From contig NZ_CP092519.1 in assembly GCF_022430525.1 (NCBI RefSeq), positions 870,454 through 934,453 of the forward strand: a stretch of 64,000 nt of DNA. The letters are read 5' to 3'. Under the pieces are notes generated by a model that was not told where the DNA came from, did not search any database, and was given only the letters and a program-made list of their open reading frames with translations. Position numbers and translations under genes: made by a program. This DNA is from Cetobacterium somerae. GTDB taxonomy: Bacteria; Fusobacteriota; Fusobacteriia; Fusobacteriales; Fusobacteriaceae. Numbering within the stretch: position 1 is the stretch's first letter; each line of letters begins with the position of its first letter. Below are positions 1 through 64,000 of the stretch, piece after piece.

Positions 1-65
1 ATAACTATTTAAAACTAGCAGAAAAAATGAAAAATGAATTAGAAAAAGATAAAATATTAAAGTAA
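1..65 (+). CDS. C-terminal end of a gene cut by the left edge
   Basis: Reading frame 3 is open from the window edge and ends at a TAA. It encodes about 20 charged residues ending KDKILK. A strong intrinsic terminator starts two bases after the stop, so this is very probably the true end of an upstream gene. Too little remains to name a family. Confidence 0.55.
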   Translation, partial: NYLKLAEKMKNELEKDKILK

Positions 66-66
66 A

Positions 67-95
67 AAGTGCGAGAGTAAATCTCGCACTTTTTT
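67..95 (+). terminator. Intrinsic terminator
   Basis: A 10-bp perfect stem (AAGTGCGAGA with TCTCGCACTT) and a 5-base loop are followed by a T-run. It closes the gene that enters from the left edge. Confidence 0.9.
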
Positions 96-164
96 ATTAA
101 AAACAAGGAAAGGTAAGACATATTTTCTATATCTGTTTAAATAAAGAGTTAGGAGGTCTTACTT

Positions 165-2150
165 ATGAAAGAAAAGAAAAAAGAGTTTTATAATAGGGAC
201 TTAAGTTGGTTAGAGTTTAATAGTAGAGTAGTATATGAATCAAAATATGAAAGAAACCCACTTCTAGAAAGAGCTATGTTTTTAGCAATAGCATCAACAA
301 ATTTAGATGAATTTTTCATGGTTAGAATACCTAAAAAAAGAGAAAAAAAAGAGAGAGAAAAAATTTATAATTCTATAAAAAAAATGGTGGATAATATCTA
401 CAACGAGTATAATCTATATTTAAAAGATTTGAAAAAAGAGACAGATATTGAAATAAAAGAGTATTTAAATTTAAGTAGAAAAGAGAAAGAGTTAGCAGAT
501 AATTATTTTAATAGATTGATTCAGCCGATATTAGAAATAATTGAGATTGATTCATTTCATCCAATACCAAGAATAGCTTCTGGAAATTTAGTTTTATTAG
601 GAATGATTGAAAAGAAAAAAACAAAAGAAAAAAAAGTTATTATGATTGAGTTAAGAGGAGAGTTTGAAAGAATCATAAAGCTTGAAGAGGATAAAAATCA
701 TTTTATTTTAATAGAGGAATTAATAAAAGGGAATTTGAGTGTTCAACTAGAGGATTTTGAAATAAAAGAGATTGGAATTTTTAGATTAACAAGAGATGAA
801 GGAATTGAGATTTTAGAGGATTCAAAAGTAAATGCAGATATTATAAAAGAAGTTGAAGATCAATTAGAGGAGAGGGAGTGGGGCGAAGTTATTAGGGTTG
901 AATATGATAAAAAATTATCTAAAGAAATGAAGGATTTTATAACAAAAAACTTTAGTCTTTCAACGACAGAGATATATGAAATATCAGGACCTATAAACTT
1001 AGATTTTTTATGGACAATAGAAGGATTAAAGGGATATGAAAAATATAAGTATGAGCCACTAAATGAAAAGTTTTTAAAAAAGATGAAGGGAGAAAATATA
1101 TTTGAAACTTTAAAGAAAAAAGATAGATTGTTACTACATCCTTATGAATCTTTTGAAGCAGTTACAGAGCTAATTGATACAGCTGCAGATGATCCAGATG
1201 TACTTGGTATAAAACAAACTTTATATAGAGTAAAACATCATGATTCACCAATAATTGATGCATTAGAAAAAGCTTGTAAAAAAGGAAAACAAGTTACGGT
1301 ATTAGTCGAAGCTAAAGCTAGATTTGATGAGGGGGATAATATAGAGTGGGCTAAAAAATTAGAAAGAGTAGGGTGTCATGTCATTTATGGAATAAAAGAT
1401 TTAAAAGTTCATGGAAAAACTCTTTTAATTTTAAGAAAAGAAAATGAAAAAATAAGAAGATATGTTCAGTTAGGAACTGGAAACTACTATAAAGCACCTT
1501 ATGTTGATATCTCTTTATTTACAGCTGATGAAGGAATTGGTGAAGATATTTCCAATCTATTTTCTAATTTGATAAGTCCCCAAGAAAGAAAAAATTGGAA
1601 AGAGATTGGAGTGGGACCACAAGAGTTAGAAGACCGATTTAAAAAACTTGTAGATAGAGAGAGAAGTAACGCTTTAAAAGGAAAAAAAGCAAGAATTATT
1701 GCTAAAATGAATGGATTAACAGATGAAAGTATGATAGATAAACTTTATGATGCTTCAAATGCAGGAGTAAAAATAGTTTTAATTGTTAGAGGAGCATGCT
1801 GTTTATTACCTGGAGTTAAAAATATGAGTGAAAATATAGAGGTTTACAGTATAGTTGGAAGATTTTTAGAGCACAATAGAGTTTATATTTTTGAAAATAA
1901 TGGAGAGAAAGAATACTTTTTATCAAGTGCAGATTGGATGACTAGAAATTTAGAGCGAAGAGTGGAGCTTATGTTTCCTGTAAAAAATAGTAAAAATAGA
2001 CAACAACTAGATTTATATTTTGAAAATATACTAAAGGATAATATGAAAAGATGGAAAGAAAACGAAGATGGAACATACTCTGTAATAAAACCTAATAAAG
2101 ATGAAAAAGAGTTCTCATATCAAAATTATTATTTAGATAATAAATTTTAG
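165..2150 (+). CDS. ppk: Polyphosphate kinase PPK1
   Basis: Reversible transfer of the ATP gamma-phosphate to polyphosphate, at the cytoplasmic face of the membrane. The 661-aa protein opens with the PPK1 N-terminal signature (NRDLSWLEFN) and carries the later PPK1 motifs in order. His416 in KVHGKT fits the autophosphorylated histidine, and His570 in FLEHNRVYIF fits the second conserved active-site histidine. The length is near the family norm of about 690 aa. AGGAGG lies eight bases before the ATG. The next gene, a proton-type P-ATPase, begins 17 bases downstream with its own AGGAGG, so the two are probably co-transcribed. The name is secure; the link to the pump is inference. Confidence 0.95.
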   Translation: MKEKKKEFYNRDLSWLEFNSRVVYESKYERNPLLERAMFLAIASTNLDEFFMVRIPKKREKKEREKIYNSIKKMVDNIYNEYNLYLKDLKKETDIEIKEYLNLSRKEKELADNYFNRLIQPILEIIEIDSFHPIPRIASGNLVLLGMIEKKKTKEKKVIMIELRGEFERIIKLEEDKNHFILIEELIKGNLSVQLEDFEIKEIGIFRLTRDEGIEILEDSKVNADIIKEVEDQLEEREWGEVIRVEYDKKLSKEMKDFITKNFSLSTTEIYEISGPINLDFLWTIEGLKGYEKYKYEPLNEKFLKKMKGENIFETLKKKDRLLLHPYESFEAVTELIDTAADDPDVLGIKQTLYRVKHHDSPIIDALEKACKKGKQVTVLVEAKARFDEGDNIEWAKKLERVGCHVIYGIKDLKVHGKTLLILRKENEKIRRYVQLGTGNYYKAPYVDISLFTADEGIGEDISNLFSNLISPQERKNWKEIGVGPQELEDRFKKLVDRERSNALKGKKARIIAKMNGLTDESMIDKLYDASNAGVKIVLIVRGACCLLPGVKNMSENIEVYSIVGRFLEHNRVYIFENNGEKEYFLSSADWMTRNLERRVELMFPVKNSKNRQQLDLYFENILKDNMKRWKENEDGTYSVIKPNKDEKEFSYQNYYLDNKF

Positions 2151-2167
2151 AAAAGGAGGATAAATTT

Positions 2168-4624
2168 ATGGATAAAATCTCAAATGAAGATTTATTAAAA
2201 AAATTAGAAACAGATGAGAAAAAAGGACTAAATACTTTAGAAGCACAAAAAAGATTATTAAGAGATGGAAAAAATGCATTAGAAGAAAAAAAAGTAACTC
2301 TTTTACAAAAATTAATGCCATATTTTTGGGGTCCGATTCCTTGGATGATAGAAGCTGCAATTGTGCTTTCATTAGTAACAATGGATATAAAGGATTTTAT
2401 AATTATATTATTATTACTATTATTAAATGCCTTTATTGGATGGAGACAAGATAAAAGTGCACAAGATGCATTAGCAGCATTGAAAAATGACTTGGCACTA
2501 AAAGCTAATGTATTGAGAGACTCTAAATGGCAGGATATTCCAGCTTCAGACTTAGTTGTGGGTGATATTGTTGCAGTAGCTTTAGGAAACGTTGTACCAG
2601 CCGATGCTCAAATATTAAGTGGAGATTATTTAACAGTTGATCAATCAGCACTAACAGGTGAGAGCTTACCAGTTACAAAAGACATTCAAGATGTAGTGTA
2701 TTCAGGATCTATAGCTAAAGAGGGAAGTGTAATAGTTGTTGTAACAGCAACGGGAGTAAATACGTATTTTGGTAAAACAGCAAAATTAGTATCTGAGGCA
2801 GGAGCTAAGAGTCAACTAACAGGAGAAATAACATCTGTAGGTAATTTTTTAATAATTGGAGCTATAATTCTTTCAATAATTTTAGTGACATTCCAATTGA
2901 TTTTAATAAGACCTTTAGATCAGGTAACTATTTTAAGAATAGTAAAAACAGTATTAGTTTTAATGGTTGCAACTATCCCAGTAGCAATGCCAGCGGTTAT
3001 ATCTGTAACAATAGCTCTAGGAGCTTTACAACTATCAAAGATGAAAGCTATAGTTTCTAAGTTAAATTCTATAGAAGCCTTAGCAAGTGTAAATGTTCTT
3101 TGTAGTGATAAAACAGGAACATTGACTCAAAATAAATTAAGTGTAGCTGGAGTTTTTCCAGTTGAGGGAATAACAAGTGAACTTATGACAATATACGGAG
3201 TTTTAGCCTCTGATCCTAAAGGAGAGGATGTTATAGATTTAGCCATTAAAAACTTTTTAAAATCTAAGGACTCCTTATCTAGTTATAAGATAAATAAATT
3301 TATACCATTTAATCCCGTTATAAAGAGAGTAGAAGCAGTAGTAGAAAAGGATGGAAAAACATTTCATATAGTAAAAGGAGCTCCACAAGTTATAGTTGAG
3401 ATGTGTAAATTAACTGGAGATAATTTAAAAAATGTCCGAGATAAAATAGATGAATTAGCATCTCATGGATTTAAATCTTTAGGACTTGCAAGCGGTGATG
3501 GAGAAACATGGAATTATATGGGAACATTCTCTTTAGCAGATCCTTTAAGAATTGATAGTAAATCAACAGTTCAAGCTCTAAAAGCTGAAGGAATAGATGT
3601 AAAAATGATAACAGGAGATAGTCAAAATATTGCAAAGGAAGTTGCTAATCAGTTAGAAATAGGAGACAATATTCTGTTGGCAACAGATGTTTTTGGAACA
3701 GATGATAAAAATATGATAATAACATCAAAGATGCAAAAGCAAGTAGAAGAAGCAAGTGGATTTGCAGAGGTATTTCCACAACATAAATATGAAATTGTAA
3801 AAGTTTTGCAATCTAAAGGCCATATTTGTGCAATGACAGGTGATGGTGTTAATGATTCACCAGCACTTAAACAAGCTGATTGTGGAATTGCTGTTTCAGG
3901 AGCGACAGATGCAGCTAGAGCTGCAGCAGCATTAATTTTAACTAATCCAGGATTAAGTGTAATAGAGAATGCAGTAAATGAAGCTAAGAAAATATTTTCA
4001 AGAATGATGAGCTACATATACTATCGTATAGCAATGACAATTAATATTATGATATTTTCTGTTATTGTAACATTAATTGGAAAGTATTTAATTCATAGAG
4101 TTACTCCAATAGATGGAAATTCTTTTTTTCCATTAACAGCAATAATGCTTGTATCTTTAGCTTTATTAGATGATATCCCAATAATGACAATAGCTTACGA
4201 TAATGCAGAGATAAGTTCAGGTCCATCTATTTGGAATAAAAAGAGAGTTTTCACAGTTAGTTTTGTTTTAGGAATTATATCTGTTGTTCAAAGTATTGCT
4301 CTTGTTGTATGGGCTGATAAAAGTTGGAGTCATATAATAAGTTTTAGTCAATTACAAACATTGGTATTTTTACAATTAGTTGTTGGAGGACATCTGTTAC
4401 TATTTATAACAAGACGTTCAGGATGGTTTTTTACAAGACCATTCCCTCAATGGAAATTATTTTTAGCAATAGTTTTAACTCAAATTTTTGTTGTATTTAT
4501 GACATATTTTGGTTGGCTAGTTGAATCAATAACTATAAGAGATATTTTATATGTTTGGGGATATAATATTCTATGGATGTTCCTATTATCCTTTATTTCA
4601 ATAATTGTAAAAAGAATAAAATAA
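2168..4624 (+). CDS. P-type ATPase, plasma-membrane H+-ATPase type (P3A)
   Basis: Membrane cation pump of 818 aa. Seen: the phosphorylation motif DKTGTLTQ with Asp314, the actuator motif TGES, the hinge motif MTGDGVNDSPALKQADCGIAV, and about ten hydrophobic helices. The short N-terminus without metal-binding repeats, and the sequence after the hinge (SGATDAARAAAALILT), match fungal/archaeal/bacterial proton-efflux ATPases rather than heavy-metal or Ca2+ pumps. The expected role is ATP-driven proton export. It directly follows ppk (17-bp gap, RBS AAAGGAGG) and ends at a bidirectional terminator. Ion specificity is family inference. Confidence 0.88.
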   Translation: MDKISNEDLLKKLETDEKKGLNTLEAQKRLLRDGKNALEEKKVTLLQKLMPYFWGPIPWMIEAAIVLSLVTMDIKDFIIILLLLLLNAFIGWRQDKSAQDALAALKNDLALKANVLRDSKWQDIPASDLVVGDIVAVALGNVVPADAQILSGDYLTVDQSALTGESLPVTKDIQDVVYSGSIAKEGSVIVVVTATGVNTYFGKTAKLVSEAGAKSQLTGEITSVGNFLIIGAIILSIILVTFQLILIRPLDQVTILRIVKTVLVLMVATIPVAMPAVISVTIALGALQLSKMKAIVSKLNSIEALASVNVLCSDKTGTLTQNKLSVAGVFPVEGITSELMTIYGVLASDPKGEDVIDLAIKNFLKSKDSLSSYKINKFIPFNPVIKRVEAVVEKDGKTFHIVKGAPQVIVEMCKLTGDNLKNVRDKIDELASHGFKSLGLASGDGETWNYMGTFSLADPLRIDSKSTVQALKAEGIDVKMITGDSQNIAKEVANQLEIGDNILLATDVFGTDDKNMIITSKMQKQVEEASGFAEVFPQHKYEIVKVLQSKGHICAMTGDGVNDSPALKQADCGIAVSGATDAARAAAALILTNPGLSVIENAVNEAKKIFSRMMSYIYYRIAMTINIMIFSVIVTLIGKYLIHRVTPIDGNSFFPLTAIMLVSLALLDDIPIMTIAYDNAEISSGPSIWNKKRVFTVSFVLGIISVVQSIALVVWADKSWSHIISFSQLQTLVFLQLVVGGHLLLFITRRSGWFFTRPFPQWKLFLAIVLTQIFVVFMTYFGWLVESITIRDILYVWGYNILWMFLLSFISIIVKRIK

Positions 4625-4664
4625 AAAACGCAACTCACTTTTATTGTGGGTTGCGTTTTGTTTT
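4625..4664. terminator. Bidirectional terminator
   Basis: A 12-bp stem (AACGCAACTCAC with GTGGGTTGCGTT, one G-T pair) is flanked by A-rich and T-rich runs. It lies between the convergent P-ATPase and sigma-factor genes and can serve both. Confidence 0.85.
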
Positions 4665-4669
4665 AATAA

Positions 4670-5263
4670 CTATTTTCCAACATAAGTTCCTAAATAGTTT
4701 AGTATTTTCTTTTTAATTCTTTGAATAGTGTTATCTATTTTCTTTGGAGTTTCATCTAATGTTTCAGCAATTTCAATATATGTATACTCCTTACATAAAT
4801 AATAGAACACTTTTTTTTCTAAATCACTTAAATTTTCAACTAAGAAAGTTTCTAAAAGTTTAACTAATTCTTTTCCTAAAACAATCTCTTCAGGATTATA
4901 GAAGTTTATAGATGGAGCGTTATATTTGGTAACTTCTTCAAATCCGACATACTCTTCTCCCATAACAGCAGAGTTTAAATTTTGATATTTAGCAGAACTA
5001 TGTGTTTTTACAGCTGTTATAATCTGTCTTCTAATACATAGGTTTGCAAAAGTGTTAAAACATGCATTTTTTGTTTCGTCATAAGATTTAATCGCTTTCA
5101 TAAGGCCGATATAACCTTCTTGTAGTAAATCATCTGATTCTGCACCTTTTAAGAAAAATTTACGATTGTTTCTTAAGATTGAACTTTGGTATTCGTGGAA
5201 AATCTTTTCAGTAGCTTCCTCGTCTCCTTGTTGTGCTAGTTTAATGTCTCTAATTTCTATCAT
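4670..5263 (-). CDS. RNA polymerase sigma factor, sigma-70 family, SigH-like
   Basis: 197-aa alternative sigma factor. Region 2 spans about residues 20-95 and includes the core-binding and -10-recognition sequence DDLLQEGYIGLMKAIKSYD, then FNTFANLCIRRQI. Region 4 (about 142-190, LSDLEKKVFYYL through a helix-turn-helix) recognises the -35 element. Regions 1.1 and 3 are absent, as in the SigH/Sig30 group of Firmicutes and fusobacteria. The ATG is preceded by a GGGGGAC ribosome site. An inverted repeat lies 22 bp upstream of the start and may be an operator. No anti-sigma gene is adjacent, so the signal it answers is unknown. Confidence 0.85.
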   Translation of the reverse strand: MIEIRDIKLAQQGDEEATEKIFHEYQSSILRNNRKFFLKGAESDDLLQEGYIGLMKAIKSYDETKNACFNTFANLCIRRQIITAVKTHSSAKYQNLNSAVMGEEYVGFEEVTKYNAPSINFYNPEEIVLGKELVKLLETFLVENLSDLEKKVFYYLCKEYTYIEIAETLDETPKKIDNTIQRIKKKILNYLGTYVGK

Positions 5264-5284
5264 GGTTTTCGTCCCCCGACTTTC

Positions 5285-5320
5285 TTTTGATATGTTTCTT
5301 ACTCTGTAATGATATCAAAA
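5285..5320. repeat. Inverted repeat in the sigma-factor 5' region
   Basis: Perfect 9-bp arms TTTTGATAT and ATATCAAAA are separated by 18 bases, just upstream of the sigma start codon on the minus strand. The arm spacing (27 bp centre to centre) suits a protein-binding site or a weak RNA stem. No regulator can be assigned. Confidence 0.55.
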
Positions 5321-5604
5321 AAGTAAAATAAAATAAATATTCCAAATTTTTCTTTTTAAATTTATTTTTTGATATATAAACATAAAATTTGAAAAACGGA
5401 AAACTAGTGTTTATAAGGCGAACTAAAAATATACTATTTATGTATAATATCGTTTTGGAAAAATAATGATAAAAAATAAAATAAAAAAGGAAAAGAAAGA
5501 TAATGTTAGTATAATAATTATCTTATTTTATATAGACATTTTATAGACAGTGAATAGAAATATATAAGACAATGGCTTATAAAATGAGACTTTAAAAAAA
5601 AAAG

Positions 5605-5632
5605 TAGACAATTATTGTTTTGAAAATATAAT
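5605..5632 (+). promoter_or_regulatory. Sigma-70-type promoter of the peptidase operon
   Basis: TAGACA, 16 bases, TATAAT, ending 36 bp before the start codon of the M20 peptidase. This is the best promoter match in the intergenic region. Confidence 0.65.
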
Positions 5633-5668
5633 AAGATTGTAAAAATTAATAGAAAGTGGAGGGTAAAA

Positions 5669-6841
5669 ATGGGAAATGATTTAGAAAAAGCTTTTAGTTT
5701 TATAGACAATAAAAGTAAGGAAATGAGAAAATTATGGGAGGATATCTGTAAAATGGAATCATATTCTTATGATTTTGAAGAAATTGACAGAGTGCAATTA
5801 TATTTGCAAAAGGAATTTTCAAAAGCAGGAATGGAAACAAAAATATATGATTTTGAAAAAAGTGGAAATAGTTTAGTAGCTTCTTATAAAGGAGAAAATA
5901 TTCTTCCTGGTGTAGCTTTTATGGGACATGTTGATACTGTTCATAAAAAAGGAAGATTTGGAGAAAATCCAATTAGGATAGAAGATGGAATTATTTATGG
6001 ACCAGGAGTTTTAGATTGTAAAGGTGGTGTTATAGTTGGATTTCTAGCTGCTCAAGCATTAAAACATATTGGGATAGATAGAGAGATAAAACTTATTTAT
6101 TCAGGGGATGAGGAGATACAACATTCTACATCGTTAGGAAAAGGTGCAGATGTATTTTTAAATGAAGTAAAAGGATTTGCTGCTGCTTTTGATTGTGAAA
6201 CTGGATTTGTTGATGGAAGAATAGCTGTAGGGCGTAAAGGCGGAGCAGTTTATAAAATAAAAATAATAGGGAAAGGTGCCCATGCAGGAAATGAGCCACA
6301 AAATGGGATAAGTGCTATAAAAGAAGCAGCTCATAAAACTATTAATTTAGAAAAGTTAACAAATTATGAAGGAATAACTTATAATGTTGGAGTTATAAAA
6401 GGTGGAACAGTTGCAAATAGCATTCCAGCTGATTGTGAACTTCAAATAGATGTAAGATTTAGAACAAATAGTGATGTAGAGATAGCCCAAAAAGTTTTAG
6501 AAGAGATTACAAGTACATCATATGTGAAAGGAACTACAGCAACTTTAGAAACTGTTTCTTTGATGCATCCAATGGAGAAGAATGATGGAAATATGAGACT
6601 ATTTGAATTAGTAAAACAAGCATCTTTAGAATTAGGTTTTGTAGAACCAAAAGAGTGTGTATTGGGTGGAGCATCTGATGCAGCATACAGCGTTATGGCA
6701 GGAGTACCAACAGTTTGTGCGATAGGAGTTAGAGGTTATGCGAACCATACTTTAGAAGAAAGAGCCCTTGTAAGTTCTTTAGAAGAGAGAGCAAAGTTAC
6801 TAGTTGCGACAGTTTTAAATATGCCAAAGGATTTTAAATAA
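5669..6841 (+). CDS. M20-family metallopeptidase (glutamate carboxypeptidase/PepT-like)
   Basis: Cytosolic zinc aminoacyl or dipeptide hydrolase of 390 aa with no signal peptide. Metal-site residues are visible in order: His87 and Asp89 (GHVDT), Asp116 (GVLDCKGG), Glu148/Glu149 (SGDEE), acidic residues around 175-177 (FDCETG) and His360 (ANHTLEE). The lid/dimerisation domain includes GKGAHAG near 201-207. RBS GGAGGG lies before the ATG. It is the first gene of a tight operon with a YjiH/YjiG-type membrane pair. This resembles the E. coli arrangement of yjiH-yjiG with the dipeptidase gene iadA, although the peptidase family differs. The substrate is unknown; a small peptide or N-acyl amino acid is likely. 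Confidence 0.85.
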   Translation: MGNDLEKAFSFIDNKSKEMRKLWEDICKMESYSYDFEEIDRVQLYLQKEFSKAGMETKIYDFEKSGNSLVASYKGENILPGVAFMGHVDTVHKKGRFGENPIRIEDGIIYGPGVLDCKGGVIVGFLAAQALKHIGIDREIKLIYSGDEEIQHSTSLGKGADVFLNEVKGFAAAFDCETGFVDGRIAVGRKGGAVYKIKIIGKGAHAGNEPQNGISAIKEAAHKTINLEKLTNYEGITYNVGVIKGGTVANSIPADCELQIDVRFRTNSDVEIAQKVLEEITSTSYVKGTTATLETVSLMHPMEKNDGNMRLFELVKQASLELGFVEPKECVLGGASDAAYSVMAGVPTVCAIGVRGYANHTLEERALVSSLEERAKLLVATVLNMPKDFK

Positions 6842-6870
6842 AAAATTAAATTAAAGAAAGGAAATAAAAA

Positions 6871-7518
6871 ATGAACAATAATAATACTAAAAAAAATATA
6901 ATAGCGTGGTTATCATTAGTTATGTTGATAATAATATTTTCAGGAGTATTTCAAAAAGCTGAAGGACCGTTAAGAGCACTAGATTTTAATACATTAGCAG
7001 GAAGTTTTGGAAAGGTATCTGGAAAACTAGATTTTAGAGGAGCTGGGGGAACAGGAGCTAAAGAAGGTTTTTTATTTGCGTTAACATTAATACCAACAAC
7101 GATGTTAGCTTTGGGACTTATTGAAGTGGCACAAGAATTAGGTGGTTTAAGAGTGGCTTCAAAGATTTTTACTCCCCTTTTAAAACCTTTAATGGGATTA
7201 CCAGGTGTAGTTGGATTAACATTTGTAAGTACATTTACATCTTCAGATGTAGGAGCTGTAATGACAAAAGAACATTTTGAAAATAATGAAATAACAGATG
7301 ATCAGAGAGCAATTTTTGTTGCCTATCAATATGCAGGATCAGGAGTAATAAATAATACTTTAACTGGAGGGGCACCACTTATAGCAGTTTCAATTGTTCC
7401 AGTTGGATTAATTATTCTTATTCAAATTATAGTAAAAATTATAGGAGCAAATATAGTAAGACTTTACTGTAAGAGATTAAATCAAAAAGAAGCGAAAAAA
7501 GATAAAGTATATGCTTAG
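6871..7518 (+). CDS. YjiH-like nucleoside-recognition-domain membrane protein
   Basis: 215-aa inner-membrane protein. An N-terminal helix (WLSLVMLIIIFSGVF) is followed by further hydrophobic segments. The gate-like motifs FTSSDVGAVM and AGSGVINNTLTGGAPL are typical of the nucleoside-recognition (Gate) domain found in YjiH, SpmA and related proteins. The length matches E. coli YjiH (about 227 aa). It sits 29 bp after the peptidase and 11 bp before its YjiG-like partner, so the two probably form a heteromeric membrane complex. Despite the domain name, no nucleoside substrate is established. Peptide or amino-acid handling is inferred from the peptidase neighbour. Confidence 0.75.
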   Translation: MNNNNTKKNIIAWLSLVMLIIIFSGVFQKAEGPLRALDFNTLAGSFGKVSGKLDFRGAGGTGAKEGFLFALTLIPTTMLALGLIEVAQELGGLRVASKIFTPLLKPLMGLPGVVGLTFVSTFTSSDVGAVMTKEHFENNEITDDQRAIFVAYQYAGSGVINNTLTGGAPLIAVSIVPVGLIILIQIIVKIIGANIVRLYCKRLNQKEAKKDKVYA

Positions 7519-7529
7519 GAGGAAATTTA

Positions 7530-8006
7530 GTGAGTACATCAAATACAAAACAAGTTAGTGTAGTAGAAACATTTATGAAAGGAGCGAAAAAAGGTCTTTA
7601 TATAGGATTAGAATTAATAGCTCCAGCAATGGTTATGGCATATGCTTTAATAGCAATTTTAACAGTAACAGGAATGATGCCAATAATAGGAAAATATCTA
7701 TCTCCTATAATGGCAATCTTTGGATTACCAGGAGAAGCAACAGTAGCTCTAATAGCAGCCTTTTTTGCTAAGGCAGCAGGTGCAGCAAGTGCACTACTTC
7801 TTTACGAACAAGGGCTTATAAATCAAGAACAAGCGACTATATTATTTCCAACGGTTATAATAATGGGAACTTTAGTAGGGCATTTTGCTAGAATAGTTCT
7901 AGTTTCAGATGTAGCAAAAAAATACCATAAGTTATTACTAATGATTCCTCTTATTGATGCAGTCATAGTAATGCTTTTAATGAGAGTGATATTGAAGTTT
8001 TATTAA
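7530..8006 (+). CDS. YjiG-like nucleoside-recognition-domain membrane protein
   Basis: 158-aa membrane protein starting at GTG with AGGAGG seven bases upstream. Hydrophobic segments and the loop AAFFAKAAGAASALLLYEQG are characteristic of the YjiG/SpmB half of the Gate-domain pair (E. coli YjiG is about 153 aa). Gap to the YjiH-like gene is 11 bp. The two proteins look like halves of one transporter-like unit. Function as for its partner is inference. Confidence 0.75.
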   Translation: MSTSNTKQVSVVETFMKGAKKGLYIGLELIAPAMVMAYALIAILTVTGMMPIIGKYLSPIMAIFGLPGEATVALIAAFFAKAAGAASALLLYEQGLINQEQATILFPTVIIMGTLVGHFARIVLVSDVAKKYHKLLLMIPLIDAVIVMLLMRVILKFY

Positions 8007-8038
8007 TTTAATTGATCTCTGGTAAAGAGAGGGATAAT

Positions 8039-9004
8039 ATGATTGAAAAAGATTTTGAAAGTATTGTTGAACTTAGAAAAAAAAGAAAAATGACACAAAG
8101 AGATTTAGCTAAAATAACTGGATTAAATATAAGAACCATCAGTCGTTTTGAAAATGGCGAAACAATATCAGTTTCTTCAGAAAAAAAGATATATATAGCA
8201 TTAGGTTATGATTTTTTACAAGATACAGATCTTTATTTAGAAAAAGTGAAAAGATCTTTTGATAAACAAGCAAGCGGTTATAATGAATATACTCTTTTAA
8301 CAGATAATACATATTTAAGCAGAATATTAAATATAGGACATCCATTTAAAAATAAAAGAGTTTTAGATTTGGGGTGTGGAACAGGTTTGTTATCTTTAAG
8401 TCTTGCAGATAAAGCAGAAGAAGTATTCGCTTTGGACATAAGCAATGGTATGATTAACAGTTTAAAAGTTAAAGTAAAAAAAAGAGAGATAAAAAATATA
8501 AATGTTATAAAGGGGGATATTCATAATACAGAATTTCCAGATAACTTTTTCGACACAATAGTATGCGTTCTTTCCTTTCATCATTTTCATGATATAAGTA
8601 AAGTTATGCAAATACTAAAAAGAATACTAAAACCTTTTGGAGAAATTATAGTAGTTGATATCTATAGTTCATCAAATGAGGGAGATCAGATTTTACAAAA
8701 TACTTGTGAAAAAATTAGAGATTTTTCTCATAATAAATTTTTTACATTAAAAGAGTTAAAAGAACTTTTAAAAGATTTTGATTTTGGTGGATTTGAAGTG
8801 GAAAAGTTTGAGGTTAAAAGAAATTATGAAGATTGGATAAAAATGGCAAATTTTGAAGATAGTGACAAGATATTATTTAATTTATTAAAAGGATTAGCTT
8901 TAAAGGGAATTTCAATGGGGAGTGATTTAAGACTAGAAGAGAATACTGTAAAATTCACTCAAAATATGGTGACAATTAAGGCTATAAATTTTAAAAACTT
9001 CTAA
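8039..9004 (+). CDS. XRE-type HTH fused to a SAM-dependent methyltransferase
   Basis: 321 aa from the ATG at 8039, which has a GAGAGGG ribosome site five bases upstream. A TTG nine codons earlier is possible but lacks a site. Residues 8-60 form a Cro/CI helix-turn-helix (MTQRDLAKITGLNIRTISRFENG). Residues about 75-250 form a class I methyltransferase with motif I VLDLGCGTG (108-116), an acidic post-I segment (EVFALDIS) and LSFHHFHD. The protein could bind DNA and methylate a small molecule, or use SAM as a signal. It lies inside the peptidase/YjiHG operon, 32 bp after the YjiG gene. No target is known. Confidence 0.8.
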   Translation: MIEKDFESIVELRKKRKMTQRDLAKITGLNIRTISRFENGETISVSSEKKIYIALGYDFLQDTDLYLEKVKRSFDKQASGYNEYTLLTDNTYLSRILNIGHPFKNKRVLDLGCGTGLLSLSLADKAEEVFALDISNGMINSLKVKVKKREIKNINVIKGDIHNTEFPDNFFDTIVCVLSFHHFHDISKVMQILKRILKPFGEIIVVDIYSSSNEGDQILQNTCEKIRDFSHNKFFTLKELKELLKDFDFGGFEVEKFEVKRNYEDWIKMANFEDSDKILFNLLKGLALKGISMGSDLRLEENTVKFTQNMVTIKAINFKNF

Positions 9005-9024
9005 AATAGAAAAAGAGGTAATAA

Positions 9025-10197
9025 ATGAAAGAGATGTTATTAATGTTAGCAATTATAGTGTGCATATTTGCTATTGGAGATGTGCTAAGTGTTTTTACAA
9101 AAGCTAAGTTATCATCAATATTTGTAGCTTTACTTATTTTTTTAATATTATTTATGTTAAAAATAATACCTATTGATATTGTTGAAATATCTGGTTTAAC
9201 AAAAGTTGGTCGTTGGGCTAGTCCTATTTTAGTTTTTGGAATGGGAACAATGGTAAATTTCAAGCAATTGAAATCAGAATGGAGAACAGTTTTAGTTTCA
9301 ATGATTTCAATGTTTGGAGCTATTGGATTTATGATGTTAGCAATACCGATAATTGGTAAAAATTCAACTTTAGTAGCAGTTCCTATAATAAATGGAGGAA
9401 TTGTTGCCACAAATATAATGGTTAGCGGAGCTTTAGAAAAAGGATTTCCAATGGCAGCTGCATTTGGTACATTGATATATGCTTTACAAAAATTTGTAGG
9501 TACACCAATAGCTTCTTACTATGGATTAAAAGAAGCGAAAAATATAGTGGAAAAACATAGAGAAAACTTTAGTTTACAAAATGAGATTAAAGATGAAATA
9601 GATGACGTAAGGAAAAAGATAAGATTTTCAGAAAAAAATAAAGCATATTTTACCCCTTTTGTTTGCTTTGGAATAACAACTTTAGGAGCTTACATTGGGT
9701 TTTTATTACAAGATTTAACTAGTATAAATAATACAATATGGTGTCTAATTATAGGTGCTACACTTTCTCACTATGGGGTTGTTCCAGAAAAAATTTTAGA
9801 TCATGGAAAAGCTTCTGGATTTATAACTATAGCTGTTTTTGCTGGAATAATTCCCTCTTTAGCAAAAATAACAACAACAGATTTACTTTCTTTAGGATGG
9901 CATTTAATAGTTGTATTTGGAGCTCTAGTTATAGGAAGTTTTATAACTATGTATATCTTACCAACTTGGAAAATAATTGGATCTAGAAATATATCTATGG
10001 GAATTGCTATGGCTCAGCTTTTAGGATTTCCAGCAACCTTACTTGTAGCTCAAGAGATATCTTTAGCAGTAGCTGAAACAGATTTAGAATATAAAGCTAT
10101 TATGGAAAAAATAGGACCAGCATATGTAGTCTCAGGATTAGTTTCTGTGACAACACTTTCTGTGGTAGTAGCGGGGTATTGTTTAGAATTTTTATAA
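9025..10197 (+). CDS. Multi-pass membrane transporter-like protein, family not recognised
   Basis: 390 aa with about ten to twelve hydrophobic segments. A charged cytoplasmic loop near residues 165-215 (EIKDEIDDVRKKIRF) splits it into two halves, a layout seen in secondary carriers. Glycine-rich membrane stretches such as VPIINGGIVATNIMVSG may line a substrate site. It is the last gene of the M20/YjiHG/HTH-methyltransferase operon (20-bp gap) and is followed by a terminator, so uptake or export of the peptidase substrate or product is a reasonable guess. I could not assign a named family. Confidence 0.6.
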   Translation: MKEMLLMLAIIVCIFAIGDVLSVFTKAKLSSIFVALLIFLILFMLKIIPIDIVEISGLTKVGRWASPILVFGMGTMVNFKQLKSEWRTVLVSMISMFGAIGFMMLAIPIIGKNSTLVAVPIINGGIVATNIMVSGALEKGFPMAAAFGTLIYALQKFVGTPIASYYGLKEAKNIVEKHRENFSLQNEIKDEIDDVRKKIRFSEKNKAYFTPFVCFGITTLGAYIGFLLQDLTSINNTIWCLIIGATLSHYGVVPEKILDHGKASGFITIAVFAGIIPSLAKITTTDLLSLGWHLIVVFGALVIGSFITMYILPTWKIIGSRNISMGIAMAQLLGFPATLLVAQEISLAVAETDLEYKAIMEKIGPAYVVSGLVSVTTLSVVVAGYCLEFL

Positions 10198-10208
10198 TAT
10201 AAATAAGT

Positions 10209-10243
10209 AAACGACTAAACTTAAAAAGTTTAGTCGTTTTATA
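10209..10243 (+). terminator. Intrinsic terminator of the peptidase operon
   Basis: A 14-bp stem (AAACGACTAAACTT with AAGTTTAGTCGTTT) with a 3-base loop and a T-rich tail, directly after the last gene of the operon. Confidence 0.9.
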
Positions 10244-10298
10244 TTTTAAAAATATGATATAATATACTATACAAATTAAATGTAATAAAAGGTGAAAG

Positions 10299-13121
10299 AT
10301 GGAAAAATACTTAGTGGAAAGTTTAAAAACGAGCTCTATTAATCTTGGAATAGAGTCAAAAAGTGAATATCAACATAAGCTTTTATCAAATAAAGAAAAA
10401 AAGATAGTTACAGATATAAGAAAAGAGCTTGAAAATTGTGATGAATTTATAATTTCAGTAGCTTTTATAACTGAAGGTGGGCTTTCTCTTATATTAGAAC
10501 AATTGAAAGTTTTAGAGGAGAAAGGTGTTAAAGGAAAAATTTTAACAGGTGATTATCTAAACTTTACCCAACCAAAAGCTTTAAAAAAACTGCTTTCATA
10601 TAATAATATAGAGGTAAAACTTTTAAGTAATGAAAAATTTCATGCTAAAGGTTATTTTTTTAGAAAAAATGATATTTGGACACTGATTGTAGGAAGTAGT
10701 AATTTAACTCAAACAGCTTTAACTGTAAATTTTGAATGGAATTTAAAAGTAAGTTCTTTAGAAAAGGGAAAAATTGCTAACGAGATATTAGATGAGTTTA
10801 ATAGAACCTTTAATACTTTACCTAAATTGACTTTAGATATGGTTAAAGAATATGAAGAGATATACGATTTAAATAGAAAGATGACAAAACTTCAAAAAGA
10901 AAGAGCTATAAAAAAAATAGAGATTAAACCCAATTCAATGCAAGTTCAAGCACTGAAAGCCTTTAAAGTTTTAAGAGAAAGCAAAAATAAAGGCTTACTA
11001 ATAAGTGCTACTGGAACAGGGAAAACATATTTAAGTGCTTTTGATATAAAAGTAGCAAATCCTAAAAAAGTTCTATTTTTAGCACATAGAAAAACAATAC
11101 TTGAAAAATCTAAAAAAAGCTTTGAACTTATAATGAAAGATAAAAATATGTGTATATATGGTGAAGATATATTAATAGATAAAGATATAATTTTCGCGAT
11201 GGTTCAAACATTGAGTAAAGATAAACATTTAGAGTTATTTTCAAAGGAGGCGTTTGATTATATAGTTGTAGATGAAGTGCATCATAGTGGAGCTAAGAGT
11301 TACCAGAAAATCTTAAACTATTTTAAACCTAAATTTTTATTAGGTATGACTGCTACTCCAGAAAGAAGTGATGATTTTGATATATATGCTTTGTTTGATC
11401 ATAATATAGCTTATGAGATTAGACTTCATGATGCATTAAAAGAGGAACTTTTATGTCCATTTCATTATTTTGGAATTTCGGATATATCTATAGATGGTAA
11501 AGAAATTGATGAAAAAACGTCGGTTAAAAATTTAGTGATAGATGAAAGAGTAAATCATATAATTGAAAAAAGTAGATATTATGGTTATAGTGGAGAGAAA
11601 CTTCATGGCCTTATATTTGCATCAAAAGTTGAAGAGGCTGTAGCTTTAGCAGAAAAGTTAACTGAAAAAGGTATAAAGAGTAAAGCTTTAAGTGGAAAAA
11701 GTAGTGATTTAGAAAGAGAGAGCACTATAGAGGATTTAGAAAATGGAAAGCTTGAGTATATAGTAACTGTAGATATATTCAATGAAGGTGTAGACATCCC
11801 ATGTGTAAATCAAGTTATTTTTTTAAGACCAACTGAGTCTTCAATAATATATATTCAACAGCTTGGTAGAGGTCTTAGAAAGAGTGAAAATAAAGAGTAT
11901 GTGGTAATATTAGATTTTATAGGAAACTATGAGAAAAACTTTTTAATCCCGACAGCTATATCACAAAATAATAGCTTTGATAGAGATTTTATGAAAAGAT
12001 TTCTAATAAATGGAACAAATATGATTCCAGGAGAGAGTAGTATAACATTTGAAACTATTGTAAAAGAAAGAATTTTTGAAAATATAAATAAAACAAATTT
12101 CTCAACTAAAAAAAATATAGAACATGATTTTAATCTTTTAGAAAAACAACTTGGAAGAGTACCTTTGCTTAATGATTTTTTCCAAAGAGATATGATAGAA
12201 CCTAGTGCTATATTAAAATTTAGAAAAGATTATGATGAAATTTTAAAGATGTTGAGACCTAAACTATTTTTAGGAGAGCTTTCAAAAATTGAAAAAAATT
12301 ATCTGACATTTTTATCAAGTATCTTTACTCCAAGTAAAAGAGTTCATGAGATGATTATTTTAAGAACGTTACTATCAAATAAAGATGTGTCTATAGAGGA
12401 TATAGAAGTTATTTTAAAAAGAGATTACTCTTTAGTAGAACAAAGAAAAAATATTGAAAATGCTATGAAACATTTATCTAAGGATATTTTTACAAGCTTA
12501 TCTACAATAAAAGAGTTTGAACCTATAGTTGAATCAGAAAAAAAATATAGTTTAAAAAAGAGTTTTAAAAGTAGCTATGAAAAAAATAGTTATTTTAAGA
12601 TGTTAATAGATGATCTTATTGATTATAATTTAAATTATGTTTTAAAAAATTATAAACAACAAGGCAAAGAAACTATACTAAGATATAAAGAGTATACAAA
12701 GCAACAAGCTTTTTGGAATTTGAACTTAGATTTTAATAATGGTTATCAGGTAAGTGGTTATACAATATTTGAAGATCAAAAAAAAGTGATAATATTTATA
12801 ACATTAGATGATTCGCTGCCATTTGTAGCATATGACAATGTGTTTTATGATGAGCAACGATTCACTTGGTTTTCTAAGAGTAATAGATGTATTAGTAGAA
12901 ATGGTGTTTTAACAGGAGAGGGAAAGGTTGCGAATAACTACTATACAATCGAGGTATTTCTAAAGAAAAAATCAGGAGAGAATTTCTTCTATTTAGGAGA
13001 GGTTGAAAAGGTTTTAAAAGCTCAAGAAACATTAGGAAAAAAAGGCGAACCTTTAGTAGAGTATGAACTAAAGTTAAAATATGAGATGGATTCAAATTTA
13101 TTTAGCTATTTTAATTTATAA
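10299..13121 (+). CDS. PLD nuclease-like domain + SF2 helicase + DUF3427 protein
   Basis: 940-aa cytosolic protein. Residues about 40-165 form a phospholipase-D-like module with one HxK motif (His115, Lys117) and VGSSNLTQTAL. Residues about 215-565 form a type III-restriction/DEAD-like helicase: Walker A ATGTGKT with Lys242, DEVH at 325-328, motif III MTATPER and motif VI QLGRGLRKS. The C-terminal about 350 residues match the DUF3427 region by layout. This three-part architecture is known from restriction-like and antiphage or DNA-processing proteins. No partner gene (methylase, nuclease) adjoins it. It is a single-gene unit between two terminator/promoter boundaries. Confidence 0.85.
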   Translation: MEKYLVESLKTSSINLGIESKSEYQHKLLSNKEKKIVTDIRKELENCDEFIISVAFITEGGLSLILEQLKVLEEKGVKGKILTGDYLNFTQPKALKKLLSYNNIEVKLLSNEKFHAKGYFFRKNDIWTLIVGSSNLTQTALTVNFEWNLKVSSLEKGKIANEILDEFNRTFNTLPKLTLDMVKEYEEIYDLNRKMTKLQKERAIKKIEIKPNSMQVQALKAFKVLRESKNKGLLISATGTGKTYLSAFDIKVANPKKVLFLAHRKTILEKSKKSFELIMKDKNMCIYGEDILIDKDIIFAMVQTLSKDKHLELFSKEAFDYIVVDEVHHSGAKSYQKILNYFKPKFLLGMTATPERSDDFDIYALFDHNIAYEIRLHDALKEELLCPFHYFGISDISIDGKEIDEKTSVKNLVIDERVNHIIEKSRYYGYSGEKLHGLIFASKVEEAVALAEKLTEKGIKSKALSGKSSDLERESTIEDLENGKLEYIVTVDIFNEGVDIPCVNQVIFLRPTESSIIYIQQLGRGLRKSENKEYVVILDFIGNYEKNFLIPTAISQNNSFDRDFMKRFLINGTNMIPGESSITFETIVKERIFENINKTNFSTKKNIEHDFNLLEKQLGRVPLLNDFFQRDMIEPSAILKFRKDYDEILKMLRPKLFLGELSKIEKNYLTFLSSIFTPSKRVHEMIILRTLLSNKDVSIEDIEVILKRDYSLVEQRKNIENAMKHLSKDIFTSLSTIKEFEPIVESEKKYSLKKSFKSSYEKNSYFKMLIDDLIDYNLNYVLKNYKQQGKETILRYKEYTKQQAFWNLNLDFNNGYQVSGYTIFEDQKKVIIFITLDDSLPFVAYDNVFYDEQRFTWFSKSNRCISRNGVLTGEGKVANNYYTIEVFLKKKSGENFFYLGEVEKVLKAQETLGKKGEPLVEYELKLKYEMDSNLFSYFNL

Positions 13122-13128
13122 AATGAAA

Positions 13129-13157
13129 TTGACAAATGAATTAAACTATACTAAAAT
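13129..13157 (+). promoter_or_regulatory. Sigma-70-type promoter of the Mrp gene
   Basis: TTGACA, 17 bases, TAAAAT, located right after the helicase stop codon and 60 bp before the Mrp start codon. Confidence 0.8.
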
Positions 13158-13216
13158 GTGCATATATAAGAAAATGCAATTTTTCTTAATCTATGTACTT
13201 AAAAGGAGGACACAAA

Positions 13217-14047
13217 ATGTCAAGTTGTAATTCATGCCCATCTCAAGGGTCATGCTCAAAGGAATCTACAAGTTGCGGAATTGTTAATAATCCTGCAAAT
13301 AAAATAAAAAAAGTAATAGGTGTTATGAGTGGAAAAGGTGGAGTAGGAAAATCTACAGTTTCAACTTTATTAGTAAAACAGTTAGCTGATCAGGGATATA
13401 AAGTAGGTATTATGGATGCTGATATAACAGGGCCAAGTATACCAAGATTATTAGGACTAAGTGGAGAGAGAGCTGGAGGAAAAGGTAATGATATATATCC
13501 AGTGGTAACAAAAGATGGAATAAAAGTAATCTCTTTAAATTTTCTAGTTGAAAATGAAAATGATCCAGTACTATGGAGAGGACCAATAGTTGGTAGAGCT
13601 GTAAAGCAGTTTTGGGAAGATGTTATCTGGGGAGAACTTGATTATTTAATAATAGATATGCCACCAGGAACAGGAGATGTAGCTTTAACTGTTATGCAAT
13701 CTATACCTTTAAATGGAATAGTGATGGTTTCAGTACCTCAAGATATGATATCTATGATTGTTGCAAAAGCTGTTAAAATGGCAAATCAGATGAATGTAGA
13801 AGTTCTAGGAGTAGTTGAGAATATGAGTTATGTAGTTTGTCCAGGTTGTGAAACTAAGATTAAGTTATTCAATGGAGAGTCAACAGATAGCTTCTTAAAA
13901 GAGAATGGATTAGATTTATTAGGAGAACTACCTATGATATCAAGTATTTGTAATCTTTCAGTTGAGGGATATGATGTAAATAAAGAGGAAATAAATAATA
14001 TTTTTAATCCCATTACAAAAAATATATTAAATAAAGTAAGAGTTTAA
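13217..14047 (+). CDS. Mrp/NBP35-family iron-sulfur cluster carrier ATPase
   Basis: 276-aa cytosolic P-loop ATPase that binds and delivers Fe-S clusters. The deviant Walker A GKGGVGKST spans 39-47. The Switch/Walker B region reads LIIDMPPGTGDVAL, and the C-terminal metal motif is Cys208-x-x-Cys211. The N-terminus is unusually cysteine-rich (CNSCPSQGSC, then a further Cys20), as in NBP35-like proteins with an extra N-terminal cluster. The start chosen is the ATG after AAAGGAGG; a more upstream in-frame ATG would swallow that site. It has its own promoter and terminator. Confidence 0.92.
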   Translation: MSSCNSCPSQGSCSKESTSCGIVNNPANKIKKVIGVMSGKGGVGKSTVSTLLVKQLADQGYKVGIMDADITGPSIPRLLGLSGERAGGKGNDIYPVVTKDGIKVISLNFLVENENDPVLWRGPIVGRAVKQFWEDVIWGELDYLIIDMPPGTGDVALTVMQSIPLNGIVMVSVPQDMISMIVAKAVKMANQMNVEVLGVVENMSYVVCPGCETKIKLFNGESTDSFLKENGLDLLGELPMISSICNLSVEGYDVNKEEINNIFNPITKNILNKVRV

Positions 14048-14072
14048 AAGATCCAGTTTTGGATCTTTTTTT
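14046..14072 (+). terminator. Intrinsic terminator of the Mrp gene
   Basis: An AAAGATCC stem pairs with GGATCTTT across a short loop and runs into seven or more T. It overlaps the stop codon. Confidence 0.85.
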
Positions 14073-14191
14073 ATTACTTAAAAACTTAAAAAACAGACTA
14101 TGTAGAAGTTTTTGTGTTATAAATATTTAAATTTTTCATATATTTTTTTTATATTAATTGTGTTAAAATTTACCCTCGGGAGGTGATTAAT

Positions 14192-15580
14192 TTGAATACT
14201 ACAAATGTAGGAATATTAAACTTATTGTATCATGGGCGTTTTTCACAAAATGATTTAGCGTTGTATTTAGATGTAGATAGTAAAACGTTATCTAAAAATA
14301 TATCACAATTAAATATAAGCTTAAAAGATTTAAACTTAAATCAAATAGAGCTAAAAGACGGAAAGTATCAGTTAAGTCTAAATAATGAACAGTGGTTATA
14401 TATATTAAATGGAAAAGAGTTTATGAGCTCAGAAGATATTATTGATTATTTATATTTAAAATTTATTTTTAAAGGTTTCATAAATTTAGAGGCTGAAAAA
14501 AATGAATTTCAAATATCGAGAAGTTCCATAAATAGATATTTTTTAGTTGTAAAAAATATTTTAGCAGAAAATAATAGTAGTTATAAGTATGAAAATGCAA
14601 AAGGACTTCGTTTAATTCATTTGTCTCTTCAAGATAAAAATCTATTTTGTAAGAAACTTATAAAACTGTTTGTAAAAACTGATTTTTCAATATCTTCATC
14701 GACAATTTATTATAATCTTTTTAAAGACTCTCAAATTAATGAACTTTCAGAAAAACTTTATAAAATATTTACTTTTTCAGAAGTTGCATCAACTAAATTT
14801 ATAATAGCGTTTTCCTTAGCTTTAAAAATTTGTGTGGATACTTTTGAGGGATTTTCATTTGGAAATACTTATAATAATTTAGATGAATATATAAATATAA
14901 AAAATATGGTAGAAAAAGAGTTAGGAAACTATTCAGAGAGTTACAAACAACAGATTTTCTCATTTTTATTAAATTTAAAAAATAAAGAAAACTTTTTTGA
15001 GCAAGGAGTAATAGAGCGAGCAAAGATATTAATGAAAGAGTTAAAAAAACAATTAAATATAGAAAATATAGAAAAAGGATTTAAAGAACTTCTACTGAAA
15101 AAGCTATATATGTCTTTATTTAAATATGAAAATAATATTTTAAAAGTACATTCTTCTAAACTTAATAATGATGATAAGAGATTACTAAAAATCCTAGATG
15201 AAATTTTAATAAAAACAAATCTTAAAATATATTTCTATGATAAAATTGTTGTATTAGGTATAATAAAAAAAATTTTGATAGAAAAGAATAGAAAAGATAT
15301 AAATAATATTTTACTTCTTTTTAATGAAATAATACTACCACATGATTTTTATTTAAAAGAAAATTTAGAAAAACAGATACCCCACATAAAAATTGATATA
15401 AAACCATCGTTTCACTTAAGATTCAATTATTCAAATTGCATTAATCATTATGATTTAATATTAAGTGATGAAAAATATCAAGATTCAAATGTTGAAAAAA
15501 TATCTTCATTTAATTATTTGAGAGTGTTAGAGAAAATAGATAAAAAAGCTATAGAGAAAGGATTAAGTAGTTTAATTTAG
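14192..15580 (+). CDS. Large HTH transcriptional regulator, paralogue A
   Basis: 462-aa protein starting at TTG, seven bases after GGGAGGTG. The TTG is preferred because the translation then begins MNTT, as in the paralogue at 46530. Two DNA-binding-like segments are visible: residues about 5-45, and the stretch DYLYLKFIFKGFINLEAEKNEFQ followed by ISRSSINRYF near 85-115. The rest is helical and Lys/Leu-rich with no recognised ligand domain. The layout recalls BglG/Mga-type regulators. An extended -10 element (TGTTAAAAT) lies at 14161-14169. The next regulator gene starts 24 bp downstream, so both are probably one operon. Target genes are unknown. Confidence 0.7.
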   Translation: MNTTNVGILNLLYHGRFSQNDLALYLDVDSKTLSKNISQLNISLKDLNLNQIELKDGKYQLSLNNEQWLYILNGKEFMSSEDIIDYLYLKFIFKGFINLEAEKNEFQISRSSINRYFLVVKNILAENNSSYKYENAKGLRLIHLSLQDKNLFCKKLIKLFVKTDFSISSSTIYYNLFKDSQINELSEKLYKIFTFSEVASTKFIIAFSLALKICVDTFEGFSFGNTYNNLDEYINIKNMVEKELGNYSESYKQQIFSFLLNLKNKENFFEQGVIERAKILMKELKKQLNIENIEKGFKELLLKKLYMSLFKYENNILKVHSSKLNNDDKRLLKILDEILIKTNLKIYFYDKIVVLGIIKKILIEKNRKDINNILLLFNEIILPHDFYLKENLEKQIPHIKIDIKPSFHLRFNYSNCINHYDLILSDEKYQDSNVEKISSFNYLRVLEKIDKKAIEKGLSSLI

Positions 15581-15604
15581 GTATGTAGAAAGAGGGGAAA
15601 GTTT

Positions 15605-17005
15605 ATGAATGTAACATCAATACACTTTAAAATTATGTATTGTTTAAAAAGAAATATTTATTCGATTGGAGAGTTATCAGAAATTCTTAGTATTTCAGAA
15701 TTTAAAATTAAAAGATATATAAAAGATTTAGAGTGTTTAGTTGAAGAGGAATCTATAGAAAATATTCATAATAAATTAAATAGTATACCTAAAATAATAG
15801 AAAAGCTTAGAAAAAAACAGAGTTTAACTCCAGAGGAAAGGCAGATGTATGTGATTTTAAAATTTTTAAAAACAGATACAATAAATCTTAGCCAAATAAG
15901 TGAAGAGATAGGTGTAACAAGAAGAACATTAACAAATGATTTAAATGAACTTAAAGAGATTTTAGAAAAATTTCACTTAGAGATAAAAAATCTTACTAGA
16001 TATGGAATTGTGTTGGAAGGTAAAGAGAGTGATAAGAGAAGTTTTTTTAAATTATATTTAATAAAAATATTTATTGAGCAAAGATATCTTCCAAAAATAT
16101 TTGATATCATATTTTTAGAGTTTGAACATTTAAAGAGAGAATATAAAATACATAAATTAATAAAAGAAATGTTTAATTTTATGGAGATTCCAGACAATAG
16201 TTTTGCTTTTTTAAATTTAGAAGTTAAATCTTATATAGCTATTTTAAGAAAAAATTATAAAGATTTTAGTATAGATATTAATTTAAAAGAAGCTAAAGGA
16301 GATAAAGCATTTATAGAGTTTTTGAAAAAAACACTAATATATAGTAATTTTGAGATTAATCAAATAATAGATACTTATAAAAAAAGATATAAAGGAAACC
16401 TAGTAAAATTATATCCTGAAAAAGCTAAAGAGGCAAAAAAATTAATTAAATATATTGAGAAAAATATGAAAACTAATATTTTTATACCAAAAGATTTTTT
16501 AATAAGAATTATGGTTATAATTATAGTCAGAGATTATAAACAAGAATTTAATATAAATGAGTTTTATATATTTAATAATGCTATTGGAAAAGCTTATTTA
16601 ATTCCCTATAAAGAAATATCAGAATTATTAAAAAATTATTTTAAAGAGATTGATAGTTTTGATTTAGCTAATTTGACAATGACCTTTTTAAGTAGTATCT
16701 ATATAGAGAATAAAAGTAAAATTGAACAAACAAAAGATTTTGCAATAGTGTATAATTTTTTACATAGAGATATGATTGTAGATTTGTGTGAAGATATAGG
16801 GCTTAAAAGAGGAAGTGGAAAATATGAATTGGTTTCATATTTTGATTTAGAAGAATTTTTAAATGAAAAAAATCCTAAAATTATTATAACATTTGAAGAT
16901 ATAGATTTTTCTAGGTATAACATAGAGGAGAAATTGGTAGAGTTTAATTTTCCTATAACAAAATATGATAAGTTAAAGTTAAAACCGTTTCTTGAAAAAA
17001 TATAA
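15605..17005 (+). CDS. BglG/PRD-like HTH transcriptional regulator
   Basis: 466 aa, with ATG after AGAGGGGAAA. Two N-terminal helix-turn-helix units are visible: residues about 15-45 (SIGELSEILSISEFKIKRYIK) and 92-125 (NLSQISEEIGVTRRTLTNDLNEL). About 300 helical residues in PRD-like position follow. The C-terminus (about 430-466, IIITFEDIDFSRY) could be a reduced EIIB-like fold, but the phosphorylated Cys/His motifs of PTS domains were not seen. The more divergent N-terminus separates it from the three MNTT-type paralogues. No PTS or sugar genes adjoin it. The function as a regulator is good; the signal is unknown. Confidence 0.7.
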   Translation: MNVTSIHFKIMYCLKRNIYSIGELSEILSISEFKIKRYIKDLECLVEEESIENIHNKLNSIPKIIEKLRKKQSLTPEERQMYVILKFLKTDTINLSQISEEIGVTRRTLTNDLNELKEILEKFHLEIKNLTRYGIVLEGKESDKRSFFKLYLIKIFIEQRYLPKIFDIIFLEFEHLKREYKIHKLIKEMFNFMEIPDNSFAFLNLEVKSYIAILRKNYKDFSIDINLKEAKGDKAFIEFLKKTLIYSNFEINQIIDTYKKRYKGNLVKLYPEKAKEAKKLIKYIEKNMKTNIFIPKDFLIRIMVIIIVRDYKQEFNINEFYIFNNAIGKAYLIPYKEISELLKNYFKEIDSFDLANLTMTFLSSIYIENKSKIEQTKDFAIVYNFLHRDMIVDLCEDIGLKRGSGKYELVSYFDLEEFLNEKNPKIIITFEDIDFSRYNIEEKLVEFNFPITKYDKLKLKPFLEKI

Positions 17006-17033
17006 GGACCAGAGTTAATCTGGTCTTTTTATA
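17004..17033. terminator. Bidirectional terminator
   Basis: AAGGACCAGA pairs with TCTGGTCTTT (one G-T pair) across GTTAA, followed by a T-run. It lies between the convergent regulator and cysteine-rich genes and overlaps both ends. Confidence 0.85.
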
Positions 17034-17835
17034 TTTTTTGTATATATTGAAATTCATCTGATTTGGAATTTTTCAAATTAAGAGTTTTAGTGAGGTCTTG
17101 GATGAATATATCCCCTAAAATATATTTTAAAATTGAGTAATAAGATAACACGAAAGGTTGGTACTCTTCAAGTTTGAAACCGATAGGATTTTCTCTTCGA
17201 AAGTATGGAGATGTAGATTTTTCAACATCCATGCATGGAAAATCTGAATCATTCATAGCTAAATAGTTATTCTTTTTAGTTGGAACAAAGATATATAATG
17301 TATCCTCTTCTTGAATAATTTCTAATGGATATATAGAGCACCAAAGTGGTTTTGTATCAATAATCTCTTCTAAAGAGAAATTTTGGTCAATACATATTTT
17401 ATGAATAGCACAAAGATGTCTATCACCGTGAACACATGAGCAAGTACATCTATCAAAAGTTGTATTTACATGCTCTTCTGGAATAAGCATTTTATCCTTT
17501 TTTATTGAGGAAATAATTTCTATTTCCATTAAGCCCTCAGCCTTTAATATAGAAACAGCTTTTGTTAAAGTATCATACTCTTTTAAGTTTTCTATTATAA
17601 CTTTTCGAGATTTCTTATTAAACTCATATGGAAATTGTACGCAGCAGTTAGTTAAACAGTTAAAACAATCAAAATTTGTTAAATGAAGAAAACTATCAAC
17701 ATCAACAATGGCTTTAAACTCTTTATTTTTTAAAAAAACAACAGTTTCAACAGTTTTTATACTTTGAAAATATCTATTTATTCTAATTTTATTCTTTTCA
17801 GAAATTATAAAATCTTTATGTAAAAAATAATTCAT
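17029..17835 (-). CDS. Cysteine-rich metal-binding protein (YkgJ/DUF3109-like)
   Basis: 268-aa soluble protein with clustered cysteines: CFNCLTNCC near residues 57-65, CTCSC near 131-135 and a later Cys in LWCSIYPLE, with nearby histidines (HGDRHLCAIH). This spacing recalls the zinc/iron-chelating YkgJ and DUF3109 families, whose biochemical role is not settled. It is longer than most members (about 190 aa). A minus-strand promoter lies upstream, so it is a single-gene unit. An Fe-S enzyme or a metal sensor are the alternatives. Confidence 0.55.
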   Translation of the reverse strand: MNYFLHKDFIISEKNKIRINRYFQSIKTVETVVFLKNKEFKAIVDVDSFLHLTNFDCFNCLTNCCVQFPYEFNKKSRKVIIENLKEYDTLTKAVSILKAEGLMEIEIISSIKKDKMLIPEEHVNTTFDRCTCSCVHGDRHLCAIHKICIDQNFSLEEIIDTKPLWCSIYPLEIIQEEDTLYIFVPTKKNNYLAMNDSDFPCMDVEKSTSPYFRRENPIGFKLEEYQPFVLSYYSILKYILGDIFIQDLTKTLNLKNSKSDEFQYIQKI

Positions 17836-17878
17836 TAAACTCTCCTAAAATCTTATTAAATTTTTAAAACTATTTAAA

Positions 17879-17907
17879 ATTATATTACAAAAATATAAAA
17901 AAACCAA
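17879..17907 (-). promoter_or_regulatory. Promoter of the cysteine-rich gene
   Basis: On the minus strand: TTGGTT, 17 bases, TATAAT, ending 43 bp before the start codon. It is divergent from the mutarotase promoter. Confidence 0.6.
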
Positions 17908-17935
17908 GATAAATATAAAAACATCCAGAAAAAAT

Positions 17936-17964
17936 TTGACAAAATAAAAAGGATAAAGTATATA
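17936..17964 (+). promoter_or_regulatory. Promoter of the mutarotase-like lipoprotein
   Basis: TTGACA, 17 bases, TATATA, ending 33 bp before the ATG at 17998. Confidence 0.75.
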
Positions 17965-17997
17965 AAAGAATTGAAACTAATAATAAGGAGGGGTATT

Positions 17998-19143
17998 ATG
18001 AAAAAAATTATATTAAGTTTATCATTGGCAACTTTAATATTAACCGGATGTTCTGGAGCTACAGCAAAAACTAGTTCGAATACAGATGTAGCTTGGAAAT
18101 ATGTTAAAGATTTACCAGTTCCAAAAGGTTATGAGATACAAAAAGGGGTAGCTGGACCTTTAGCTGGAAACATAGGCGAGTATGTAGTTGTTGCTGGTGG
18201 AGCAAATTTCCCACATAAGTCAGTTCTTGAAGGAGGACCAAAAGTAGTTTATTCAGATTTGTATTTAATGAAAAAGACAAAGAATGGATTAGAGTTAGTT
18301 AAACACACTCATCTTCCAAAAGAGATAGGATATGGTACAGCAATATCTACAGATAAGGGAATCTATTATATTGGAGGAACATATCAAACAGGTGTTTCAA
18401 ATGAGATACTATTTATAACTTTAAATGCTGATAAAACAGATGTTATAGTTAAAACAATAGGAACATTACCATTTGATTATCATAGTGGAGTAGCAGCATT
18501 ATATAGAGATGATGTATATATTGTAACTGGAAAACAAGATGGAAAAAATAGTAAGAATTTTTATAAATATAATTTAACAACTGGTAAAACAACAGCTTTA
18601 AAAATGTTCCCGGGAACAGAAAGAAGTCAATCAGTTGGACAAGTTTTAAATAATGGTTCAGAGGACCTTTTATATGTATTTGGCGGTGGAACAGGTGTAG
18701 CATTTACAGATGGTTATGCGTATAGTTTTACTAAAGATACGTGGGTAAAAGTAAAAGATGTAGAATTAAAAAATAAAGGAATATCTCTTTTAGGAGCAAG
18801 CTCTGTAAAGTTAAATAATAATGAGATGTTAGTAATAGGCGGATTTAATAAGGAAATTTGGGATGATGCAAATCTTAAGTTAGGGTCATTAAAAGGTAAA
18901 GAATTAGAAAAATATAGACATGATTATTTTACTAAAGATCCTCAGGATTTCAATTGGAATAAGGATATGTTAGTGTATGATGCAACTAATAATACTTGGA
19001 AATCAATAGGACAAGTACCATTTATGGCTCCATGTGGAGAAGGTCTTGTAAAAATTGGAGATACAATCTATTCAATAAATGGAGAGATAAAACCAGGAGT
19101 TAGAAGTGAAAGGATTTATCAAGGAACTATAATTAAAGACTAG
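17998..19143 (+). CDS. Cyclically permuted mutarotase-family (NanM-like) lipoprotein
   Basis: 381 aa. The ATG after AAGGAGGGG is the start; an earlier in-frame start would lie just past the promoter and lacks a ribosome site. A lipoprotein signal peptide with lipobox LTGC places the cysteine at about residue 20, so it is exported and lipid-anchored. The mature part is a Kelch-type beta-propeller with repeats such as YVVVAGGANF, GIYYIGGTY, LLYVFGGGTG and MLVIGGFNK. Its closest known relatives are N-acetylneuraminate epimerases/mutarotases (NanM/YjhT). Expected role: equilibrating anomers of a sialic acid or another sugar before uptake. No sialic-acid uptake or breakdown genes are nearby, so the substrate is uncertain. 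Confidence 0.8.
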   Translation: MKKIILSLSLATLILTGCSGATAKTSSNTDVAWKYVKDLPVPKGYEIQKGVAGPLAGNIGEYVVVAGGANFPHKSVLEGGPKVVYSDLYLMKKTKNGLELVKHTHLPKEIGYGTAISTDKGIYYIGGTYQTGVSNEILFITLNADKTDVIVKTIGTLPFDYHSGVAALYRDDVYIVTGKQDGKNSKNFYKYNLTTGKTTALKMFPGTERSQSVGQVLNNGSEDLLYVFGGGTGVAFTDGYAYSFTKDTWVKVKDVELKNKGISLLGASSVKLNNNEMLVIGGFNKEIWDDANLKLGSLKGKELEKYRHDYFTKDPQDFNWNKDMLVYDATNNTWKSIGQVPFMAPCGEGLVKIGDTIYSINGEIKPGVRSERIYQGTIIKD

Positions 19144-19216
19144 TAAAAAGTATACAAAAGTTAAGAAAAATATAAAAAATAATCAAATAACGAACACAAG
19201 TTGACCAGTTAAAAGT

Positions 19217-19245
19217 TCGACAAAATAAGGGATTTAATATATAAT
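19217..19245 (+). promoter_or_regulatory. Orphan sigma-70-type promoter
   Basis: TCGACA (5/6 match), 17 bases, TATAAT. It sits 74 bp after the mutarotase stop, and no reading frame follows for nearly 200 bp, only hairpins. Confidence 0.75.
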
Positions 19246-19251
19246 TCAATT

Positions 19252-19349
19252 ACTGAACTTTTAATGCTCATCAATTTTCTCTCAAATTGATGAAAAAATT
19301 TTCTAATTTAAAAATAAGCAGGTACATTCCCAGTACCTGCTTATTTATT
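19252..19349 (+). ncRNA. Candidate small RNA of about 100 nt
   Basis: Starts seven bases after the orphan promoter. It contains hairpin 1 (10-bp arms TCATCAATTT / AAATTGATGA at 19270-19295) and hairpin 2 (arms of about 14 bp around GCAGGTAC / GTACCTGC at 19312-19346), followed by a T-rich tail that can act as an intrinsic terminator. No start codon with a ribosome site lies inside. Either this is an independent small RNA, or hairpin 2 is simply the mutarotase terminator and the promoter a chance match. Confidence 0.5.
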
Positions 19350-19441
19350 TTTATTTCAAAATATTTATTAATAAAAAACAGGAAAAACGAACAATTGCTT
19401 GTAGTTACTATGTAAGAATTTAAATGGGAGGGGGAGATACT

Positions 19442-20137
19442 ATGATTAGTTCACTATTTAAAAGCAAAAAAGTTGTTGAAGCTGAAAAAGATCAAAAAAT
19501 TTTGGAGAAAGAGATAAAAAGATTGTCTTTAGAAATTGTAAAAAAAGATGGATTTTTAAAATGTAAAAATGATTTATTTATCTCTAAGGAAAAAGCTGGA
19601 AAAAAAGTTTATGATTGGGAGAAAATGGGAGACGAATTAAAAAAGTATCATGAAGAAAATCTTGTCCTAAAGAAAGAATTAGAAAAAATAAACGAGATAT
19701 TATCTATAAATTGTATAGAAAATCATTATCTTATTAAGATAGAAAAATTTTTATCTGAAATTAGATTTTCAGAGTCAGTAAAAAATTTAAAATTAAATGG
19801 AGTACTTTATGTTCAGTGCTTAAATAACTATATTATAGAAAATTTAGTTGAAGATGAAAAATTAAAAAATGAGATTATAAAAAGGTATGAAAACTTTTTA
19901 AATGGTATTATGAATTGGGAACTAAAGACTAATCTATTAAAAGGCGAAAAAATTACAAAAATTTACTCAAAATATAGAAAAGTTGTAAATATATTAAATG
20001 AAAAAACAATCTGTTATATGGATGAATTAAACCATGATATTCTTAATAGATTAGTAGAATCTGGGTATTCTCAAGAGGAGATAGAAGTTTTAAAAGATAT
20101 ATATGATGATTATGAAAAAAAGTATCTTGTAAAGTAA
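19442..20137 (+). CDS. Predicted coiled-coil protein, unknown family
   Basis: 231 aa from the ATG with a GGGAGGGGGAG site just upstream; an upstream in-frame ATG would overlap that site. The protein is soluble, with no signal peptide or membrane helix. Residues about 10-95 are heptad-like and rich in Lys, Glu and Leu (coiled coil), with more helical sequence after. I recognise no catalytic motif. It is flanked by the candidate small RNA and a terminator, so it is monocistronic. Confidence 0.6.
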   Translation: MISSLFKSKKVVEAEKDQKILEKEIKRLSLEIVKKDGFLKCKNDLFISKEKAGKKVYDWEKMGDELKKYHEENLVLKKELEKINEILSINCIENHYLIKIEKFLSEIRFSESVKNLKLNGVLYVQCLNNYIIENLVEDEKLKNEIIKRYENFLNGIMNWELKTNLLKGEKITKIYSKYRKVVNILNEKTICYMDELNHDILNRLVESGYSQEEIEVLKDIYDDYEKKYLVK

Positions 20138-20145
20138 TAGAAAAT

Positions 20146-20178
20146 AAAAAATGGTAAAATAAAATTTTACCATTTTTT
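20146..20178. terminator. Bidirectional terminator
   Basis: A long stem (AAAAATGGTAAAAT with ATTTTACCATTTTT) with an AAA loop lies between the coiled-coil gene and the convergent ABC operon. Confidence 0.85.
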
Positions 20179-20180
20179 AT

Positions 20181-20873
20181 TTACTTTTTATTATCATCTC
20201 TAATAATTCTACCATCCATAATCTCTATAACACGATCACACATATCTGAAATACGTGGGTCATGAGTTACAATAATAAAAGTTGTTTTAAACTTAAGATT
20301 TATTTCTCTAAGAAGTTTATAAATCTGTTTACTACTTTCAGAATCTAGATTTCCTGTGGGTTCATCTGCTAAAATAATATCAGAGTTATTCATAAGAGCT
20401 CGGGCAATGGCTACTCTTTGTTGTTGTCCTCCAGAGAGGTTATTAGAGTTTCTATTTATAAAATCTTTTAGCCCAACATATTCAAGAAGTTCAAGGGCTC
20501 TCTCTTTATCCTTTTCAGTGTCATAACCATATTTTATCCAAGTGGGCATTAAAACATTTTCTAAAACAGTAAATTCAGGAAGTAGAAAGTGAAACTGAAA
20601 TATAAAACCAATGGATTTATTTCTAAAGTTAGCCATGTCATTATTAGTAAAGTGTGAGATATTATCTCCTCTAAAAAGTATATCTCCAGAAGTGGGTTTA
20701 TCAAGAGACCCTATTATGTTTAATAAAGTACTTTTTCCACTACCACTTTGACCTATTATTGCGGTAAACTCCCCTTCATAAAAAGTTAAATTTATATTAT
20801 TAAGAACTTTAGTAACTATTTTTTCCCCATAAGATTTATCAATATTTATAAGTTGCAAAACCTCTCTATTCAC
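20181..20873 (-). CDS. ABC transporter ATP-binding protein, MacB/LolD type
   Basis: 230-aa cytoplasmic ATPase. Walker A is GQSGSGKST (near 38-46), signature [15 protein letters not shown], Walker [14 protein letters not shown]. The length and the short form are typical of LolD and split MacB ATPases. Start is GTG; the frame-corrected permease gene upstream would end TAG eight bases inside this gene (sequence GTGAATAG), a classical translational-coupling overlap. It is the last gene of the adaptor-permease-ATPase operon and energises the permease. Confidence 0.9.
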
Positions 20874-22027
20874 CTTTAATCACCTCTATAGGACTAAGTT
20901 TCATACATTTTCGTGCTGGAATAATACCTGAGATTACACCAGAGAGTGTTGAAATAAATATTAAAGTTAGGCTCTGCTAAATTAACATAGAACTCTATTA
21001 CACCTAAGCCAAAAAACAAACCTAAAATAGAACCTAAAAAGCCGATTAAAGCTCCCTGAATAATGAATAGATAACCAGTTGAGCGATCTAAAGCTCCCAT
21101 AGCTTTAAGAATACCAATCTCTTTCATCTTTTGTAAAACAGTAACTAAAAGGACACTAGCAATACTCATAGATGTAGCAAGTGTTACAACAACTTGAATT
21201 ATAAAACTAGTATCATTTTGAGCTTTTAAAGCTTTTAAAATATTATCAGCATCTCTAGTCCAAGGAACAACCTCAAGGTTTGGATATTGCTTTTGGATAG
21301 TTTCTCCTAAATTAGGGGCATCAAAAACATCCTCAATTTGAATATTTATATTTGTAACATTTCCTTTTTTATTAAAAATCCTTTGAGCTTTATTAAAGTC
21401 CATTATAACAAGAGAGGTATTTGAACTGACATTTTCCAAATCAAAGATTCCAGAGATTCGAACAGTCTCTAACTTTCCACTAGGAAGAGTGAGTTGCATA
21501 ACATCTCCAGCTTGAAGTTCATAGTTTTTAGCTAAACGAGTTCCAATTAAAATATTGTCAGAGTCAACTAGTGGCGAACCAGATGTAACTCTTCCTATTA
21601 TATTATAAAGTCTATCTCCAGAGTTTAAATCCATTCCCTTTATCATAAGTGAGGTAGTTTTTCCATCTCTAGTGTAAAGAGCATTTCCCTCAATAGTTGG
21701 AACAATAACTTTAATCTTTTCAAAAGTACTGAGATAATCAATGATCCCTTGAAACTCTTCAATCTTATTTTTAGTCGTTGGAAAGTTCCCATAAACAATG
21801 GGACCATCCTCTATAAGGAGAAGTTTGTCTCTCATATTTCCATCATCAATATAGATATGTGGAGAATCTCCAAGAATTCTTTGTATAAGGCTAGCTTGTA
21901 AAGAGGTTATAAGAGAAGCTATAAAAATTTGTATGGCAACTCCAAGGGCAATAGCGGAGATTATAAAAAGAGATTGCCCTTTATTGTGAGTCATAAAATT
22001 GATACTAACTCTAAACTCATATCTCAC
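20866..22027 (-). pseudogene. MacB/LolE-like ABC permease, frameshifted near its 3' end
   Basis: Inner-membrane permease with an N-terminal helix, a large periplasmic domain (about residues 50-250) and FtsX/MacB C-terminal helices. The uninterrupted frame stops at 20894 after 377 aa with an atypical tail. Skipping one base near 20968-20976 gives a frame that continues TLIFISTLSGVIS, then [19 protein letters not shown] and TAG at 20866. That is the normal end of this family, including the Pro-Ala-Arg and SPIE motifs, and it overlaps the ATPase start. As written, the last membrane helix is lost and the product is probably inactive, unless the base is a sequencing error or the ribosome slips. 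Confidence 0.8.
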
Positions 22028-22057
22028 TTTTCATCACTCCTTAAGTTTGTATTTTAT

Positions 22058-23245
22058 TTAAGATTCAAAAATTGGAGTCACTCGAATATTTTCAGTTATA
22101 TTTTTAGGGGATAAAACAATATCATCATTTTCTAATCCACTTATTACAACAAAGCCATCAATTACAGGAACTCCTTGAACTTCAACTAGTTTAGATTTAT
22201 CATTTTTTAATATATATACATAAGTTTTATTTTTTTTCTGTACAGTATACACTCCTTGCAAAAGAACGGCATCTTTAAAGCTTTCACCTTGAATTATTGT
22301 ATTAACAGTACTATTAAATAGAAATTCAGGTAGAGTTTTATCAATATCTCCTCTAACTTCAAGAGTACCATTTATTTCATCTACATTGATACCTATATAA
22401 TAGATGTTTCCAGAGGAAAATTTACTTGTATCAGCATAGGGATATATTTTAATAGGTGAACCAAAGGTAACTTTATTTATATATTTTTCATCTAAATTTA
22501 TACTAACTATTTTTTCATCACTAGATGATATTTGAAACATCTCTGTATAAGGTGCTACAGTTTGACCAACTTCAACATTTCTAACAGTTATAAAACCATC
22601 ATAAGGAGCGCATATATAGTATTTTGAAAGATTATTCTCTAAAGATTTTAGGTTATTTTCAGCTGAATTTGTATTTTCTAGTGCACTTTTATAAGAAGCA
22701 CCATCGTTTTTAAAGGTATTAAAATTAATTTGAGCATCTTTTAAGGTTTTTTCAGAGTTAATAAACTCCTGTTTTTTTGAATCAAACTCCAATCGACTTA
22801 TATATTTCTTTTGATAAAGTTTTTCATGGTCTAAAAATTCACGTTTACTAATATCATAGTTAATTTGAGCTGACTTTAATTGAGCTTTTGCATTTTCTAA
22901 AGATACGCTACTAACTACTTCTAAATCATATTTAGATTTTTCATAAAGTGCCTTAACTTTAGCTATATCAGCTTCAATCTCTTGAGTGTTAAGTTTAGCT
23001 ACAATACTTCCTTTAGTTACAGGTTGTCCTTCACGAATATATATGTTTTCAATAACTCCATTGATACCAGAGGTAAGAATAGAGAAGTTTTTAGCTTGGA
23101 TAGTTCCAGTAACTAGGATTTTTTCAGTATAATCTTGTTTTTTTACTTTTACAGCATCTATTTTAGTACTTCTAAAGTAAAAATATAGAAACACCAGTAT
23201 TAAAATAGTTGAAACTGTGAGATACATAATCCATTTCTTTTTCAC
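22058..23245 (-). CDS. HlyD/MacA-family periplasmic adaptor protein
   Basis: 395 aa. One N-terminal membrane anchor (about 5-22) is followed by a half-motif lipoyl domain (GVIENIYIREGQPVTKGSIVAKL), an alpha-hairpin (about 85-200, coiled coil) and beta-barrel/membrane-proximal domains. It links the MacB-like permease to an outer-membrane channel. It is the first gene of the minus-strand operon, with the permease starting 30 bp downstream. No TolC gene is in this operon; the one at 26.5 kb could serve both systems. Substrate is unknown. Confidence 0.88.
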   Translation of the reverse strand: MKKKWIMYLTVSTILILVFLYFYFRSTKIDAVKVKKQDYTEKILVTGTIQAKNFSILTSGINGVIENIYIREGQPVTKGSIVAKLNTQEIEADIAKVKALYEKSKYDLEVVSSVSLENAKAQLKSAQINYDISKREFLDHEKLYQKKYISRLEFDSKKQEFINSEKTLKDAQINFNTFKNDGASYKSALENTNSAENNLKSLENNLSKYYICAPYDGFITVRNVEVGQTVAPYTEMFQISSSDEKIVSINLDEKYINKVTFGSPIKIYPYADTSKFSSGNIYYIGINVDEINGTLEVRGDIDKTLPEFLFNSTVNTIIQGESFKDAVLLQGVYTVQKKNKTYVYILKNDKSKLVEVQGVPVIDGFVVISGLENDDIVLSPKNITENIRVTPIFES

Positions 23246-23448
23246 TTTATTCCTCCAATCTGTAGTTATTATTTAGTAAATACGGTGAACAATAACTCTT
23301 TCATTTTTTCTCAGAGGAAATATTAAAGTCAAATAACTATTTTGTTATAAAAACAGGAAAAAAGAACAACAAGGAGTAAATGAGAGTAAAAGAAAAGCCA
23401 AGTAGATAAAGTGTTAGTTCAAGAATAAAAAAACATGAGGTGAGAGCA

Positions 23449-24579
23449 GTGGAAAAGGAAAAAGTAATGGAAAAATTTAAAAAAGTTGATGCGAAGTATG
23501 TGGGTATAGGTGTTGTTATAGCTATTTTGTTATATTTTATAGTTGATTATATAGTTGCCAAGAGAGAGGAGAAGATATACTATGGTGTTTTAGAGATGGA
23601 TAAGATAAATGTTTCTTCTGAAATTCCTGGAAAGATAGAGATACTGTATGTTGATGATGGATATGTAGTAAAAAAGGGGCAGGAACTTGTGGCTATAGAT
23701 GATAAAGAGAATAGATTAAAGGTAGAAAATAGTGAGATAAATTTAAAATCTTCAGAAAATCAACTACTAAAAACTTTAGATGGAACAAGAGAGGAACAAA
23801 TAGCTGCTCAAAGAGAGATTGTTAAACAGTTAGAAACTCAAGTAGATCAAGGAAGAAAAAATTTAGTAACTTTAACAAGTAGTTTTAAATTTGCAGTTTC
23901 AAATTTAGAAAATAAAAAGAAGATATACATTGATACAAAAGACCTTTTTAATAAAAAATTTGAAAGTCAGTATAACTTAGATGTAGCTAGATTAAACTAT
24001 GAAAATGCTCAAAACCAATTTATTACAGCTCAAAATAGTTTAGAAAATGGAAAAGAGGCTCTATTGGGGTATGAAGCACAGAAAAAGGCAGCAGATGAAA
24101 ATTTAAGATATATGATAAATGGATTTTCAAAAAGAGATATAGAATCAGATAAACTTAAAATTCAATCATCTGAAAAGGGATTGGAGTTAGCTAAGGTATA
24201 TGCAGATAAAAATAAACTGGTATCACCAATTGATGGATTAGTTGAAAGTGTAAATTTAAAAATTGGAGAGGTTGTTAATCCAGGAATTGCAGTTGTGACA
24301 ATGTTAGATATGAATAATCTTTGGACAAAGATATATGTTCCTGAAAAAATTCTACCTTTAATAAAATTAAATCAAAAAGTTACTGTTAAAAGTGATTTTA
24401 TAGATAAAAATTATGAGGGGGAGATAGTTTATATAGCTTCTGATTCAGAGTTTACACCAATGAATATAGTTACTAAAAAAGATAGGTTAAAACTAGTTTA
24501 TGAAATAAAAGTTAAAGTTTTAAATAATGATGGAAAATTAAAAAGTGGAATGCTTGTGGGGGTGGACTTAGGACTATGA
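23449..24579 (+). CDS. HlyD-family secretion adaptor (YbhG/EmrA-like)
   Basis: About 376 aa from a GTG six bases after GAGGTG; another GTG three codons earlier is possible. A membrane anchor (about 20-37) is followed by a split lipoyl domain (GKIEILYVDDGYVVKKGQELVAI, later LVSPIDGLVESVNLKIGEVV) and a long alpha-hairpin. It is divergent from the MacA-like gene. Its stop overlaps the start of the ABC ATPase by four bases (ATGA). It forms the periplasmic bridge of the Ybh-like exporter encoded by the next three genes. Confidence 0.85.
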   Translation: MEKEKVMEKFKKVDAKYVGIGVVIAILLYFIVDYIVAKREEKIYYGVLEMDKINVSSEIPGKIEILYVDDGYVVKKGQELVAIDDKENRLKVENSEINLKSSENQLLKTLDGTREEQIAAQREIVKQLETQVDQGRKNLVTLTSSFKFAVSNLENKKKIYIDTKDLFNKKFESQYNLDVARLNYENAQNQFITAQNSLENGKEALLGYEAQKKAADENLRYMINGFSKRDIESDKLKIQSSEKGLELAKVYADKNKLVSPIDGLVESVNLKIGEVVNPGIAVVTMLDMNNLWTKIYVPEKILPLIKLNQKVTVKSDFIDKNYEGEIVYIASDSEFTPMNIVTKKDRLKLVYEIKVKVLNNDGKLKSGMLVGVDLGL

Positions 24580-25397
24580 ACAACGAAGAGGTAAATAAAG
24601 ATCAATACTCTATTGAGATCAAAGGATTAACTAAAAGATTTGATAAATATGTAGCTGTAGATAATCTTACGTTTTCAATACCTAAAGGAGTTATATTTGG
24701 TTTCTTAGGTCCAAATGGTAGTGGAAAATCAACAACTATTAGAATGATTTGTGGTGTTTTAACTCCAACTTCTGGAGAGGGAAAGGTACTGGGGTATGAT
24801 TTAAAAAGTAATCCAGAGAAGATAAAATCTAAAATTGGGTATATGTCTCAAAAATTTAGTTTGTATGAAGATTTAACAATAGAGGAGAATCTAACTTTTT
24901 ATGGAGAGATATACTCTATTCCAAAGGAGCGTTTAAAAGATAGAATTGAAGAAATTATAGTTATGTTAAATTTAAACGAAAAAAGAGGGGTTTTATCTAA
25001 AAATCTTTCTGGTGGTTGGAAACAAAGATTAGCACTAGGGTGTGCAATAATTCATAAGCCTGAGTTGCTTATATTAGATGAACCAACAGCTGGAGTTGAC
25101 CCTGTGGCAAGAAGGGAGTTTTGGACAACTATAAAAGATTTGATAAAAGATGGCGATATAACGGTTTTAGCAACAACTCACTATATGGATGAGGCCTCTG
25201 TTTGTGATATAATTGGTTTTATTTTTGAGGGAAAACTAGTTACAATAGATACACCTGCAAACTTATATAAAAAGTATAATACAGATAATCTTGAAGATGT
25301 ATTTATAATATATGTAAAAGAGCTTTCACACAAAGAGGTTATCTCATCCTTTGATCAATTGAAAAAAGATAGTGGGAAAAAGGAGGAGAAACTATGA
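24576..25397 (+). CDS. ABC-2 type exporter ATP-binding protein (YbhF/CcmA-like)
   Basis: 273 aa. Walker A GPNGSGKST, signature LSGGWKQRLALGCAI, Walker B LLILDEPTAGVDP and the H-loop ATTHYMDEA are visible. It resembles one half of the E. coli YbhF ATPase. It is translationally coupled on both sides by ATGA overlaps. It powers export through the adjacent permease. Confidence 0.9.
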   Translation: MNNEEVNKDQYSIEIKGLTKRFDKYVAVDNLTFSIPKGVIFGFLGPNGSGKSTTIRMICGVLTPTSGEGKVLGYDLKSNPEKIKSKIGYMSQKFSLYEDLTIEENLTFYGEIYSIPKERLKDRIEEIIVMLNLNEKRGVLSKNLSGGWKQRLALGCAIIHKPELLILDEPTAGVDPVARREFWTTIKDLIKDGDITVLATTHYMDEASVCDIIGFIFEGKLVTIDTPANLYKKYNTDNLEDVFIIYVKELSHKEVISSFDQLKKDSGKKEEKL

Positions 25398-26518
25398 TTA
25401 ATATAAATAGGACTCTAACTATTGCCAAAAAAGAGGTAATACACATAAAAAGAGATAGAGCTAGTCTTGTAATAGCCTTAATACTTCCTATTTTTTTACT
25501 ATTACTATTTGGATTTGCAGTTAGTTCAGATGTGGATAATTTAAAACTATCAGTTTATGATGGAAGTAAAAGTATTGAAAGTAGGGAGCTTATTAATAGT
25601 TTAAATAACTCAACGTATCTGAAAGTTTATGAGTATGTTAACACTCCAGATGCAGTTGAAAAAAGTTTAGATTATGGAAGAACAAAAATAGGAGTTATTA
25701 TCCCAGATTATTTTACAACTAGGTTACGAAGAGGAGAACCTACAGATGTACAGTTTTTAATAGATGGTTCAGACCCATATATTGCTAAAACTGCATCATC
25801 ATATTCAGCTCTTATTGTAAACCATCACTCTCAAGAACTGCAAAAGAATGTGATAAAACAAAAGGAAAAAGGTCAAGGAATAAAGCCATATAATCTACTA
25901 TTATATAATCCAACTTTAGAGAGTAGTAAATTTAATATTCCAGGAATAATAGGATTGATTTTACAAAATATAACAATAATGCTTACAGCCTTTTCCATAG
26001 TTAGAGAGAAGGAAAAGGGAACTATGGAGCAACTTATTATGACTCCAATAACTCCTTTAGAACTTGTAATTGGAAAGATAATTCCATATGTTTTTATAGC
26101 TTTTTTTGAACTAGATATGACTTTAATTCTTGGAAAAATAATATTTGGTGTGGATATAAAGGGAAGCCTAATATTGTTAATAACTTTAGGAACAATATTT
26201 TTAACTTCATCTTTAGCTATTGGGATATTTATATCTACAATTTCTAATACTCAGCTTGAAGCTATGCATCTTTCACTAGCTTATCTTTTACCGAGCGTTA
26301 TATTATCAGGTTTTGTGTTTCCAAGGGAAGCTATGCCAAAAATAATATATTTTATAAGTTGCTTTATTCCATTAACATATTTTAATGAGATATTGAGAGG
26401 AATAATTTTAAAAGGTGTTGGATTTAAAGAACTTTTTCAACCAATAGCAGCTCTTATGGGTTTGATTATTGTAATAATTATAGTCTCAATAAAAAAGTTT
26501 AAAAAGACACTAGATTAA
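25394..26518 (+). CDS. ABC-2 type exporter permease (YbhS/YbhR-like)
   Basis: 374 aa. The first membrane helix (LVIALILPIFLLLLFGFAV) is followed by a periplasmic domain of about 130 residues and five further helices, with the ABC-2 signature EKGTMEQLIMTPITPLELVIGKIIPY. E. coli Ybh operons carry two different permeases; here only one is present, so it probably acts as a homodimer. Overlaps the ATPase gene by four bases; the outer-membrane gene follows after 16 bp. Confidence 0.88.
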   Translation: MININRTLTIAKKEVIHIKRDRASLVIALILPIFLLLLFGFAVSSDVDNLKLSVYDGSKSIESRELINSLNNSTYLKVYEYVNTPDAVEKSLDYGRTKIGVIIPDYFTTRLRRGEPTDVQFLIDGSDPYIAKTASSYSALIVNHHSQELQKNVIKQKEKGQGIKPYNLLLYNPTLESSKFNIPGIIGLILQNITIMLTAFSIVREKEKGTMEQLIMTPITPLELVIGKIIPYVFIAFFELDMTLILGKIIFGVDIKGSLILLITLGTIFLTSSLAIGIFISTISNTQLEAMHLSLAYLLPSVILSGFVFPREAMPKIIYFISCFIPLTYFNEILRGIILKGVGFKELFQPIAALMGLIIVIIIVSIKKFKKTLD

Positions 26519-26534
26519 TGGGAGGGAGAGCATA

Positions 26535-27782
26535 ATGAAGTTAAAAATATTGATGATGTTTACAATGACAGTCTCTCTGTTTGCTAAAGTTATAACAATA
26601 GATAAAGCTATAGATTTAGCTATAAAACAGGGAGAGGAGGTAAGTATATCCACAAAAAGCTTGAATATATCTCAAAAGGAGTTAAACTCTGCATTTAAAA
26701 CAGCACTGCCAAATCTTTTTTATGTAGGTGGTTATTTAAAAACAGATGGTGCATTTTTAGAGAATACACCTATACAAACAGCTAAAAGTGGATATGTCAA
26801 TTTTATTGGTATATCTCAACCTATATTTCAAGGAGGAGCTATAACAGCAAAGATAAAAAAAGCTAAAATAGAGGAAAGAAGAGCCGCATTAGCTCTTTTA
26901 AAAAATATAAGAGATACAAGATTAGAAGTGATATCTATATATACAGGGATACTTTCAGCTAAAAATAGTTTAGAGACTTATAATATTTCAAAAGAGCAAT
27001 TAGATGAGGCTTTAAAGTATGAAAAAGAGAAGGAAAAAGTTGGAAAAACAACAAAGGCTGATCTTTTAAAAGCTGAATATCAACTTTTAGATATGGAAGC
27101 ATCTATTTTAGAGGTTCATAACCAGATAGAGATTGGACTTTTAACACTAAAACAAAAGTTAAATCTATCAAACTCTGAGAGTATAGATGTGGAAAACTTT
27201 TATATAGATGGAAATATATTAAAAAATATAGATTATGACAGTGATTTAAATCAGGCTTTAACGTTAGGGATAGCAGCAAATTTTGCTCAGTTAAATGTAA
27301 ACGAAGCTGACGTGGAAAAGATGTTCGCAAGATCTGAGATGTTACCACATGTAAAGGGGTTTGTAGGAAAGGAATATGTCACTGAAGACCATAGAACTGA
27401 GAACTCTTGGGGAGGTGGAGTAATTGTAAATTGGAATATATTTCAATTTGGAAAAGATTATGATAACTATGAAGCAGCACATATAGGGGTAGAAAAATTA
27501 AAATCTCAAGAGAGATTGGTTCAAAATGATATTAGAGTAAATGTTAGATCGGCGTATTTAGATATGGTAAAGCTAACAAAATTAGAGCGAGTTTATTTTA
27601 AAGCTTTAGAGGAAGCAGAGGAGAATTATAATAGAGATAAAATTAAATTTCAAAAAGGGATGATATCTATTTTGGATTTTCTTATTTCTCAAGAAATTTT
27701 AACATCATCGAGAGTGAAGTATGAAAATATAAGACTAACTTTATATAACTCTTTAGAGAGATATAGATCATTATTAATATAA
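26535..27782 (+). CDS. TolC-family outer-membrane efflux protein
   Basis: 415 aa. Signal peptide MKLKILMMFTMTVSLFAK is followed by two internally similar halves of coiled-coil/outer-membrane efflux domain (DKAIDLAIKQGEEVSISTK start; second half from about 215). It forms the trimeric outer-membrane channel of the Ybh-like exporter and could also dock with the MacA-like adaptor encoded on the other strand. Last gene of the operon, followed at once by a terminator. Confidence 0.88.
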   Translation: MKLKILMMFTMTVSLFAKVITIDKAIDLAIKQGEEVSISTKSLNISQKELNSAFKTALPNLFYVGGYLKTDGAFLENTPIQTAKSGYVNFIGISQPIFQGGAITAKIKKAKIEERRAALALLKNIRDTRLEVISIYTGILSAKNSLETYNISKEQLDEALKYEKEKEKVGKTTKADLLKAEYQLLDMEASILEVHNQIEIGLLTLKQKLNLSNSESIDVENFYIDGNILKNIDYDSDLNQALTLGIAANFAQLNVNEADVEKMFARSEMLPHVKGFVGKEYVTEDHRTENSWGGGVIVNWNIFQFGKDYDNYEAAHIGVEKLKSQERLVQNDIRVNVRSAYLDMVKLTKLERVYFKALEEAEENYNRDKIKFQKGMISILDFLISQEILTSSRVKYENIRLTLYNSLERYRSLLI

Positions 27783-27813
27783 AAAAACACAGGTTCTATC
27801 CTGTGTTTTTTTA
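27782..27813. terminator. Bidirectional terminator
   Basis: AAAAAACACAGG pairs with CCTGTGTTTTTT across TTCTAT, between the convergent TolC-like and MscS genes. Confidence 0.88.
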
Positions 27814-27824
27814 TTAAAATATTA

Positions 27825-28661
27825 TTATTCACCAGTTGTTTTACAATAAACATCAAGTTTGTTGTATGGAATTTCAATTCCTTCTTGGTCAAATCTCTTT
27901 TTAACAAGTTCTTGTAAATCAAAGAAAACATCCCAGTAGTTCTCTTTTTTAGTCCAAACTCTCATAGTAAAATCTAAAGAGCTTGAGTTATGTTTACTAA
28001 GTCTTACAAAGATATCTTTATCTTGAAGAATTAAAGGATGATTTTTAGCTATATCAGTTAAAAGTTCTTTAACTTGGTCAATAGATGTGTCATATGAAAC
28101 AGAGAAAACACAGTCTACTCTTCTTTCAGCATTAGCTCCAGCATTTACAATAACTTCTCCAGAAAGTTTACCATTAGGAACAACAACAAATTTGTTGTCT
28201 ACAGTGTGTAAAACAGTATAAAGGAAAGTGATTCTTTGAACAGTTCCCTCAACGCTACAAGTAATTATATAATCACCTTTAGTGAAATATCTAGAAGCAA
28301 GAATTTGCATACCACCAGCAAGGTCAGATAAACTTCCTTTTAGGGCAAGTCCAATACCGATACCGATAGATCCAAGAAGTGCTAATATAGATGTCATTTC
28401 AATACCAAGTATTTGAATAACATTTAAAGCATAAAAGATAATTATTAAAATATTTAAAAATGACTGTAAAAAGTGTATTAAAAGCTCATCAAGTTTTTTA
28501 AGTGATAAAAACTTATTAAAAGCTTTCATGATAAACCCTTGAACAGGTCTGTAAGTTACCCAAAGGATAGCTAAAAAGATTAGTTTTTTAATGAAAATAG
28601 GTGCTGATTTTGCAAGAGCAGCAGTAAATTCATTAATAAAAGTTGATAATGTTTGTTCCAT
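27825..28661 (-). CDS. mscS: Small-conductance mechanosensitive channel MscS
   Basis: 278-aa inner-membrane channel that opens under tension to release solutes on osmotic downshock. Three N-terminal helices are visible. The pore helix is ILALLGSIGIGIGLALKGSLSDLAGGMQIL, with the Gly/Ala ridge characteristic of MscS TM3. The cytoplasmic vestibule follows (GDYI..VEGTVQRI, VVVPNGKL). Length matches E. coli MscS (286 aa). It has its own promoter and terminator. Confidence 0.93.
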   Translation of the reverse strand: MEQTLSTFINEFTAALAKSAPIFIKKLIFLAILWVTYRPVQGFIMKAFNKFLSLKKLDELLIHFLQSFLNILIIIFYALNVIQILGIEMTSILALLGSIGIGIGLALKGSLSDLAGGMQILASRYFTKGDYIITCSVEGTVQRITFLYTVLHTVDNKFVVVPNGKLSGEVIVNAGANAERRVDCVFSVSYDTSIDQVKELLTDIAKNHPLILQDKDIFVRLSKHNSSSLDFTMRVWTKKENYWDVFFDLQELVKKRFDQEGIEIPYNKLDVYCKTTGE

Positions 28662-28698
28662 TAATAAAAGTCCTCCTAAAATTTTAATTCCAGAATAA

Positions 28699-28727
28699 AT
28701 TATAGAGGATTTTTAAGTATAAGTCAA
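28699..28727 (-). promoter_or_regulatory. mscS promoter
   Basis: Minus strand: TTGACT, 17 bases, TATAAT, ending 37 bp before the mscS start codon. Confidence 0.8.
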
Positions 28728-28749
28728 AGAAAATATAGGAATATAGGTA

Positions 28750-28782
28750 GAAATTTAGTGTTATGTTTATGTAACTAAATTT
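28750..28782. repeat. Inverted repeat between mscS and ndk
   Basis: Arms GAAATTTAGT and ACTAAATTTC are separated by 13 bases. It lies upstream of the mscS -35 box and 200 bp from ndk. It may be an operator or a weak hairpin; no T-run follows. Confidence 0.45.
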
Positions 28783-28982
28783 CAATTAATATCTAATTAA
28801 ATTACTTATTTAACGAGATTTATAAAAAGTAGTTTAAGAGAATAGGTTTTAGAATTAAGAAACTTTATAGATTATTTGAGTAAAGTTAAATAAATTTAAG
28901 TTAATCGTATTTTTTTTTAAAAGGAAGGTGTTTAATAAATTGGTATAAATATAATAGAAAATAACTATACTAAGGGGGACGC

Positions 28983-29390
28983 ATGGAGAGAACACTTCTG
29001 ATTATAAAGCCTGATGCTGTAGAAAGAAAACTAATTGGAGAGATAATTCAAAGAGTGGAAAGAAAAGGATTGGAAATCAAGGCTTTGAAAATGGAAAATA
29101 TAACTGTGGAAAAGGCAGAGAAACACTATGAAATTCATAAGGGGAAAGAGTTTTATAACGGTCTCATAGAATTTATCACATCTGGGGCAGTTGTGCTTAT
29201 GGTTATAGAAGGAAAGGATTGCATAAGTATAGTGAGACATATGGCTGGAAGTACGTCTCCAGTTGATGCACTTCCTGGAACGATAAGAGGAGATTTTTCA
29301 ATTGATACTTTAAGAAATATTGTTCATACTTCTGATAGTGTAGAAACAAGCACAAGAGAGATTAAGAATTTTTTTAAAAATATAGATTAA
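28983..29390 (+). CDS. ndk: Nucleoside diphosphate kinase
   Basis: 135-aa cytosolic enzyme that moves the gamma-phosphate from NTPs to NDPs. The start TLLIIKPDAVERKLIG and the active-site His115 (NIVHTSDS) are visible, as is RHMAGSTSPVDALPGTIRGD (the family reads G-x-T-x-P). The length is standard (about 140 aa). Ribosome site GGGGG lies close to the ATG. It stands alone between a promoter-like region and a terminator. Confidence 0.95.
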   Translation: MERTLLIIKPDAVERKLIGEIIQRVERKGLEIKALKMENITVEKAEKHYEIHKGKEFYNGLIEFITSGAVVLMVIEGKDCISIVRHMAGSTSPVDALPGTIRGDFSIDTLRNIVHTSDSVETSTREIKNFFKNID

Positions 29391-29398
29391 GATATTTT

Positions 29399-29430
29399 GA
29401 AAGGTTGATTAGAAATAATCAACCTTTTTT
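29399..29430 (+). terminator. ndk terminator
   Basis: AAAGGTTGATTA pairs with TAATCAACCTTT across GAAA, followed by a T-run. It can also serve the convergent permease gene. Confidence 0.9.
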
Positions 29431-29458
29431 ACATTTTAGCTAATTTTGCTTTTACTTT

Positions 29459-30889
29459 TTAGAGCAATCCCAGTATTCCCCAGTAAGGAACACAAATAAC
29501 TAATAGAAAAATTATACTTAGTATCATTTTTAATAGATAGATTTTTACAAACTCTTTTAGACTCATAACACCATAACTAAACATCATTAGAGGTAAAACA
29601 TATTCATAAGGAAATATGATTTGTTCTAATCCAACAGCATAAGAGTTTAAGATTACAGTTGGTGAAATCCCATTTTGAATAGCAGCTTCTACTAAAGGTT
29701 GTGTTAATGCACTAGCAGCAGCTAAAGGTGTAAGTAAGAAGTTAACAATAACTCCTATTAACCAACTTATAGAAACTATTGCAAAACTACTTCCTGTTAA
29801 ATATCCTGTTAGAATTTTGCCTATAAATGCTCCAGTTCCAGTAGCCATAGATACAGCTCCTATTGTCATAGCTCCTGTCATTAAAATTATCATAGGCATA
29901 TTTACACTTTTTAAATCTTTATCTTCAGCTACATTTATCCCTGGTAGATAAAAACAAAAAGCTCCTATAGCAAAAACCCATCCAGCAGATATTTTATGAA
30001 TACTACTAGTACATAAAATTGCAACCATAATTGCTAATACAAATATTACTTTTTTTTCACTTATGGTCATTTTTCCAAGTTTTGAATGTTCTTTATCAAA
30101 GTATTCTTTTGTTTTAAAATGGTTCTCTTTTTTAAAAATACTAGCATTTCCTTTGTAAAAAAATAGAATTGCTATTATATAAACCGTAGATAAAAGGAAT
30201 GTCATTATTCCCATCTCTTTCATATATTCTATCCAACTTAAATGAACGTTAAGGTTTCTTGCTATTGAGTATGAAATTAAATTTATTCCATCTACAATTG
30301 TCCAAGGAGTTAAAGCCATAAATGAACTTCCAGCCATTATTGCTATAGCTTCTTTTGAATTTTTCTTTAAATCTAAAGCTGTGATTATTCCATAAGCTAA
30401 AGGTAAAAATAAAGTTGTTCTCGCAGCAGTACTGGGTATAATTATGCATAATGTTAATCCAACAATTAGAAAACCAAATAGTATCCCTTTATATGTTCCA
30501 CCCGCAGTTTTTATAGCTGTTATAGCCATTCTTTTCATTAAACCAGTTCTTTCAAAAACACTTGATATAACCATTCCACCTATAAATAACCAAGGCATCT
30601 CTGTTGTCCAAGGCGAAAATGCTTGAGCTGGAGTTGCTAATCCAAAGCTAATATAAACAATCGGCAAAACTAAAGCTGGTGCAGCTAAAGGCATTAGTTC
30701 GAAGGCCCAAATCATAATAATTAAAATTGTAATCATGAAAAAGGTTCTTATATTTATAGTATAGTTTTCATTAACTTGCATAAGCATTGGGGTAAACATC
30801 ATCATTATAGAAATAATCCATTTTATTAATTTTTTTCTATCAAAGCCTCGTTCTATTGCAATATCATTTAATTGTGCAACATTTTCCAT
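29459..30889 (-). CDS. SLC13/DASS-family anion:sodium symporter
   Basis: 476 aa with about 11-12 membrane helices. The N-terminal cytoplasmic stretch is followed by two repeats of the divalent-anion/sodium symporter fold. Motifs include IIPSTAARTTLFLPLA in the first half and a TPLAAASALTQPLVEAA counterpart in the second, where family members have SNT-type sodium sites. Expected substrates are dicarboxylates, sulfate or related anions. RBS AAAGGAGG lies immediately after the T-run of a terminator that follows the arylsulfotransferase gene, so expression may come by read-through from that operon or from an unseen promoter. Confidence 0.85.
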   Translation of the reverse strand: MENVAQLNDIAIERGFDRKKLIKWIISIMMMFTPMLMQVNENYTINIRTFFMITILIIMIWAFELMPLAAPALVLPIVYISFGLATPAQAFSPWTTEMPWLFIGGMVISSVFERTGLMKRMAITAIKTAGGTYKGILFGFLIVGLTLCIIIPSTAARTTLFLPLAYGIITALDLKKNSKEAIAIMAGSSFMALTPWTIVDGINLISYSIARNLNVHLSWIEYMKEMGIMTFLLSTVYIIAILFFYKGNASIFKKENHFKTKEYFDKEHSKLGKMTISEKKVIFVLAIMVAILCTSSIHKISAGWVFAIGAFCFYLPGINVAEDKDLKSVNMPMIILMTGAMTIGAVSMATGTGAFIGKILTGYLTGSSFAIVSISWLIGVIVNFLLTPLAAASALTQPLVEAAIQNGISPTVILNSYAVGLEQIIFPYEYVLPLMMFSYGVMSLKEFVKIYLLKMILSIIFLLVICVPYWGILGLL

Positions 30890-30899
30890 AGAAACCTCC

Positions 30900-30935
30900 T
30901 TTAAAAAAGGTTACCTTAATATATAAGGTAACCTT
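30900..30935 (-). terminator. Terminator between the arylsulfotransferase and permease genes
   Basis: On the minus strand an 11-bp stem (AAGGTTACCTT with AAGGTAACCTT) is followed by TTTTTT. It sits between two same-strand genes, so it probably lowers, rather than abolishes, permease expression. Confidence 0.8.
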
Positions 30936-30948
30936 CTTAAAATTAATA

Positions 30949-32736
30949 TTACTGTTCTAAGAATTCCTCTACCTCATCAATTGAATGTGACCCTATTAAT
31001 CTTCCTATTAATTCTCCATTTTTGTATATTATTAAAGTAGGAATTGATTTAATCTTATTCTCTTCTAAGTATGGTTTTTCTTTGTCGGCATCTAGATGAT
31101 ATTGCTCAAATTTTCCTTCAAATTCAGGCAATAGCTCTTCTAGTATAGGTTGTAAATCTCTACAGTTTTTACATCTTTCAGCTCCTACAAATATAAGGAT
31201 ATCTGTTTTTTGAGCAACTTTTTCCTTTAATTTTGCAGATGTTATTCCAGGGAACAACTTTTCATTTATATCAAATAGTTTTGGTTTTTGTTCTACTTCA
31301 TCCCCTGCTGCAACACAAGCACTGATAGCATCAGCTTTAACATATGGTGTAACACCCTCTACTTTGATTTTGAAAGCACCACCACTTGGAGCAGCTCCTG
31401 GAACTCTAAAGTTTGAAACATCTAGTTTTTTTATTTTTGTTTCAACTGGTTTTTCAAGTTGAGGAATCCATTCGTAAGGAATTCGGTATGATCTATATAT
31501 CATATTCATGTTCATAATTTCTTTATCCCATCTTGGATTTATATATTCCCAAACAATTTCAAAATCAGGTGTTACTTCGATTAATCTTCCGTCAGATCCC
31601 TCTGTTATTAAGGTATTTCCATTTGGCAATCTTTGAGCTCCACTTATAAATGGACTATAGAATCTTGAAGCATCTAGTGGCATCACAAATCCAGCCTCTT
31701 TTGGTGTATATTGCCATACAATTTCCAATGTAACGGGATCTATTTCTAAAACTCTAGAAAAATCTCTTCTGGCATTTTTTTCTCCAAATTTAGATACAGG
31801 ATTTGGTGCACCATATCCAGCCCATCCTCCATTATCAAATACCAATATATTTCCCTCGCCAGGTAATCCTTTTGGAATCATGTGAGCGTGATGTTGTCCT
31901 ATGATACATCCTAAATGTTTTAGTTCAGGTGTGTTGTAATCAGGTCCTAATTTCCAAACTACTTTTCCAGTTTCTTTACTGATAATAGCAATTATATTTG
32001 TTTCTCTAGCATCCCATATAATATTTTCAGGGTGGAATCTTTTGTCACCAGCTTCATAAAATTTATTTGGACCTAAAGCTGACATTGAATTTATATGCAT
32101 CCAGTCTCCAACCTTTTCAGGATGTGTAGCTCTTAAATTTGGATCTCTAAATAAAACATTTTTAGCTTCTTCTGAAAAACCATACTCATCAAAGTGCTCA
32201 CTACAAATCCATTTCCAAATTATTTTTCCATTCTCATCAACTTCATAAATAATATCATCATGTAAAAGTTTATCTGAAATTTTAGGATTTCTAACATTGA
32301 TGTGACCTAGAATTAAAGTTTTTCCACCACCTAATTTAGGTTCCATTCCAGGTGAATAGTATCCTACTGGGTTTCCTTCTCTTTGGTAATCGTGATGTTG
32401 TCTTGCCATCCATCTAGGAGTTTCTCCTTCATCCTCTATATATTCTAACTCATCAAATTTCCAAACAATATTTCCATCCCAATCTAATTCAACTAAATCT
32501 GTTTGATCTTGCATTCCAAATTTAGGACTTCTTTCCCCTCTACTCCCTAATATATGACCGTTAGGGAAAATTTTATTTGGAAACCCTTGTAATCCTTCCC
32601 ATAAACGTATTTCACGTCCATTCATATCAATTAACATTGCTCCTAAACCAATTAAATTAAATACTGTGTAACCACTCCATGCTTTTTCTGGATTATAAAT
32701 CGTTGCTCCTGTTGGATAAATAGTTGGATGACCCAT
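30949..32736 (-). CDS. Arylsulfotransferase (ASST)-like beta-propeller fused to thioredoxin
   Basis: 595 aa. Residues about 1-440 form an ASST-type propeller with repeated blades ending in W (IVWKF, IIWKW, VVWKL, IVWQY, IVWEY). Its conserved histidines lie in ARQHHDYQ, DWMHINSMSAL and GQHHAHMIP, with SGAQRLPNGNTLITEG near 380. Residues about 512-595 are a complete thioredoxin domain with active site Cys522-Lys-Asn-Cys525 and the cis-proline motif SIPT (Pro566). No signal peptide is seen, whereas characterised ASSTs are periplasmic, so this one appears cytosolic. ASSTs move sulfate between aryl groups without PAPS. The gene starts 28 bp after a thioredoxin reductase gene. Whether it is a true sulfotransferase is uncertain. 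Confidence 0.82.
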   Translation of the reverse strand: MGHPTIYPTGATIYNPEKAWSGYTVFNLIGLGAMLIDMNGREIRLWEGLQGFPNKIFPNGHILGSRGERSPKFGMQDQTDLVELDWDGNIVWKFDELEYIEDEGETPRWMARQHHDYQREGNPVGYYSPGMEPKLGGGKTLILGHINVRNPKISDKLLHDDIIYEVDENGKIIWKWICSEHFDEYGFSEEAKNVLFRDPNLRATHPEKVGDWMHINSMSALGPNKFYEAGDKRFHPENIIWDARETNIIAIISKETGKVVWKLGPDYNTPELKHLGCIIGQHHAHMIPKGLPGEGNILVFDNGGWAGYGAPNPVSKFGEKNARRDFSRVLEIDPVTLEIVWQYTPKEAGFVMPLDASRFYSPFISGAQRLPNGNTLITEGSDGRLIEVTPDFEIVWEYINPRWDKEIMNMNMIYRSYRIPYEWIPQLEKPVETKIKKLDVSNFRVPGAAPSGGAFKIKVEGVTPYVKADAISACVAAGDEVEQKPKLFDINEKLFPGITSAKLKEKVAQKTDILIFVGAERCKNCRDLQPILEELLPEFEGKFEQYHLDADKEKPYLEENKIKSIPTLIIYKNGELIGRLIGSHSIDEVEEFLEQ

Positions 32737-32764
32737 TTTGTAACCTCCCTATTTTATGTTTATT

Positions 32765-33907
32765 TTATTTGTTTATTACTAACTCTGGACTATCTATATT
32801 TTCTTTGTTAAAAAATTTTGCTAAGTGTTTATTTTTTCTAATATCAACATATATAAAATCATCTATGTTATTCTCTCTTAACTCTTTTTCTTTTTCAGAA
32901 AGATATTTTAGCCCATCGCTATCTAAAGAGTTCCAAAATCCAATGGCTACATTTTTATCTTTAATTCTATTTAGATAAATATTCATCTCCTCTAAATATT
33001 TTTCAGCTGCTACAGCTGCTATAGCTCCATCGGCAGCAGCAGTTATAACTTGCTTTAAATATTTTTCTCTTACATCTCCAGCTACAAAAACTCCAGAGAT
33101 TGATGAATTTAATAAACTATCACATTCGATATGACCTCTCTTATCAAGTTTTAATTCTGTTTCTTCTAAAAATTCAGTATTAGGAATCATTCCAACAAAG
33201 AAAAATACACCTTTACAAGGAATATCCGTTATAATTCCTGTTTTTAAATTTTTAACTTTTACTCTTTCTACAGATTCATCTCCTATGATTTCATCAAGAG
33301 TGGAATTCCAAATAAACTCTATTTTAGGATTTTTAAAAGCTTCCTCTGCACTTAATCTATTACAATCTAATACTCCTTCATCATGAAGAACTATAACTTT
33401 TACTTTTGAAGCATATTTGGATATAAACATTCCCTCTTCAATAGCTTGATCTCCACTTCCAACAACAACAACCTCTTGATTTGAGAAAAATTCAGCATCA
33501 CAAGTAGCACAATAAGCCACTCCACTACCTTTAAAATCTACTTCTCCAGGAATTCCTAAAACTCTAGGTCTAGTTCCTGTTGCAAAAATCACACTTCTAG
33601 CTTTGTATTCTTTTCTTCTACTTTTTAAAACTTTTATCTCACCATTTAATTCTACAGTTTTTATGCTATCTCTTACAATTGTAGCGCCTAGGTTTTCTGC
33701 ATGCTCAGACATAACTTCTCCTAGTTTTTCTCCAGAAGTTTTGGGAATTCCAGGGTAGTTAACTATCTCTGTAGTCTTTGAAGCCATCCCACCTATAGTT
33801 CCTTTTTCTAAAATTAAAGTTTTCATTTTGGCTCTAGCTCCATAGACTCCTGCAGCTAGTCCAGCCGGTCCTGCACCAACAATTATTAAATCGTAAATTT
33901 TATCCAT
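32765..33907 (-). CDS. Thioredoxin reductase-like flavoprotein with a degenerate thioredoxin tail
   Basis: 380 aa, longer than ordinary TrxB (about 310). FAD site GAGPAG (11-16), redox pair Cys133-Ala-Thr-Cys136, NADPH site VVVGSGDQAIEEG (from 147) and the second FAD motif GVFVAGDV are all present. Residues about 308-380 resemble a thioredoxin fold, but where the CxxC should be they read GFWNSLDSDG, without cysteines. Such tails may dock or position a partner. The adjacent gene encodes an active-type thioredoxin domain on a sulfotransferase, which makes it the obvious electron acceptor. Confidence 0.88.
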   Translation of the reverse strand: MDKIYDLIIVGAGPAGLAAGVYGARAKMKTLILEKGTIGGMASKTTEIVNYPGIPKTSGEKLGEVMSEHAENLGATIVRDSIKTVELNGEIKVLKSRRKEYKARSVIFATGTRPRVLGIPGEVDFKGSGVAYCATCDAEFFSNQEVVVVGSGDQAIEEGMFISKYASKVKVIVLHDEGVLDCNRLSAEEAFKNPKIEFIWNSTLDEIIGDESVERVKVKNLKTGIITDIPCKGVFFFVGMIPNTEFLEETELKLDKRGHIECDSLLNSSISGVFVAGDVREKYLKQVITAAADGAIAAVAAEKYLEEMNIYLNRIKDKNVAIGFWNSLDSDGLKYLSEKEKELRENNIDDFIYVDIRKNKHLAKFFNKENIDSPELVINK

Positions 33908-34426
33908 GCTATCCTCCGCCCTTTAAATATACTAGTATTTTTTAAATGAAAATATAAATATATAGTAAAAAAATTATTTGTACTATTATTAATAAATATA
34001 TTTTTATAAACTAAAAAAAGTTTATACTTCATAACTAAACACCGTTAAAGGTAGACCATAGCTTATATTTATTTTGAGTTTTTATTCATTTGAAATGTTA
34101 TAAAATGTTTTCTTTTGATACTTTTAATATGTTTTTAATTTGAAAAGAATTATTTATATTCAGGATTTTAATTTAAAAATATATTTTTGTCAATTTTAAA
34201 ATAAGATTAATAAATAACTTTTTAAAGATTAAAATGTGTTCGTTTTTTGCTTTTGTTTTTAAAAGCTTAATTTTGATGAATTCTTTTAAAATACAAATAT
34301 ATTAATATACTTGTATAATTTGTTTAGTTTTTAAGCTTTAATTTTTAAAAAATAAAAATAGAGTTTTAAAATTAACTAAGAAAGAGGTTAAAGCTATCAT
34401 ATAACTTGATAACTTAATTTAAATAG
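33908..34426. other. 519-bp AT-rich desert
   Basis: No open frame of note on either strand. It contains many short A/T palindromes (for example around the two AAGCTT sites near 34264 and 34333) and a TATAAT at 34314-34319 without a -35. It precedes a gene fragment, so it may be decayed coding DNA, but I see no recognisable remnant. Confidence 0.5.
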
Positions 34427-34732
34427 GAGGTAGCTTTAATACCAGGAGATGTAAAGGCTTTATCTGAAAATGCCAGTGCAACAGATTCAAAATTAATTCA
34501 AGGTGAAAATAGCTGCTGGTCTTTAATTGGTGGTAGTTTGCCAAAAGAGGAAGTAGATAGATATGAAGGGCCTGTTCCACCTAATAAAACACATACTTAT
34601 ACAATAACACTATATGCTTTAGACAAAGAGATAGATTTAAAAAAAGGATTTTATTTAAATGAATTATATGACGCTATAGATGGTCATGTTTTAGAAAAAA
34701 TATTTTTAAAAGCTAAATATATAAAAGAATAG
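34427..34732 (+). pseudogene. 5'-truncated YbhB/YbcL (PEBP) family gene
   Basis: The frame opens right after a TAG and reads VALIPGDVKALSENASATDS, then PKEEVDRYEGPVPPNKTHTY and ends GHVLEK..AKYIKE. It aligns along its length with residues about 75-171 of the intact PEBP protein encoded at 44820-45335. The first about 75 residues, including the DPD-type ligand-site half, are missing. An AGGAGG lies directly before the fragment with no start codon, as if a deletion joined a leader to mid-gene. It is unlikely to be functional. Confidence 0.8.
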
Positions 34733-34741
34733 TAAAACTAA

Positions 34742-34778
34742 AAAAGCTGAGTTCAATGAACTCAGCTTATATTTTTTT
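34742..34778. terminator. Bidirectional terminator
   Basis: The perfect palindrome AAGCTGAGTTC..GAACTCAGCTT is followed by T-rich sequence on both strands, between the PEBP fragment and the small lipoprotein gene. Confidence 0.85.
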
Positions 34779-34956
34779 ACTTGTCTAATAATGGCTTTGG
34801 TAAAGGCTTAGTTGGAGCTTCAACTGGCTCAGGAGTAGCTACTACAACCTCCTCAACAACTGCCTCTTGAACTACTACTTCTTCTTGAGGTTGAGTGCTT
34901 GAACATCCAACTAAGAATAAGCTAAAGAAAATGCTTCCTAATACTAATTTTTTCAT
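34777..34956 (-). CDS. Small lipoprotein, 59 aa
   Basis: ATG preceded by GAGGAGGGATTTTAAT-type sequence. The signal peptide MKKLVLGSIFFSLFLVGC ends in a lipobox (LVGC, Cys18). The mature part is only about 41 residues: low-complexity Glu/Val (EEVVVQEAVVEEVVV) then Pro-rich (PEPVEAPTKPLPKPLLDK). It is lipid-anchored with an extended, probably unstructured tail. Short acidic/proline-rich lipoproteins of this type can act as envelope spacers or lysis-like proteins, but no function can be given. It is monocistronic, with a terminator right after the stop. Confidence 0.8.
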   Translation of the reverse strand: MKKLVLGSIFFSLFLVGCSSTQPQEEVVVQEAVVEEVVVATPEPVEAPTKPLPKPLLDK

Positions 34957-35037
34957 ATTAAAATCCCTCCTCGTATGTATTTGAAATTGCTTTCATTCCT
35001 TAATTATAGCACATTTTCATTAAGTTGTCTTCAAAAT

Positions 35038-37668
35038 TCATAACCAGCTATTGAATTTTTTAATAAAATATTTTTTTGCAAAAATTATAGTAAAAAAGTA
35101 TCCAGTAAGTATTAAAATAACCCAAATAAAGTAAGAAATAGGTATTGGTATAAATCCTAAAGTTCCGTTAATTTTAGAATATGGAACAAATAAAGCAAAA
35201 ATCATAATGGTAGAAGTTAAGAGAATAACTTTTATGTTGGCATTAGATTCAATAAAAGGGATTTTTCTAGTTCTAATAAGGTGAATTATAAGAGTTTGTG
35301 ATAAAATACTCTCTATAAACCAACCAGTATGAAAAAGAGCTTGTGTGGCAGGTGAATTAGCCTTAAATATATAAAACATAACCAAAAATGTAATAATATC
35401 AAAGATAGAACTTAAAGGACCTATATAAACCATAAATTTCCCAACACTTTCAGCACTCCAATTTTTAGGTTTTAAAATATCCTCTGTATCAACATTATCC
35501 CAAGGAATAGAGATTTGAGAGATATCATAAAGCAGGTTTTGAAAAAGTATCTGTATAGGAAGCATTGGTAAAAATGGTAAAAAGGCACTAGCTAAAACAA
35601 CACTAAATACATTTCCAAAATTTGAAGATGCTGTCATCTTTAGATATTTAATCATATTAGTAAATATTTTTCGACCAATTATAACACCTTCTAAAAGAAC
35701 TGAAAGTTCCTTTTCTAAAAGTATTATCTGAGCAGATTCTTTAGCGATATCCATACCATTTTCAACTGAAATTCCAACATCACATTGTCGAAGAGCAGGA
35801 GCATCGTTTATTCCGTCACCCATATAACCAACAGTATTCCCCATCTCTTTTAAGAGTCTAACAACTCTAGCTTTATCAAGTGGTGAAAGTTTACAAAATA
35901 TAGTTGTATCTTTTAGAAGTTTTTTTAACTCTAAATCATCAATAGCTTCCATATAGCTTCCATCAATAGCTCCTGTAACTTCAATTCCAATATCTTTACA
36001 TATTTTTTGAGTAACTAATTCATTATCCCCAGTTAAAATTTTAACATCTACTCCGTACTGATATAAAGATTTTAAAGTATCTCCTACACCCTCTTTAGGT
36101 GGATCTAAAAACCCTAGCATTCCAACAAAAGTTAAAGATTTCTCATCTTTATTACTAAAGTTAAGATCCCTATCTTTGGGAAGTGTTTTTTTACCAATAC
36201 CAATAACTCTCATTCCATCCTCATTTAAATTAGAAACAAGAATTTTGATTTTTTCTTCAATCTCATCTTTTATTTCAAATACCTGACCATCAATCTCTAC
36301 AAAATTTGAGATATATAGCATCTCTTCAATAGCACCCTTAGTAATCATAGTTCTATTACCATCACTATCTTCAACTATAACAGACATTCTTCTACGTTCG
36401 AAATCAAATGGTAGCTCGTCAATTTTTTTGTATTTATTTTTTATAGAGTAATGTTCCTCTTCAAACTCTAAAATAGCTCTATCCATAAGATTTTTAAGTC
36501 CTGTTTGAAAATAACTATTTAGATATGCTAAATATAAAACATTATCATCATCAATCCCCTTAAAATTTAAGTATTTTACAACAGTTACCTTATCTTGAGT
36601 TAATGTTCCTGTTTTATCTGTACATAAAATATTCATAGCTCCAAAATTATGTATAGAATCAAGTTTTTTAACTATAGTTTTTTTCTTTGAAAGTTCAATA
36701 GCACCTTTAGTTAAGTTACCAGTTACAATCATAGGAAGCATTTCAGGAGTTAAACCAATGGCAACAGATAAGCTAAATAATAAAGATTCAAACCAAGCAT
36801 CTTTTAAATAACCATTTATTAGAAAAACAATTGGTACCATAAAAATCATAAACTTAATTAAAAGTCTTGAGATATCATCAATTCCTTTTTCAAAACTAGT
36901 TTCTATTTTTGTATTTTTTAAACTTTCACTAATAGTATTTAAAAATGTGTGTTTTCCAGTTCCAAGAACTATTCCAGTAGCAGCTCCACTTAAAACATTA
37001 GTTCCCATTAAAACTATGTTAGATAAATCAGAGATAGTTCCAGCTTTTACAAGTAGATTAGAGTATTTTTCCACAGGATTAGACTCCCCAGTTAATACAG
37101 ATTGACTAATAAAAAGATCTTTACTAGATACAATTCTAATATCTCCAGGAACAATATCTCCAGCAGTAAGTTTAACAATATCCCCAGGAACTAAGGTTTT
37201 TATATCAACTTCCAGAGGAAGATTATCTCTAATTATTGTAACTTTAGTAATAATTAGATTTTTTAATTTTTCAGCAGTTTTACTAGAACGATACTCTTGA
37301 ATAAATTTAATAAAACTGCTTATTAAAATCATAGTTATAATTAAAATTATAGATATCCAGGAACGCTCAGTTTCTTTAGCAAAAATAACATCAGTAAAAA
37401 GAGAAACGAAGGCCAAAGTTCCTAAAATAAAATTAAAAGGATTTAAAAAAGCGAGTAAAAGTTGGATATACCAAGGTTTTACTTTCTCTTTTGAAATCTC
37501 ATTTAATCCAAATTTTTCTAAACGGCTTATGGCTTCTTCATTTTTAATACCTTCTAAAGAGGTTTCTAAAGTCATAAAGACAGTTTTTATATCAGCTTCA
37601 GAAAATAGTTTTAATGTTCCGCTTATACTATTTGAGCTGTTATCAAAGTTTTCATACAAAATAATCAT
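35038..37668 (-). CDS. mgtA: Mg2+-transporting P-type ATPase
   Basis: 876 aa from the ATG; starts three codons either side are possible because GGGAGGA sits very close to this ATG. Features: N-terminal cation-ATPase domain (ETSLEGIKNEEAISRLEKFG), actuator LTGESNPVEK, phosphorylation site DKTGTLTQ with Asp351, hinge GDGINDAPAL, ten helices and the P3B-type segment LGFLDPPKEG. It imports Mg2+ using ATP. The 5' region is short (about 140 bp) and I saw no M-box-like or MgtL-like leader. It is divergent from the autotransporter gene. Confidence 0.92.
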   Translation of the reverse strand: MIILYENFDNSSNSISGTLKLFSEADIKTVFMTLETSLEGIKNEEAISRLEKFGLNEISKEKVKPWYIQLLLAFLNPFNFILGTLAFVSLFTDVIFAKETERSWISIILIITMILISSFIKFIQEYRSSKTAEKLKNLIITKVTIIRDNLPLEVDIKTLVPGDIVKLTAGDIVPGDIRIVSSKDLFISQSVLTGESNPVEKYSNLLVKAGTISDLSNIVLMGTNVLSGAATGIVLGTGKHTFLNTISESLKNTKIETSFEKGIDDISRLLIKFMIFMVPIVFLINGYLKDAWFESLLFSLSVAIGLTPEMLPMIVTGNLTKGAIELSKKKTIVKKLDSIHNFGAMNILCTDKTGTLTQDKVTVVKYLNFKGIDDDNVLYLAYLNSYFQTGLKNLMDRAILEFEEEHYSIKNKYKKIDELPFDFERRRMSVIVEDSDGNRTMITKGAIEEMLYISNFVEIDGQVFEIKDEIEEKIKILVSNLNEDGMRVIGIGKKTLPKDRDLNFSNKDEKSLTFVGMLGFLDPPKEGVGDTLKSLYQYGVDVKILTGDNELVTQKICKDIGIEVTGAIDGSYMEAIDDLELKKLLKDTTIFCKLSPLDKARVVRLLKEMGNTVGYMGDGINDAPALRQCDVGISVENGMDIAKESAQIILLEKELSVLLEGVIIGRKIFTNMIKYLKMTASSNFGNVFSVVLASAFLPFLPMLPIQILFQNLLYDISQISIPWDNVDTEDILKPKNWSAESVGKFMVYIGPLSSIFDIITFLVMFYIFKANSPATQALFHTGWFIESILSQTLIIHLIRTRKIPFIESNANIKVILLTSTIMIFALFVPYSKINGTLGFIPIPISYFIWVILILTGYFFTIIFAKKYFIKKFNSWL

Positions 37669-37811
37669 TCCTCCCAATAATAAAGATATCTTAAATAGTA
37701 TTTACTAAAAAAAATAGATGCTCCTTTAAAAATAAAAAACAGTAAACAAAGATAAATAAAAAACGTTTTGTATAACAGTACAAAATTTAAAATATCAAAG
37801 TGAGGTGCCAT

Positions 37812-40800
37812 ATGAAAGAGAAAATTTTACTTTTATTTTCCATTCTAATAGTTTGTAGTAAGTTATCGTTTTCAGTAAGCTTAGAAGGTACAAGTGAAAA
37901 AGAAGGAGTAATTTTTTTTACAAATTATAACTATTTTAAATCCAACAAACAGAACTTTAAAAATGTAAGTGAAAAGAGAGATATTCAATTAATAACAAAA
38001 GAAAAAGAAGTGATTGAAGTACCAAAACCTCCAAAACCAATTTTACCACCACTAATAATACATACAAATACTGCAACAGTTCCAGAAGATAAACCTATAA
38101 AACCACAAGTTATACCAGATATACAACCAGAAACAAAGCCAAAGGTACCAGATAAACCAGCAGTAATACCACCGCAAAATTTATATACTGATATTTTTTA
38201 TAATAATAGTTGGATTTATAATACTCATTTATATTTAACTCAAGGAGAAGATTTAGCAGTTTCGTCAAGTAATAATCTTTTTACTGGGATGGGAGCTGTA
38301 GCAAGTGGGTTTTCTATTGAAAATAATAACAATGTAACTATTGGAAATAGTAGTTCAACAACAGATTTAATAGGAATGCTATCTTTAAATAAAGGAGATA
38401 TTATAAATGGAGAAAAGGGAAATATAACTGTAGGAGGAAGTAGGAATAATTTTGGAATGGTTGTTTTAGGAGGAGGAATTGGAGAAAACAAAGGTATTAT
38501 AAATGTAAATGATGGAGCTTTTGGAATGTATACAAAAGATTCAACATTATTAAATTCAAATAAAATAGTTATTAATAATGGGGTTGGAATGATTTCTACA
38601 GAAACTGGTACAATAAAAAATATAGGAACAATAGAAACTTCAACATCGGCTGCAACTGCTAGTTTTGGAATGGCAACGTTTGGCACATCAACTGCTACAA
38701 ATGTGGGAACAATTGTAGTAAATAATTCACAGATAGGTATGCTAAGTTTTGATTCAAGTAAATTAGTATCTAATGGAGTACTCGAAGTTAGTGGCGGAAT
38801 AGGTGGATATATTAGTGAAGCTGGGCAGATGGCAAATAATGGTATCATAAATACTACTGATGGAGGAACAGGAGTATACATAGATAGTCAAAATCTAAGT
38901 AAAGGACAGGGATTTAACAATAGTAGTGGAATTATAAATGTTGAGAGTGGATCAATAGGTATGAGTGCTGTAAATAGTGGTATTATAACTAACTATGGGA
39001 ATATAAATCTTATAACATCAAATACAAAAACAGAAACTTCAAAAACTAATCAAGAAGTTGGGATGTATGTAACAACAAATGGATTGGCAACAAATATGGG
39101 AAATGTAAGTGTTGGTAGTAATCAAATTGGAATATACAATAAAGGAATTTCAAACTCTAGAAACTATGGAAATATTCTAATTAGTTCACAGGGAACAGGA
39201 GTAGTCTTAAAGAATACTGCAAATGAAGGATCAACTTTTTTAAATGAGAATACAGGAGTTATAAAAGGGGATGCTGTAACAGGTGTTTTATTAGGTGGAT
39301 CTGGTTATGTTCAAAACTATGGAAATATAGATATTTCAAATGGAACAGCAGCAGTTATGGTAAATGGAACAGGAACAATATATAACTATCATAATATAAA
39401 TATAACTAATACCAAATATGGTATGCTGTCATTAAATGGTGGAGGAATAATAAATGAAAATATATCTGGATATATTTCAAGTATAACTTCAGATAATAAT
39501 GAAAATGCAAAGATGGCTGTAATAGGAAGTGGGTATGCTTTAAACCAAGGAACGATAAATTCAGAGAACACTAAGTATATAATGTATCTGTCAGGAGCTG
39601 GAAGTTTAAGCAATACTGGAATATTAACATCAAATATAACAAGTAATTATTTAACACACACAACTATGTATGGAGAAAAAGGTGGAACAATAACAAATGA
39701 AAAAAAAGGTATTATCAATATAAATGGTGGAGATAGTAACTATGGTATGATAATAAGTGGATCAGGACAACTTACAAATGATGGGACAATCAATGCTGGA
39801 AGTTATCAAAATGGTATTCTTATAACTGAATCCGCAACTGGAATAAATAATGGAGATATAAATTTTGGTATATATGGAACTGGGGTTAGCGCATATAACA
39901 TAACAGCTCAAGGCGAGTTTACAAACTATGGAAATATAATAGGAGCTTCTTCAAATTATCAAGGTGGAACGTATGGAATATATGCTTTTGGAGAGGGTAA
40001 AATATCAAATGTGGGACTTATAAAACTTGATTATGGTAACGCAGCAATCACAATTTCAGGAGGAGGAACAGCAACAAATTTAAAAGGTGGAAAGATAGAA
40101 ATATCAAGTACAGATTATGGTATGTTTTCTGCAAATGGGGCAACTATAGAAAACTATGGAGAGATTAAGGTAATACCTGAGTATAGAACATATAGTATAG
40201 GAAATAGTGCTATGTATGTTAGTGGTTCATCTGGAACAGCTATAAATAGAGGAGAGATTATTGTAGGAGGAGCATACTTTAATGCAATGGGAACAGCAGG
40301 TCTAACAACAATAAAAAATGATGCAGGTGGAACAATAACTATTTTAGATGGAGCAATTCAAAGTTTTGCATTTGATTTAGGAAGTGGAGCAGCGACAAAT
40401 GCAGGAATAGTAAATTTAGGAACTACAGGAGAGTTAGTAAATAATGGAACTTTATTTAATTATGGATATATAGATGCACCAAATGGTATAAAAAATGGAA
40501 CTAATGGAACTTTAGTTATGGAGCAAGGAGGAACAACAAATACTACGTTGAAAGAGGCAGTAATCGGTCTTAGTTATGCTTCGGATATATATAATAGAGG
40601 AGATAAAGCTTTTGGAGTATTAGATTTAAAATTTAATGCAACAGGAATAACTTCGTACTCATACCTATATGATATAGGAAAAAATAATGAGGAAGTTTTA
40701 ATAAGAAGAAAGGATTTTACAGAAATAACTGAAGCGAGTTTAGGTAAATTTTTAGAAGGTATATATTTTGATAGTGAAAATACGACTAAGGATCAATTTT

Positions 40801-41834
40801 TCAACATTTTAAGAAGTGCCAGAAATGGCTCTCAATATAATAGTTATTTGGATACTATTTTTGGTAGAGATATCTATCCTAATATAATATTCCAAACTAA
40901 AGATACTATAGAATATACAACAAACAGTATTTTAGATAATCTAGAAGATAAATTAACAAATACTAGAAAAAGCAGTTTCATTGTAGGGTATACTTTTGAA
41001 AAGTTTAGACAAAAAGGTTTTGATAGAGTAGAGGGTTACGATGACAATCTAAATGGGTTTTATTTAGGGAAACAATATTATTTAAATGATTATAGTGATT
41101 ATGGATTTGTATTTAGTTACACAAGATTAGATAGTGATTATTATTCAAATGTAGGAAAAAGAGAGGATAACTTCTTACAGGGAACAGCATTTATGAACTA
41201 TACTCAAAATGATGTAAAAGGTATTGGAGCTATGTATCTAGGTTTTGCAAAAGGTAATATAAAAAGAAACTTTAATTTGGCATATATAGATTATAGTGAT
41301 AGCACACCTAAATATACAAATATTAATGATAGATATAAAGGGGATACTAAAAACTTTTATATAGGAACATCTGGAAAAATATCTAAAAGATATAATTTTT
41401 CGAGCTTGTTTATAGAACCTGAAGCTAGTGTTTATTTAATGGGAGTTTTCCAAAATAAAATTAATGAATCAGGAGAAGAGTTTAATCTTCATGTAGACGA
41501 GTTAAATAGTTTCTTTAGTAAAGTGAAAACAGAGATTGGAGTTGGAAAAGTAATACCTATTAAAAATTATCAATTGACACTTAAAGTTATAGGAGGACTT
41601 GGACAAGAATTAAATAGTCCAAAAGATGATTTAAAAGTTAGTTTAAGAGAGGCTTCTGAAGATAAAGCTAAAATAAAAGTGGATAGAGAGAATCAGTTTT
41701 CAAAAGAGTTGGGAACAAAAATAAATTTAGAAAAGATAGGTGCGGAGAGTTTAGAATTTTACGTTGATTATAGATATATTTTTGAAGATGATGACTCTTG
41801 GAAAGTTGGAGGGGGAATTGTATATAAATTTTAG
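37812..41834 (+). CDS. Type Va autotransporter adhesin
   Basis: 1340 aa from the ATG after GTGAGGTG. Signal peptide about 1-25 (KILLLFSILIVCSKLSFS), a Pro-rich linker near 65-120 (PKPPKPILPP, PEDKPIKPQVIP), then about 850 residues of imperfect beta-helix repeats built on N-Y-G-N-I, G-T-G-V and I-N-G/N motifs. The last about 270 residues form the outer-membrane beta-barrel ending in GGGIVYKF, with the terminal Phe needed for BAM insertion. The passenger is probably displayed on the surface. No protease triad was seen. The repeats make it prone to recombination. It resembles large fusobacterial autotransporters. Confidence 0.9.
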   Translation: MKEKILLLFSILIVCSKLSFSVSLEGTSEKEGVIFFTNYNYFKSNKQNFKNVSEKRDIQLITKEKEVIEVPKPPKPILPPLIIHTNTATVPEDKPIKPQVIPDIQPETKPKVPDKPAVIPPQNLYTDIFYNNSWIYNTHLYLTQGEDLAVSSSNNLFTGMGAVASGFSIENNNNVTIGNSSSTTDLIGMLSLNKGDIINGEKGNITVGGSRNNFGMVVLGGGIGENKGIINVNDGAFGMYTKDSTLLNSNKIVINNGVGMISTETGTIKNIGTIETSTSAATASFGMATFGTSTATNVGTIVVNNSQIGMLSFDSSKLVSNGVLEVSGGIGGYISEAGQMANNGIINTTDGGTGVYIDSQNLSKGQGFNNSSGIINVESGSIGMSAVNSGIITNYGNINLITSNTKTETSKTNQEVGMYVTTNGLATNMGNVSVGSNQIGIYNKGISNSRNYGNILISSQGTGVVLKNTANEGSTFLNENTGVIKGDAVTGVLLGGSGYVQNYGNIDISNGTAAVMVNGTGTIYNYHNINITNTKYGMLSLNGGGIINENISGYISSITSDNNENAKMAVIGSGYALNQGTINSENTKYIMYLSGAGSLSNTGILTSNITSNYLTHTTMYGEKGGTITNEKKGIININGGDSNYGMIISGSGQLTNDGTINAGSYQNGILITESATGINNGDINFGIYGTGVSAYNITAQGEFTNYGNIIGASSNYQGGTYGIYAFGEGKISNVGLIKLDYGNAAITISGGGTATNLKGGKIEISSTDYGMFSANGATIENYGEIKVIPEYRTYSIGNSAMYVSGSSGTAINRGEIIVGGAYFNAMGTAGLTTIKNDAGGTITILDGAIQSFAFDLGSGAATNAGIVNLGTTGELVNNGTLFNYGYIDAPNGIKNGTNGTLVMEQGGTTNTTLKEAVIGLSYASDIYNRGDKAFGVLDLKFNATGITSYSYLYDIGKNNEEVLIRRKDFTEITEASLGKFLEGIYFDSENTTKDQFFNILRSARNGSQYNSYLDTIFGRDIYPNIIFQTKDTIEYTTNSILDNLEDKLTNTRKSSFIVGYTFEKFRQKGFDRVEGYDDNLNGFYLGKQYYLNDYSDYGFVFSYTRLDSDYYSNVGKREDNFLQGTAFMNYTQNDVKGIGAMYLGFAKGNIKRNFNLAYIDYSDSTPKYTNINDRYKGDTKNFYIGTSGKISKRYNFSSLFIEPEASVYLMGVFQNKINESGEEFNLHVDELNSFFSKVKTEIGVGKVIPIKNYQLTLKVIGGLGQELNSPKDDLKVSLREASEDKAKIKVDRENQFSKELGTKINLEKIGAESLEFYVDYRYIFEDDDSWKVGGGIVYKF

Positions 41835-41847
41835 ATAAAAAGGTTTT

Positions 41848-41877
41848 TTGAAAAAAAATTGTATATATAGGTATAAT
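41848..41877 (+). promoter_or_regulatory. Promoter of the small charged protein
   Basis: TTGAAA, 18 bases, TATAAT. It lies just after the autotransporter stop and 25 bp before the ATG at 41902, which rules out the longer upstream reading of that gene. Confidence 0.75.
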
Positions 41878-41901
41878 TGGGAAAAAGGAGAGTGTTTCAC
41901 T

Positions 41902-42153
41902 ATGGAAAATAAGAAAAAACTAGATGAACTAAAAGATGAGGCAAAAGAGAGCTTAAAAAAAGATGAGCCTGCTAAAAAAGAGGAAGTGGAGGACTTTTGG
42001 GATAGATTTAAAAAATTAGAGAAAATTTATAAAGATAACTTTGATAGACTAATTGCAGCAGAGCTTTTAGATATAAAAATGCTACTATTTGAAATTGAAG
42101 AAAAGCATAAAGAGAAAGAGGAAGACGAGAAAGAAGAAAAAGACAAAAAATAG
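41902..42153 (+). CDS. Small highly charged helical protein
   Basis: 83 aa with AAAAAGGAGAG nine bases upstream. Lys and Glu make up over half the residues (KKLDELKDEAKESLKKDEP; tail KEKEEDEKEEKDKK). A central amphipathic helix reads DFWDRFKKLEKIYKDNFDRL. There is no signal peptide or metal motif. Family not recognised. It has its own promoter and terminator, so it is a real single-gene unit. Confidence 0.65.
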   Translation: MENKKKLDELKDEAKESLKKDEPAKKEEVEDFWDRFKKLEKIYKDNFDRLIAAELLDIKMLLFEIEEKHKEKEEDEKEEKDKK

Positions 42154-42160
42154 TAAAAAT

Positions 42161-42192
42161 AAAAAAAGGAGTTTTTTAGAACTCCTTTTTTT
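42161..42192. terminator. Bidirectional terminator
   Basis: The A-tract/GGAGTT arm pairs with AACTCC/T-tract across a 7-base loop, between the small charged gene and the decayed MFS gene. Confidence 0.85.
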
Positions 42193-42202
42193 AATTGAAA
42201 AA

Positions 42203-43232
42203 CTATTTGAAAGATGCAGAAAATATTTTTCTTGATTTTTCTGAAGTCTGAATAGTTAGATAAAGAATAGATATAAAAACAATTAGAATTCCTGAATAAA
42301 GAAAAAAGTTTTCAACTCCGATTTTATTTGAAATAACTCCTGAAAGTCCTATTCCAATAGGAGTTCCAATGGCCATAAGACTTCCTGATAAAGACATAAC
42401 CCTTCCTAGGTAGTTCTCTTGGATTTTTTGTTGAAGTACAACAACTTGAAGCCCTTGATAAAAAGGTGTTGCAAAGCCTAAAAGAGTTGAGCAAAGAGCA
42501 AATCCTATGAACATATTTCTACCTAAAATTCCAGAGATGGATAAACTAATTCCTATGATAAAACAAAAGAAAGCAATTGTAATTATTTTTCTTTAATGTA
42601 GCTATTCCCTCTTTCATCTCTAGAGTAATATCTATTTTAGTACTTTCAAAATCTATTTTAATTTTAGGAATAGTAATAAAACAAAGAGTAAAAACTCCAA
42701 TAATTGCACCTAGAACATCAAGCATTACAATAGCTTGAAGGCTCCAAATGGAAAAGAAAAAACTAGCCAATACAGGGCTTAATAATAAAGATATAGACTG
42801 TAGAGTTTGAGAATACCCCGAATATTTTGGAAGTTCATCTTTAGAAACTATAAGAGGTGTTATAGCTTGAAGAGATGGAACATGAAAAGCTGTTCCAATA
42901 GAACGAATAAATAAAACTATCATTATAAGTGGGATAGATATCTCTCCAAAGAAACCTGAAACAGAAAGAGATAAACTAGCAGCAGCTATAAGAAAATCAG
43001 AGATAATCATTATTTTTTTTCTATCGAATCGATCGATATAAACTCCAATGAAAAGACCTAAAACTCCTTAAGGAAGAAATCCAACAATTCCAGAAAGAGC
43101 TACTATGTTTGAAGAGTTTGTTTCAGTGATAAGATACCAAACTATAGCCATTTGAAGTATTGAACTTGTTAGTTGTGAAATGGCCTGACCTGTGTAAACA
43201 ATTAAAAAAGTTTTATTAATATTTTTTAGCAT
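42203..43232 (-). pseudogene. MFS efflux transporter, broken by a stop and an internal deletion
   Basis: Begins at the ATG after AAGGAG with MLKNINKTFLIVYTGQAIS. An in-frame TAA (43068-43070) interrupts at codon 55 (FLP stop GVLGLFIGVYIDRFDRKK), where a one-base change from CAA is likely. The frame then runs through helices 3-6 to EGIATLKKN near 42595. There a frame change joins KIITIAFFCFIIGIS and the last about five helices. The joined coding length is about 343 codons against about 400 in intact members of this MFS_3 group, so roughly 50-60 codons are missing. Not functional as written. It was probably a drug or macrolide-type efflux pump. Confidence 0.85.
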
Positions 43233-43273
43233 TTAAATTCTCCTTGATTTTTTTAGTAGTATGATAAATTTGA

Positions 43274-43307
43274 GAAATAAAAAAAGTCGTAGATTTTACT
43301 CTACGAC
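43274..43307 (-). terminator. Terminator at the end of the structured leader RNA
   Basis: Minus strand: stem GTCGTAGA / TCTACGAC with a 6-base loop, then seven T. It stands about 42 bp before the MFS start codon. Confidence 0.85.
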
Positions 43308-43495
43308 CATAAACTGCACTAGGATGAGAGTAAAAATAAAATTACTTAGAGTACAACAAAAACAACGTTATAAACGATTATTTTTATACCCTTTAATTGT
43401 AATTTTATTTTTTAGCTCCGTACCATATTTATTTTGATTAAATCACAAAATAAGATATGAGGATCAAACCACATCCTTATTATTTAATTTATAAA
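43276..43495 (-). ncRNA. Candidate structured RNA (leader/attenuator or independent ncRNA)
   Basis: Minus-strand RNA of about 200 nt that can fold extensively. Closing helix: AGGATG (43472-43477) with CATCCT (43321-43326), extended outward by ATAAATT/AGTTTAT across an internal loop. Inside are hairpin 1 (43416-43461) and a long rod whose base is a perfect 14-bp helix (43332-43345 with 43399-43412), continued by AGGGTAT/GTACTCT. An intrinsic terminator ends it. A terminator at 43529-43551 separates it from the YkvA gene upstream. The position suits either an attenuator for the MFS gene or a free RNA; the rod shape recalls 6S RNA, but I cannot confirm this. Confidence 0.5.
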
Positions 43496-43528
43496 TTTAC
43501 CATACTACTTTTTGTATTCTAACATAAA

Positions 43529-43551
43529 AAGGAGCTCTAAGCAAGCTCCTT
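43529..43551 (-). terminator. Terminator of the YkvA-family gene
   Basis: AAGGAGCT and AGCTCCTT arms with a short loop are followed on the minus strand by TTTTATG. The YkvA stop codon lies inside the hairpin. Confidence 0.75.
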
Positions 43552-43896
43552 CTTTTTATTACAAAAATCTTTATAGTCTTTTAAAACTTCAGCATAACCT
43601 CTAGCAACATATCCAATTAAAGTGGCATCGTCAATCCATCCAACTCCAGGGATTAAATCTGAAACAGCATCAATAGGAACGATAACATATATAATTGCAG
43701 CAGTTAAAACAACTAAATACTTTTTATCTAATTTATATTTTCTGTTTTTTGTATCTTTTACTAAATTAATAATAAGAAGGAAATCTTCAGCACTAGCACC
43801 TAAATTCATAGCTTTTTTCAAAGCTAGTTTTAAATCTTGAGAACTAATTTTTCTTCCTTGAAACTTTTTAAAAAATTTAATAATCAATTTATCCAT
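43537..43896 (-). CDS. YkvA-family (DUF1232) membrane-associated protein
   Basis: 119 aa. The DUF1232 core is clear near residues 58-100: a hydrophobic helix (YLVVLTAAIIYVIVPIDAV) and SDLIPGVGWIDDATLIGYVARGY, with the family-typical Asp-Asp pair. Function of the family is unknown. The gene has its own terminator and a short gap to the DJ-1/PfpI gene, which is on the same strand upstream (87 bp). Confidence 0.85.
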   Translation of the reverse strand: MDKLIIKFFKKFQGRKISSQDLKLALKKAMNLGASAEDFLLIINLVKDTKNRKYKLDKKYLVVLTAAIIYVIVPIDAVSDLIPGVGWIDDATLIGYVARGYAEVLKDYKDFCNKKKELA

Positions 43897-43983
43897 AATA
43901 TCTCTCCATTATAAAATTACACAATATTCTATAGTATAAAGCTTTTTCTGAATTAATTCAAGGAAAGATTTTTTATTAAAAGA

Positions 43984-44670
43984 TTATTTTTGTAAAACCT
44001 TTAAAATCTCTCTAGCAACAGCAGCTCCAGATGAAGGGTTTTGCCCTGTAACTAATCTTCCATCAGCAACTGCGTACTCCCCCCAATTATCAGTTTTACT
44101 ATATTTAGCTCCTCTTTTAACAAGTTCATCCTCTGTTAAATATGGAACAAGCTTATCAAGTTGAACCTCTTTTTCCTCACTATCAGAGAATCCTGTAACT
44201 TTTTTATCCTTTATTAAATACTCTCCAGAACTATCCTTTATATTTAACAGTCCAGCTAATCCGTGACAAACAGCTGAAACAATTCCACCATTGTTCCAAA
44301 TACCAATAGCAATTTCTTGTAGTTTTTTATCATTAGGGAAGTCCCAAATAACGCCATGTCCTCCAGTATAATAGATAATAGAGTAGTCATTATAGTTAAT
44401 ATCCTTAGCAGGAACGGTAGTTCCAAGAGCATTCATAAAATTTCGATCAGTATAAAATTTCCAATCTAAATCAGACATCATTTCAGGCTCAATACTATGT
44501 GGATCAATAGGTGTATATCCACCTAAAGGGCTAATATAAGTTATTTCAAAGCCATTGTTTTCCATAACTTCAACAAAGTGAACAGCTTCACCTAACCATA
44601 AACCTGTAGCTCTATTAACATTTGAGTATTTTGAAACATTTGTAACAACAACTAAAACTTTTTTGTTCAT
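43984..44670 (-). CDS. DJ-1/PfpI-family protein (Hsp31-like class I glutamine amidotransferase fold)
   Basis: 228 aa from the ATG with AGGAGG upstream; longer readings run into the promoter. The fold starts KVLVVVTN. The nucleophile elbow is SAVCHGLAG with Cys near residue 131. An acidic residue (GLWLGEAVHF, Glu) and a His of the triad are in place, and GGHGVIWDF matches Hsp31/YhbO-like chaperone/glyoxalase proteins. Possible roles are methylglyoxal detoxification, deglycation or holdase activity. It has an unusual 14-bp inverted repeat across its promoter. It is divergent from the PEBP gene. Confidence 0.82.
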   Translation of the reverse strand: MNKKVLVVVTNVSKYSNVNRATGLWLGEAVHFVEVMENNGFEITYISPLGGYTPIDPHSIEPEMMSDLDWKFYTDRNFMNALGTTVPAKDINYNDYSIIYYTGGHGVIWDFPNDKKLQEIAIGIWNNGGIVSAVCHGLAGLLNIKDSSGEYLIKDKKVTGFSDSEEKEVQLDKLVPYLTEDELVKRGAKYSKTDNWGEYAVADGRLVTGQNPSSGAAVAREILKVLQK

Positions 44671-44685
44671 AAGAAAACCTCCTGA

Positions 44686-44748
44686 GAATATAGATATAAT
44701 AAAATAAAATCCATTTGAAATACTTTTACGAATTTTATATCTATATTC
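44686..44748. repeat. Long inverted repeat over the DJ-1/PfpI promoter
   Basis: Perfect 14-bp arms GAATATAGATATAA (44686-44699) and TTATATCTATATTC (44735-44748), 35 bases apart. The right arm covers the -10 box of the minus-strand promoter; the left arm lies in the 5' untranslated region next to the ribosome site. Since transcription would start between the arms, it cannot fold fully in the mRNA and looks like a paired DNA-binding site. Confidence 0.7.
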
Positions 44749-44763
44749 CTGTAAAAATTTCAA
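44734..44763 (-). promoter_or_regulatory. Promoter of the DJ-1/PfpI gene
   Basis: Minus strand: TTGAAA, 18 bases, TATAAA, ending 64 bp before the start codon. The -10 box lies in the right arm of the inverted repeat. Confidence 0.65.
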
Positions 44764-44819
44764 AGAGGATATCAGTATTTTTTTTGAATAAGAAAGAAAA
44801 AAGAGTCTAAGGAGGAAAA

Positions 44820-45335
44820 ATGAAAAAAAGTGGGAATTTTATATTGAAAAGTGATAGTATTAAAGATGGTTATATCAAAGATGAGTTTGGAAAATATGGA
44901 GATTTATGGATAGATAATATGCCTTCAAAATCTTTAAATTTAAAATGGGAAAATGCTCCAGAAGAAACAGAAAGTTTTTTGGTTGTTATGCAAGACTATG
45001 ATGCAATTCCTGTAGCTGGATTTTCTTGGATACACTGGATAGCACTAGTTCCAAAAAATTATACTGAATTAAAAGAGGATGCAAGTAGAATGGATAAAAA
45101 TATAATTCAAGGAATAAATAGTTGGGCATCAAAGTTAGTTGGATTACCAAAGGAAAGAGCGACGTTTTATGGTGGGCCAACTCCACCAGATAAAGACCAT
45201 ATATATGAAGTGAAAATATATGCCTTAGACAATATTCCAAATTTAAAAACTGGATTTTATTTAAACGAAGCTTATAAAGAGATAAAAGGTCATGTATTGG
45301 AGGAAGCAGAAATAGAGGGGATATATAGAGTATAG
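44820..45335 (+). CDS. YbhB/YbcL (phosphatidylethanolamine-binding protein) family protein
   Basis: 171 aa, cytosolic. PEBP motifs are present: the opening DEFGKYG..DNMPSKSLNLKWENAPEETESF, a DYDAIP ligand-loop segment, SWIHWIALVP, FYGGPTPPDKDHIYEVKIYALD and GHVLEEA. Bacterial members bind small anionic ligands; their physiological role is unclear. Ribosome site AAGGAGG is present. A DUF1847 gene follows 12 bp downstream. A truncated copy of the same family lies 10 kb upstream. Confidence 0.9.
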   Translation: MKKSGNFILKSDSIKDGYIKDEFGKYGDLWIDNMPSKSLNLKWENAPEETESFLVVMQDYDAIPVAGFSWIHWIALVPKNYTELKEDASRMDKNIIQGINSWASKLVGLPKERATFYGGPTPPDKDHIYEVKIYALDNIPNLKTGFYLNEAYKEIKGHVLEEAEIEGIYRV

Positions 45336-45347
45336 GGAGGAGAAAAA

Positions 45348-45971
45348 ATGTATAGTTGTGCAAATTGTAAAGTTCATGGGTGTAGAGAACAAAATTATGA
45401 AAAAATGCCTAAAAATTGTCCAAGTCGAGATAGAGAGTTTCAAGAGGAGAATAAACTCTTATATTTAGATGAGGAGAATTATAAATTAGCTCATAATTCA
45501 GCTTTAGTTGAAAGTGAAGGCTATTGTAGGTTAACTAGGGTAGAAGAGATAATGGAGTTTGCTAAAAAAAATAACTTTACAAAAATAGGATTAGCATTTT
45601 GTGTTGGACTTAGAAATGAAGCTGAGATTTTTACAAAAATACTCGAAAATAGAGATTTTGAGGTATGTTCAATAATTTGCAAAAATGGTTCTGTGTCAAA
45701 GGAGTTTATAGGTATATCCGACTGTGAAAAGGTTAGGCCTGGAACTAACGAGGTAATTTGTAATCCTATTGGTCAGGCAAGGCTTCTTAATAAAATGGGA
45801 ACACAGTTAAATGTTATGTTAGGACTTTGTGTAGGTCACGACTCTCTTTTTATGAAGTATTCAGAGGCTCCAGCAACAGTTTTAGCTGTAAAAGATAGAG
45901 TTACAGGACATAATCCTTTAGCACCATTATATATATCAGATACGTATTATCATAAAAAACTTTTTAAATAA
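45348..45971 (+). CDS. DUF1847 cysteine-rich protein
   Basis: 207 aa, soluble. The N-terminus has CANCKVHGC and a further Cys at about 24 (KNCPS), a likely metal or Fe-S site. Further conserved cysteines occur in CVGLRNEA, CSIICKNG, VICNPIGQA and LCVGHD. The final segment is APATVLAVKDRVTGHNPL. The family is widespread in anaerobes, and its activity is unknown. It is co-transcribed with the PEBP gene. Confidence 0.8.
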   Translation: MYSCANCKVHGCREQNYEKMPKNCPSRDREFQEENKLLYLDEENYKLAHNSALVESEGYCRLTRVEEIMEFAKKNNFTKIGLAFCVGLRNEAEIFTKILENRDFEVCSIICKNGSVSKEFIGISDCEKVRPGTNEVICNPIGQARLLNKMGTQLNVMLGLCVGHDSLFMKYSEAPATVLAVKDRVTGHNPLAPLYISDTYYHKKLFK

Positions 45972-46019
45972 AATTCGTTTTAAAGTGAATCAAAATGATT
46001 ATTATATAAAAATTATATT

Positions 46020-46047
46020 TTGAAATGATACTTAAGTAGGGTATAAT
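46020..46047 (+). promoter_or_regulatory. Promoter of the small exported protein
   Basis: TTGAAA, 16 bases, TATAAT, 39 bp before the ATG. Confidence 0.75.
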
Positions 46048-46086
46048 TAATATCATGAATAATAATATCCTAGGGAGGTACACACT

Positions 46087-46389
46087 ATGAAAAAAGCGTT
46101 TTTATTTTTACTAGCACTTTCTACATTGAGTTATTCAGCACCAAAGACATCATATAAAACTGGAGTAGCCTTCGCATTAGGAGACTATTTTAACTCCCCA
46201 GCTACAAAGGTCTTAGAGGCGGGTAAAGTTGTACAACTAGAGGAGAATATATATGCTCAAAAAGTAAAGTATCAAGCATATAGTGATTTTGGTGGACAAA
46301 TAGTTAAAGAAAAAATATTTATATTAAAAAAGATAGATTCTACATTTAAATTTGTAGAAAAGTTAGATGTAGGAGAGATAGAGTTATAA
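46087..46389 (+). CDS. Small exported protein, unknown family
   Basis: 100 aa with ribosome site AGGGAGG. Signal peptide MKKAFLFLLALSTLSYSA is probably cleaved near residue 18. The mature part (about 80 residues) looks beta-rich (KYQAYSDFGGQIVKEKIFIL) with no cysteines. Predicted periplasmic or surface protein; function unknown. It has its own promoter and terminator. Confidence 0.7.
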   Translation: MKKAFLFLLALSTLSYSAPKTSYKTGVAFALGDYFNSPATKVLEAGKVVQLEENIYAQKVKYQAYSDFGGQIVKEKIFILKKIDSTFKFVEKLDVGEIEL

Positions 46390-46390
46390 G

Positions 46391-46426
46391 AAAAATGGAG
46401 CTAATATTAGCTCCATTTTATTTTTA
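46391..46426 (+). terminator. Terminator of the small exported protein
   Basis: AAAATGGAGCTAA pairs with TTAGCTCCATTTT across a 2-base loop, then a T-rich tail. Confidence 0.88.
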
Positions 46427-46529
46427 TACACATCAATTAGTCCTATAATCAATTAATAATAAAAAATAAAATATCAACTCTTTTCAGATTTCTCAATATA
46501 TGATAACATATATAGTAGGGGGTGGTATA

Positions 46530-47915
46530 ATGAATACAACAGCTGCCAATATTTTAAAAATTTTATCTCAGAGTGAAATGTCTGTAGATGATATGCAGTT
46601 GTATTTAGAAGTAGAAAAGAGTTCTATAATAAAATCTATATTGCAATTTAATGAATTTTTAAAATCAATTAATTTACCAACAATAGAAAAGAGTGAAAAC
46701 TTATACTCTTTAAATCTTTCAAGTCAACAAATGAAAACACTATTTAACAATTTTAACATCTTAACATCAAGAGAAAAAGTAGATTATCTATATATTAAAT
46801 TTATTGCTACAGGATTTCTGAATTTAGAAAAAGAGAAAGAAAATTTAGCCATATCTAGAAGTACAATTTTAAGAGCTTTTAAAACTGTGAAAGAGACTTT
46901 TGCAAAAAATGGAACAAGTTATGAATATGTTCATGGAAAAGGTTTAGTTTTAAAAAATTTAAGTCAAATTGATAAAGGTACTTTTTGTAAAAAATTAATG
47001 ATATTTTTTATAGAGGAGGATATTCTAGTTCCGAGTAGAAAAAAACTATTAGATAGTATAAAAAAATTTGATACAAAAGAACGTATGGAAAAGCTATACC
47101 CTATTTTAAGTAGTTCAGATATATCTATAAACTACGTTATGCTTTCTTTTGTTCATACTTTAGAAATTTGTGTTGATTTATTTGGAGGATTTAATTTTAA
47201 AATAGATAAAGACTCAAATCTAGAGAAATTTATAAAATTAAAAAATTTAGTTTATAAACATGGTATTGGTTTTAGTGATGGATATAAAAAGCAACTAATA
47301 GAGTTTTTATTTTCATTTTCTTATGAAGAAGGTCAATTAGATGGGACAATAATTAATAAGAGTTCAAAGCTAATAGAAGAATTAAAAAAATACTTTAAGT
47401 TACAAATACCAAATAAAGATTTATATAGATTACTTTTCAATAAAGTTTATCTTTCATTTTTTAAATTTGAGAATAATATTTTAAAAATTTCAAATTTAAA
47501 GAGAGATAAAGGTCAATTAAAAATTTTAGAAAAATTAGATAAATTTTTAGAGGAGTACTCATATAAAATGTACCTTGCTGATAAACATATAATAGCTTTT
47601 GTCTTAAAGACTATTATTATAGAGGAGAATCTTAATGATATAAAAAATGTGTTACTTCTATTTCAAGATGCAGTAATTAATAAAAAAAGTGCATTTAATA
47701 TATACTTAAAAAGATATATTCCAACTGTTAATTTTGATGTTGAACCGATATTATTTTATCAAAAAGATGTAGCTACCCTGAAAAAAAACTATGATATTAT
47801 TATAACTGATAGTAAAATATCTTATGATTCAATTTTAATTGATTCATATAATAATATTAAAATTTATGAAATCTTAGAAAATCATGCTTTAAAAAGAGGA
47901 TTAAATAAGGAGTAG
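46530..47915 (+). CDS. Large HTH transcriptional regulator, paralogue B
   Basis: 461 aa starting MNTTAANILKILSQ after GGGGGTGG. The arrangement is the same as in the 14192 gene: an N-terminal HTH (about 5-45) and the shared block DYLYIKFIATGFLNLEKEKENLA, then ISRSTILRAFKTVK near 85-120. The rest is helical, with Lys-rich segments (KKYFKLQIPNKDLY). The next gene, a SorC regulator, starts three bases after its stop, so the two are one operon and may jointly control the kinase-aldolase genes downstream. Target and signal are unknown. Confidence 0.72.
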   Translation: MNTTAANILKILSQSEMSVDDMQLYLEVEKSSIIKSILQFNEFLKSINLPTIEKSENLYSLNLSSQQMKTLFNNFNILTSREKVDYLYIKFIATGFLNLEKEKENLAISRSTILRAFKTVKETFAKNGTSYEYVHGKGLVLKNLSQIDKGTFCKKLMIFFIEEDILVPSRKKLLDSIKKFDTKERMEKLYPILSSSDISINYVMLSFVHTLEICVDLFGGFNFKIDKDSNLEKFIKLKNLVYKHGIGFSDGYKKQLIEFLFSFSYEEGQLDGTIINKSSKLIEELKKYFKLQIPNKDLYRLLFNKVYLSFFKFENNILKISNLKRDKGQLKILEKLDKFLEEYSYKMYLADKHIIAFVLKTIIIEENLNDIKNVLLLFQDAVINKKSAFNIYLKRYIPTVNFDVEPILFYQKDVATLKKNYDIIITDSKISYDSILIDSYNNIKIYEILENHALKRGLNKE

Positions 47916-47918
47916 TGT

Positions 47919-48851
47919 ATGAGCACAGATAATGAAAAAATTCAAAGATTAATATCTATTGCTAAGTTGTATTATTTAGAAAATATGACTCAAAGTGAAA
48001 TCGCAAAAATAGTAGGAGTTTCTCGTCCTTTAATTAGTAAATTTTTAACAGAGGCTAGAGAGTTAGGATTAGTAAAAATAGAGATAAATGATATTTTAAA
48101 AGATAATGTTCAAGAGAGTAGATCAGAAGAATTATGTAAAAAGTATAGCTTAAAAGATGTATATATAGTTCCATCAAGTAGCAATAAAAATTTAAATGAT
48201 CAGATATTTATGGATTACTCTTTAGAATATATTTTTAATCAATATAAAAATAGTCAAATACTAGGTATTGGATGGGGAAATACAATAGGTGGGATTTTAG
48301 AAAGAATAGATAGTAAAGATCGATATATTTTTTCTGGAACTGTTGTGCCATTAATAGGAAATGCACCAGTTTCTCATAGAAATTATCATACAAATGAACT
48401 TATAAGAATGCTTTCAGAAAAAACTAATTTAATTTCAAAATATTTATATTTACCATTTTTATGTTCATCGAATATTGAAAAAGAGATGTTTTTAAAAACG
48501 GAAAATTTAAGAGAGGTTTCATATTATTGGAATAAAATAGATTGCTCAATAGTACAGATAAGAAATTTTCCATCAGCACCAGATTTAGCCACAGAAGCAA
48601 GATTTGGAAAAGTCTTGCAAGATAAGAAGGCTGTTGGAATGTTTTTAAGTTATTACTTTGATATTAATGGAAATATTTTAAAAGGAGAAAATGATTTTTC
48701 TATTCAAATTCCATTAGAAAGTTTAAAAAGTAATAAAAAAGTAATTGGTATAATAAATAAAAGAGTTCATCCATCAGCAGTTATGGGAGCTTTAAAAACA
48801 AGTTTTTTTACTCATATAATTATTGATAGTGATGTAGCTAATCTAATTTAA
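47919..48851 (+). CDS. SorC/DeoR-family sugar-sensing transcriptional regulator
   Basis: 310 aa. The N-terminal HTH (about 8-55) reads RLISIAKLYYLENMTQSEIAKIVGVSR, then PLISKFLTEARELGLV. The C-terminal sugar-phosphate-binding domain has GIGWGNTIGGILERI near 105-120 and the family end GVINKRVHPSAVMGALK-like segment. SorC proteins such as LsrR and CggR sense phosphorylated sugars. A terminator and then a promoter with a dyad follow directly, and the next operon encodes a DhaKL kinase and LsrF-like aldolase, so it is probably their repressor. Confidence 0.88.
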   Translation: MSTDNEKIQRLISIAKLYYLENMTQSEIAKIVGVSRPLISKFLTEARELGLVKIEINDILKDNVQESRSEELCKKYSLKDVYIVPSSSNKNLNDQIFMDYSLEYIFNQYKNSQILGIGWGNTIGGILERIDSKDRYIFSGTVVPLIGNAPVSHRNYHTNELIRMLSEKTNLISKYLYLPFLCSSNIEKEMFLKTENLREVSYYWNKIDCSIVQIRNFPSAPDLATEARFGKVLQDKKAVGMFLSYYFDINGNILKGENDFSIQIPLESLKSNKKVIGIINKRVHPSAVMGALKTSFFTHIIIDSDVANLI

Positions 48852-48873
48852 AAATAAATATATAATAAAATTT

Positions 48874-48902
48874 AAGAAGCTTGAAGTAAGCTTCTTTTTT
48901 TA
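48874..48902 (+). terminator. Terminator of the regulator operon
   Basis: AAGAAGCTT pairs with AAGCTTCTT across GAAGT, followed by a T-run. Confidence 0.88.
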
Positions 48903-48926
48903 TTAAAATTATTGAAATAAAAAAAT

Positions 48927-48955
48927 TTGACATTTGTCAGAACAAAGGTTATATA
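48927..48955 (+). promoter_or_regulatory. Promoter of the dhaL-dhaK-lsrF operon
   Basis: TTGACA, 17 bases, TATATA, ending 40 bp before the ATG at 48996. A longer reading of the first gene would start on the -35 box itself. Confidence 0.8.
48928..48939. promoter_or_regulatory. Candidate operator for the SorC regulator
   Basis: TGACA-TT-TGTCA: perfect 5-bp arms around two bases, overlapping the -35 box. The position and half-site style fit repression by the SorC-family protein encoded just upstream. Confidence 0.5.
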
Positions 48956-48995
48956 CATATTAAAAGAAAAAAATCTATTTTTAAGAGGTGAAGAT

Positions 48996-49625
48996 ATGGT
49001 TATAACAAAAGAGAGATGGATATCTATTTTTCAAAATATTTCAGAACTTATGATAGAGAATAAAGATATTTTATCAGAGATTGATTCTAAATTTGGAGAT
49101 GGAGATCACGGGATTACAATTGAAAGAATTGGAGCTGTTTTAGGTGACAAGGCTAAAGAGTGGAAAGATAAAAATCAATCTTTAAAAATGTTTTTTCAAG
49201 AGATTGGAGATACTGTTACAAATATAAATGGAGGGTCTGCTGGACCACTTTATGGAACATATTTAAGTGGATTAGGTGAAGAATTAGATGAGGATATTAT
49301 TGAAGTTGATGGAAAAACATTAAAAAAAATACTAGACTCTGGATTAACAGAGTTACAATATTTAACAACAGCTAAAGTTGGAGATAAAACCATGATGGAT
49401 ACACTTATACCAGCTACAGAAGCAGCATTAAATGCAAGTGATGATATAATTGATATAATAACAAAAGCTAAAGATGCTGCTCTTGAAGGAGCTGAAAAAA
49501 GTAAAGATTTTGTGAGTAAGTTTGGAAGAGCTAAAAGTTACAAAGAGCAAACAATAGGAACACCTGATGCAGGAGCAACAAGTTGTACATATATATTTTT
49601 AGGTTTATATGAAGGTTGTAAATAG
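48996..49625 (+). CDS. dhaL: Dihydroxyacetone kinase subunit DhaL-like
   Basis: 209 aa from the ATG with AAGAGGTG upstream. ATP-binding subunit: the Mg-binding triad Asp30, Asp35, Asp37 is in IDSKFGDGDHG. GGSAGPLYGTYL, VGDKTMMDTLIPA and GRAKSYKEQTIGTPDAGATS are the other DhaL signatures. It phosphorylates a keto-sugar held by DhaK, using ATP or a PTS protein (DhaM). No dhaM is here, so ATP use is more likely. First gene of the operon, 37 bp before dhaK. Confidence 0.9.
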   Translation: MVITKERWISIFQNISELMIENKDILSEIDSKFGDGDHGITIERIGAVLGDKAKEWKDKNQSLKMFFQEIGDTVTNINGGSAGPLYGTYLSGLGEELDEDIIEVDGKTLKKILDSGLTELQYLTTAKVGDKTMMDTLIPATEAALNASDDIIDIITKAKDAALEGAEKSKDFVSKFGRAKSYKEQTIGTPDAGATSCTYIFLGLYEGCK

Positions 49626-49662
49626 ATATTAACTTTAATTATAGAAAATAGGAGGAGTTTTA

Positions 49663-50661
49663 ATGAAAATGAAAAAGTTTATTAATGATCCATCAAAGTT
49701 AACATCAGAGTTGTTAGAGGGACTAGCTTTAGCAAATAAAGATATACTAGAGTTAAAACCAAATAATCTAGTTGTATCAAAATCTTTAAAAGATGCCAAT
49801 AGAGTAACTGTTGTAACTTTAGGAGGAGCAGGACATGAACCGGCTTTATCTGGGTTTGTTGGAGATGGAATGATTGATATTTCAGTAGTTGGAGATATAT
49901 TTGCAGCTCCAGGTCCTCATGCTTGTATAGAAGCGATTAAAATGGCTGAAAAAGGACACGGTGTTTTATTTGTTGTTTTAAACCATGCAGGAGATATGTT
50001 AACAGCAAATTTAACAATGAAAGAGGTCAAAAAACAAGGATTAAATGTTATAAAAGTTGTAACCCAAGAGGATGTATCTAATGCTCCAAGAGAAAATAGT
50101 GATGATAGAAGAGGACTAGTTGGTTGTGTTCCAACATATAAAATTGCTGCAGCTGCAGCTAGAACAGGAAAAACTTTAGAAGAAGTTGCAGAAATAGCTC
50201 AAAGATTTGCAGATAATATGGCGACAATTGCAGTTGCAGCCAGAGAAGCAACTCATCCACAAACAGGTGCACCATTTGCTGACCTTGGAGATATAGATAT
50301 GGAGATTGGAATGGGACAACATGGAGAGGGAGGAGGAGGTCGTCAACCCATGAAATCAGCAGATGAAACTGTTGAAATTATGATGGGAGCACTTCTTAAA
50401 GATTTGAATATAAAAACAGGGGAAAAACTTATGGTTATCATAAATGGATCTGGAGGAACTACTTTAATGGAGCAACTTATACTTTTCCGTGGATGTGTTA
50501 AATATTTAGAAAAGTTAGGAATTGAAGTTGTTGCCAATATGGTAGGAGAAATTTTAACAGTTCAAGAACAAGCAGGATTCCAGCTGTTTATAGCTAGAAT
50601 GGATGATGAGTTATTAGATTACTGGAATGTTTCTGCAAAAACACCATATTTTTCTAAATAA
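49663..50661 (+). CDS. dhaK: Dihydroxyacetone kinase subunit DhaK-like
   Basis: 332 aa, RBS AGGAGGAG. Substrate subunit of a keto-sugar kinase. GGAGHEP near 54-60 and His220 (GQHGEGGGGR) match the histidine that binds the substrate carbonyl covalently, and Asp111 (NHAGDMLTANL) matches the catalytic acid. The length matches E. coli DhaK (356 aa) with a shorter end. The true substrate may not be dihydroxyacetone: related kinases act on erythrulose and other ketoses, and the neighbouring aldolase suggests a longer-chain substrate. Confidence 0.9.
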   Translation: MKMKKFINDPSKLTSELLEGLALANKDILELKPNNLVVSKSLKDANRVTVVTLGGAGHEPALSGFVGDGMIDISVVGDIFAAPGPHACIEAIKMAEKGHGVLFVVLNHAGDMLTANLTMKEVKKQGLNVIKVVTQEDVSNAPRENSDDRRGLVGCVPTYKIAAAAARTGKTLEEVAEIAQRFADNMATIAVAAREATHPQTGAPFADLGDIDMEIGMGQHGEGGGGRQPMKSADETVEIMMGALLKDLNIKTGEKLMVIINGSGGTTLMEQLILFRGCVKYLEKLGIEVVANMVGEILTVQEQAGFQLFIARMDDELLDYWNVSAKTPYFSK

Positions 50662-50679
50662 TTAGGGGGGTGAACGAAG

Positions 50680-51561
50680 ATGGCTGATTTAGATGGAAAT
50701 AAAGTAGCAAAAGATTATGGAATAGATAAACCATTTCACAATCAATCTTTTTATATAAAAGGTATGGACAATATCGATTGGGGAATGAAAGATCGTCTAT
50801 CAAAAATATTTAATCCAAAAACAGGGAAAACGGTTATGTTAGCTTTTGATCACGGATATATAATGGGGTCTACTTCTGGACTTGAAAGATTGGATTTGGT
50901 TTTACCAGACCTCTTAGAAGAGGTTGATTGTATAATGGGAACTAGGGGAGCCATAAGAACATGTGTTCCACCAATTTATAATAAAGGTGTTGCACTTAGA
51001 TGTTCTGCTGGATCTAGTGTTTTAGATGATGATATGTCTTTTGAAGTTATAGGTGTAGATATAGATGATGCCATTAGAATGAATGCAAGTTGTATGGCTA
51101 TTCAAACCTTTATTGGAGCACCTGGACAAAAGGATTCTATTGAGAATTTAGTGAAAACAATAGATGCAGGAAATAGATTTGGAATTCCAACATTAGGAGT
51201 AGTTGCAGTGGGAAAAGATATGGAGAGAACAACAAAGTTTTTTCTATTAGCTACTAGAATGTTAGCTGAGTTTGGGTGTCAAATTATAAAAACTTATTAT
51301 TGTGAAGATTTTGAAAAAGTGGTAGCAGCATGTCCAGTACCTCTTGTTGTAGCAGGTGGAAAAAAACTTCCTGAAAAAGAAGCTCTAACATTAGTTTATA
51401 ATGCTATAAGTAAGGGTGCTGCTGGTGTAGATATGGGAAGGAATATATTTCAAGCAGAAAATCCTAAAGCTATGGCAAGATGTGTAGGAAAAATTGTTCA
51501 TGAAAACTATAATGATGATGAAGCTTATAATCTTTATTTAGAATTAAAAGATAAAATTTAA
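50680..51561 (+). CDS. LsrF-like class I aldolase/thiolase
   Basis: 293 aa, RBS AGGGGGGTG. Closely resembles E. coli LsrF from memory: start MADLDGNK, DWGMKDRLSKIFNPKTGKTV, AFDHGY, GKDMERTTKFF and GVDMGRNIFQ. The Schiff-base lysine is Lys204 in QIIKTYY. LsrF cleaves phosphorylated autoinducer-2 products by acyl transfer to CoA; class I fructose-bisphosphate aldolases of the same family cleave ketose phosphates. Nineteen bp after dhaK. No lsrACDB transporter, lsrK or lsrG gene is present, so LsrF activity itself is not assured. Confidence 0.85.
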   Translation: MADLDGNKVAKDYGIDKPFHNQSFYIKGMDNIDWGMKDRLSKIFNPKTGKTVMLAFDHGYIMGSTSGLERLDLVLPDLLEEVDCIMGTRGAIRTCVPPIYNKGVALRCSAGSSVLDDDMSFEVIGVDIDDAIRMNASCMAIQTFIGAPGQKDSIENLVKTIDAGNRFGIPTLGVVAVGKDMERTTKFFLLATRMLAEFGCQIIKTYYCEDFEKVVAACPVPLVVAGGKKLPEKEALTLVYNAISKGAAGVDMGRNIFQAENPKAMARCVGKIVHENYNDDEAYNLYLELKDKI

Positions 51562-51581
51562 TATGAAATAGGAGGGATAAA

Positions 51582-51902
51582 ATGTTTAAAAAATTTATTC
51601 ATATAGGAGCACCCACTGATAAAAAAATGCCAAATGAAGAGTATTGTGAAGATATGAAAGTATGGATTTCAGACCCAGAAAAGGATGAATTTAAGTTTGA
51701 ATATTTAAGGTTTGAAAAAGACTCTTGGATGGCTAAAGAGATTCAAACTCAAACACATATTGCAGTTGAAGTAGAAAGTATTGACGAAGTTCTACCAATA
51801 TGTGATAAGGTTTTATTAGAACCAACTGTAATAAATGAAAACTGCAAAATAGCTTTTGTTTTAAGAGATGGAGTTGTATTAGAGTTGATGGAGATAAAAT
51901 AA
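51582..51902 (+). CDS. Small VOC/glyoxalase-fold-like protein
   Basis: 106 aa, RBS AGGAGGG, 20 bp after the aldolase gene. The pattern (start KKFIHIGAPT, a beta-alpha-beta core and QTQTHIAVEVESIDEVLPICD, then VVLELMEIK) fits one vicinal-oxygen-chelate module, as in lyases, isomerases or epimerases of sugar catabolism. The exact metal ligands are not certain. In this operon an isomerase or epimerase acting on the kinase or aldolase product is plausible. Confidence 0.6.
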   Translation: MFKKFIHIGAPTDKKMPNEEYCEDMKVWISDPEKDEFKFEYLRFEKDSWMAKEIQTQTHIAVEVESIDEVLPICDKVLLEPTVINENCKIAFVLRDGVVLELMEIK

Positions 51903-51939
51903 AAAGAATTTTAAACTTTTTTTTAAAAAATGTCGTCAA

Positions 51940-52030
51940 AATAATATAAACAGAATAAAAGTGCAAAAAGTAATGTAATCCCCCCGTAGTAAGGAGCCTC
52001 TATTCCCCCCAGAGGCTCTTTTACTTTTTT
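51940..52030 (+). ncRNA. Candidate C-rich small RNA ending in an intrinsic terminator
   Basis: The terminator (GAGCCTCT / AGAGGCTC, 51994-52018, then T-rich) lies about 90 bp beyond the operon stop. The sequence before it holds ATCCCCCC, and the terminator loop holds TTCCCCCC. A weak promoter-like pair (TTTAAA, 17 bases, TATAAA) precedes it. C-runs of this kind can pair with G-rich ribosome sites, as in known C-rich regulatory RNAs. It could equally be the 3' end of the operon message. Confidence 0.45.
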
Positions 52031-52038
52031 ATAAATTT

Positions 52039-52479
52039 TTATTTTTCAAAAGTCATATCTAAATGAGGGATACCATCTTCATCATAAACTTCGGAAATCG
52101 GTTTAAATCCGATTTCACTATAGAAGTTTTTTAAATACTCTTGAGCACCAATAGTAATTTTTGTAGTATTGAAATTATTTAAAATATACTCAACACCTTT
52201 TGTAACAATAATTTTAGCATATCCTTTACCTCTAGCATCTGGAGAAACTAAAACTCTTCCTAGAGAAGCATCTTCATATGAAACTCCAGGTTGTAAAGTT
52301 CTTAAGTAAGCCTTTATTTTTCCATTCTCTTTTATCATTATATGACTTGATGTTAAATCTTTTCCATCAATATCATTATATATACACTTTTGTTCTACAA
52401 CAAAAACTTCAGATCTTAACTTTAAAATTTCATAAAGTTCCTCTAGTGTTAATTCATTGAATTTTTTACATATTACCAT
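52039..52479 (-). CDS. GNAT acetyltransferase, ElaA-like
   Basis: 146 aa. The GNAT core is clear: SEVFVVEQKCIYNDIDGKDL start, acetyl-CoA loop SPDARGKGYAKIIV (Arg-x-x-Gly-x-Gly/Ala pattern), and the C-terminal FYSEIGFKPISEVYDEDGIPH typical of ElaA. Substrate unknown. It starts two bases after the end of the MarR gene, so they form one operon with the regulator first. Confidence 0.85.
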   Translation of the reverse strand: MVICKKFNELTLEELYEILKLRSEVFVVEQKCIYNDIDGKDLTSSHIMIKENGKIKAYLRTLQPGVSYEDASLGRVLVSPDARGKGYAKIIVTKGVEYILNNFNTTKITIGAQEYLKNFYSEIGFKPISEVYDEDGIPHLDMTFEK

Positions 52480-52481
52480 AA

Positions 52482-52934
52482 TTAATACCTCCTAATAATC
52501 CCTTTTTTCATATTTTCCCACTCTTTTTCAATATTAATTCTCATTTTATAAAGAACTTTAAGTGTAATTTCAATTTCATCTTGAGTAATATTTTCAGTTA
52601 TAACCTCAGTAGAATATTCCTCTTCTCTTTGGAGAAAAGGATAAAGTTTTGCTCCTTTTTCAGTACAATAAAGTTTTAACTCTTTTTTGTTATGCTCATC
52701 TTTTTCTTTTTTTACTAATCCATGTTCAACTAGTTTTTTAATAGATTTAGCTGCAGTAGATCTATCAACCTTTAAGAGTGATGCAACTTTATCCTGAATT
52801 ATTCCAGGATTTTCATAAATTCTTACAAGATATAGATATTGACCTTTTGAAAGATTAATCTCTTTAAATTCAATATCACTAATAGTTGCACAACATCGAC
52901 TAATCATTCCTATTTCTCTTAGGATTTCTTTCAT
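52482..52934 (-). CDS. MarR-family transcriptional regulator
   Basis: 150 aa from the ATG after AAAGGTGAG. A longer frame is open upstream but crosses the promoter. The winged helix is near residues 35-100: LSKGQYLYLVRIYENPGIIQ, DKVASLLKVDRSTAAKSIKKLVEHGLV, wing KDEHNKKELKL. It probably senses a small molecule and represses its own operon with the GNAT gene. Confidence 0.88.
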   Translation of the reverse strand: MKEILREIGMISRCCATISDIEFKEINLSKGQYLYLVRIYENPGIIQDKVASLLKVDRSTAAKSIKKLVEHGLVKKEKDEHNKKELKLYCTEKGAKLYPFLQREEEYSTEVITENITQDEIEITLKVLYKMRINIEKEWENMKKGIIRRY

Positions 52935-52964
52935 ATAACTCACCTTTAAAAATATATTTAGATA

Positions 52965-52993
52965 AGTATATAATAAAAATGTGGAAAATTCAA
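52965..52993 (-). promoter_or_regulatory. marR-GNAT promoter
   Basis: Minus strand: TTGAAT, 17 bases, TATACT, ending 31 bp before the MarR start codon. The AT-rich near-palindrome around 52955-52970 overlaps the -10 box and could be an autoregulatory site. Confidence 0.65.
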
Positions 52994-53115
52994 CAAAAAA
53001 TAAAAAAATCATGTACTTTTTTGAAGGATTCGTGTATAAAAAAATAAATATTAATATTTTTATAGTAGCATATAATGTAAAAAATTAATTTGATTATTAA
53101 AAAAGGAGATAGAGT

Positions 53116-53604
53116 ATGAAAAAGATAAATAGAATTTTATTAATATTTTTTATTTTAACAGGGTGTGCTGCAACATCATATGAGGGACAACAAACAAAAG
53201 GAAATGGATTAGATATGAATTTAGTGGCTAATACAATATTAGCTACGGCATTATATAATGGATCAAACAATAACTCTTTTAACCATGATTTTGAACGTAA
53301 TTTTAATAATAATTTTGGAAGTTCAAGTAGTAGCAGTTTTGGACATATGGGCAGTGGGTTTAGTAATGAAATATATGGAAAAAATAAAACAATTACAGAA
53401 ACTCATAAAACAGGAACGTCAACATCAAATACTGTTGGAACTAGTAAAACTGAGACATATACACAACCATATGGTTCTAATGGAACTATGACAACTACAA
53501 CAAGAAACTCAAATACAACTACTCACTCAAACTCAGTTGAAAGAACAACGACAAAAAGTAAATCTGTAGGATCAAATGTTAGATATAATCCCTTTGGATT
53601 TTAA
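53116..53604 (+). CDS. Ser/Thr/Asn-rich lipoprotein
   Basis: 162 aa. Signal MKKINRILLIFFILTGC with lipobox (LTGC, Cys17). The mature part is low-complexity: Asn/Phe stretch (SNNNSFNHDFERNFNNNFG), Ser run, then alternating Thr/Ser/Asn (TSTSNTVGTSKTET, TTTTRNSNTT). It is probably an extended, flexible envelope protein. RBS AAAGGAGAT. A TATAAT at 53071-53076 is the best -10, without a good -35. Family not recognised. Confidence 0.7.
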   Translation: MKKINRILLIFFILTGCAATSYEGQQTKGNGLDMNLVANTILATALYNGSNNNSFNHDFERNFNNNFGSSSSSSFGHMGSGFSNEIYGKNKTITETHKTGTSTSNTVGTSKTETYTQPYGSNGTMTTTTRNSNTTTHSNSVERTTTKSKSVGSNVRYNPFGF

Positions 53605-53619
53605 AAAAATAAAAAAATA

Positions 53620-53648
53620 TTGACATTTAAAAAAAATTAATATAGAAT
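53620..53648 (+). promoter_or_regulatory. Promoter of the ilv leader and operon
   Basis: TTGACA, 17 bases, TAGAAT, ending 32 bp before the leader-peptide ATG. Confidence 0.85.
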
Positions 53649-53679
53649 CTATAAAAATTAGAAAAAGGAGGACGCACTC

Positions 53680-53742
53680 ATGAACAAATTCAAAAACCTA
53701 TTTACTATAATTATAATAATATGCTTTTGGGTTTGGATTTGA
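53680..53742 (+). CDS. ilv operon leader peptide, 20 aa
   Basis: A very good ribosome site (AAAAAGGAGGAC) precedes the ATG. The peptide reads MNKFKNLFT, then five Ile in a row (ATA ATT ATA ATA ATA), then CFWVWI and TGA. One Val and a further Ile follow the Ile run; two Trp also occur. Stalling at the Ile codons when Ile-tRNA is scarce would change folding of the downstream RNA. This is the classical layout of branched-chain amino-acid attenuation, followed 75 bp later by a terminator and then ilvD. Too short for ordinary gene finding. Confidence 0.88.
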   Translation: MNKFKNLFTIIIIICFWVWI

Positions 53743-53764
53743 CGAGTTGTTTCTCTGAAAATAT

Positions 53765-53799
53765 TCAAGCCTTATTTTGTTTAAAAAATAAAGGCTTGA
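53765..53799 (+). promoter_or_regulatory. Leader hairpin upstream of the ilv attenuator
   Basis: TCAAGCCTTA pairs with TAAAGGCTTGA (one bulged A) around a 14-base A/T-rich loop. It lies 22 bp after the leader-peptide stop and is probably part of the pause/antitermination folding. The exact alternative pairing with the terminator arm could not be worked out by eye. Confidence 0.6.
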
Positions 53800-53817
53800 G
53801 CAATAGTTAGAAGTTTT

Positions 53818-53852
53818 AAGAGCTTAAGTCTACGGATTTAAGCTCTTTTTTT
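53818..53852 (+). terminator. ilv attenuator terminator
   Basis: AAGAGCTTAA pairs with TTAAGCTCTT around a 10-base loop, then seven T. It sits 30 bp before ilvD, so transcripts must read through it to express the operon. Confidence 0.9.
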
Positions 53853-53881
53853 ATATATTTTTTACTTGGAGGAGGTTAGTA

Positions 53882-55537
53882 ATGAGAAGCGATGCTGTAA
53901 CAAAGGGGTTAACAAGAGCACCACATAGGTCACTGTTTTATTCAATGGGGTTAACTGATAAGGAGATAACTCTTCCTAAAATAGGAGTTGTCAATTCATA
54001 TAATGAGTTAGTTCCAGGACATATTCATTTAAAAGAGCTTGTAGAAGAGGTGAAGGCTGGAATCTATATGTCTGGAGGAGTTCCTATGGAATTTAATACT
54101 ATAGCTATTTGTGATGGGATAGCTATGGGACATGAGGGAATGAATAACTCTCTTCCAACAAGGGAGATTATAGCTGACTCTATTGAAGCAACAGCTTATG
54201 CCATGCCTTTTGATGCATTAGTTTTTATGCCTAGTTGTGATAAGGTTGTTCCAGGGATGCTAATGGCAGCTATGAGATTAAATCTTCCATCTATTTTTGT
54301 AAGTGGAGGTCCAATGCTAGCTGGGAAATTTCAAGGGAAAAAAATAGGGATATCAGATCTTTTTGAGTATGTTGGAAAAGTTCAGAATAAAGAGATGACA
54401 CTAGAAGAACTAAACGAAGCTGAGCATGAAGTTTGTAAAACATGTGGATCATGTTCTGGAATGTATACTGCAAATACAATGAACTGTTTAACTGAAGCTT
54501 TAGGAATAGCACTTCCTGGAAATGGAACAATACCTAGTGTTTATTCAGAGAGAAAGAGACTAGCAAAAGAAACAGGAATACAAATAATGGAGCTATTAAA
54601 AAGAGATATAAAAGCAAGGGATATTTTAAATAGAGATAGTCTATACAACTCTGTTGTAGTAGATATGGCTTTAGGAGGATCAACAAATACTACGTTACAT
54701 ATTCCAGCAATAGCTTATGAAGGAGGAATAAGTTTAGATTTAAATGTTTTTGATGAAATATCTAAAAAGACAAAACAGATTGTAAAACTATCTCCTGCTA
54801 GTTCAATTTTTATAGAGGATTTTAATCAGGCGGGTGGAGTAAGTGCTGTATTAAATGTTTTAAAAAAATATAATCTTTTAAAATCAAATAACACAGTTTC
54901 ATTAAGAGATATTTTAGAAATTGCAGAAAATGGAAGAGTTTTAGATAAAGATGTAATTAGAGATTTTTCGAATTCATATTTTACTAGTGGAGGTATATCT
55001 ATATTAAAAGGAAATTTAGCACCAAAAGGAGCTGTTGTAAAATCAGGTGCAGTACATCCGAGTATGTTAGTTCATAAGGGGACTGCTAAAGTATTTAATT
55101 GTGAAGAAAGTGCTACAGAGGCTATCTTAGATGGGAATATTGAAAAGGGAGATATAATTGTCATTAAATATGAAGGACCTAAAGGAGGACCAGGAATGAG
55201 AGAGATGTTATCTCCAACAGGAGCTCTTTCTGGAATGGGACTAGATATGTATTGTGCTTTAATAACAGATGGAAGATTTTCAGGTGGTTCTAGAGGAGCA
55301 GCTATAGGTCATATATCACCAGAAGCTTTAGATGGTGGACTTATAGCTTATGTGAAGGATGGAGATTATATTGAAATAGATATACCAAATAAAAAACTAG
55401 AGCTATTAGTTTCTAATGAAGAGATAGAGGAAAGGAAAAAAAATATGTCTATTTTAGAAAAAAATATAAAAAATAGAATGCTACAAAAATATATGAAGTT
55501 AGTTTCAGATGCATCAGAGGGAGCAGTTATGAAATAG
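53882..55537 (+). CDS. ilvD: Dihydroxyacid dehydratase
   Basis: 551-aa cytosolic Fe-S enzyme; converts dihydroxy-isovalerate and dihydroxy-methylvalerate to 2-keto acids. Cluster cysteines are seen at Cys78 (ICDG), Cys119 (PSCDK) and Cys191 (CGSCSGMYTANTM). GGSTNTTLHIPAIAYE, YEGPKGGPGMREML and SGGSRGAAIGHISPEA are family signatures. RBS GGAGGAGG. It is the first gene after the attenuator; ilvB follows 9 bp later. Confidence 0.96.
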   Translation: MRSDAVTKGLTRAPHRSLFYSMGLTDKEITLPKIGVVNSYNELVPGHIHLKELVEEVKAGIYMSGGVPMEFNTIAICDGIAMGHEGMNNSLPTREIIADSIEATAYAMPFDALVFMPSCDKVVPGMLMAAMRLNLPSIFVSGGPMLAGKFQGKKIGISDLFEYVGKVQNKEMTLEELNEAEHEVCKTCGSCSGMYTANTMNCLTEALGIALPGNGTIPSVYSERKRLAKETGIQIMELLKRDIKARDILNRDSLYNSVVVDMALGGSTNTTLHIPAIAYEGGISLDLNVFDEISKKTKQIVKLSPASSIFIEDFNQAGGVSAVLNVLKKYNLLKSNNTVSLRDILEIAENGRVLDKDVIRDFSNSYFTSGGISILKGNLAPKGAVVKSGAVHPSMLVHKGTAKVFNCEESATEAILDGNIEKGDIIVIKYEGPKGGPGMREMLSPTGALSGMGLDMYCALITDGRFSGGSRGAAIGHISPEALDGGLIAYVKDGDYIEIDIPNKKLELLVSNEEIEERKKNMSILEKNIKNRMLQKYMKLVSDASEGAVMK

Positions 55538-55546
55538 GAGGAAAGT

Positions 55547-57211
55547 ATGAAAAAAATAACAGGAGCTAAAATAGTTTTAGAAACATTAAAGTATTTAGGA
55601 GTTAAAGATATTTTTGGATATCCGGGTGGAGCTGTAATTCCTATTTATGATGCACTATACGATTTTAAAGAGATAAATCACTATATGACAAGACATGAAC
55701 AAGGGGCAGTCCATAGTGCAGATGGTTATGCAAGAACTAAAAAGGTTCCTGGAGTTTGTTTAGCAACATCAGGTCCTGGAGCAACAAATTTGGTCACAGG
55801 AATAATGACTGCTCATATGGATTCTATCCCATTACTTGTTATAACAGGACAAGTGAGTACGTCATTTTTAGGAAAGGATTCTTTTCAAGAGAGCGATATT
55901 ATTGGAATAACATCTCCAATTACTAAAAATAACTATTTAGTGAGAGATATATGTGATCTTCCAGAGATATTGAAAGAAGCTTATACACTATCAAAACATG
56001 GAAGACCAGGACCAGTTTTAGTAGATATTCCTAAAAATATTCAAGAACAAGTAATTGATTACTCTTTATTTGAGATACTTTTAAAAAAGGATATTCAAGA
56101 GATGAAAAAATTTAAACCAACTTATACAGATAAAGAGATTGAGGAGTTTGAAAATTATTTTAATAGTTCAAAAAATCCAGTATTAGTAATAGGAGGAGGA
56201 ATTCTAAATGCTCGGTGTGTAGAAGAGGTAAGAGAGTTTATAAATAAAACTAAGATTCCTGTTGTTTCAACACTCATGGGTTTAGGAATATTTAATAAAG
56301 ATGATAAAGGGTACTTAGGAATGATAGGTATGCATGGATTAATAGAAGCTAATAGAGCTGTTGATAAATGTGATCTATTGATATGTGTTGGAATGAGATT
56401 TGATGATAGAATAGTAGGGGATAAAAAAAGATTTTCACCAAACTCTAAAAAGATACATATAGAGTTAGATAGAGCAGAAATAAACAAAAATATAGTTGTA
56501 GATCTTCCAATTATAGGAGATGCTAAAGAGATTTTTAATAGACTTTTAAAATTGGATTTAAAAGTTCATTATGAGAGTTGGAGAGAGAGTTTGGAAAGAG
56601 TTGATGTATTTAAAGAAAAAGAGCTAAACCAAATAACTACATTGAAAATGTTAAATGAAATTTTAGATGAAAATTACATTGTAGTAACTGATGTTGGCCA
56701 ACATCAGATGTTTACAGCACAGCATTTAGATATAAAAAAACCATTTCAATTTTGCACATCTGGTGGAGCAGGAACAATGGGGTATGGATTACCTGCAGCA
56801 ATTGGAGCTCAAATAGCTAATAGGGACAAAAAAGTATTAGCTATATTAGGTGATGGAGGGTTTCAAATGAATCAGCAGGAGTTGATTTTATTAGTTCAAT
56901 ATAATCTACCTGTAAAAATACTTATTTTTAATAATGGAGCTTTAGGAATGGTAAAGCAGTGGCAAGAGTTATTTAATGAAAAAAGGTACTCTAGTGTAAT
57001 TTTAGATGTTAATCCAGATTTTGTAAAATTAGGAAATGCTCATTTTATAGAGGGTGAAAAAATAGATAATGTAGCTAATCTTAAAAGATTAAAGGAGATA
57101 TTAGAAAATGATAAACCTTATTTAGTTGATATTCAAATGTCTTATAAACATAATGTATATCCAATAATACCAGCTGGAAAATCTTATGAACATACAATTG
57201 GAGGTGAATAA
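55547..57211 (+). CDS. ilvB: Acetolactate synthase large subunit
   Basis: 554-aa ThDP/FAD enzyme; first common step of Val, Leu and Ile synthesis. Catalytic Glu51 (HEQGAVHSADGYAR), FAD domain, and ThDP motif from LGDGGFQMNQQELILLVQY to IFNNG are seen. The length is that of IlvB/IlvI/IlvG (about 560-590). It runs directly into ilvN (3-bp gap), forming one complex with it. Confidence 0.95.
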   Translation: MKKITGAKIVLETLKYLGVKDIFGYPGGAVIPIYDALYDFKEINHYMTRHEQGAVHSADGYARTKKVPGVCLATSGPGATNLVTGIMTAHMDSIPLLVITGQVSTSFLGKDSFQESDIIGITSPITKNNYLVRDICDLPEILKEAYTLSKHGRPGPVLVDIPKNIQEQVIDYSLFEILLKKDIQEMKKFKPTYTDKEIEEFENYFNSSKNPVLVIGGGILNARCVEEVREFINKTKIPVVSTLMGLGIFNKDDKGYLGMIGMHGLIEANRAVDKCDLLICVGMRFDDRIVGDKKRFSPNSKKIHIELDRAEINKNIVVDLPIIGDAKEIFNRLLKLDLKVHYESWRESLERVDVFKEKELNQITTLKMLNEILDENYIVVTDVGQHQMFTAQHLDIKKPFQFCTSGGAGTMGYGLPAAIGAQIANRDKKVLAILGDGGFQMNQQELILLVQYNLPVKILIFNNGALGMVKQWQELFNEKRYSSVILDVNPDFVKLGNAHFIEGEKIDNVANLKRLKEILENDKPYLVDIQMSYKHNVYPIIPAGKSYEHTIGGE

Positions 57212-57214
57212 TTT

Positions 57215-57697
57215 ATGAATGCCAAAAGAATTTTATTGGTTATGAAAAATAAACCTGGAGTTTTAAATAAAATATCTGGCTTATTTCAAAAAAGAGGTAT
57301 TAATATAGAAAATATAACAGCAGGAGAGGGATATCCAGAGGATACTGTAAGAATGACAATAACTGGATTTTGGGATGAATATACACTAAATCAAGTTATT
57401 GTACAGGCTGAAAAGTTATTTGATGTTGAGTTTATTAAAGCTTTTTCAAGGGAGAGTGTTTTTAGAGAATTAGTTTTAATAAAAATAAAAGTTAATTCTA
57501 AAAATAGACAAGAATTACTTCAAATATTAGACATATATAGAGGGTCAGTTGTAGATGTAGCACTTGAAAGTTTAATTGTTGAGATAACAGGAGATATTGG
57601 AAAAATAGATGGCTTTTTAAAGCTTATTAAAAATTTTAATGTTTTAGAGATAGCAAGAACAGGTGTATCAGCAATGAGTAGAGGATTAGAGGTTTAA
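57215..57697 (+). CDS. ilvN: Acetolactate synthase small (regulatory) subunit
   Basis: 160 aa, the standard long form. N-terminal ACT domain (NKPGVLNKISGLFQKRGINIENITAG) and C-terminal regulatory domain (REL..IKV, ARTGVSAMSRG). It binds valine and sets feedback inhibition of IlvB. Gap of 3 bp from ilvB and 29 bp to ilvC, whose own GAGGAGG site lies in that gap. Confidence 0.93.
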   Translation: MNAKRILLVMKNKPGVLNKISGLFQKRGINIENITAGEGYPEDTVRMTITGFWDEYTLNQVIVQAEKLFDVEFIKAFSRESVFRELVLIKIKVNSKNRQELLQILDIYRGSVVDVALESLIVEITGDIGKIDGFLKLIKNFNVLEIARTGVSAMSRGLEV

Positions 57698-57726
57698 AAT
57701 AAAAATAGAGACGAGGAGGAGTTGTT

Positions 57727-58674
57727 ATGAGTTTATCAGGAAAAAAGGTTGTTGTATTTGGGTATGGGTCACAAGGGCATGCACATGCTTTAAATTTAAA
57801 AGATTGTGGTTATGATGTAAGTGTAGCATTAAGAGAGGATAGTCAAAGTTGGGATAGAGTTAAAGAGGATGGATTTGAAGTTTTAAATTTGAAGGATGGG
57901 GCAAGAGTTGCAGATGTAGCTATGCTTTTAGTACCTGATGAAAATCAACCAGAATTATATAAAAATTACTTAAAGAATGAGCTGAAAAATGGAGCATTTT
58001 TAGGATTTGCTCATGGTTTTAACATTCATTATTCACAAATTACTCCAAGAAAGGATTTAAATGTATTTATGGTTGCACCAAAGTCTCCAGGTCATAAAGT
58101 GAGAGAAAAGTTTTTAGAAAAAGAGGGAGTACCTGCCTTAATATCTGTGTATCAAGATCCATCTAAAGAAACACTTCAATTGGCTAAGGATTGGGCTAAG
58201 GGAGTTTGTTTGGATTTAGGAGTTTTAGAAACTACCTTTAAAGATGAAACAGAAACAGATTTATTTGGAGAACAAGCTGTTTTATGTGGGGGATTAGTAG
58301 AATTGATGAAGGCAGGCTATGAAACGCTATTAGATGCAGGTTATAATAAAAAATTAGCATATTTTGAATGTGTTCATGAGATGAAATTAATAGTAGATTT
58401 AATCTATTCAAAAGGATTTGCAGCAATGAGAGAATCGATTTCAAATACTGCTGAATATGGAGACTATACAACTGGAAAAAAGATTATTACAAAAGAGAGT
58501 AGAGAGAATATGAAAGAGGTTTTAGAGGATATTAGAAATGAAAGGTTCGCTAAAGATTTTATTTTAGAAGGACAAGCGGGATATCCAATTTTAAAAACTA
58601 TGAGAAATAGATGTAAAGAGGAAAAAATTGAAATAGTTGGAAACGAATTAAGAGAGATGATGTTTAAAAAATAA
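57727..58674 (+). CDS. ilvC: Ketol-acid reductoisomerase, class I
   Basis: 315-aa NADP(H) enzyme; isomerises and reduces acetolactate and acetohydroxybutyrate. Rossmann motif GYGSQGHAHALNLKD with a following LRED (NADPH-type), APKSPGHKVREKF, DETETDLFGEQAVLCGG (Mg-binding acids) and CVHEMKLIVDL are clear. It starts about 15 residues later than most homologues (MSLSGKKVVV), with a good RBS. Last gene of the operon. ilvE and leu genes are not in the window. Confidence 0.95.
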   Translation: MSLSGKKVVVFGYGSQGHAHALNLKDCGYDVSVALREDSQSWDRVKEDGFEVLNLKDGARVADVAMLLVPDENQPELYKNYLKNELKNGAFLGFAHGFNIHYSQITPRKDLNVFMVAPKSPGHKVREKFLEKEGVPALISVYQDPSKETLQLAKDWAKGVCLDLGVLETTFKDETETDLFGEQAVLCGGLVELMKAGYETLLDAGYNKKLAYFECVHEMKLIVDLIYSKGFAAMRESISNTAEYGDYTTGKKIITKESRENMKEVLEDIRNERFAKDFILEGQAGYPILKTMRNRCKEEKIEIVGNELREMMFKK

Positions 58675-58675
58675 T

Positions 58676-58710
58676 AAAAAAATCACGGGTTTTAATTCCG
58701 TGATTTTTTT
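58676..58710 (+). terminator. ilv operon terminator
   Basis: AAAAAAATCACGG pairs with CCGTGATTTTTTT across a 9-base loop, directly after ilvC. Confidence 0.92.
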
Positions 58711-58832
58711 TCTCTTAAAATATAAAAACCTATAATCTCATAATAAGAAAATAAAAGAAGCATAAAAAGGAATCTAAAATAAGTATTTGAATATATTAAC
58801 AACATAGTTGATTTTAAAGGAGGTAAATAAAT

Positions 58833-58994
58833 ATGAAAATTTTTAATTCTGTAAATTTAAATTACACAAAAAAAGATAACATAAATAAAAGAAAAATTTA
58901 TTTTAATAAAAATAAATTAAGCAACTCTCTAGAAAATTATATTATTTATATTATATTTTTATTATCAACTATATTTTGTCTTTTTTATGGATAA
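58833..58994 (+). CDS. Small membrane protein of 53 aa upstream of the BCCT transporter
   Basis: Perfect ribosome site AAAGGAGGT eight bases before the ATG. The N-terminal about 33 residues are basic and Asn/Lys-rich (MKIFNSVNLNYTKKDNINKR). The C-terminal about 20 residues form one membrane helix (NYIIYIIFLLSTIFCLFYG). The BCCT gene begins 26 bp later with its own AAAGGAGG, so both are co-transcribed. Small membrane subunits are known for some secondary carriers, so an accessory subunit is the natural guess. Not detectable by size-filtered gene calling. Confidence 0.7.
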   Translation: MKIFNSVNLNYTKKDNINKRKIYFNKNKLSNSLENYIIYIIFLLSTIFCLFYG

Positions 58995-59020
58995 AATTAA
59001 TTACCTAAAGGAGGAATAAT

Positions 59021-60634
59021 ATGAAAAACTATGATAACATTGATAAAAAAACAAAAATTTTAGAAAAAGTGCTTGCTAAAGAAAATACAATATTTTACAT
59101 AACATTTTTAATTATTTTTGTCATTTTATCAATAATTGCTTTAGACAAAAGTAGTTTTGAAAAAGTAACAACAAATCTACTTGATTCAATAATTACAAAC
59201 TTTGGATTTTTATATTTAATCATTGTGCTTGTAATAGCGTTAGTTTGTTTATTTCTATGTTGTAGTAGTTATGGGAATATTAAACTTGGAAAAGATAATT
59301 CTAAACCTGAATACTCTAATCTTTCTTGGTTTTCTATGCTTTTTTCTGCAGGAATGGGAGTGGGATTAGTATTCTTTGGAGTAGCTGAACCGATGACTCA
59401 TTATGCTTACCCAATAGGAGGAATGGAAAGTGGAACTAAAGAAGCAATAGATTTTGCTTTTAAAACATCATTTTTTCATTGGGGTATCCATCCTTGGGCA
59501 ATTTATAGTTTTTTAGCATTGGCAATGGCATATTTTCAATTTAGAAAAGGAGAAAAAGGTCTTTTAAGTTCTCTTTTTTCACCTATTTTAAAAGGAAGAG
59601 CCTATGAAAAAAAACTAAAAAATACAATAGATATAATAGCAATTTTAGCTACAATAACTGGTGTTGCAACTACTTTAGGTTTAGGAGCCTTACAGATAAA
59701 TAGTGGATTAAATTATCTTTTTAATATACCAAATAGTATATTAAGTCAAATAGTTATCATAACTATTGTAACAGTTATATTTATAGCTTCAGCTTTAGGA
59801 TCATTAGATAAAGGAATAAAAATACTTTCAAATATAAATGTATTAATATCTGTTGTATTGCTATTAATGGTTATTATATTAGGACCCACTATATCGATAT
59901 TTAATGTTTTTTCTGAAAATTTAGGAAATTATTTAAATAATTTTTTAAAAATTAGTTTAAAAACAAATAGTTTTGGTGATAATAAGTGGATGTCGGCATG
60001 GACAATATTTTATTGGTCTAATTGGGTTGCATGGACTCCTTTCGTTGGAACATTTATTGCCAGAATATCAAAGGGAAGAACTATAAGAGAGTTTATAATT
60101 GGAGTAGTTATAATACCATCTATTGTTTCTTTTATTTGGTTTTCAGCTTTTGGAACTTTAGGTATAACTCTTGGAAAAGAATTTGCAACAGTAGCCGTTG
60201 AAAATACTGAAACAGCTTTATTCTTAGTTTTTAGTCAATATAGATTTGGAGCCTTAATGAGTGGAATAGCAATATTATTGTTAGGATCATTTTTTATAAC
60301 ATCAGCTGATTCTGCTACATATGTTTTAGGAATGATGAGTTCAGATGGTGATTTAAACCCACCAAGTTATAAAAAATTAATATGGGGAGTTACTCAATCA
60401 CTTTTAGCAATAGCTTTAATATTTGCTGGAGGATTAAATATGCTTAAAACAGCTTCAATTATAATAGCTTTTCCGTTATTAATCTTATTTCCAATAATGA
60501 TATTTACAATGTTTTACTCTTTAAAAAGAGATATGTATATAAAAAAACAAATTGCTTTAAGAAATGAACTTCGAAAAATGTCTTTAGAAGAAATTAGCGA
60601 TCTTTCAGATGCGATTAAAAGTATAAAAAAATAG
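59021..60634 (+). CDS. BCCT-family (betaine/carnitine/choline) transporter
   Basis: 537-aa carrier with about 12 helices. BCCT signatures are clear: WFSMLFSAGMGVGLVFFGVAEPM (glycine-rich Na+/substrate site), FFHWGIHPWAIYSFLALAMAY and the Trp-rich box WTIFYWSNWVAWTPFVGTFIARISKGRTIREF. It imports quaternary ammonium or related zwitterions with Na+ or H+, for osmoprotection or as nutrient. The C-terminal tail (about 30 residues, charged) may sense osmotic state. It follows the 53-aa membrane peptide. The substrate among BCCT options is not decided. Confidence 0.93.
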   Translation: MKNYDNIDKKTKILEKVLAKENTIFYITFLIIFVILSIIALDKSSFEKVTTNLLDSIITNFGFLYLIIVLVIALVCLFLCCSSYGNIKLGKDNSKPEYSNLSWFSMLFSAGMGVGLVFFGVAEPMTHYAYPIGGMESGTKEAIDFAFKTSFFHWGIHPWAIYSFLALAMAYFQFRKGEKGLLSSLFSPILKGRAYEKKLKNTIDIIAILATITGVATTLGLGALQINSGLNYLFNIPNSILSQIVIITIVTVIFIASALGSLDKGIKILSNINVLISVVLLLMVIILGPTISIFNVFSENLGNYLNNFLKISLKTNSFGDNKWMSAWTIFYWSNWVAWTPFVGTFIARISKGRTIREFIIGVVIIPSIVSFIWFSAFGTLGITLGKEFATVAVENTETALFLVFSQYRFGALMSGIAILLLGSFFITSADSATYVLGMMSSDGDLNPPSYKKLIWGVTQSLLAIALIFAGGLNMLKTASIIIAFPLLILFPIMIFTMFYSLKRDMYIKKQIALRNELRKMSLEEISDLSDAIKSIKK

Positions 60635-60667
60635 AATTAAACAGATATATACAGAGAGTGATAAAGA

Positions 60668-60676
60668 TGCTATAAT
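60668..60676 (+). promoter_or_regulatory. Extended -10 promoter of the third regulator
   Basis: TGC followed by TATAAT gives a full extended -10 element 46 bp before the start codon; no good -35. Confidence 0.6.
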
Positions 60677-60722
60677 TTGTTTCAAAAAAAATTAAACTTC
60701 GCAATAAAATAGGGAGAGATTT

Positions 60723-62086
60723 ATGCATAGTACTATGATTAATATTTTAAAAATATTACATCAAACAAAAATAACAAAAGAAAATTTAGCTCATAACTTA
60801 GATATAAAAGAAGGAACACTTTTAAAAAGTATTAATGCAATTAATACTTTTTTAAGAGATTTAAAATTAGAAGAAATTAGAATTGAGAAAGGAATAGTTA
60901 AATTAGAGATAAAAAAAACTGAGTGGTGTGAAATTTTTGAAAAAATAAATACACTAACATTTGAAGAAAAAGTTGATTATCTATATATTAAATTGGTTTA
61001 TTACGGTTTTATAAACTTAGAAAAGGAAAGAGAATATTTAGATATTTCAAGAAGTTCAATAAATAGATGTTTTTTGATTATCAAAAAACTTTTAGAAACT
61101 AATGGCTCAAAAATTACTTATAATAATGGAAAGGGAACTGAGCTGATAGAGCTCACTAATGATAGCAGAATTGTTTTTGCTTTAAAAACAACTAAGTTAA
61201 TATTAGAAGAAGATATATTAACTCCTGTTCAAAAAAAATTATTAAATAATATAAAAAAATTTAATATAAAAACTAGGTCTACTAAATTAGTGGCAATATA
61301 TAAGTGTTTAAAGTTACCTTTAACACCAACACTTCTTTGCTTTTTATGTGCATTAGATATAAAATCTAAATATTTTCAAACTGAAAATTATAGTTTTGAA
61401 AAATATAATGACATACAAATGCTTGAAAGAATAAGATGTGTTGTTAATTCTGTTGGTAATATTGGATTTAGTGAAGATTATAAAAATATTTTAGTACAAT
61501 ATATTTATATGATATCATCAAATGAACATTATTTTTTAAAAGATATATTTATAAGGGCAAAAAAATATCAGAAGATTTATTCAAAATATTAAAGATAACA
61601 GATATGAGTTTGAAACCAAATTTAATACAACAGCTATATTTTTCAATTTTAAGAAAAGATTATGGTATTTTAAAAATAAGAAATGTAGATTTACTATCAG
61701 AAGATTTTTTATTATTAGATATAATTGATAAGGTACTAAAAGATAATTCACAAAAATTAAATATTTGCGATAAATATTTTATAATTTCAATTTTAAAAGA
61801 AAATATTATAGAAAATTATTTATTAAATATTAAAAAAGTTTTAATATTAGTTGGAGAAATAAATACTTTAGGACAAAAAAAATTAAAAAAAGATTTAGAA
61901 GAGAATTTTCCTAAAATTGAATTTAATATAGATTATAACTACTTAAATATTGAAAAATCTATTTTTCAACTTCATGATGTTGTAATAGATGATTTCCAAT
62001 CTACTCTAAGAGATGGTACAGTTTTTTATAGAATAAAGAGATCTTTGGAAGAGAAAATATTAAAAAATGTAATAGAAGTATTATAA
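60723..62086 (+). pseudogene. Large HTH transcriptional regulator, paralogue C, frameshifted in an A-run
   Basis: Starts MHSTMINILKILHQ after GGGAGAG, parallel to the other two. N-terminal HTH, then DYLYIKLVYYGFINLEKEREYL and ISRSSINRCF. The first frame stops at 61592 after 289 aa. At GCAAAAAAATAT (seven A, about 61559-61565) adding one A restores RAKKISEDLFKILKITDMS and a second frame to 62086. The corrected protein would be about 454 aa, like its paralogues. Either a slipped homopolymer that switches the gene off, possibly reversibly, or a sequencing error. It follows the BCCT gene and might regulate it. Confidence 0.8.
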
Positions 62087-62159
62087 AAGTATGTTTTTTT
62101 ATATAGAAAAAAAATTGTAATATTTGAAATATTGTTATTTGATAAAAATTATAATAAAC

Positions 62160-62249
62160 TAAATATAGTTAGAGAACAAAATAGTCGTCGGGGCTTTTAA
62201 TGTTCTATAAATAAAGTTAAAAAAAACAGCAAAATTTTGCTGTTTTTTT
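62160..62249 (+). ncRNA. Possible small RNA or 3' region with terminator
   Basis: A TATAAT lies at 62150-62155 (no clear -35). After it come AGAACA...TGTTCT arms around a GTCGTCGGGGC loop, and then a perfect 14-bp palindromic terminator (AAAAAACAGCAAAA with its complement, 62221-62248). The terminator also serves the minus-strand phosphodiesterase gene. Evidence for an RNA gene is weak; the terminator is solid. Confidence 0.3.
62219..62249. terminator. Bidirectional terminator
   Basis: Perfect palindrome centred at about 62234/62235 with A-run and T-run flanks, between the convergent regulator and phosphodiesterase genes. Confidence 0.88.
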
Positions 62250-62955
62250 AACTAATTATTTCTTTTGGAAAATTAGTGATTATTCTTGTAATACCTATAT
62301 CTTTCAATATTTTAGCATCTTTAGAAGAATTAACAGTCCAAACATTAATATCTATATTTTTAGAGTTTAGATAATTAACATCTTTTTGATTAAGAAAACT
62401 TTTACTAGGATGATATGCATCTATGTTAAAACCTAAATTTTCAATATATTTATCTAAATTAACAAGAGCACTTTCTAAAAGAATACCTACCTTAATAGAG
62501 CTATCTAACTCTTTTAAATTTTTTAAAAGATTATGGCTAAAAGATGAAACGATAATATTTTTATTAGGATATCTTTTAATTATTTCTAGAACTTTATTTT
62601 CGGTACCTCTTTCAACAGAATGTTCCTCTTTTAATTCAATATTAATAAGTTTATCATCTGGAATAATATCTAAAGTTTCCTCTAAAGTTGGAATTTGTTC
62701 TCCTTTAAATTCATCACTAAACCAACTTCCTACATCTAATTTTTTTAGCTCTTCCAATGTATAATCTCTTAAATGCCCTTGACCATTACTAGTTCTTTCT
62801 AAAGTCCAATCATGAAATACAACAATTTTCCCATCTTTTGTTTGTTGAACGTCAAACTCGAAACCATCACATCCATCAATTAAAGCTTTTTTAAATGCTG
62901 CAATTGTATTTTCAGGTGCAGTTCCAGATGCACCTCTATGTGCTAATATTTCCAT
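62248..62955 (-). CDS. Glycerophosphodiester phosphodiesterase
   Basis: 235 aa from the ATG with AGGAGG upstream; a longer frame starts inside the -10 box and is ruled out. No signal peptide, so a cytosolic UgpQ type. Catalytic HRGASGTAPENTIAAF, the metal-site segment GFEFDVQQTKDGKIVVFHDWTLERTSNGQG and the late HPSKSFLNQ/VWTVNS are clear. It hydrolyses glycerophosphodiesters to glycerol-3-phosphate and an alcohol. Monocistronic with its own promoter. The nearby BCCT transporter could take up the freed choline, but that is speculation. Confidence 0.93.
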   Translation of the reverse strand: MEILAHRGASGTAPENTIAAFKKALIDGCDGFEFDVQQTKDGKIVVFHDWTLERTSNGQGHLRDYTLEELKKLDVGSWFSDEFKGEQIPTLEETLDIIPDDKLINIELKEEHSVERGTENKVLEIIKRYPNKNIIVSSFSHNLLKNLKELDSSIKVGILLESALVNLDKYIENLGFNIDAYHPSKSFLNQKDVNYLNSKNIDINVWTVNSSKDAKILKDIGITRIITNFPKEIIS

Positions 62956-62992
62956 ACTTCCTCCTAGAATAAGTTTGTATAAATTCAAGGTC

Positions 62993-63021
62993 ATTATATT
63001 TTTTTTATATTAACTTGTCAA
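62993..63021 (-). promoter_or_regulatory. Promoter of the phosphodiesterase gene
   Basis: Minus strand: TTGACA, 17 bases, TATAAT, a full-consensus promoter ending 37 bp before the ATG. The arms AACTTGT / ACAAGTT overlap its -35 box and could be the terminator of the preceding gene or an operator. Confidence 0.9.
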
Positions 63022-63036
63022 ATTACTTTACAAGTT

Positions 63037-64000
63037 TTAAACAATACTTTTTCTTATATTTACAAAAGTATCATAATATGCAACTTGACCACCAATATCA
63101 GAGGAAAGACTATTTGTTAAGAAATTTGGATTTCCCTGTTTTTTACTCCATTGCATAAAAATATAAGCTTCATCTTTTTTTAAATTTGAATCAATTTTTA
63201 CTTGAGATAAAATACTTCCATTTTGAGATGAAACAATAACTATTTCCCCCTCCTGGAAGTTTTCAATATTTTTTACTGATAGATATATACTTGATATACC
63301 ATCAATATCTCCAACATGCTGATTAAATAAAGAATCCTTACAATGAGGTGTCACAAGTCTAATTGGATACTCATCACTTCCTTTTGTTGCTTTCATAAAA
63401 ATAGGCATTGGTTCAAATCCATCAGCTAAAGCCGTTTCACTATAAATTTCAATTTTTTCTGATGGTGTTTTAAACTTTTTATCTTCCCAAGCAATATATC
63501 CTTTTTCTATATTTAAATCTTGTTTTTTTAAATCTTCAACATTTATATTTAAAGGTGCTAAAACTTTATTTAAATACTCTGTTTTAGAAACTTGTGGATA
63601 ATTTTTTAAATCTAAATCTCTTGCTAACTCCTTAAAAAATTCAAATTCATCCATTCTATAATCTAACGGTTCAACAACCTTTTCATTATACATTAAAGAT
63701 GGCATAAGCATAGATGAGTATATAATATCTTCACTTTCAAGTGTGTTTGTAACAGGTATTATAAGATCACTATTTTTTGCAGTATCAGTTAAAAACATAT
63801 CAAAACATACTTTTAAAGGTATAGACTTATAAGCTTCTAAAGTTTTATTTAAATTTGGAAGTTGATTTAAAGGATTAGCTTTACTTATAAAGATAGCTTT
63901 AATTTCATTTTCTGCAACAAAATCACTAAATTTTGTAATTGGAAACTCGCGAGAATTTTTACCAAAGTTTGAACTCTTATAAGGATCTCTATCTAACACT
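63037..64000 (-). CDS. Molybdopterin-dependent oxidoreductase, C-terminal part (cut by the right edge)
   Basis: About 320 residues of a large molybdo/tungsto-bis-MGD enzyme of the DMSO-reductase superfamily, still open at the window end. Seen: FISKANPLNQLPN and FDMFLTDTAKNSDLIIPVTNTLESED (the domain III pattern where family members switch from cofactor domain to the next), then the C-terminal molybdopterin dinucleotide-binding domain (IRLVTPHCKDSLFNQ, EGEIVIVSSQNGS, GQVAYYDTFVNIR). The N-terminal Fe-S and Ser/Cys/Sec ligand domain lies outside. Candidate substrates include thiosulfate, polysulfide or S/N-oxides, but the window does not allow a choice. Confidence 0.85.
   Translation of the reverse strand, partial: VLDRDPYKSSNFGKNSREFPITKFSDFVAENEIKAIFISKANPLNQLPNLNKTLEAYKSIPLKVCFDMFLTDTAKNSDLIIPVTNTLESEDIIYSSMLMPSLMYNEKVVEPLDYRMDEFEFFKELARDLDLKNYPQVSKTEYLNKVLAPLNINVEDLKKQDLNIEKGYIAWEDKKFKTPSEKIEIYSETALADGFEPMPIFMKATKGSDEYPIRLVTPHCKDSLFNQHVGDIDGISSIYLSVKNIENFQEGEIVIVSSQNGSILSQVKIDSNLKKDEAYIFMQWSKKQGNPNFLTNSLSSDIGGQVAYYDTFVNIRKSIV

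Follow-up and report, generated by a model that had tools for sequence, protein, structure and literature searches.

Within the window, the whole 64,000-nucleotide stretch of DNA from the gut bacterium Cetobacterium somerae that was analysed, three genes run in series on the reverse strand and encode a thioredoxin reductase (TrxR), a fusion of an aryl-sulfate sulfotransferase (ASST) β-propeller to thioredoxin (ASST-Trx), and a Na+-coupled anion symporter of the DASS/SLC13 type (Table 1). The TrxR gene lies 28 bp upstream of the ASST-Trx gene, and the symporter gene, which is absent from the initial annotation, follows 59 bp downstream as the third gene and is likely co-transcribed with ASST-Trx. 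The promoter-like site ahead of TrxR is weak, since the total number of such matches in the window is not above that in shuffled sequences. The window contains no Rfam match and no tRNA.

Table 1. Features of the ASST-Trx operon, with positions in the window.
Feature	Position	Strand	Evidence
DASS/SLC13 Na+-coupled anion symporter	29459..30889	-	PF00939 1.8e-22; TIGR00785 2.4e-23, below its cut-off
ASST propeller joined to thioredoxin, 595 aa; putative aryl sulfate reductase	30949..32736	-	PF05935, PF14269, PF00085, AF2, fold matches
C-terminal thioredoxin domain, aa ~491-595	30952..31266	-	PF00085 2.1e-14; superposition on Trx of 2o8v
Redox motif Cys522-Lys-Asn-Cys525 (CKNC)	31162..31173	-	alignment of fused members
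Invariant Cys474 of the tail, putative site of S-sulfocysteine	31315..31317	-	clade alignment; low-pLDDT segment
ASST β-propeller, aa 1-445 of fusion	31402..32736	-	Pfam, AlphaFold model, fold search
His282, equivalent of E. coli ASST (EcASST) sulfuryl-accepting His436	31891..31893	-	profile alignment; invariant
Arg244, equivalent of EcASST Arg374	32005..32007	-	profile alignment; invariant
His214-Ile-Asn216, equivalent of EcASST His356-x-Asn358	32089..32097	-	profile alignment; invariant
TrxR (380 aa), heads the operon; redox-active CATC aa 133-136	32765..33907	-	TIGR01292 5.9e-103, Pyr_redox_2 1.5e-45
Cysteine-free truncated Trx-like TrxR tail, aa ~318-380	32768..32956	-	homologous tails, model, alignment
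Promoter-like site TTGACA-17-TAAAAT, ~260 nt upstream of TrxR	34165..34193	-	best of 30 matches

The fusion protein matches the ASST family PF05935 over residues 138–383 (8.7e-21; 74.8 bits against a curated cut-off of 24.2) and PF14269 (1e-15), while its C-terminal domain matches the thioredoxin family over residues 499–594 (53.8 bits against a cut-off of 23.5). The AlphaFold model has a mean pLDDT of 86.4, and the nearest solved propellers are those of Cpz4 (9kf4, Z 33.4) and E. coli ASST (3elq, Z 24.3, rmsd 3.4 over 324 aligned residues). The thioredoxin domain possesses cis-Pro566 and the CxxC motif, both common to the fused relatives, and superposes on many thioredoxins, one of them from the PAPS reductase-Trx complex 2o8v. 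The first propeller motif begins only 6 residues after the start of the chain, leaving no room for a signal peptide, and the same N-terminal start is found in 68 of 89 aligned proteins. A signal-less ASST propeller joined to a complete thioredoxin, as described in the initial annotation, is thus confirmed. The protein has no N-terminal extension of the kind associated with export of EcASST, and its clade has no common pair of propeller cysteines; export and a Dsb-type disulfide are traits of the periplasmic branch and not of every PF05935 protein.

The catalytic residues of EcASST, whose roles have been described (PMC13426309), were mapped onto the fusion by profile alignment to a periplasmic ASST from Yersinia (L127), using the numbering of 3elq. 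This route was taken because a family-profile sequence search of the PDB retrieved none of the ASST structures at E 1e-5 and reached just Cpz4, weakly, at E 2e-4. The sulfuryl-accepting histidine is found as H282 and the binding set as H214, N216 and R244, while EcASST H252 corresponds by position to an invariant histidine (H114/115). Conservation of these residues makes it unlikely that the protein is a redox enzyme that only resembles ASST, a reading that had earlier been entertained.

C474 is positioned directly before the thioredoxin domain within a segment of the model (residues 468–483) with pLDDT below 50, which suggests a flexible or disordered tail. The residue aligns in 86 of 86 members of the cytosolic clade; three more distant relatives have no counterpart in the alignment. 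It is the sole propeller cysteine in 21 of the 86, where an intramolecular disulfide is therefore impossible, and an intramolecular redox switch was rejected as its general role. These same 21 proteins argue against an enzyme that performs ordinary sulfuryl transfer in the cytosol, from a phenol to another phenol or other acceptor, in which TrxR/Trx would just keep C474 or other cysteines reduced, or serve as a redox switch. The conserved ASST active site would suit such an enzyme, and C178 (64 of 86 members) could pair with C474, but linkage to AsrABC and to organosulfur importers (see below) points to desulfuration rather than sulfation, and we consider ordinary transfer unlikely. That the fusion is degraded or arose by chance without redox function is most improbable: its distribution is patchy, with an ASST gene in 6 of 12 Cetobacterium genomes, but the sequence G(A/G)E(R/H)CxxC is kept in 34 of 34 fused members and the propeller is ~60–80% identical across phyla.

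The reductase scores 343.8 bits against the TIGR01292 thioredoxin reductase equivalog (cut-off 343.45), and falls below the cut-offs of the AhpF and TIGR03143 AhpF-homologue equivalogs (353.7 against 687.65 and 209.6 against 502.9 bits, respectively). Its C133-A-T-C136 motif is invariant in the alignment. The C-terminal tail is modelled as β-α-β-α over residues 320–365, with block pLDDT at ~73–85 as far as residue 360, dropping to 58 over residues 361–370. Taken alone, the tail of the window protein matches no thioredoxin model; homologous TrxR tails match PF00085, that of locus L025 at 4.9e-07 and that of L158 weakly at 0.054. The Cetobacterium tail ends near the cis-proline position and is thus a truncated Trx-like domain, so that the cysteine-free Trx-like tail reported earlier is upheld in shortened form; it may serve as a docking element. 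The L025 reductase itself was not counted as ASST-linked, as 5 kb of unrelated genes separate it from ASST (in the syntenic locus L027 these are of cobalamin type).

The gene order TrxR, ASST-Trx, AsrA, AsrB, AsrC is found in two related Kluyvera-family genomes (L140 and L158), whose TrxR is 41–43% identical to the Cetobacterium enzyme and bears the same kind of tail. The AsrA, AsrB and AsrC equivalog matches in L140 (537.2, 409.6 and 496.5 bits) are all far above cut-off. Recurrence of the TrxR pairing in another phylum lends good support to the electron path from NADPH through TrxR and Trx to the propeller that was first suggested for this locus. The AsrABC adjacency is seen in just these two genomes, and the linkage is rare, since no full AsrABC, Sir or TPL was found in the flanks (≤8 kb) of 80 loci.

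Because the ASST residues are retained, the tail cysteine is invariant, and AsrABC occurs in the same gene run, we propose that the electrons are used to release sulfite reductively from a sulfate ester, and that the product of the operon is probably an aryl sulfate reductase of the cytosol. The cell would import a phenolic sulfate ester, with tyrosine O-sulfate as a good candidate, and the sulfuryl group of the ester would pass to H282, as in the periplasmic ASSTs, and then to the thiol of C474 on the flexible tail rather than to a second phenol, forming S-sulfocysteine (C474-SO3-). The fused thioredoxin (C522/C525) is predicted to attack C474 with release of sulfite, and TrxR, encoded by the adjacent gene, would use NADPH to reduce the Trx disulfide again, giving the net reaction ArOSO3- + NADPH + H+ → ArOH + sulfite + NADP+. 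The sulfite could then be reduced to sulfide by AsrABC or be assimilated, a route that would bypass ATP sulfurylase and the APS/PAPS step and spend no ATP. By textbook potentials the NADPH reaction is favourable only for an ester hydrolysis energy beyond ~-38 kJ/mol, so activated phenyl-type sulfates would be suitable substrates and alkyl sulfates would not. An invariant, flexible C474 would also fit a thiol as final acceptor, with a lasting S-sulfonate formed on a protein or small thiol for storage or signalling and reversed by Trx, but this would leave AsrABC in the same gene run unexplained, and we regard it as very improbable.

The window genome (L114) encodes AsrABC (equivalog matches of 468.2, 335.0 and 475.5 bits) in an asr operon on a different contig from ASST-Trx, and a genome-wide profile search gave no match to PF01507 (APS/PAPS reductase) or PF01747 (ATP sulfurylase). 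No sulfite reductase was found in another Cetobacterium genome (G003, 99% complete) with two ASST-Trx genes; its single PF01077 match was not counted as one, because its length looks like that of IspG. AsrC-sized matches do not track ASST in Cetobacterium, being present in 5 of 6 genomes with the gene and 4 of 6 without.

The fused thioredoxin is missing in ~60% of the retrieved family, which formally goes against the initial annotation, where homologues lacking the domain were named as contrary evidence. Many such anaerobes have another dithiol relay, however, so we take the redox idea to be broadened rather than refuted. In sulfate reducers and Moorella the ASST gene is adjoined by one for a glutaredoxin (Grx)-like protein (CxRC conserved in 17 of 17), and many of these loci also encode a GcvH-like protein (lipoyl lysine within ESxK in 10 of 10), Lpd, LipA and LipB. 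The Grx-like gene occurs in 9 of 113 genomes, all 9 among the 10 with ASST (p ~1.7e-12, uncorrected for phylogeny). Many Enterobacterales and Paenibacillus ASST loci have no dedicated reductase. Relatives without the fused domain may be served either by the CxRC Grx-like protein and the lipoyl GcvH-like protein, which dihydrolipoyl dehydrogenase would recharge, or by the general thioredoxin of the cell. On an unfinished quick tree the Trx fusion requires three changes, and a single origin is possible. The Klebsiella gene has no DNA-level match in E. coli genomes.

APS/PAPS reductase (CysH, PF01507) carries a flexible C-terminal cysteine that becomes S-sulfocysteine, from which thioredoxin frees sulfite, and in plant APR a redox (Trx-like) domain is fused at the C-terminus. 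The logic proposed for ASST-Trx is the same, and its C-terminal redox fusion likewise resembles that of plant APR, but the fold is unrelated and PF01507 is not among its Pfam matches; ASST-Trx would also use an ester rather than a nucleotide anhydride as donor, pass first through a His-sulfuryl step, and need no ATP-activated substrate. Sulfatases and alkylsulfatases free organic sulfate esters as a sulfur source, as ASST-Trx is proposed to do, but are hydrolytic or oxidative and yield sulfate, alone or together with an aldehyde, in place of sulfite. The lipoate-binding-protein/sHdr system of sulfur oxidation employs lipoyl proteins that resemble GcvH and has lipoate genes dedicated to it; the ASST clade, by comparison, is proposed to act in the reductive direction with Lpd and a Grx-like partner, and the ASST neighbours examined included no recognisable Hdr gene.

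The clade shares with periplasmic AssT/ASST (E. coli CFT073, PDB 3ELQ, PF05935) the propeller fold, the sulfuryl-accepting histidine and the His/Asn/Arg set, but it is cytosolic, without an EcASST-type disulfide or Dsb partner, and has gained the invariant tail cysteine and Trx; its neighbours are TrxR, AsrABC or lipoyl systems, as opposed to DsbL/DsbI for EcASST (PMC13426309). Cpz4 (PDB 9KF4/9KF6), the closest solved fold and of the PAPS-independent ASST type, differs in its biosynthetic sulfation of caprazamycins (PMC13426309) and is ~20% identical to ASST-Trx. No description of a system like the one proposed was found in the published literature, and as most subscription journals lay outside the search, its novelty is unproven.

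For most ASSTs neither the natural acceptor nor the role is known (PMC13426309), and the ASST-Trx clade offers a concrete, testable answer. It seems an even call whether the clade forms a new enzyme class, a sulfate-ester reductase spanning Fusobacteriota, Enterobacterales, Paenibacillaceae, clostridial sulfate reducers and Desulfovibrionaceae, in which interchangeable dithiol reductants (fused Trx with TrxR, or Grx-like protein with lipoyl protein and Lpd) convert host and plant phenolic sulfates directly to sulfite, feeding sulfide formation in the gut and sparing sulfate reducers the ATP otherwise spent on activating sulfate. If so, gut bacteria could draw sulfite and sulfide directly from phenolic sulfates, which are common host and plant metabolites, anaerobes could use these esters as an ATP-free electron acceptor, APS-reductase-like chemistry would have been reached on an unrelated fold, and genes labelled just 'aryl-sulfate sulfotransferase' across several phyla would be explained.

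The DASS symporter may bring in the sulfate ester or, alternatively, export an anion formed from it. ASST is likewise flanked by DASS genes at eight other loci (L002, L018, L020, L026, L073, L077, L078 and L079), SsuA-family (SsuABC-type) importer operons lie beside ASST in Enterobacterales, and an ABC importer similar to the SsuABC type is found with ASST in Paenibacillus. Both the DASS and SsuA transporter types are broad and sequence cannot name the substrate, which would accommodate the same reductive logic acting on an N-sulfamate, an S-sulfonate or some other activated sulfuryl compound. We judge this improbable given the ASST fold and catalytic set, and S-sulfonates would require no His-sulfuryl step; a phenolic substrate is further suggested by a second Cetobacterium ASST operon, which is headed by tyrosine phenol-lyase.

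The TrxR gene, the ASST-Trx fusion gene and a DASS (SLC13-type) symporter gene form a likely operon in the window (table). ASST-Trx is composed of ASST domains (aa 138-400) and a complete thioredoxin domain (499-594) containing CKNC, and in the family alignment its N-terminus is the start of the propeller, leaving no space for a signal peptide; the fusion and the missing export signal described in the initial annotation are thus both confirmed. An AF2 model built from 45 sequences was confident for the propeller and the thioredoxin (mean pLDDT 86.4), with residues 468-483 between them disordered, and the closest solved structures were Cpz4 (Z 33.4) and E. coli ASST (Z 24.3). The adjoining TrxR does have the Cys-free, thioredoxin-like tail described at the outset. 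Its homologous tail in locus L025 is recognisably thioredoxin, and the one cysteine kept there suggests that the window tail is a decayed thioredoxin within a wider TrxR subfamily.

Features of the window and of loci carrying ASST relatives
Feature	Coordinates	Strand	Remarks
TrxR	32765-33907	minus	most upstream of three genes
ASST-thioredoxin fusion	30949-32736	minus	28 bp downstream of TrxR
DASS/SLC13 symporter	29459-30889	minus	59 bp downstream of ASST-Trx
Short ORF	34538-34732	plus	64 aa; between TrxR operon and small lipoprotein gene
Hairpin	34744-34768		terminator-like, bidirectional, perfect 11-bp stem; behind lipoprotein ORF
Lipoprotein ORF	34777-34956	minus	59 aa
MgtA-type magnesium-translocating P-type ATPase	35038-37677	minus	TIGR01524, 1121 bits
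Autotransporter-like protein	37800-41834	plus	1344 aa; N-terminal repeats, probable C-terminal barrel (by eye)
TrxR of L025	1649-2878		C-terminal thioredoxin-like domain keeps one cysteine (WNATDPAC)
L140, Kluyvera intermedia second copy		one strand	NhaC-type transporter, TrxR (402 aa), ASST-Trx (603 aa), AsrA, AsrB, AsrC
L158, genome G163			TrxR, ASST-Trx, AsrABC; ASST 86% identical
L118, second Cetobacterium operon			tyrosine phenol-lyase, TrxR, ASST-Trx, DASS, NhaC

Catalysis by the periplasmic E. coli enzyme (EcASST) proceeds through transient sulfation of His436, surrounded by His252, His356, Asn358, Arg374 and Thr501 (PMC13426309). A Yersinia periplasmic ASST was numbered on 3elq and then aligned by profile (95.6% probability, E 1.1e-8), which places EcASST His356, Asn358, Arg374 and His436 at His214, Asn216, Arg244 and His282 of the window protein, all invariant in the cytosolic clade. 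The profile alignment does not cover EcASST His252, which is matched by position and motif to the invariant His114/115; the counterpart of Thr501 is Ser365 or a neighbouring residue. On this mapping, the sulfuryl-histidine chemistry of ASST is very probably retained in the clade.

Cys474, in the flexible and otherwise poorly conserved tail immediately ahead of the thioredoxin, is present in 86/86 clade members. The propeller protein has no other cysteine in 21 of them, which rules out a regulatory disulfide inside the propeller of those members. Cys474 has no counterpart in three more distant relatives (36-38% identity), from Calothrix, Methylosinus and Acidisoma, whose N-termini are all more hydrophobic and look like those of exported proteins. 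APS/PAPS reductases likewise combine a single invariant flexible thiol by the sulfuryl-transfer site with thioredoxin, although the fold of the clade differs.

A genome scan recorded 390 relatives, of which the best 80 were taken; among these, the nearest to the window protein (genome 2.97 Mb) are from Cetobacterium. Conservation of the propeller is strong, at about 60-90% identity with the window protein from Fusobacteriota to Bacillota, Pseudomonadota and Thermodesulfobacteriota, but its occurrence is patchy: within Fusobacteriales, only 6 of 12 genomes from the window's genus have ASST, and matches in the remaining sampled genera were to the thioredoxin domain alone. The neighbourhood survey proposed initially showed the TrxR and ASST-Trx pairing to recur in L140, L158, L118, L002 (one TrxR between two ASST-Trx genes, DASS after each) and a C. 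somerae plasmid (TrxR-ASST-DASS-NhaC). The expectation that homologues carry the thioredoxin stood in part: it is fused in 34/86 clade members, all with G(A/G)E(R/H)CxxC, whereas in the rest the chain stops 5-24 residues past one cysteine.

Stand-alone propellers have other potential redox partners. In Desulfosporosinus, Desulforamulus, Desulfotomaculum, Desulfovibrio, Mailhella and Moorella they accompany a glutaredoxin-NrdG2-like protein (CxRC in 17/17). Many of these loci also encode a lipoyl GcvH-like protein (ESxK in 10/10), with dihydrolipoyl dehydrogenase, lipoyl synthase and a lipoate ligase or octanoyltransferase; DASS genes and Crp/LysR regulators occur as well. The Grx-like gene occurs in 9/113 genomes of one class, all 9 within the 10 ASST-bearing genomes (hypergeometric p 1.7e-12, relatedness ignored). 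Enterobacterales main copies and Paenibacillaceae ASST genes lie beside ABC importers and LysR or MarR regulators; in Enterobacterales the substrate-binding protein belongs to the SsuA family.

The window genome has a complete AsrABC (anaerobic sulfite reductase) and neither ATP sulfurylase (PF01747) nor any PF01507 protein, hence neither CysD nor CysH; its sulfite must therefore have another source. Genome G003, with two ASST-Trx genes and no Asr-like match, is an exception to the pattern. A PF01507 protein of about 555 aa was seen in G002, G006, G007, G008 and G010, of the window's genus.

The electron path from NADPH through TrxR and Trx to the propeller, proposed at the outset, is very likely. 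Judged from sequence, the reading that fits best, and a rather probable one, is reductive desulfation to sulfite. We infer a mechanism in which a sulfate ester would sulfate His282, freeing the phenol; Cys474 would accept the group as Cys474-S-SO3-; Cys522 would attack Cys474, releasing sulfite, with Cys525 resolving the mixed disulfide; and TrxR with NADPH would re-reduce the thioredoxin, the TrxR tail perhaps docking onto the fusion. From commonly known redox potentials we calculate that NADPH-driven desulfation is downhill only for ester hydrolysis above about 38 kJ/mol, a threshold that fits phenolic, not alkyl, sulfates. Tyrosine sulfate is an attractive candidate substrate because tyrosine phenol-lyase (L118; 857 bits vs a cut-off of 720.7) could use up the freed tyrosine. 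Among the papers searched, none described reductive desulfation by such a system. ASST itself is a known family, but the proposed reaction with its redox partners is not a known one, and ASST-Trx has a fair chance of representing a new enzyme class.

Several smaller observations were made. The glutaredoxin-like CxRC domain of L026:7086-7943, adjoining a stand-alone ASST, is fused to an NrdG2-like (radical-SAM-derived) domain, and has 16 homologues (L017, L018, L020, L034, L035, L036, L038, L042, L046, L051, L056, L068, L070, L073, L078, L079), seemingly an uncharacterised family. The sulfate-reducer ASST loci L026:6648-15002, L035 and L038 have their own lipoyl synthase, lipoate ligase/octanoyltransferase and dihydrolipoyl dehydrogenase alongside the lipoyl GcvH-like protein, and no glycine cleavage genes were recognised near them. 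The short ORF of the window, which we take to resemble the C-terminus of YbhB/PEBP-type proteins, is a probable gene remnant.
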